DNA from: Rheinheimera sp.
GTDB lineage: Bacteria; Pseudomonadota; Gammaproteobacteria; Enterobacterales; Alteromonadaceae
NCBI RefSeq assembly: GCF_020217005.1
Contig: NZ_JAIWOI010000211.1
Coordinates: 1-10,000, forward strand
Reading direction: 5' to 3'
Length of the DNA stretch: 10,000 bases
Positions 1-10,000 of the stretch are shown here, piece after piece. How positions within the stretch are numbered: the stretch's first letter is position 1; each line of letters starts with the position of its first letter. The notes under the pieces are model-generated. The model saw only the letters and a list, made by a program, of their open reading frames with translations. It was not told the origin of the DNA and did no database searches. Both the position numbers and the translations under genes were made by a program.

Positions 1-21
1 CCGCGGTGAAGCGGGCTTTGA
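1..21 (-). terminator. Probable terminator of ohr, cut by the window edge
   Basis: Just after the ohr stop codon, the minus strand reads AAAG, then a CCGC/GCGG stem around a six-base loop (plus-strand arms 1-4 and 11-14). The left arm begins AAAGCCCGC, so a full hairpin would continue beyond position 1 with GGGC and a T-run. Only four base pairs are visible, so this is a partial call. Confidence 0.35.
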
Positions 22-22
22 G

Positions 23-445
23 TTAAATCAGCCTGATAGTGACTGCGATATTGCCGCGCGTGGCTTTAGAGTATGGGCAGATTTGATGTGCCTTGTCAGT
101 CAGCTGTTGTGCATGCTCTGGCTCCAGACCCGGCAAACTGACATTTAGTCGCGCTTGTAAAAAGTAGGCGTTGTCGGTCAGGCCTAAATCAATTTCAGCA
201 TCTACAGCTGTCTCTTTAGGCAGCGTCAGATTGAGTTCGGCTGCAGCTTTCCCCATGGCACCAATAAAACAGGCGGACCAGCCAGCGGCCAGTAATTGCT
301 CTGGATTCGTGCCAGGCCCTGCAGAACCTGGTACCGACAATTTAATATCTAACCGACCATCAGAGCTTTGGGATTCACCAGTGCGACCACCAGTGGTGTG
401 GGTTTTACCTGTGTAAACAACTTTTTCAATGCTAGCGATCATCAT
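23..445 (-). CDS. ohr: Organic hydroperoxide reductase Ohr (OsmC/Ohr family)
   Basis: This 140-residue protein reduces organic and lipid hydroperoxides to alcohols with a thiol pair re-reduced by lipoylated proteins; it acts in the cytoplasm. The family cysteines are both present: Cys59 in SACF (peroxidatic) and Cys123 in CPYSKATRGN (resolving). Arg21 and the Glu of NPEQL (Glu49), which shape the active site in Ohr, are also present. Length is normal for Ohr rather than OsmC. There are two adjacent ATGs (445 and 442); AAAGG at 451-455 serves either, with spacing of 5 or 8 bases. No ohrR gene is visible in the window. It is divergent from hvfA across a 301-bp gap, so the link to the metallophore cluster may be only positional. 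Confidence 0.95.
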   Translation of the reverse strand: MMIASIEKVVYTGKTHTTGGRTGESQSSDGRLDIKLSVPGSAGPGTNPEQLLAAGWSACFIGAMGKAAAELNLTLPKETAVDAEIDLGLTDNAYFLQARLNVSLPGLEPEHAQQLTDKAHQICPYSKATRGNIAVTIRLI

Positions 446-489
446 TTTTTCCTTTCAGGAGGTTGATAGTTTGCCATCAAAGGCGTGGT

Positions 490-506
490 CGGGTTGTGAC
501 AGCCCG
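490..506. promoter_or_regulatory. Imperfect palindrome upstream of ohr, possible operator
   Basis: CGGGTTGT-G-ACAGCCCG has seven of eight arm positions complementary and lies about 45 bases upstream of the ohr start. A MarR-type repressor such as OhrR binds palindromes of this general size, but this sequence does not resemble the AT-rich OhrR box known from other bacteria, so the regulator is unknown. Confidence 0.25.
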
Positions 507-591
507 ATAAGAGTTAGTTTTTCATTTGAATGTGCCGCGGATATGTCCTGATCTGGCTCAGGTGTAATGTTTTGTAGCTGGCAGCCTTACA

Positions 592-640
592 GATACAGAG
601 TGATACAAATCCAGTGGTTCTCCGATACGTTGAGGATACA
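592..640 (+). promoter_or_regulatory. GATACA direct repeats upstream of hvfA
   Basis: GATACA occurs at 592-597, 602-607 and 635-640, with a one-mismatch copy GATACG at 624-629. The first two are exactly 10 bp apart; the others fall about 32 and 43 bp from the first, close to whole helical turns. A very similar arrangement in the same orientation to transcription precedes the reductase-like gene (4125-4172). Tandem half-sites spaced by one turn are typical of OmpR-family response regulators. The function is inferred from shared architecture only. Confidence 0.45.
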
Positions 641-709
641 AGCCTGGGGCTTAATAGCTCTACCCGAACAAGCAGACTTTGTTTGGCAACACGCCATCAT
701 GGCATCAGC

Positions 710-726
710 ACGCGGACATGCCGCGT
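710..726 (+). promoter_or_regulatory. Small hairpin in the hvfA leader
   Basis: ACGCGG-ACATG-CCGCGT forms a perfect six-base-pair stem with a five-base loop. It ends about ten bases before the GGAGA ribosome binding site (736-740) of hvfA. A shorter palindrome, GCCATCATGGC (693-703), lies just upstream. They could stabilise the leader or affect initiation; no role is shown. Confidence 0.25.
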
Positions 727-746
727 TAGATATCTGGAGAAACAAT

Positions 747-1208
747 ATGTCTCGTAATCAATCGTTAAAAACAACAGGCTTAGGATTTATGACCGTAGCG
801 TTAGTCGGTGGTTTAAACCTGAGCTCAGCGGCCTTTGCTATGGACTCTTTACCTCAAGGTTACCAACTGACGACTTTGGTAAAAGTAGGTGAAGGTAAAT
901 GTGGTGAAGGTAAATGCGGTGCAGCAGAAAGCAGCACCAAAGTAGCAGCGACTGAAGGCAAGTGTGGCGAAGGTAAATGTGGTGATGCCTCTTTTGCCAC
1001 TACGGATACAGACGATGACAATTTGGTTTCGCGCAAAGAGTTTCTGGCTGTGGCGCCAACCCGTGCTGAAGTCTTTAACGAAATTGATACAAACCGCGAT
1101 GGTTTTTTGTCTGAAGCAGAGACCTATCAATACATGAAAAGTGTTTATGAATCCAATGGCAAAGACTTACCACAAGAGCTGTTTACCCGCCTGAGTCAGG
1201 CGAAGTAA
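747..1208 (+). CDS. hvfA: HvfA/bufferin-type RiPP metallophore precursor with C-terminal EF-hands
   Basis: This is a secreted precursor of a ribosomally made, post-translationally modified copper-binding peptide, 153 residues from the ATG at 747, which has GGAGA at 736-740. Residues 1-31 form a Sec signal peptide: a short basic start, a hydrophobic stretch, and an AFA motif with likely cleavage before Met32. Four EGKCG motifs follow in two tandem pairs (residues 49-58 and 70-79; Cys52, 57, 73, 78). In HvfA and bufferins such cysteines are converted by the MNIO enzyme into oxazolone/thioamide or thiooxazole groups that bind copper. Two EF-hand loops follow: residues 87-98 (Asp87, Asp89, Asp91, Glu98; Asn in place of the usual Gly) and 114-125 (Asp114, Asn116, Asp118, Gly119, Glu125). 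The modification is inferred from family and from the adjacent hvfB and hvfC. The EF-hands could bind calcium or have another role. Confidence 0.9.
   Translation: MSRNQSLKTTGLGFMTVALVGGLNLSSAAFAMDSLPQGYQLTTLVKVGEGKCGEGKCGAAESSTKVAATEGKCGEGKCGDASFATTDTDDDNLVSRKEFLAVAPTRAEVFNEIDTNRDGFLSEAETYQYMKSVYESNGKDLPQELFTRLSQAK
891..983 (+). repeat. Duplicated EGKCGEGKCG-coding blocks
   Basis: Two 30-bp blocks, 891-920 and 954-983, encode the same ten residues. They differ at four positions, all third codon positions and all silent. They are separated by 33 bp encoding a linker of small and charged residues (59-69). Each block is itself a tandem duplication of the five-residue EGKCG unit. Confidence 0.9.
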
Positions 1209-1232
1209 TACAGGTTGTTTTAACTAAGCTAA

Positions 1233-1267
1233 CCCCCGCCATGCTTTTTGCTGGCGGGGGCTTTTTT
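1233..1267 (+). terminator. Intrinsic terminator between hvfA and hvfB
   Basis: A perfect nine-base-pair GC-rich stem, CCCCCGCCA (1233-1241) with TGGCGGGGG (1252-1260), closes a ten-base loop and is followed by C and six Ts (1262-1267). It lies 25 bases after the hvfA stop and directly before the hvfB ribosome binding site at 1271. I see no promoter between it and hvfB, so it most likely acts as a partial terminator that lowers maturase expression relative to precursor. Confidence 0.9.
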
Positions 1268-1284
1268 ATTGGAGGAGAAAGCTG

Positions 1285-2118
1285 ATGATCACACAGACTA
1301 CTTTACAAGGTGCTGGCCTGGGTTTACGCCGTGCTTTATTGCCTGAATTACTGAGCATGGATAGCCATGTAGTTGATTTTCTTGAATGTGCACCTGAGAA
1401 CTGGATAGATGTGGGCGGTGCTTATGGTCAGCAACTGATGAGTCTGGCGGAGCGTTTTCCACTGAGCTGTCATGGCTTGTCTTTGTCGTTAGGAGGCCCT
1501 GCGCCACTGGATATGCAGTTACTACAGCGCAGCCGTGCTTTTCTGGATCGCTTTCAGGTGCCTCTGTTCAGTGAGCACCTGAGCTATTGCTCTGATGAAG
1601 GCCACTTATACGATTTATTGCCTCTGCCCTTTACGGACGAAGCTGTGTTGCATCTGGCTGCACGTATCCGTCAGGTGCAGGATGTGCTTGGGCGACGTAT
1701 TGCGGTGGAGAATATCTCCTATTACGCCGCGCCTTTTCAGGCCTTGGCTGAAATTGAGTTTTTAAAAGCGGTGATCAGTGAAGCCGATTGTGATTTGCTG
1801 CTTGATATCAATAATTTATATGTGAACTCCATCAACCATAATTATGACGCTAAGGCCTATCTGGCGGCTATTCCGGCTGAGCGGGTGGTCTGTATGCATG
1901 TGGCCGGTCACTATGACGAAGCTGTGGATTTGAAAATAGACACTCATGGCGCGCCGGTAAAAGCCGACGTCTGGAGTTTATTGCGTCTGGCTTATCAGCG
2001 TTTTGGCGCTGTACCCACCTTATTGGAGCGGGATTTTAACTTTCCGCCTTTGTCGGACTTAGTGATGGAAGTATCACAGATACGTCAGTTGCAACAGCAG
2101 GGAGTCCGCCATGGATAG
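1285..2118 (+). CDS. hvfB: HvfB family MNIO (DUF692) RiPP maturase
   Basis: This 277-residue multinuclear non-haem iron oxidative enzyme modifies the EGKCG cysteines of HvfA in the cytoplasm before export. It has the TIM-barrel DUF692 signatures in order: GLGLR (11-15), LECAPENW (33-40), HGLSLSLGG (63-71), SEHLSY (96-101), VENISYY (141-147), DINNLYVNS (174-182), HVAGH (205-209), DTHG (219-222) and LLERD (246-250). Candidate iron ligands are His63, His98, Glu142, Asp174, His205, His209, Asp219, His221 and Glu248, by analogy with MbnB and TglH. No ligand appears to be missing. GGAGGAG at 1271-1277 gives a strong start at 1285. The gene overlaps hvfC by eight bases, consistent with translational coupling. 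Members of this family need the DUF2063-type partner for activity, and it is encoded next. Confidence 0.95.
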
Positions 2119-2848
2119 GACCTTAGAGCAGCAATTACTTAGTCTGGCACATTATGTGCGCAACCCTGCAGGTTGTGCACCTCCACCAGGGATCGAAGCC
2201 CGGCGTCTGGCGATTTACCGTCGTTTGTTTTATGGCAATATCGAAGCCATGTTGGCTTCAGGCTTTCCGGTACTTTCTGCCAGCCTTGGTTCTGCCGACT
2301 GGCATAGGCTGGTGCAGGATTTTTATGCCAGTTACCGCTGTCAGACGCCCTTATTCACCGAACTTGCCTCTGAGTTTGCGTTTTATCTGCAGCAAGGCGT
2401 GGCAGAATCTTTGAAACTACCGCTGTGGCTGGCAGAGCTTGCGCATTATGAGCAGGTTGAGACTGTGTTGTTGCTTAGTCATGCACAACCGCCTGTCGTT
2501 CCTGCAGTGACTGAGCTGCTGGATACTGTGCTTGTGCTCTCTGAATTGGCTTGGCCTTTAGCCTACCAATGGCCCGTCTGTGATATAGGACCTGCTCATC
2601 TGCCAAAGCAGCCCTTGTCAGAGCCAACCTTATTACTGGCGCAGCGCAAAGCCGACCATCAAGTGCACTTCTCCCGCCTGGCTCCTCTGGCTTATGCTTT
2701 GCTGGTCTCAGTGCAACAACAGCAGTGGACAGGGCGGCAGCATCTGACCGCATTGGCTGATAGCATGGAGGTGACGTTGGACGCTGTTTTACCTGCAGGC
2801 AAAGCGCTGCTGGAACAGCTACATCTGCAGGCAGTTATTTCGGGCTAG
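2111..2848 (+). CDS. hvfC: HvfC/BufC family RiPP maturation partner (DUF2063)
   Basis: This 245-residue partner of the MNIO enzyme is thought to recognise or position the precursor; it has no known catalytic residues. The N-terminal half carries the DUF2063 signature: [18 protein letters not shown] (31-48), then GFPVL (51-55), DFYASY (70-75), and [11 protein letters not shown] (107-117). The C-terminal half is more divergent: a YQWPV segment at 152-156 and a helical end. The start at 2111 has GGAG at 2101-2104 and overlaps the 3' end of hvfB, so the two are almost certainly co-translated. The following gene is on the other strand, so the plus-strand operon ends here. The N-terminal part is often labelled DNA-binding in databases, but the context points to maturation rather than transcription. 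Confidence 0.92.
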
Positions 2849-2860
2849 GCACTGAAGCAT

Positions 2861-2888
2861 AAAAAAGGGCTGAAGATAATTTCAGCCC
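2861..2888 (-). terminator. Intrinsic terminator of the minus-strand hvfX operon
   Basis: GGGCTGAA (2867-2874) pairs with TTCAGCCC (2881-2888) around a six-base loop. Read on the minus strand, the hairpin is followed by six Ts (the A-run at 2861-2866), so it terminates transcription coming from hvfX. On the plus strand it is followed by TGCTGCC, not a T-run, so it should be a poor terminator for hvfABC. Confidence 0.8.
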
Positions 2889-2921
2889 TGCTGCCACCTG
2901 TAGTACAACATGAATTCAGTA

Positions 2922-3419
2922 TCAGCTGCGTTTACGCAGCAAAGCATCCAGGCTCAACTGGCCTGCGCCTTTAAGCAGCAGCAAAAATAACCCCAGCATA
3001 TAAATCAAAGGTAACTTGTAATTGCCATAACCTTTATCACTGATGGAATAGCCCATAGCCAACTCTGATAAAGTGGACCATTCTGCGGGCCAGTGCACCG
3101 CAGCGGTCGCCACTAAGGTCAGTAGCATAAGCACGAGGCTGGCCAGACGGGTACCCAGACCCAGCAGTAGCAAAACCGGGGCTATTAACTCCACCCACAT
3201 CGACAGCTGCCAGTTCAGGTTGACCGGTAACAGATTAAAGGGCAGCGGAAAATTCGACTGGATTTGCCCAAACCAGTTCTCTCCGTGCCATTTCTTCAGA
3301 CCTGCTTCAAAAAACTCCCAGGCCAGAAACAAGCGCAGTGGGACATCAGCCAGCCAAAGACCGGCCGTATTCAAAGATGCAGATAAGGTTTTTGTCAGGG
3401 ACTTCACAGAATCATTCAT
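2922..3419 (-). CDS. hvfX: DoxX-family membrane protein, HvfX-like
   Basis: This 165-residue inner-membrane protein has four predicted membrane segments (about 20-38, 73-90, 92-110 and 136-152). The DoxX-type pattern includes [16 protein letters not shown] (29-44), the NFPLPF loop (56-61) and [15 protein letters not shown] (77-91). DoxX proteins are regular companions of HvfABC and bufferin clusters (HvfX, BufD), but their exact role is not known; participation in maturation, export or redox supply has been suggested. Here it is not in the plus-strand operon. It lies convergent to hvfC, 73 bp away, and starts inside the stop codon of the reductase-like gene (ATGA, 3416-3419), so the two are translationally coupled. 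A generic DoxX quinone-linked protein is the alternative reading. Confidence 0.85.
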
Positions 3420-4051
3420 CGCACGGCCCCACTCTTTACCGATTTGCGGCTATGCACTGCTACTTTTGCTGTGAGCTTTAACACAATGGCCGACACCATG
3501 ATGCTAAAACCAATCAGATACCAGGGGTGCATCGGAATACGTTTGTAAAAGGACAGGCAGAAAATAGCGGCTATCACCCAGGTACCGGCTGAGTGCAACA
3601 GTTTCCAGATGTTGAAACCCAGCAGACGAACCATCACAGGAAAGGAGGTGATCGTCAGCAACAAAATAAACAGATAACCCACAGAACCGGGGATATTGGC
3701 GGTTGCGGTGCGGCCATTCCAGAAGGTTTCAGGAAACATAGTGGCGTAAATCATGATCAGAATACCGTGCACCAGATGCGAAAACGCAAAGGACAAGCCG
3801 AGAAAGCGCCTTTCCCTAAGTAGCGCTTTGGTGCCCTGGTTTGGCAACAGAATCACCAGCGAAGAGGCTAAAAAGGTCAGCAGGAATAATGTAAAGGAGG
3901 TGCGGGCTGTGACACGAATAGCGCTGCGTAAGGCATCCACTAATTCGGTATGCCACAGCATGGTACTGGTCGCGAACAGCAACACAGCTAACGACAGCAG
4001 CGCAAATAAAGTCCAGCCACGCAGGCCGGACCCGGAGTTGGTATAAGTCAT
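3416..4051 (-). CDS. Ferric-reductase-like transmembrane protein, putative haem b protein
   Basis: This 211-residue membrane protein has about six hydrophobic segments (roughly 14-33, 51-69, 84-104, 124-143, 154-170, 177-194). It resembles the ferric reductase/MsrQ transmembrane domain: the [15 protein letters not shown] segment (81-95) and the [10 protein letters not shown] segment (149-158) place His92 or His95 and His153 where this fold coordinates haem b. It has no flavin or NAD(P)H-binding domain, so electrons would come from a partner or the quinone pool. It is coupled to hvfX by a four-base overlap, which suggests it supplies or removes electrons during metallophore maturation or copper handling; that is inference. 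The start at 4051 has AAGGA at 4060-4064 with an eight-base spacer. Its upstream region shares GATACA repeats with hvfA. Confidence 0.75.
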
Positions 4052-4111
4052 GGACAGGATCCTTCAGATTAAGCGCGCCATGCGGGATGCAGTCGCTGCT
4101 TCGCTGTCCAT
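4050..4111 (-). promoter_or_regulatory. Leader inverted repeat over the reductase-like start codon, with possible short upstream ORF
   Basis: In the minus-strand transcript, AUGGACAG (4111-4104) is perfectly complementary to CUGUCCAU (4057-4050). The latter covers the spacer after the Shine-Dalgarno and the first two bases of the start codon. Pairing would close a 46-base loop and could hide the start. The upstream arm also contains an ATG opening a 15-codon frame that stops with TGA at 4066-4064, overlapping the AAGGA site. The ribosome site for that short frame is weak. Both are predictions. Confidence 0.3.
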
Positions 4112-4124
4112 TCTCTGTGTTTGC

Positions 4125-4172
4125 TGTATCCCCAATATGTCGGCGATCAGGCCTTTTGTATCTCTATGTATC
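4125..4172 (-). promoter_or_regulatory. GATACA direct repeats upstream of the reductase-like gene
   Basis: Reading the minus strand, GATACA occurs at 4172-4167, 4162-4157 and 4130-4125. The first two are exactly 10 bp apart and the third lies 42 bp from the first, matching the 10 and 43 bp offsets upstream of hvfA. The second copy is followed by AA in both places. The repeats lie in the 134-bp gap after the kinase stop codon, so the reductase-hvfX pair probably has its own promoter. Confidence 0.45.
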
Positions 4173-4185
4173 CGGTATTGTTACA

Positions 4186-5484
4186 TCAGCGGGGCAATTC
4201 GACAGTAACACATAAGCCGCCTTCAACACGGTTTTGTAGCCTCAGGTGGCCGCCTAGCGCATGGCTGAGTTGTTGTGCTATAGCCAGCCCTAAACCTGTG
4301 CCCCCAGTCTCCCGATTGCGTGAGCTTTCGACCCGATAAAAAGGCTGCAGCACTTGCTCCAGTTCTGCTTCTGGTATACCAGGCCCCTGATCCAGTACCT
4401 GCAGTTGGATGCCAGATCCCATGTTTTGTACGGTTAATTCGGCACTGCCACCAAATTTCAGCGCATTATCTGTCAGGTTGGTCAGGATACGGCGCAGCGC
4501 ATGAGGTCTGGTATTGATCACCGCGGCCGCACTGCCTGTGAGACTGACGGCCTGGCCGCTGTCCTGGTAATCACAAACTAAACTATCGAGAAAGGCATCC
4601 AGGTCGATACGACATTCTGGCTCTGCGGCACTGTCCATGCTGCGGGCGTAAGCCACGCCTTCTCTGACCAAATGCTGCATTTCGCTTAAATCACTCCACA
4701 ACTTGTCTTTTTCCAACGAGCCATCCATTTGCTCCACCCGCAGTTTCATTCGGGTGATAGGGGTTTGCAAATCATGTGAAATAGCGGCCAGTAGTTGCAT
4801 CCGCTCTTTCAGAAAAGCGGCAATACGGCTTTGCAGCGTATTAAAAGCACGGGCGGCGTACACCACCTCGCTGGGGCCTTGTTCATCCAGCTCCGGGCTG
4901 GGCGCATCCGGGTCCAGTTGATCCACAGCCTGTGCCAAGCGGGTTAAAGGCCGAATGGCCATATGCACCGCCAGCCAGGTACAGCCCAATAAAACCAGCA
5001 GTTGCAGAATAAGTACTATAGGTAACCACTGAGCTATAGGTATAGCGCCTGGTGTAACATCCAGTGTCAGTCGCTTGCCGTCGCTTAAAGTCATATGCAC
5101 CTGAAAATGAGGTCGTGATCCGGGCATAGTCTGAAACACGGGTTCGAATCGTTTGGCGACTGACTGCGCAATAGTCAGAGCGGCCGCATGGGGCTGCTTC
5201 ATATCCATCGGCTCGCCAAGGATGGGCTGGTCCAGCAGATACCTATAGTTGCGTCGTTCCACTAAAGACAACCAGCCCGCTCTTTCTTCAGCTGGTAACC
5301 TGTCCAGTAAGGCCACTGCTGTACTGACATCTGTGGATAAATTATTCAGCATCACGTTGCGGCCTGTCTGGTAGCGCTCATAAAACTGCGAGCTGAAGGA
5401 CAAACCATAAGCCAATATCAGGCCTACTAATAAAATAAAGGCCAGGCGGGCGGCCAGACTTTGAGGCAAACGCAGCGGCTTCAT
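4186..5484 (-). CDS. Two-component sensor histidine kinase
   Basis: This 432-residue inner-membrane kinase phosphorylates the response regulator encoded just upstream. Membrane segment 1 spans about 13-30, a periplasmic sensor domain about 31-152, membrane segment 2 about 153-175, and a HAMP linker 176-228. The dimerisation domain has the H-box AAISHDLQTPITRMK with His237. The ATPase domain has the N-box LTNLTDNALKFG (335-345), the G1 box DQGPGIPE (365-372), the F box PFYRVESSRN (381-390) and the G2 box GGTGLGLAIA (394-403). All catalytic motifs are intact. The periplasmic domain carries Met and His residues (Met93, Met95, His99, Met120, His126, His130, Met131) that might bind a metal, but no known sensor family is recognisable. 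It starts two bases after the regulator stop, so the two are co-translated. The signal is unknown. Confidence 0.95.
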   Translation of the reverse strand: MKPLRLPQSLAARLAFILLVGLILAYGLSFSSQFYERYQTGRNVMLNNLSTDVSTAVALLDRLPAEERAGWLSLVERRNYRYLLDQPILGEPMDMKQPHAAALTIAQSVAKRFEPVFQTMPGSRPHFQVHMTLSDGKRLTLDVTPGAIPIAQWLPIVLILQLLVLLGCTWLAVHMAIRPLTRLAQAVDQLDPDAPSPELDEQGPSEVVYAARAFNTLQSRIAAFLKERMQLLAAISHDLQTPITRMKLRVEQMDGSLEKDKLWSDLSEMQHLVREGVAYARSMDSAAEPECRIDLDAFLDSLVCDYQDSGQAVSLTGSAAAVINTRPHALRRILTNLTDNALKFGGSAELTVQNMGSGIQLQVLDQGPGIPEAELEQVLQPFYRVESSRNRETGGTGLGLAIAQQLSHALGGHLRLQNRVEGGLCVTVELPR

Positions 5485-5486
5485 GC

Positions 5487-6227
5487 TCAGGTGTCCGGTT
5501 CAAGCAGTTGCAGTGGTAAGGTAAAGACATAACCTTCGTTGCGCACTGTTTTGATGCAGGCCGCTTCGCGGGCATCATCACGCAGGCGCTGGCGTAAACG
5601 ACTCACCAGCAAATCGATGGAGCGGTCAAAAATATCGGCTTCACGGCCTTGAGTCAGATTGAGTAATTGCTCACGGCTCAACACTCGTTGCGGATGATCC
5701 AGAAAGACCCGAAGCAATCTGTATTCGGCGCCACTTAAAGACACCACTGTGCCTGTATTATCCAGCAAATGCCGGGCACTGGTGTCGAGCCGCCAGTCGC
5801 CAAAGCCTATTAAACGGCTGCTTTCAGTGATCTGCAGGTTAGGTGGCAACATTCTGGTGCGTCGCAGTACTGCATTGATCCGTGCCAGTAACTCTCGGGC
5901 AGAAAAAGGTTTAGTCAGGTAATCGTCAGCGCCCATTTCCAACCCTACTATACGGTCGGTTTCGTCGCTGCGGGCCGTCAATAACACAACAGGAATGGCT
6001 TTATGTTTGCTGACGCGCAGTTCACGGCATAAGCGCAGGCCATCATCTCCCGGCATCATAATATCCAGTACAATTAAATCGACCGTATTGGCTTCGAGGA
6101 AAGAACGCATTTGCCGGCCATCAGCAGCCAGACTGACCCTCATGCCATTTTTAGTCAGGTAGTTGCCTACCAGTTCACGGATTTCTCTGTCGTCGTCGAC
6201 AACCAGAATATGTTCACCCTGTTCCAT
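5487..6227 (-). CDS. OmpR-family response regulator
   Basis: This 246-residue transcription factor is controlled by phosphorylation. The receiver domain (about 5-122) has the acidic triplet at 11-13, phospho-acceptor Asp55 in VLDIMMPG, Thr84 and Lys106 in LTKPF. The C-terminal winged-helix domain (about 138-237) has the usual LSGAEYRLLRVFLDHPQRVLS segment followed by the recognition-helix region DRSIDLLVSRLRQRLRD and the GYVF wing end. It starts at 6227 with AAGGG about five bases upstream. It is the first gene of a regulator-kinase pair on the same strand as the reductase-hvfX operon. OmpR-type regulators bind tandem direct repeats about one helical turn apart, which is the pattern of the GATACA repeats before hvfA and the reductase-like gene; a regulatory link is plausible but unproven. 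Confidence 0.95.
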   Translation of the reverse strand: MEQGEHILVVDDDREIRELVGNYLTKNGMRVSLAADGRQMRSFLEANTVDLIVLDIMMPGDDGLRLCRELRVSKHKAIPVVLLTARSDETDRIVGLEMGADDYLTKPFSARELLARINAVLRRTRMLPPNLQITESSRLIGFGDWRLDTSARHLLDNTGTVVSLSGAEYRLLRVFLDHPQRVLSREQLLNLTQGREADIFDRSIDLLVSRLRQRLRDDAREAACIKTVRNEGYVFTLPLQLLEPDT

Positions 6228-6474
6228 GACTACCCTTAGTATCTGAGATCGCCTTAGTCTATCTGAAGCATCCTGAGTTCTCTAGGATGAGCTGAATCAG
6301 GATTTCGGCTCTCATGTCGTCAATAGCACTCAGCACTGCATCAGATAGAAGTCAGAGCTGTGATGAAAGCTGAGGCTCACGCAGGCTGTAGCCGGAAAGG
6401 CGCTGCTTTAATTGCCCGGATAAGCACAGTGCTTTATGGTAACAGCAGAAGCAGATAAAAATGATGGATAAAAG
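6228..6474. other. Divergent intergenic region between the response regulator and atoE
   Basis: This 247-bp region holds no gene that I can support. It contains a six-base inverted repeat CATCCT/AGGATG (6269-6274 and 6284-6289) and a plausible sigma70 promoter for atoE (6412-6440). On the minus strand there is a good -35 (TTGACG, 6323-6318) for the regulator but no matching -10. Close to the regulator start, CAGATA recurs 20 bp apart (in CAGATAGACTAAGG and CAGATACTAAGG), which might be an autoregulatory site. Confidence 0.5.
6412..6440 (+). promoter_or_regulatory. Candidate sigma70 promoter of atoE
   Basis: TTGCCC (6412-6417) and TATGGT (6435-6440) are separated by 17 bp, each matching four of six consensus bases. 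Transcription would begin near 6447, giving a leader of about 28 bases before the ATG at 6475. Confidence 0.35.
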
Positions 6475-7782
6475 ATGCTAAACGCCGTTGCTAAACCCCT
6501 GGTGAAACTGGTCGAGCGTTACCTGCCTGACCCTTATATTTTTGTGTTGTTATTGAGCTTGTTGGTGTTTGTTGCTGCCATCCTGTTTGAACAACAAAGT
6601 CCTTTGGCTGTGGCGCAGCAATGGGGCGATGGATTTTGGGGCTTGCTGAGTTTTTCGATGCAAATGCTGTTGGTGCTGGTAACAGGTTTTATGCTGGCAA
6701 GCACTCCTTTCGTCAGCTCTTTGCTGGACAGGCTGGCGCTGCTGGCCAAAACTGCGGGTCAGGCCATAGTGCTGGTGACGCTGGTGTCTTTAGCCGCCAG
6801 CTGGCTGAACTGGGGTTTTGGTTTAGTCGTTGGGGCTTTGTTTGCTAAAGCTTTAGCGCGGCGGATCCAGGTCGATTACCCCTTACTAATCGCCAGTGCT
6901 TATTCAGGTTTTGTTATCTGGCATGGAGGCTTGTCGGGTTCAGTGCCTTTAACTATTGCCACGTCCGGCCATTTTTCCGAAGCTCAGATAGGCATTATTC
7001 CAACATCCGACACTATTTTTTCCTCGTTTAATCTGCTGCTGGTGGTGGCTTTATGTCTTGTGGTGCCGCTGTTGAATTACCTGATGCGACCTAAAACTGA
7101 AGATGCGGTTTATATAGACCCGGCTAAGTTAACCCCTGAAACTCTGCCCGATTTAACCACAGCACGACCTGCCGATAAGCTGGAAAACAGTTTTGTGATC
7201 ACAGCTTTAATCGTCGTGGCCGCAGCGGCTTATTTGCTGCAGTATTTTGCTAAAGCCGGTGGGCTGAATCTGAATATAGTGAACTTTCTGTTTTTGTTTC
7301 TGGCGATTTTACTGCATGGTACACCAAGGCGTTTATTGCATAGCCTGCAGCAGGCCATTCAGGGCGGGGCTGGCATTATTATTCAGTTTCCGTTTTATGC
7401 CGGCATTATGGCGGTGATGATGCAGTCGGGTTTAGCTCAGTCTTTATCGCAGTGGTTTGTCAGCTTTGCTACGGCCGACAGTCTGGCGTTCTGGACTTTT
7501 ATCAGCGCTGGTCTGGTGAATATTTTTATCCCTTCCGGCGGTGGTCAATGGGCGGTGCAGGCTCCAGTGATGATACCCGCAGCTTTGGAATTAGGGGCTG
7601 AAGTCAATCGTATTGCCATGGCTGTGGCCTGGGGCGACGCCTGGACTAACTTAATCCAGCCGTTTTGGGCTTTACCTGTGTTGGCAATAGCAGGCCTTAA
7701 AGCCAAAGATATTATGGGCTATTGCCTGCTGCAATTGCTGGTGACAGGGGGGATCATCAGTCTGGTGCTGAGTTTTGTCTGA
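6475..7782 (+). CDS. atoE: Short-chain fatty acid transporter, AtoE family (TIGR00366-like)
   Basis: This 435-residue inner-membrane permease belongs to the family that imports short-chain fatty acids such as acetoacetate or butyrate. The sequence is hydrophobic throughout, with roughly ten or more membrane segments and a polar loop at about 205-238. Family signatures seen are NWGFGL (112-117), WHGGLSGSVPL (149-159), IPSGGGQWAVQAPV (352-365) and GDAWTNLIQPFWALP (387-401). Length is normal. The ribosome site is weak: GGA at 6465-6467, seven bases from the ATG; earlier ATGs are out of frame. No fatty acid activation or CoA-transferase gene is adjacent, so the substrate is uncertain. It ends one base before the stop codon of the convergent DUF6445 gene. 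Confidence 0.88.
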   Translation: MLNAVAKPLVKLVERYLPDPYIFVLLLSLLVFVAAILFEQQSPLAVAQQWGDGFWGLLSFSMQMLLVLVTGFMLASTPFVSSLLDRLALLAKTAGQAIVLVTLVSLAASWLNWGFGLVVGALFAKALARRIQVDYPLLIASAYSGFVIWHGGLSGSVPLTIATSGHFSEAQIGIIPTSDTIFSSFNLLLVVALCLVVPLLNYLMRPKTEDAVYIDPAKLTPETLPDLTTARPADKLENSFVITALIVVAAAAYLLQYFAKAGGLNLNIVNFLFLFLAILLHGTPRRLLHSLQQAIQGGAGIIIQFPFYAGIMAVMMQSGLAQSLSQWFVSFATADSLAFWTFISAGLVNIFIPSGGGQWAVQAPVMIPAALELGAEVNRIAMAVAWGDAWTNLIQPFWALPVLAIAGLKAKDIMGYCLLQLLVTGGIISLVLSFV

Positions 7783-7783
7783 T

Positions 7784-8470
7784 TCAGCCTGAAGTGGCAG
7801 ACAAAAAAGACGCTATGGTGAATCGTCCTGACAGGGGATTCAGGTCGTATTGGTAGTCAGGCCCTATATCGCCTGAGTGTAACGAAGAACAGCGGTACAA
7901 CACCAGTCGGTTAAAACGGGCAGGCACAGTGGCTATCACTTCAAACAGGGGGGTGTCGCCGCAAATATAACCGCTGGGCTGCCCATGCTTTTGAACATCG
8001 GCCTGCAGTGCGTGCTGGTAATGGTTTTGGCGCTCTGGAGTAATGGCTTCATAACCTGTACTGCGGTGACGGTAAAAACTGGTGCCGCCATGCTGTTCAC
8101 CACATAAATAATAAATGGCTGCCAGTTGGTCCGGGCAGGGCCGGTCAAAATGCGGAATAGATTGCAACAGCGACAATTCGGCTGCCGGGGTACAAACCAG
8201 AGAAAAGTAGCTCTGAACCTGCTGGAGCTGATCTGGTGTCAGGCCAAAACAGTCCCGAATGGGCTGGGCTAACTGTTGCAGCAGAAACGCAGAAAAAGCC
8301 GCTGGCGCCGCAGAACGCAAGCCCGGATAAAGGCCAGCAGCCTGCCGCACGTCCCCTTGTTGTAAGGCGTAGCGGATCAGTCGCTCGGGCTGAGGAATAA
8401 AATCATCCACCACCAGCAGCGGCTGTTGCTGCTGGCCTATCCGGCTAAATTGCATCACAGCTGGTTTCAT
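7784..8470 (-). CDS. DUF6445 family protein, 2OG-Fe(II) dioxygenase-like
   Basis: This 228-residue protein of unproven function shows a 2-oxoglutarate/iron dioxygenase-like pattern: IPHFD (His107, Asp109), a following YYLCGEQHGGTSFYRHR segment typical of the double-stranded beta-helix core, the distal SLHSGD (His198), and GRFTIASFL with Arg216 where 2-oxoglutarate would be held. The start at 8470 is chosen because its ATG overlaps the halogenase stop by one base (TGATG); an in-frame TTG at 8494 is possible but less likely. Proteins of this family occur beside tryptophan-halogenase-like genes, often near TonB-dependent receptors, as here for the halogenase. A joint role in modifying an amino acid or natural product is inferred; neither substrate nor reaction is known. 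Confidence 0.8.
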   Translation of the reverse strand: MKPAVMQFSRIGQQQQPLLVVDDFIPQPERLIRYALQQGDVRQAAGLYPGLRSAAPAAFSAFLLQQLAQPIRDCFGLTPDQLQQVQSYFSLVCTPAAELSLLQSIPHFDRPCPDQLAAIYYLCGEQHGGTSFYRHRSTGYEAITPERQNHYQHALQADVQKHGQPSGYICGDTPLFEVIATVPARFNRLVLYRCSSLHSGDIGPDYQYDLNPLSGRFTIASFLSATSG

Positions 8471-9978
8471 CAGTAGATTTTTCCGGCTTTGCAATGCTGG
8501 TCGATAAAGCTTTGGTGCGATGGCATATAGTCGACAGATTTGCGGATCACGCTGCGAATACCTTCCAGTCGTTTTTCCAGTTCAGCTTCAGGAAACAGGT
8601 CCACCATAGGGTGGTAGGCTTTGGGTGTGATGCCCTGACCCAACATAACTTCAAACCAGCTCAGATCGCTGAACATTTCATTGTTAAAGCGGAAGATACG
8701 GCCACTGGCCTTAAATTGTTGGATTTTCTGGTTTAGCTCTTCCGGCACTGACATAGTGCGGCAATAGTTCCAGAACTCCGAATCATTCCGCTCTGTGGCA
8801 TGGTAATGCAGGATCAGAAAATCCCGGATCTTGTCATAGTCAAAATGCATCTGGCGGTTGAATTCGTCTATGTCACTTTGGGCAAAGTTGCGATCAGGGA
8901 AAAAACTAAACAGCTTGGAAATAGTGGCTTGTACCAGATGCAAACTGGTGGACTCCAGCGGTTCCATAAAACCACCCGCCAGCCCGACAGCCAGACAGTT
9001 TTTATTCCAGAATTTTTTGCGTTTACCTGTGACAAAGCGGATAGGTCTGGGTTCGGCCAAAGCTTCCCCATCCAGATTTTTCAGCAAAATAGCGGTTGCT
9101 TCGTCTTCCGACATAAAACGGCTGCAAAAGACATGGCCATTGCCGACTCTGTGTTGCAACGGAATGCGCCATTGCCAGCCAGCAGGCTGGGCTGTGGCTC
9201 TGGTAAAAGGCCAGGGTTCAGACGTGCTGGCACTGGGCACAGCTATGGCTCTGTCGCAGGGCAGCCAGTGACTCCAGTCTTCGTAGCCGGTTTTTAAGGT
9301 TTGCTCAATCAGCAGGCCACGAAAACCTGAGCAGTCGATAAAAAAGTCCGCTTCATGTTCAGTGCCATCGGCCAGGCGCAAAGAGTGGATAAACCCATTG
9401 TCCAGTTGTTTGACCTCAACCACTTCACCTTCAGTGCGTTGCACGCCCCATTGTTCGGCTAACTCCCGTAAATACCTGGCAAAAAGCCCGGCGTCAAAAT
9501 GAAAGGCATAAGCGATATTCGACAGCGGCGAGTTACCTGCATCCATGGACCGCATAAAACGTTGTTCAAGGCAGGCCAGCGAACTAAGGGTGTATTCATC
9601 CAGCGGCGCCGCTTTACCCAAGGAGCGCATTTTTAACCAGTAGTGATAAAACTGCAGTCCTTCCATATTTTTGCCGACTTCACCAAAAGCATGGAAATAA
9701 CTGCTGCCTGGTTTTTGCCAATCCACAAACTGAATACCCAGTTTAAAGGTGGCCTGAGTACGGCGCATAAAGTCATTTTCGTCCAGGCCAATCAAATCGT
9801 TATACAACATGATTTGCGGAATAGTAGCTTCGCCTACACCTACAGTGCCTATCTGTTCGGATTCTATGACCTGAATTTGGCAGTACTGATTTTTTAATAC
9901 TTTCCCTAAAGCCGCAGCTGTCATCCAGCCGGCAGAGCCTCCACCTAATACGATGATTTTTCTTATTTTTTCTATCAT
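8470..9978 (-). CDS. Flavin-dependent tryptophan halogenase family protein
   Basis: This 502-residue member of the FADH2-dependent halogenase family uses reduced flavin, oxygen and halide to make hypohalous acid, which a lysine directs to the substrate. The N-terminal FAD-binding motif is IIVLGGGSAGWMTAAAL (8-24). Lys79 in TFKLGI is at the same number as the catalytic lysine of PrnA. The WxWxIP motif is present as WQWRIP (268-273), and the conserved glutamate region is GFMEPLESTSL (336-346). All diagnostic residues are thus kept, and the length is in the family range. GAGG lies five bases before the ATG at 9978. No flavin reductase gene is visible. Many relatives from marine and freshwater proteobacteria sit near TonB-dependent receptor genes and their substrate is unknown, so tryptophan itself should not be assumed. 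Confidence 0.93.
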   Translation of the reverse strand: MIEKIRKIIVLGGGSAGWMTAAALGKVLKNQYCQIQVIESEQIGTVGVGEATIPQIMLYNDLIGLDENDFMRRTQATFKLGIQFVDWQKPGSSYFHAFGEVGKNMEGLQFYHYWLKMRSLGKAAPLDEYTLSSLACLEQRFMRSMDAGNSPLSNIAYAFHFDAGLFARYLRELAEQWGVQRTEGEVVEVKQLDNGFIHSLRLADGTEHEADFFIDCSGFRGLLIEQTLKTGYEDWSHWLPCDRAIAVPSASTSEPWPFTRATAQPAGWQWRIPLQHRVGNGHVFCSRFMSEDEATAILLKNLDGEALAEPRPIRFVTGKRKKFWNKNCLAVGLAGGFMEPLESTSLHLVQATISKLFSFFPDRNFAQSDIDEFNRQMHFDYDKIRDFLILHYHATERNDSEFWNYCRTMSVPEELNQKIQQFKASGRIFRFNNEMFSDLSWFEVMLGQGITPKAYHPMVDLFPEAELEKRLEGIRSVIRKSVDYMPSHQSFIDQHCKAGKIY

Positions 9979-10000
9979 AACAACCTCAATGTGAAAGCTG

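Follow-up and report, generated by a model that had tools for sequence, protein, structure and literature searches.

The window analyzed in this study, a stretch of 10,000 nucleotides of Rheinheimera DNA, encodes a protein that we judge, with slightly better than even confidence, to be equivalent to EfhP of Pseudomonas: an exported precursor of a copper RiPP, of the oxazolin/captophorin EGKCG type and with a C-terminal EF-hand pair, which would be controlled by a BfmRS-like switch, fold after export and respond to a stress signal. The architecture of the precursor, its gene neighbours, the conserved boxes and loops, and the position of its HvfB among Pseudomonas enzymes were observed directly. 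Fusions of this type have been described before. Since a class of EGKCG/EF-hand chimaeras is in print in the accessible part of PMC12452194, the novelty implied by the earlier note on this DNA does not stand. The window probably represents a further, acquired case whose conserved regulatory frame makes the function testable, and it joins three things that have been studied separately, namely the calcium protein EfhP, copper RiPPs made by MNIO enzymes, and BfmRS.

The precursor combines four EGKCG motifs with an EF-hand pair

The precursor gene (747-1208, forward strand) is of the hvfA/efhP type and is referred to below as hvfA. It encodes 153 residues, of which residues 1-31 (747-839, forward strand), ending in AFA, were read from the sequence as a predicted Sec signal peptide. 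An A-x-A motif lies within residues 20-42 in 42 of the 47 relatives that share the architecture of the precursor, compared to 28.5 expected from shuffling, which is a weak test for a signal peptide. Four EGKCG motifs follow on the forward strand, the first two (Cys52 and Cys57) at 891-920 and the third and fourth (Cys73 and Cys78) at 954-983. Both pairs are matched by NF050137, the NCBIfam model of the paired EGKCG motif (residues 49-80; 38.1 bits, cut-off 19.5). The HvfA equivalog model NF050188 was not reached (33.3 bits, cut-off 95), and the precursor is therefore a member of the EGKCG family and not HvfA proper.

The two EF-hand loops comprise residues 87-98 (1005-1040) and 114-125 (1086-1121), both on the forward strand, and each was recognized by Pfam, by alignment and by the loop pattern in relatives. 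The Pfam cut-offs were passed by single EF-hand models (EF-hand_5 with 29.7 bits at a cut-off of 25.9, plus two stretches of EF-hand_6), and two models of EF-hand pairs remained narrowly below theirs. AlphaFold2 modelled the EF pair with confidence and the rest of the precursor with low confidence; the EGKCG part, which lies in the low-confidence region, was predicted to be disordered and not packed against the EF pair. When the predicted structure was compared with known structures, EF-hand proteins were listed with modest scores, and no match at E 0.01 was obtained for the precursor among the sequences of solved structures. Pfam, the alignment, AlphaFold2 and the structure comparison all place canonical 12-residue loops and the helix-loop-helix fold of the EF-hand superfamily in this protein. 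The earlier note had read the gene as an EGKCG precursor fused to a pair of well-formed EF-hands, and this description was borne out by the four EGKCG motifs, the two canonical loops, the confidently modelled EF pair and the adjoining hvfB and hvfC genes. Because the loops are canonical in 46 of the 47 relatives of the same architecture and the relative EfhP binds Ca2+, the calcium site is likely to be real. By analogy with related EGKCG peptides, the peptide probably traps copper. It should be mentioned that the codons of both EF loops (starting at 1005 and 1086) begin with GATACA, the letters of the regulatory half-site described below, which is probably a coincidence of Asp-Thr codons.

Genes and elements around the precursor

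The precursor gene is adjoined by hvfB (1285-2118, forward strand), which encodes an MNIO maturase (NF003818, 422.7 bits, cut-off 360; PF05114), and by hvfC (2111-2848, forward strand), which encodes the DUF2063 partner protein (NF050145, 255.5 bits, cut-off 142), an arrangement by which EGKCG RiPP precursors are recognized. Between hvfA and hvfB a GC-rich hairpin is followed by a T-run (1233-1267, forward strand; fold of 1206-1284, z −3.53), and this element is possibly an attenuator that would favor the precursor over the enzyme. The hairpin was also detected in L037 (R. faecalis) but in none of the tested Pseudomonas loci; among the tested loci with the architecture of the window, it is confined to the window and L037. 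Hairpins in L093 and L116 are unrelated to it.

The next genes are located on the reverse strand and encode a membrane protein of the DoxX/HvfX family (2922-3419; NF050144, 138.7 bits, cut-off 80; PF07681), a ferric reductase-like membrane protein (3416-4051; PF01794, 40.1 bits, cut-off 28), a BfmS-like sensor histidine kinase (4186-5484; PF02518) and a BfmR-like response regulator of the OmpR type (5487-6227; PF00072 and PF00486), the latter being 77-98% identical in the kinase loci. An identity of the reductase-like protein as MsrQ was rejected (19.6 bits, cut-off 130). On the other side of hvfA, an ohr-type peroxidase gene (23-445, reverse strand; TIGR03561 Ohr family, 156.3 bits, cut-off 88.85) diverges from hvfA across the promoter box. 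The window further contains genes for a short-chain fatty acid transporter (6475-7782, PF02667) and a tryptophan halogenase-like protein (7784-9978, PF04820), the latter overlapping a DUF6445 gene (PF20043).

Relatives and architectures

The earlier note had proposed to search EGKCG precursors for EF-hand domains. In a scan of genome contigs, of which the best 80 of 300 relatives were kept, architectures were assigned by pattern: in architecture A the EF part comes after all cysteine motifs, and in architecture B cysteine motifs are also found after the EF part. This yielded 47 proteins of architecture A, 22 of architecture B (L084-L099, L103, L106, L108-L110 and L115) and 11 without the EF pattern, one of which (L101, 3345-3797, Pseudomonas sp. 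TH43) resembles an A copy with a frameshift in the EF part. Two canonical loops are present in all A proteins except L060; since the pattern fixed loop positions 1, 3, 8 and 12, the constancy there is partly by construction, positions 5, 6 and 9 being free. The number of EGKCG-like motifs per A protein ranges from 2 to 7, and in 21 of the 22 B relatives the EF pair is situated between cysteine motifs.

Architecture A was found in Pseudomonas, Rheinheimera, Steroidobacter, Stenotrophomonas and Lysobacter, and in two records labelled Pantoea and Paucimonas. Architecture B occurs mostly in relatives of Lysobacter, with four cases in Pseudomonas. The precursor from the window is 44-63% identical to many Pseudomonas proteins from strains other than PAO1. 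Within the genus of the window, 5 of 22 genomes contain it, that of the window among them. An EGKCG match was obtained in 110 of 147 genomes of the family, and the EF pattern is absent from the 30 family loci with the highest EGKCG scores, a sample biased toward long repeats. Among 72,556 plasmid records, no match to the precursor was found. In one Rheinheimera genome (G210, L181-L182), a further relative of the EF precursor, with 57% identity, lies about 5.8 kb from the first one.

A conserved BfmR-type box and a BfmRS-like two-component system

According to the accessible parts of two studies on P. aeruginosa BfmR, its footprints share GATACAnnGC (PMC4148453) and the motif derived from ChIP-seq is TACAA-N3-GATACA (PMC8025907). 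The latter study reports bfmRS, PA4103 and PA4107 as the three strongest ChIP-seq peaks and efhP as the most activated gene. We searched for the published half-site in the arrangement GATACA-N4-GATACA, and this box occurs without mismatch at two positions in the window, before hvfA (592-607, forward strand) and before the operon for the reductase-like and DoxX proteins (4157-4172, reverse strand). The same boxes are present in relatives, the second one at the same place. An additional GATACA half-site is located at 635, near the first box. When the window was shuffled, two or more matches with up to two mismatches arose in 18 of 200 shuffles, and the boxes in the window alone are therefore not decisive. 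A chance occurrence was rejected on the basis of conservation among relatives.

Counting boxes with one mismatch or none, 39 of the 47 A precursors have one in the 400 nt before the gene, copies without a nearby hvfB included, and 20 of these boxes are exact. In the A loci the background amounts to 7 such sites in 309,969 other bases, and those in L037 and L061 are the site of the reductase operon. The exact box precedes each of the four A precursors that were fetched from the genus of the window. The eight precursors without a near-perfect box have two (L060, L081), three (L062), four (L073) or five mismatches (L064, L066, L067, L068); such a box is missing in Steroidobacter and in all four A loci of Lysobacter and Stenotrophomonas. 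No B locus has a box at one mismatch, the four Pseudomonas B loci having two mismatches. At this threshold, a box was found in only one of the 11 loci without EF pattern (L101), and in none of the 30 family loci (91,089 bases). Before the reductase-like gene, 13 of 15 distinct loci tested have a box with at most two mismatches and six with at most one. Both the precursor and the reductase operons are thus preceded by the box, as in a BfmRS regulon. Of 30 kinase loci, all but those of R. faecalis, Tahibacter and the Paucimonas record (27 loci) also have a box with at most one mismatch before the regulator gene. A search for the box and its half-site gave none upstream of the regulator gene in the window.

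A search of 35 of 36 genomes for the kinase gave a BfmS-like protein (at least 50% identity over nearly the full length) in all 29 genomes with architecture A and in 3 of 6 with architecture B. Such a kinase is also found on 147 plasmid records (below 60% identity, E 1e-80 or better), and it is therefore not specific to the precursor.

The hvfB locus was probably acquired, and precursors also occur apart from hvfB

The genome of the window contains a second MNIO locus, on contig C81 (L006, 2117-4224), with HvfB-like and HvfC-like genes and a classical EGKCG precursor without EF pattern. In a quick tree of 79 HvfB sequences chosen from 102 distinct ones, the window HvfB falls within a set of 13 A rows (SH-aLRT 96), seven from Pseudomonas, one from the record labelled Paucimonas and five from the genus of the window. 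The C81 enzyme groups with the enzymes of its own family that serve precursors without EF-hands; in this tree the C81 row is a long one, and 25 of the 76 inner branches have weak support. The position of the window HvfB among Pseudomonas enzymes, together with the patchy presence of the precursor in the genus, suggests that the window locus was acquired laterally. HvfB enzymes encoded next to EF precursors for the most part group together, and their clade also contains enzymes from two Arenimonas loci in which the precursor has no EF-hands.

For 28 of the 47 A copies, hvfB is missing from the fetched stretch, several of these contigs (L047, L069, L072, L078) ending shortly after the precursor. 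Twenty-five of these copies and L101 belong to 25 genomes, all of which gave an MNIO match (a fragment in G163). Twelve such genomes were searched for the MNIO and the BfmS-like kinase alike, and 7 of them have an MNIO gene within 4 kb of the kinase. The presence of an MNIO in all 25 genomes is weak evidence by itself, since MNIO genes are common in the genus. Of 30 MNIO loci fetched, 20 are HvfB-like (at least 65% identity to the window HvfB). Upstream of these, the box was found with at most one mismatch at 6 loci, at most two at 9 and at most three at 16, matches at three mismatches counting little because 10-17% of shuffles reach it. When all short open reading frames up to 900 nt upstream were considered, no EGKCG gene was detected at 18 of the 20 HvfB-like loci; EGKCG genes near an MNIO in genomes with distant precursors numbered two (L138, L140). 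The economical reading would be a single regulator under which the distant precursors are modified in trans. At L120-L139 and L145, which are hvfB-like genes of Pseudomonas genomes with the EF precursor elsewhere, several of the upstream genes, judged by eye from their sequence, look like formamidase or acetamidase genes instead of a precursor.

Comparison with EfhP and other known systems

By its published description, EfhP (PA4107) of P. aeruginosa shares with the window protein an EF-hand pair, four EGKCG repeats (PMC11559002, where control by BfmRS is also cited), DUF692 and DUF2063 genes in the same operon (PMC4053335) and control by BfmR. An EF-hand gene with DUF692 and DUF2063 genes is likewise what the gene order of the window presents, and this order, with its BfmRS-like system, resembles the described PA4101-PA4107 region. 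The GATACA half-sites and the set of neighbouring operons agree with those of BfmRS. Set against the descriptions, the Rheinheimera locus differs in the ohr gene diverging across the box, in the hairpin between hvfA and hvfB, and in a regulator gene without a box, whereas Pseudomonas has a box at this gene. The accessible text of PMC9132961 gives EfhP a predicted signal peptide and a Kd for Ca2+ of 13.7 µM. For that measurement EfhP had been produced in E. coli in a form lacking the signal peptide; it was therefore probably unmodified, and the published binding may need repeating on the modified form. As stated in PMC11559002, efhP is also controlled by Ca2+, Fe and growth phase.

The chimaeras of PMC12452194 likewise consist of a short EGKCG domain followed by two EF-hands and do not differ in kind; no mention of EF pairs between cysteine motifs, of BfmRS or of Ohr was found in the accessible part of that paper. 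Oxazolin/HvfA and fontiphorin, the captophorins of PMC13097082, are described with a signal peptide, EGKCG motifs, an MNIO with DUF2063 partner and DoxX, but they have more repeats than the window precursor and no EF-hands. In the literature searched, no paper joining BfmR with DUF692 was found, nor was BfmR beside DUF692, MNIO or DUF2063 among the matches listed.

Proposed function and alternative explanations

For EGKCG repeats, 5-thiooxazole formation and copper binding have been reported (PMC13097082, accessible part). By analogy, HvfBC would convert the EGKCG cysteines to copper-binding 5-thiooxazoles, the EF pair would bind Ca2+ and BfmR would activate the operon. We infer that modification would precede export, in the cytoplasm, where the EF-hands would carry no Ca2+ and the chain would still be Sec-competent. 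After export, the much higher Ca2+ concentration would fold the EF pair, which would then keep the flexible, copper-binding tail in place in the periplasm. Induction would come from an oxidant- or copper-related envelope stress common to Ohr and the reductase-like protein. A role of the EF pair in folding is the reading that we prefer.

The main rival, which we consider rather unlikely, is a calcium-gated metallophore or sensor, in which Ca2+ would change the copper affinity of the modified tail or expose a partner surface, integrating two metal signals as has been proposed for EfhP in calcium signalling. This would fit the published reports that the surface hydrophobicity of EfhP increases with Ca2+ and that its loss alters Ca2+ responses (PMC9132961, PMC11559002, as far as accessible), and also the greater constancy of the EF loops compared to the number of EGKCG-like motifs; however, no partner is known, and in the structure model, with its low confidence in this region, the EGKCG part is not packed on the EF pair. 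The chances are poorer still that the cysteines are unmodified and bind metal as plain thiols, the EF-hand protein having left the RiPP pathway. Fe sensing by the EGKCG cysteines was suggested in 2024 (PMC11559002, accessible part), and the many A copies without hvfB in the fetched stretch point in the same direction, but several of these lie near a contig end, and the MNIO genes in all 25 genomes, in part close to the kinase gene, argue against it, if weakly when taken by themselves. The earlier note had also raised the idea of a leader-like recognition element placed after the core, and the clustering of the HvfB enzymes found beside EF precursors would agree with an EF domain that guides HvfBC. 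This idea became less likely with the position of the EF pair between cysteine motifs in nearly all B relatives and with the Arenimonas enzymes of the same clade that serve precursors without EF-hands; moreover, published EGKCG precursors are processed without EF-hands (PMC13097082, accessible part). Accordingly, we regard it as the least probable of these explanations, and as a very improbable one.

A wider form of the preferred folding scheme can be proposed only tentatively. EfhP-type proteins might be the chief output of an envelope oxidant response controlled by BfmRS, in the form of a thiooxazole copper trap that stays unfolded for modification and Sec export and is locked in the periplasm by Ca2+-driven EF folding. 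The reductase-like protein and DoxX would be produced along with it, as would Ohr in some bacteria. Damage by oxidants or copper would be what BfmS senses, and where efhP is distant, the hvfBC genes next to bfmRS would provide for its modification in trans.

Neighbouring ohr genes and a possible link to oxidant stress

The conserved switch and the genes around it suggest a role in oxidant stress. Ohr is encoded near only a minority of the A precursors (7 of 47 loci), and near none of the 22 B precursors, the 11 precursors without EF-hands or the 30 shorter family loci. Within the genus, ohr is present in loci L178-L181, with a partial match in L179. The direction indicated by this neighbourhood agrees with links of such EGKCG/MNIO clusters to oxidative stress in the literature (PMC13097082, accessible part). 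A link between BfmR and Ohr may already have been published. No stated signal for BfmRS was found in the accessible literature, and nothing apparently related, as judged by title, on BfmS and hypochlorous acid. Six of the ten listed kinase matches on plasmids, few and chosen by rank, were examined for their surroundings. In four of these six regions (two from Phyllobacterium, one each from Microvirga and Rhizobium), the BfmRS homolog has an ohr gene no more than 4 kb away. Two regions carry an MsrA annotation and two a DipZ annotation, and in five of the six the regulator gene is preceded by a box with zero to two mismatches. On the plasmids represented by L183, L184, L187 and L188, the BfmRS homologs are found near ohr and some of them near msrA or dipZ, the box with zero to two mismatches preceding the regulator in three of these four.
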